Under the pieces are notes generated by a model. That model saw only the letters and a list, made by a program, of their open reading frames with translations, did no database searches and had not been told where the DNA came from. A stretch of 5,827 nucleotides of DNA from Deltaproteobacteria bacterium (GTDB taxonomy: Bacteria > JAUYMQ01). The translations under genes were made by a program, and so were the position numbers. How positions within the stretch are numbered: the first letter of the stretch is position 1; every line of letters begins with the position of its first letter. The DNA lies in the NCBI GenBank assembly GCA_030698575.1, contig JAUYMQ010000177.1, positions 1 to 5,827 on the forward strand, in the 5' to 3' direction. Below, in pieces: positions 1-5,827 of the stretch.

Positions 1-20
1 CGGCCCTCCTCGCAATGACA
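1..20 (-). repeat. Edge of a dispersed GTCATTGCGAGGAG-type repeat (partial)
   Basis: Read on the minus strand, the first 20 bases give TGTCATTGCGAGGAGGGCCG. This resembles a palindromic intergenic repeat family, with a core like GTCATTGCGAGGAG, that I recall from many bacterial genomes. Only one edge is inside the window, so the partner arm cannot be seen. The match is from memory and short, so it is tentative. Confidence 0.35.
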
Positions 21-92
21 TGCGAGCGCAATTGCATATGGGGACGGGACCCGTCGAGCACGGGAAGGCCGCGCCCCAACAAGGAGAAGATC

Positions 93-659
93 ATGCGACT
101 GGAACCCATAGAGAAACCGAAGGGACTCATGCTGCGGATTGCCTACTGGGCGTCGAAGCGGCGACTCGGAAAGGTCATGAGCCCGATGAAGGTCGTCTAT
201 GCGCGTATCCCCGGCGTCCTCAAGGTGTCTTACGATCTGGCGACCTTCGAGGAAAAGGGGATCAAGCTCGATCCCGCGCTAAAGCTCCTGGTCAAGTCCG
301 TTACCGCGCAGATCAACGAGTGCGGCTTCTGCATGGACATCGCCGAGGCGATCGCCGTCCAGCAGCACATCGGCCTCGAGAAGTTCCACGCGCTCATGGA
401 CTACAAGACCGATCCGCGGTTCACGGAGCGCGAGCGGGCCGCCCTGGCCTACGCCGAAGAGGCCACCCGCAACAAGCGCGTGAGCGACGAGACCTTCGAG
501 ACTCTTCGCAAGCACTTCAACGAGCGCGAGATCGTGGAGATCACATGGGTCAATGCACTGGAGAACTACTACAACCTGATCAGCATCCCGCTGGGACTCG
601 AGTCCGACGGGCTGTGCGCCATCGCCCAGACCCGCGCGACAGAGCGCGGCGCCGCTTGA
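93..659 (+). CDS. Carboxymuconolactone decarboxylase / AhpD-like family protein
   Basis: This 188-residue protein has the all-helical AhpD/carboxymuconolactone decarboxylase fold. The start at 93 is chosen because AAGGAGA (81-87) lies just upstream; an in-frame start at 15 would add 26 unconserved residues. The family signature is around residues 66-94: a C-x2-C pair (C77, C80) in INECGFCMDIAEA, followed by the conserved ERAALAYAEEAT segment (114-125) and the C-terminal EIVEITWVNALENYYNLI segment (147-164). In peroxidase-type members the CxxC pair is redox active and helped by a histidine four residues after the second Cys; here that position is Ala84. The protein may therefore be a thiol-redox or oxidoreductase-like member rather than a true alkylhydroperoxidase, and substrate cannot be assigned. 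It is probably cytoplasmic and is the first gene of a same-strand run. Family confidence is high, exact function low. Confidence 0.88.
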   Translation: MRLEPIEKPKGLMLRIAYWASKRRLGKVMSPMKVVYARIPGVLKVSYDLATFEEKGIKLDPALKLLVKSVTAQINECGFCMDIAEAIAVQQHIGLEKFHALMDYKTDPRFTERERAALAYAEEATRNKRVSDETFETLRKHFNEREIVEITWVNALENYYNLISIPLGLESDGLCAIAQTRATERGAA

Positions 660-685
660 TCGAGGCCCCCCAATCGCGCTAGAAA

Positions 686-720
686 CGAGACCCCGCGCCC
701 GCCGGCGCCTCCAGGTCTCG
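686..720 (+). other. Nested inverted repeat upstream of the glycosylase gene
   Basis: CGAGACC (686-692) pairs perfectly with GGTCTCG (714-720). Inside it GCGCC (695-699) pairs with GGCGC (704-708), leaving a 4-nt loop. The structure fills most of the 63-bp gap between two genes and ends two bases before the ATG at 723. There is no T-tract, so it does not look like an intrinsic terminator. It could limit ribosome access to the next gene or act as an intercistronic mRNA structure; this is inference. Confidence 0.4.
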
Positions 721-722
721 CG

Positions 723-1709
723 ATGCACCGTCCGAAAAACAAGGCTGCCGCAGTTCCCGTCGCCCGTCATCGCGCGGCCTTTCGCATGCTGCTTGCCGGG
801 CCCACCGATTTCGATCGCTGTGTTCACCGCTACAGGGCTTTTGGAACCGACGAGGCTAACCGGCTGGACGAGGCGGGCGTGCTGCAGTTCGCGCGCGTGT
901 TCCCGGAGGGGCGCTTTCTTGTGCGCGTTGCCGGCACGGGCGGGCTCGCAGCGCCGGCGGCGCGCGTGACCATCCTCGGCACGAGCGAGCCGGGTCCGGC
1001 CATCCGGCGCCGCGTTCGCGACGAGGTTCGCTGGCGGCTAGGCGGCGCCTTCGACCTCCGGCCCTTCTACCGCCGGGCGCGCCGCGACCCCGTGCTGGCG
1101 CAACTGGTCCGGCGGTTCCGGGGGTACCGGCCGCCGCTGGTCACTGACCCCTTCGAATCGCTCGTCACGAGCATCTCGGCACAGCAGATCAATCTGGCCT
1201 TCGCCGCCACCACGCGCAGCCGCCTCGTGCGCGCCTATGGGCCCGCCGTGCAGACGCCCCAGGGAGAGCGGTTTCATGCCTTCCCCCGGCCCGAGGATCT
1301 GGCGCGAGTGCGCGAACCGCGTCTCCGGGCGATGCAATTCAGTGGCACGAAGACGAGGGCGATCCTGGGGCTCGCACGGGCGGCCGGGCGGGGCGAGGTG
1401 CCACTGGATGATCTTTCGGGGTGGGACGACGCGCGCATCCAGGAGTGTCTCACGGCGCAGTTCGGCATCGGGCGCTGGACCGTCGACTGGTTCCTCTCGC
1501 GCGCGCTCGGGCGGCCGGATGCCTGGCCGGCCGGGGATCTCGGCGTGCGCAAGGCGGTGTCGTGGTATTACTTCAAGAGGAACGACCAGAGCGAGGACCG
1601 GGTGCGCGAGTTTGGTGAGCGCTTCGGCGAGCATCGAAATCTGGCGGCGCACTATCTTCTGGTGGGCTGGGCCACCGAGCGGCGCGAGGCGCGCGCCGCG
1701 ATGAAGTGA
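723..1709 (+). CDS. DNA-3-methyladenine glycosylase, AlkA-type (HhH-GPD superfamily)
   Basis: This 328-residue protein is predicted to excise alkylated bases (3-methyladenine and related lesions) in base excision repair in the cytoplasm. Residues about 20-130 form the variable N-terminal domain of AlkA-like enzymes. The HhH-GPD core starts at DPFESLVTSISAQQIN (142-157). The helix-hairpin-helix is LTAQFGIGRWTVDWF (243-257), and the following GRPDAWPAGDLGVRKA (263-278) carries Asp272 at the place of the catalytic aspartate (Asp238 in E. coli AlkA). No C-terminal Cys cluster of the MutY/Nth type is present, as expected for AlkA. ATG 723 has no good Shine-Dalgarno and sits right after an inverted repeat; a second in-frame ATG at 786 is an alternative but also lacks one. 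It lies 63 bp after the CMD-family gene and 26 bp before the most likely start of the thioesterase gene. Length and motif order fit an intact gene. An exact orthologue name is not assigned because the lesion range cannot be read from sequence. Confidence 0.9.
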   Translation: MHRPKNKAAAVPVARHRAAFRMLLAGPTDFDRCVHRYRAFGTDEANRLDEAGVLQFARVFPEGRFLVRVAGTGGLAAPAARVTILGTSEPGPAIRRRVRDEVRWRLGGAFDLRPFYRRARRDPVLAQLVRRFRGYRPPLVTDPFESLVTSISAQQINLAFAATTRSRLVRAYGPAVQTPQGERFHAFPRPEDLARVREPRLRAMQFSGTKTRAILGLARAAGRGEVPLDDLSGWDDARIQECLTAQFGIGRWTVDWFLSRALGRPDAWPAGDLGVRKAVSWYYFKRNDQSEDRVREFGERFGEHRNLAAHYLLVGWATERREARAAMK

Positions 1710-1720
1710 GGCAATCTGAT

Positions 1721-1726
1721 GAAGGG
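1721..1726 (+). promoter_or_regulatory. Shine-Dalgarno that decides the thioesterase start
   Basis: GAAGGG at 1721-1726 lies nine bases before GTG 1736. The competing GTG at 1706 overlaps the glycosylase stop codon and has no comparable site. The residues after GTG 1736 (AKLTAEEVQAFL) also read like the usual N-terminus of this family, so 1736 is preferred. Confidence 0.5.
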
Positions 1727-1735
1727 TGCAATGCC

Positions 1736-2164
1736 GTGGCGAAGCTGACCGCAGAAGAGGTGCAGGCGTTTCTGAAGCGGGACTTTCCCCAGACCACTTC
1801 CATCGTCGAGAGCATCGGTGACGGGACCGCGACGGTTCGCCAGAAGATCACCGAGGCCAACCTCCGGCCGGGGAACACCGTGTCGGGGCCGACGCTCATG
1901 GCGCTGGCCGACCATGCGACCTACGTCGTTCTGCTTTCGCAAATCGGCATCGTGCCGCTCGCCGTCACCACCAACCTGAACATCACCTTCATGCGGAAGC
2001 TGGCGCCGGGCGCGGATCTCCTGGCGACCGCGAAGCTCCTGAAGCTCGGCGCCCGCCTGGCGGTCGCCGAAGTGCATCTTCGTTCGGCCGAGTCTCCCGA
2101 CATCCTCGCGCAAGCCACTGTCACCTACTCGATCCCGCCGGGCGTTCGCCGGGAGCCGGAATGA
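1736..2164 (+). CDS. PaaI-like hotdog-fold thioesterase
   Basis: From GTG 1736 this encodes 142 residues, the normal size of a single hotdog domain. The central helix region LRPGNTVSGPTLMALADHA (43-61) is the PaaI/4HBT signature; Asp59 in LAD corresponds to the catalytic acidic residue of PaaI-type acyl-CoA thioesterases. The strand segment NLNITFMRKLAPG (80-92) and the following beta-strands to YSIPP (131-135) complete the fold. Members hydrolyse acyl- or aryl-CoA thioesters, usually as homotetramers in the cytoplasm; the acyl group here cannot be predicted. The stop codon overlaps the next gene in ATGA (2161-2164), so the two are probably translationally coupled. An upstream GTG at 1706 would add ten residues and overlap the glycosylase stop. 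Confidence 0.87.
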   Translation: MAKLTAEEVQAFLKRDFPQTTSIVESIGDGTATVRQKITEANLRPGNTVSGPTLMALADHATYVVLLSQIGIVPLAVTTNLNITFMRKLAPGADLLATAKLLKLGARLAVAEVHLRSAESPDILAQATVTYSIPPGVRREPE

Positions 2165-3201
2165 CCAAGGATCTCCGGGAAAACCGGCGTACGCGCCCGT
2201 TCGGGGCGCCGTTCGTCCTCCTGGTCTTGCTCGCCACGCCCACCCCGATGCTCGCTTGGGGACTCGCGGCGCACACGATGATCACCCGCCAGGCCGTCGA
2301 AGCCTGCCCCGAACCGCTGCGCGCCGATCTGCGCGCCCACCGCGAAGAGTTGGTCGAACGATCGCTCGAGCCCGACACGCGCCTTCGCAAACGAGACGGC
2401 CGGCGCGAGAACGTCCGCCACTTCCTGAACCTCGAGATTCTCGACGGCCCGCCCTTCACGAATATTCCCGCCGATGAGAAAGCGGCGCGCGATCGTTACG
2501 GCGCACAGCGCCTGAACCGGGCGGGAAAGCTCCCCTGGAGCGCTGCGCGGGTCTATGCCGATCTCGTGGCGGCGCTGCACAAGGGCGAGCGTGAACGCGC
2601 GATCATTCTCATGGGCCACCTGGCGCACTACGCTTCCGACGCCCGCTCGCCGCTCCATTCGACGACGAACTACGACGGCCGCCGCACGGGGAACGATGGC
2701 ATCCACCGCCTGTACGAGAGTGCAATGGTGCAGAAGCGGGCCAAGTTCTTTCGGGAGGAGAAGCGCGCGAGGCAGGTGGCCGAGGCGCGCATCGAGAATG
2801 TGGCAGGGCGCATGCTCGAGGTTTTGCGCGAGGGGCACGCGGGGGTCGATGCCATTCTGGCGGCTGACGATCGGTCGCGCCGGGCAGGCAAGCCCGGAAC
2901 CGGCGCCTATCTCGACGCGCTCTTCGACGAGGTCGGCGCATCTGCCCGGGATCGGATGCGCAAGGCTGCGCGTGATGTGGCGGCGCTGTGGACGAGCGCT
3001 TGGCTGGAGGCGGGAAGGGTGCGGCTAGCGGATGGGGGCGACGGGCGCGGGGCGCGAATTCGCTGGGCTGGCTGCGGCTCGTCCGGCGATCCCGCGGCCG
3101 CGGCAGAGACGGCGGAAGGAGCAGGCGAGGCAGCGCTCGAGATCGGCGGTCTTGGGGAAGTCGTCCTCGCGGGCGACGTTCTGAGCGGAATCGGCCAGTA
3201 G
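2161..3201 (+). CDS. Exported S1/P1 nuclease-type or zinc-dependent phospholipase C-fold hydrolase
   Basis: This 346-residue protein has an N-terminal signal peptide: basic RENRRTR, hydrophobic core around 16-28, then MLA before Trp33. In the S1/P1 nuclease and zinc phospholipase C superfamily the new N-terminal Trp itself binds zinc, so cleavage at Ala32-Trp33 fits. The full three-zinc ligand set can be placed: Trp33, His38, Asp72, His87, then His156-x3-Asp160-x5-His166, and His182-x3-Glu186 (GIHRLYES). The W-H and D-H spacings match S1-type enzymes, while the last H-x3-E resembles phospholipase C. Whether the substrate is nucleic acid or phospholipid is unresolved. The recognisable domain ends near residue 285; the last ~58 residues are Ala/Gly-rich and lie opposite the 3' end of the minus-strand nuclease-like gene. 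The start overlaps the upstream stop (ATGA), with GGGAG at 2151-2155 as ribosome site. Likely periplasmic or secreted. Confidence 0.85.
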   Translation: MTKDLRENRRTRPFGAPFVLLVLLATPTPMLAWGLAAHTMITRQAVEACPEPLRADLRAHREELVERSLEPDTRLRKRDGRRENVRHFLNLEILDGPPFTNIPADEKAARDRYGAQRLNRAGKLPWSAARVYADLVAALHKGERERAIILMGHLAHYASDARSPLHSTTNYDGRRTGNDGIHRLYESAMVQKRAKFFREEKRARQVAEARIENVAGRMLEVLREGHAGVDAILAADDRSRRAGKPGTGAYLDALFDEVGASARDRMRKAARDVAALWTSAWLEAGRVRLADGGDGRGARIRWAGCGSSGDPAAAAETAEGAGEAALEIGGLGEVVLAGDVLSGIGQ

Positions 3202-4125
3202 CGCCTGCATGTCGCGAACGCTTCCCAGGATAGACGCCCGCGCGGCTTCGAGGTCGGCGCCGCTCACCGCCAGGCGGCGCTCGTCGCCGTCGATGAGCGA
3301 GAGATCGATGATGCGCAGCCGGTCGAGCGGAACTTGCCAGGTGGCCATGGCATAGAGGGCCTGGGTCGCCGTCTGCAGTTGCTCGTCCTTCCGCTCGGCG
3401 CCCGCCCGGCCGGTGCGCCAGTTCGCCAGCACTACGCTCCCCTCATCGCCGCGGTATGCGGCGTCGATCTGGACCCACGCCCGCACCGTCATATCCCCGA
3501 GATCGAGCGGAAATCCACGAGGTTCGCCGGCGTCGAGCCACATGGCCGGAGGCACGGCGCGCAGGCGCCGGTAGAGCGGCGAGGCGTAAAAGCCCCGCAG
3601 GCAGCCATCGACGATCGCCGCCGTGGCGCGCCACTCCGCGGGCGAGACGGGCAGCGCGAACTCGTGCTCGAAGAGCCCGACGCGCCGCTTGGGATCGGCG
3701 CGGTTCTGCCGGCGCTTCGAGGCGATCCAATCGGCGCGCATGCGGGCAAGCGTTATCTCGACGACCTCGTCGGGGGGGAGGACGGAACGGCCGTTGCGAA
3801 GATGCGCGATGCTGCGGCCGATGGCCTCGTGCACCACTGTGCCGGCCCACATCTGCCGCGTCTTGAGGTTCTTGAGGACGTACAGCTCGCGCGCGCGGGG
3901 CGTAGCGGTGACGCTCCATCCGCCCCACATGCCGTAGTGCGTGTAATAGTATTTGCGCGCGCACTCGCGCAGCACCCGGTCGCGCGAAAGCGACCAGGAG
4001 AACTCGTTCCGAAGGGGGGAAGCGCAGGAGGCCGGCGAACGCCGCGCGGGCCGCGATGCCGGGTGTGCCGGCGCCGTGCGAGACGGAGAACGGGCGGGCG
4101 CGGTGGCGAGTTCAGAGGACTTCAT
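3025..4125 (-). CDS. PD-(D/E)XK (RecB/Cas4-like) family protein with Fe-S cysteine cluster and degenerate active site
   Basis: From the ATG at 4125 this encodes 366 residues. The domain begins near residue 42 with SWSLSRDRVLRECARKYYY, carrying Cys55. A RecB/Cas4 motif I histidine follows in GTVVHEAIGR (His99). Motif II gives Asp221 in VQIDAAY. The C-terminus has C-x2-C-x5-C (Cys332, Cys335, Cys341; CLACSFRRLC), so with Cys55 the four ligands of a Cas4/AddB-type 4Fe-4S cluster are present. The family's catalytic DWKTG or DYKTG reads Asn235-Trp-Arg237-Thr-Gly here, and the QxxxY motif reads Gln251-TAT-Gln255. DNA cleavage is therefore doubtful; a structural or DNA-binding role is possible. In-frame ATGs at 4155 and 4245 would give 376 or 406 residues. 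No start has a clear Shine-Dalgarno, and the first ~40 residues are low-complexity Ala/Pro/Ser/Arg, so the start is uncertain. The gene converges on and overlaps the S1/P1-type gene by 177 bp. No RecB, AddA or Cas partner is adjacent. Confidence 0.82.
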   Translation of the reverse strand: MKSSELATAPARSPSRTAPAHPASRPARRSPASCASPLRNEFSWSLSRDRVLRECARKYYYTHYGMWGGWSVTATPRARELYVLKNLKTRQMWAGTVVHEAIGRSIAHLRNGRSVLPPDEVVEITLARMRADWIASKRRQNRADPKRRVGLFEHEFALPVSPAEWRATAAIVDGCLRGFYASPLYRRLRAVPPAMWLDAGEPRGFPLDLGDMTVRAWVQIDAAYRGDEGSVVLANWRTGRAGAERKDEQLQTATQALYAMATWQVPLDRLRIIDLSLIDGDERRLAVSGADLEAARASILGSVRDMQALLADSAQNVAREDDFPKTADLERCLACSFRRLCRGRGIAGRAAASPANSRPAPVAPIR

Positions 4126-4155
4126 GGAAGGGAGAATAGGGGAGGGGTGTGACAT

Positions 4156-4169
4156 GGGGCAGGCGTGAC
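4156..4169 (+). repeat. Degenerate copy of the GGGGTCAGGCGTGAC repeat
   Basis: GGGGCAGGCGTGAC matches the core of the left arm of the 4502-4601 element (GGGGTCAGGCGTGAC) except for one missing T, in the same orientation. It lies directly upstream of an alternative ATG (4155) for the minus-strand nuclease-like gene and on the 5' side of the DinB remnant. A chance 14-base match with one gap to a nearby element seems unlikely, but it could be a short coincidence in GC-rich DNA. Confidence 0.45.
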
Positions 4170-4250
4170 CTCGGGGGGGAGGGCGTCCGACCAACCCACC
4201 GCGCTTGCCCCGCCACGGCGCGCTCGAACCGGTCCGTGATACCATTCGGT

Positions 4251-4520
4251 ATCCAGGACGACCGGATTTCGATGGATGGCACGATCGAGCGCTGGGCGGC
4301 GCGGATAACGGATGCGACGCTCGCGGGCATCCTCGAATACATGAGCATCGTCAATCCCGCGCCGCGGCGCTACGACTACTGGCTCGCGGTGACGCACTTC
4401 TTCAATCACCACACACACCATCGCGGCCAGCTCACAACCTTGCTCTCGCAGTGTGGCAAAGACTACGGTGTGACCGATCTGATCTCGTTGCCCGGAGTTC
4501 AGAACCGGGGTCAGGCGTGA
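4251..4520 (+). pseudogene. DinB-family (YfiT-like) protein remnant, N-terminal half missing
   Basis: DinB-like sequence starts around IQDDRI at 4251. The strongest part is THFFNHHTHHRGQLTTLLSQ followed by DYGVTDLISLPG, which is the last helix and tail of DinB four-helix proteins. Those proteins are usually about 150-170 residues and bind a metal with three His, one in the N-terminal half and two in the H-x3-H region. Here only about 80 residues remain, so the first two helices and the first His are absent. I found no matching N-terminal half in the other + frames of 4126-4260. The frame is open from a GTG at 4149, and ATG 4272 could start a short product, but no convincing ribosome site is present. 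The last residues (NRGQA) and the stop at 4518-4520 come from the palindromic element, so the 3' end has also been altered. A short expressed protein cannot be excluded. Confidence 0.7.
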
Positions 4521-4601
4521 CTTTCGTGACTTGTTGGCCTTCGGGGAGCGGGCGTGGTGGTTAAATAAAATAAGTCAATACGTCACGCCTGACCCCGGTT
4601 C
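4502..4601. mobile_element. 100-bp palindromic REP/MITE-like element
   Basis: GAACCGGGGTCAGGCGTGAC (4502-4521) is the perfect 20-bp reverse complement of 4582-4601. After a short unpaired stretch the pairing resumes with TGACTT (4527-4532) against AAGTCA (4572-4577), so imperfect arms run about 33 bases each. The interior is partly GC-rich and partly very AT-rich (4561-4580 has only two G/C), which is unlike the surrounding DNA. It encodes nothing. Such GGGGTCAGG-type ends recall non-autonomous repeats mobilised by REP-associated (IS200-like) tyrosine transposases, but no transposase is in the window and this link is from memory. No convincing target duplication is seen. It overlaps the DinB stop codon and ends 29 bp before the phytochelatin synthase-like gene. 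Confidence 0.7.
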
Positions 4602-4630
4602 GCCCGAAAATTGGCTGCGAGGGATACGCC

Positions 4631-5356
4631 ATGAAACGAACACTGAGAGTCGCCAGCATCGGCTTCGCAATTCTGCTGCTGGTGGCCGCCGCGGGCGTCT
4701 GGCACATGGCCTTCCGCACTCCGCCGGTCGATCTTCTGCCGCTTCCCGAAGATCTCGTTGCCATCGAGACAGCCCCTGGCCAGCAGCTACTGGCTGAAAG
4801 CCGCTTCACCGCTGATCACGCAAGTCTTGCCGGGAGCTTCGTATCGCAATCGCGCCGCGGTTTCTGCGGCGTTGCCACCTCCGTTGCCGTTCTGAACGCG
4901 CTCCGCCGCCCCGAACCGCCAATTACCCAGTCGACCTTCTTCACCGATGCCGCGCGGGAGGTGCGCGGCCCGCTCCAGGTGAGCCTTGGCGGCATGACCC
5001 TGGGCCAGCTCGGCGATCTTCTCCGCGCGCATGGACTGGACGTCACCGTCTACTACGCATCGGAGACGGGCATCCTCTCCTTTCGATCCGTCGCGCGAGA
5101 GAACCTGACGACCAGCGGAGATTACCTGCTGGTGAACTATCAGCGCGCGGAGCTCGGGCAAGGCGAGACGGGGCATATCTCGCCCGTCGCGGCTTACCAC
5201 GCCGCAACCGACCGCTTTCTCATCCTCGATGCCGCCGCCTACAAGTATCCCCCGGTCTGGGTGGGCGCCGAAGCGCTCTGGCGCGCGATGAACACGATCG
5301 ACCCCTCGTCCAGTCGAAGCCGCGGATTCGTCGTCGTTCGCGAAGGAATCTCGTGA
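4631..5356 (+). CDS. Bacterial phytochelatin synthase homologue, membrane-anchored (papain-like C83 peptidase)
   Basis: This 241-residue protein starts with a basic MKRTLR and a hydrophobic segment (about 9-23), a signal anchor or uncleaved signal that would place the catalytic domain in the periplasm. The rest matches the N-terminal catalytic domain of phytochelatin synthases: Gln73 six residues before Cys79 in QSRRGFCGVATSVAVLNAL (oxyanion Gln and nucleophile), His182 in GHISPVAAYH and Asp200 in FLILDAAAYKYPPVWV. The Gln-Cys and His-Asp spacings (6 and 18) equal those of the plant enzyme. The eukaryotic Cys-rich C-terminal domain is absent, as in bacterial homologues such as the Nostoc one. 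Such proteins cleave glycine from glutathione to give gamma-glutamylcysteine, some with weak phytochelatin synthesis; the role may be thiol turnover or metal handling. Start 4631 has GAGGGA (4619-4624) seven bases... that is, six bases upstream. The 100-bp repeat lies just 5', so the promoter region may have been changed by it. Confidence 0.88.
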   Translation: MKRTLRVASIGFAILLLVAAAGVWHMAFRTPPVDLLPLPEDLVAIETAPGQQLLAESRFTADHASLAGSFVSQSRRGFCGVATSVAVLNALRRPEPPITQSTFFTDAAREVRGPLQVSLGGMTLGQLGDLLRAHGLDVTVYYASETGILSFRSVARENLTTSGDYLLVNYQRAELGQGETGHISPVAAYHAATDRFLILDAAAYKYPPVWVGAEALWRAMNTIDPSSSRSRGFVVVREGIS

Positions 5357-5396
5357 TGCGGCTCCAGCTCGTCCACCCCGCTCGTTGATTGCGCTC

Positions 5397-5403
5397 AAGG
5401 AGG
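5397..5403 (+). promoter_or_regulatory. Strong Shine-Dalgarno for the membrane-protein gene
   Basis: AAGGAGG at 5397-5403 is six bases before ATG 5410. It decides between that start and an in-frame upstream one at 5389, which would place the Shine-Dalgarno inside the coding sequence. Confidence 0.7.
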
Positions 5404-5409
5404 CACGGC

Positions 5410-5802
5410 ATGGCTCATGATCGTCAGAAATCGCTCCGGATTGCGCTGGTCGTCTTCGGGATTGCCTTCTTGCTGGTCTATCCGCTTATGTTCATCTGGC
5501 CCTCCGGCTGGGCGTGGCAGCCCGGCCAGCACGAGTACGAGCAGATGATCGTCGGCATCTACGCAACGCTCGGCATCTTCGTCTTGCGGGCATCGCGAAA
5601 CCCCGAAGCGCATCTGAGCCTCATCTGGTTCACCGTCTGGTCCAGCGTCGTCCACGGAGGCATCATGGCCGTGCAGGCCAACGTCGATCCGAAGGATCGC
5701 GGTCATCTGCCGGGAGACGTGGCGGCGCTTTTCCTCGTCGCGATCGTGCTCGGTGTTCTCACGCCGCGCGGCGTCGTCTCACGCCCGAGTGGCTCGGCGT
5801 GA
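5410..5802 (+). CDS. Four-helix membrane protein, DUF6632-like
   Basis: This 130-residue protein has four hydrophobic segments: roughly LRIALVVFGIAFLLVYPL (10-27), QMIVGIYATLGIFVL (45-59), SLIWFTVWSSVVHGGIM (71-87) and VAALFLVAIVLGVL (104-117). The first loop contains a conserved-looking YEQMIVGIYATLG, and the third helix contains WSSVVHGGIMAVQA. This pattern resembles small uncharacterised membrane proteins grouped as DUF6632; that name is from memory and the function is unknown. The gene follows the phytochelatin synthase homologue after 53 bp on the same strand, so co-transcription is plausible, but no functional link can be shown. Composition and length give no sign of truncation. Confidence 0.78.
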   Translation: MAHDRQKSLRIALVVFGIAFLLVYPLMFIWPSGWAWQPGQHEYEQMIVGIYATLGIFVLRASRNPEAHLSLIWFTVWSSVVHGGIMAVQANVDPKDRGHLPGDVAALFLVAIVLGVLTPRGVVSRPSGSA

Positions 5803-5813
5803 CGGACGTCACG
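5798..5813 (+). other. Short inverted repeat at the 3' end of the membrane-protein gene
   Basis: CGTGACG (5798-5804) and CGTCACG (5807-5813) are perfect inverted repeats separated by two bases and overlapping the stop codon (5800-5802). As RNA this would give a six-base-pair stem with a four-base loop. No T-run follows before the window ends, so an intrinsic terminator is not supported. Confidence 0.3.
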
Positions 5814-5827
5814 GGCCCGCCTGTTCA

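Follow-up and report, generated by a model that had tools for sequence, protein, structure and literature searches.

The palindrome that precedes a phytochelatin-synthase-like gene in the window, a 5,827-nt stretch that makes up the entire contig C14 in an assembly of 653 contigs totalling 4.13 Mb, is a further example of TIRYT elements, a known but little-studied class of bacterial mobile repeat. We consider it very probable that the element is a non-autonomous dimeric derivative, miniature and REPIN-like, of the terminal inverted repeats of a TIRYT family of transposase subclass 2.1, with its partner encoded on contig C244 of the same genome.

A palindrome built from two family arms

The palindrome has inverted arms at 4,502–4,521 and 4,582–4,601 that are exact reverse complements of 20 bp each with 60 nt between them; for a window of this size and composition, the chance expectation for perfect 20-bp inverted repeats with a loop of at most 200 is about 9 × 10−6. 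The perfect left arm (GAACCGGGGTCAGGCGTGAC, plus strand) contains the family core from GGGG at 4,507, and the right arm (minus strand) contains the core to CCCC at 4,596. The full arms are longer, about 35 nt on the left (4,503–4,537, plus strand) and 32 nt on the right (4,569–4,600, minus strand), and match the arm consensus with alignment scores of 53 and 52, respectively, where nothing in 60 kb of shuffled sequence reached 26; the left arm includes two TGACTT-type units and a one-base insertion. TGACTT at 4,527–4,532 pairs exactly with AAGTCA at 4,572–4,577, offset by one base; each arm carries an 8-bp unit twice, and this block is its second occurrence. The perfect ends and the inner block had both been recognized in the first-pass annotation and are borne out here; the AT-rich core that it described is limited to 4,560–4,581 (18% GC), the sole strongly AT-rich part of an interior that as a whole has 47% GC, where the flanks have 60–63% and the window 67%.

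The mobile unit is likely to be the 90 bp from GGGG to CCCC (4,507–4,596), by analogy with two other genomes in which dimers are sharply bounded, leaving an interior at 4,538–4,568 that is found in this copy alone; elsewhere in the genome, significant E-values were obtained for the arms only. The outer 5 bp (GAACC and GGTTC) fall outside the family core and are missing on at least one side from the genome's other pairs, so the perfect arms alone are no proof of recency. Elsewhere in the window, TGGGGCAGGCGTGAC at 4,155–4,169 is a possible decayed single arm.

Arms are dispersed through the genome as pairs and singles

Pattern and BLAST searches of the 4.13-Mb genome located the arm consensus, AACCGGGGTCAGGCKTGACTTATTGACTTRTTGG, at some 20 sites. 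These comprise five inverted pairs, one of them the window's own, together with about 13 single arms, both ends of the C244 element and, on contig C392, a short perfect palindrome. A 25-mer arm pattern searched on both strands gave 18 matches in the genome versus none for a reversed control, and none in 58 other genomes, all related at the domain level only. The first-pass annotation had proposed a mobile repeat dependent on a transposase encoded at another locus, to be given up for a local regulatory structure if the palindrome proved single-copy and was conserved at this position in all relatives; the arm count excludes a single copy. Measured from GGGG to CCCC, the pairs span 90 bp on C14, 132 on C25, 128 on C614, 79 on C559 and 111 on C480. 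Matches to the whole element elsewhere in the genome fall in the arms and never in the interior, and the dispersed arms adjoin unrelated genes.

Single arms outnumber pairs, and the five pairs have mutually unrelated interiors, so that movement as a single unit is no more than presumed in this genome; both features would suit two single arms that inserted independently, facing opposite ways and 60 bp apart, instead of one dimer. We regard such a coincidence as unlikely, given that five outward-facing pairs within about 135 bp (79–132 bp) compare with about 0.004 expected, by our own estimate, for some 22 randomly placed arms, and that dimers with conserved interiors exist in other genomes of the family. 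In a search for an empty site, none of the 58 other genomes was related more closely than at the domain level and no phytochelatin synthase was found at E ≤ 1 × 10−20.

The same ends bound a Y1 transposase gene

Three Y1_Tnp genes are present in the genome, on contigs C244, C110 and C176. The C244 gene is a 314-aa Y1 (HUH) transposase open reading frame at 260–1,204 (Y1_Tnp E = 4.8 × 10−10) bounded by inverted copies of the window arm, a diverged left arm (GGGGCAGGCATGAC, 159–187) and, inverted relative to it, an intact right arm (1,190–1,222), in a unit of 1.06 kb. The first-pass annotation had recommended a search for a tyrosine transposase gene of the IS200/REP type with the same ends; the C244 gene is one, and together with the roughly 20 arm places it upholds the proposal of a repeat mobilized from elsewhere. 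The left end is a one-base-shorter arm variant, GGGGCAGGC, of the same type as that at 4,155–4,169 in the window; because this arm has diverged, the C244 copy may be ageing. The protein carries a C-terminal DnaA-type helix-turn-helix (HTH; Bac_DnaA_C E = 6.9 × 10−10 at 225–289), and its sole solved-structure match is the DnaA chain 3pvp, in the same HTH region. Across 24 aligned transposase sequences, H60 and H62 (HUH) and Y119 are invariant, and Bac_DnaA_C was matched in 19 members. To judge from these sequence features, the C244 transposase is the probable autonomous partner that moves the window element.

A miniature of a DDE-type insertion sequence (MITE) would likewise have inverted ends and a small size. 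It is scarcely credible here: the gene that these ends enclose encodes a Y1 transposase, no DDE transposase gene with such ends was found among the arm copies, and no target-site duplication, as a direct repeat adjoining 4,502–4,601 or 4,507–4,596, was detected.

For a TIRYT dimer mobilized by the C244 transposase, we infer the steps from knowledge of the family. Once the DNA is single-stranded, the transposase would recognize the arm through its conserved end, GGGGTCAGGC, and the doubled 8-bp unit; the active tyrosine would cut at the GGGG/CCCC borders; and the hairpin-forming strand would move to a new site, generating no target-site duplication, with the strand being re-joined. The copies, their matching ends, the intact HUH and tyrosine motifs and the same architecture in other genomes are seen directly, and recognition, cleavage and mobility would on this analogy be provided by the C244 protein.

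The C110 gene (locus L046, 922–1,872) lies between arms at 908–941 and 2,009–2,042. Its product has a sigma70_r4-like HTH instead of the DnaA type, and its ends are different (CTTAAATAATGGGGTCAGACCCCTTTATTTAAG); the end sequence of this family, GGGGTCAGACCCC, occurs at 26 genome sites in all. As judged from gene and repeats, C110 is a second family of the same TIRYT kind with its own dispersed repeats, which adds a genome in which two TIRYT families sit side by side. On C176, a short Y1 frame of 136 aa (locus L045, about 1,501–1,842) lies amid several imperfect inverted repeats of 30–53 nt, which are unrelated to the window arm.

Abundant dimers in Chlamydiae and Desulfobacula genomes

REPIN-like TIRYT dimers proved abundant in two further genomes. 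A Chlamydiae assembly (G061, loci L182–L201) contains about 40 near-identical dimers, mostly of 77 and 104 bp, and a Desulfobacula assembly (G060, loci L202–L217) contains about 20 of the same design, of 82–115 bp, with one TTGCG arm and one TTGTG arm. Interiors are common within size classes in both genomes, and the GGGG/CCCC borders are sharp despite differing flanks; these sequence comparisons make it likely that the dimers move as a unit there. In nine congeners the DNA immediately following the orthologous gene lacks one Desulfobacula copy, L213, although the intergenic sequence is too diverged to fix its border.

Most Chlamydiae dimers are themselves enclosed by additional palindromic sequence, for example GCATT|AATGC, and the L213 copy sits midway in an 18-bp palindrome, CCTATGTTA|TAACATAGG; together with GAACC|GGTTC in the window, these are suggestive of a palindromic insertion target, although most Desulfobacula copies do not have such flanks. 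Several of the Desulfobacula dimers lie within a larger composite repeat. A search for the empty target of the Chlamydiae copies with GCATT|AATGC flanks gave no match, and one for the empty composite site in Desulfobacula gave a single match, to an unrelated sequence.

A doubled 8-bp unit in a possibly bipartite arm

We surveyed 80 loci encoding relatives of the transposase, about 30 of which have GGGGTCAGGC-type arms beside the transposase gene; in about 15, the transposase frame takes its stop codon from TGACCCC, the right arm's outer end (R distance 4). Arm positions 1–10 are almost invariant. At positions 11–28, the left and right arms of the same element match in 12.8 of the 18, compared with 7.9 (s.d. 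0.4) for different elements. Within this stretch, from position 12 onwards, an 8-bp unit occurs twice in succession: agreement at lag 8 is 4.7 of 8 versus 3.4 (s.d. 0.18) when the second unit is drawn from another element, about 7 s.d. above these cross-element shuffles, none of 2,000 of which reached 4.7. Among lags 5–12 only lag 8 stands out, with lag 9 weakly so. The doubled unit thus varies between elements and agrees within one arm, and it suggests a concrete candidate recognition site.

We tentatively propose, as a possibility somewhat short of even, that the TIRYT arm is bipartite, with the invariant GGGGTCAGGC end joined to an element-specific tandem 8-bp unit that would be read as an address code by the DnaA-derived HTH; if true, this would answer the question, left open by Quentin 2018, of the role of the DnaA_C-type domain. 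The tandem repeat itself has statistical support, but the link to the HTH does not: in partial Mantel tests, arm-tail distance correlates about equally with the HTH (0.16, P = 0.0025) and the catalytic half (0.20, P = 0.017), with no preference for coevolution specific to the HTH.

Effects on neighbouring genes

Between a minus-strand PD-(D/E)XK nuclease gene and the phytochelatin-synthase-like gene lies a 5′-truncated frame of the DinB family (4,149–4,520, plus strand), a remnant because only the C-terminal part of PF05163 is present (positions 116–156 of 165). Its stop codon, TGA at 4,518–4,520, is provided by the left arm, giving a tail that ends in QNRGQA. The same RGQA-stop tail, encoded inside an arm, also ends genes on C349, C614, C326 and C480 in an ad hoc gene call, and it is a shared C-terminal tail in at least five reading frames (L003, L006, L007, L018 and the window's DinB remnant); the arm supplies an adjoining gene's stop codon in one frame. 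Such repeats reshape protein ends through the stop codons they supply. When the flanks of 4,507–4,596 are joined, the DinB frame reaches a TGA overlapping the ATG of the phytochelatin-synthase-like gene, which is compatible with, and not proof of, the two having once been an older overlapping pair.

The phytochelatin-synthase-like gene (4,631–5,356, plus strand; PF05023 E = 1.5 × 10−53) is directly downstream and outside the element, its ATG 29 nt beyond the end of the palindrome. This proximity, and the folding of the 112-nt strand, which exceeds that of its own dinucleotide shuffles (DNA z = −5.6; RNA z = −6.4, −59.8 kcal/mol), would be expected of a local RNA structure regulating that gene, whether an attenuator, a leader hairpin or the terminator of the upstream gene. 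We hold such a structure to be very unlikely as an account of the palindrome, whose arms are dispersed genome-wide beside unrelated genes; an Rfam scan gave no match, nor did a scan of 4,250–4,700 for intrinsic terminators and sigma-70 promoters. A putative role in phytochelatin-synthase expression is possible as a secondary effect of the mobile element.

Comparison with known systems

A literature search on GGGGTCAGGC, judged by titles, returned nothing apparently relevant, and the doubled 8-bp arm unit and the arm-supplied stop codons (RGQA-stop) may not have been reported before. Like the REPINs moved by RAYTs (PMC3116915), the window element consists of two inverted short repeats, forms a long hairpin and is non-autonomous and Y1-dependent; unlike them, it has no GTAG tag, occupies about 20 places instead of hundreds and belongs with another transposase subclass. 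No GTAG was found at the foot of the palindrome, where the flanks read GAACC and GGTTC and the arms begin GGGG, so it falls outside the definition of GTAG REPs and REPINs. With IS200/IS605 it shares HUH/Y1 transposase chemistry, but those elements lack terminal inverted repeats and carry their hairpins in subterminal positions, whereas the ends of the window family are terminal inverted repeats, which places it outside that definition too.

TIRYTs, or 'TIRtrons', are described in passages of Di Nocera 2013 (PMC3733652) as combining a RAYT-like Y1 transposase with GGGGWSAS-bearing terminal inverted repeats, copies of which are also scattered through the genome singly and in pairs. The consensus given there fits GGGGTCAG, found in nearly all arms, and the window family likewise has a Y1/HUH gene between inverted GGGGWSAS repeats and dispersed singles and dimers; it differs from the cases in those passages in host lineage and exact arm sequence, and the passages concerned do not mention a doubled 8-bp unit. 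TnpAREP subclass 2.1, which Quentin 2018 (PMC6006769) ties to TIRYTs, combines a Y1 domain with a C-terminal DnaA_C-type HTH and has no GTAG REP by the gene; the C244 transposase has this HTH and shares all three features. Quentin 2018 reported the surroundings of subclass 2.1 genes to be devoid of REP-like sequences, whereas here the transposase's own ends recur as scattered dimers and single arms.
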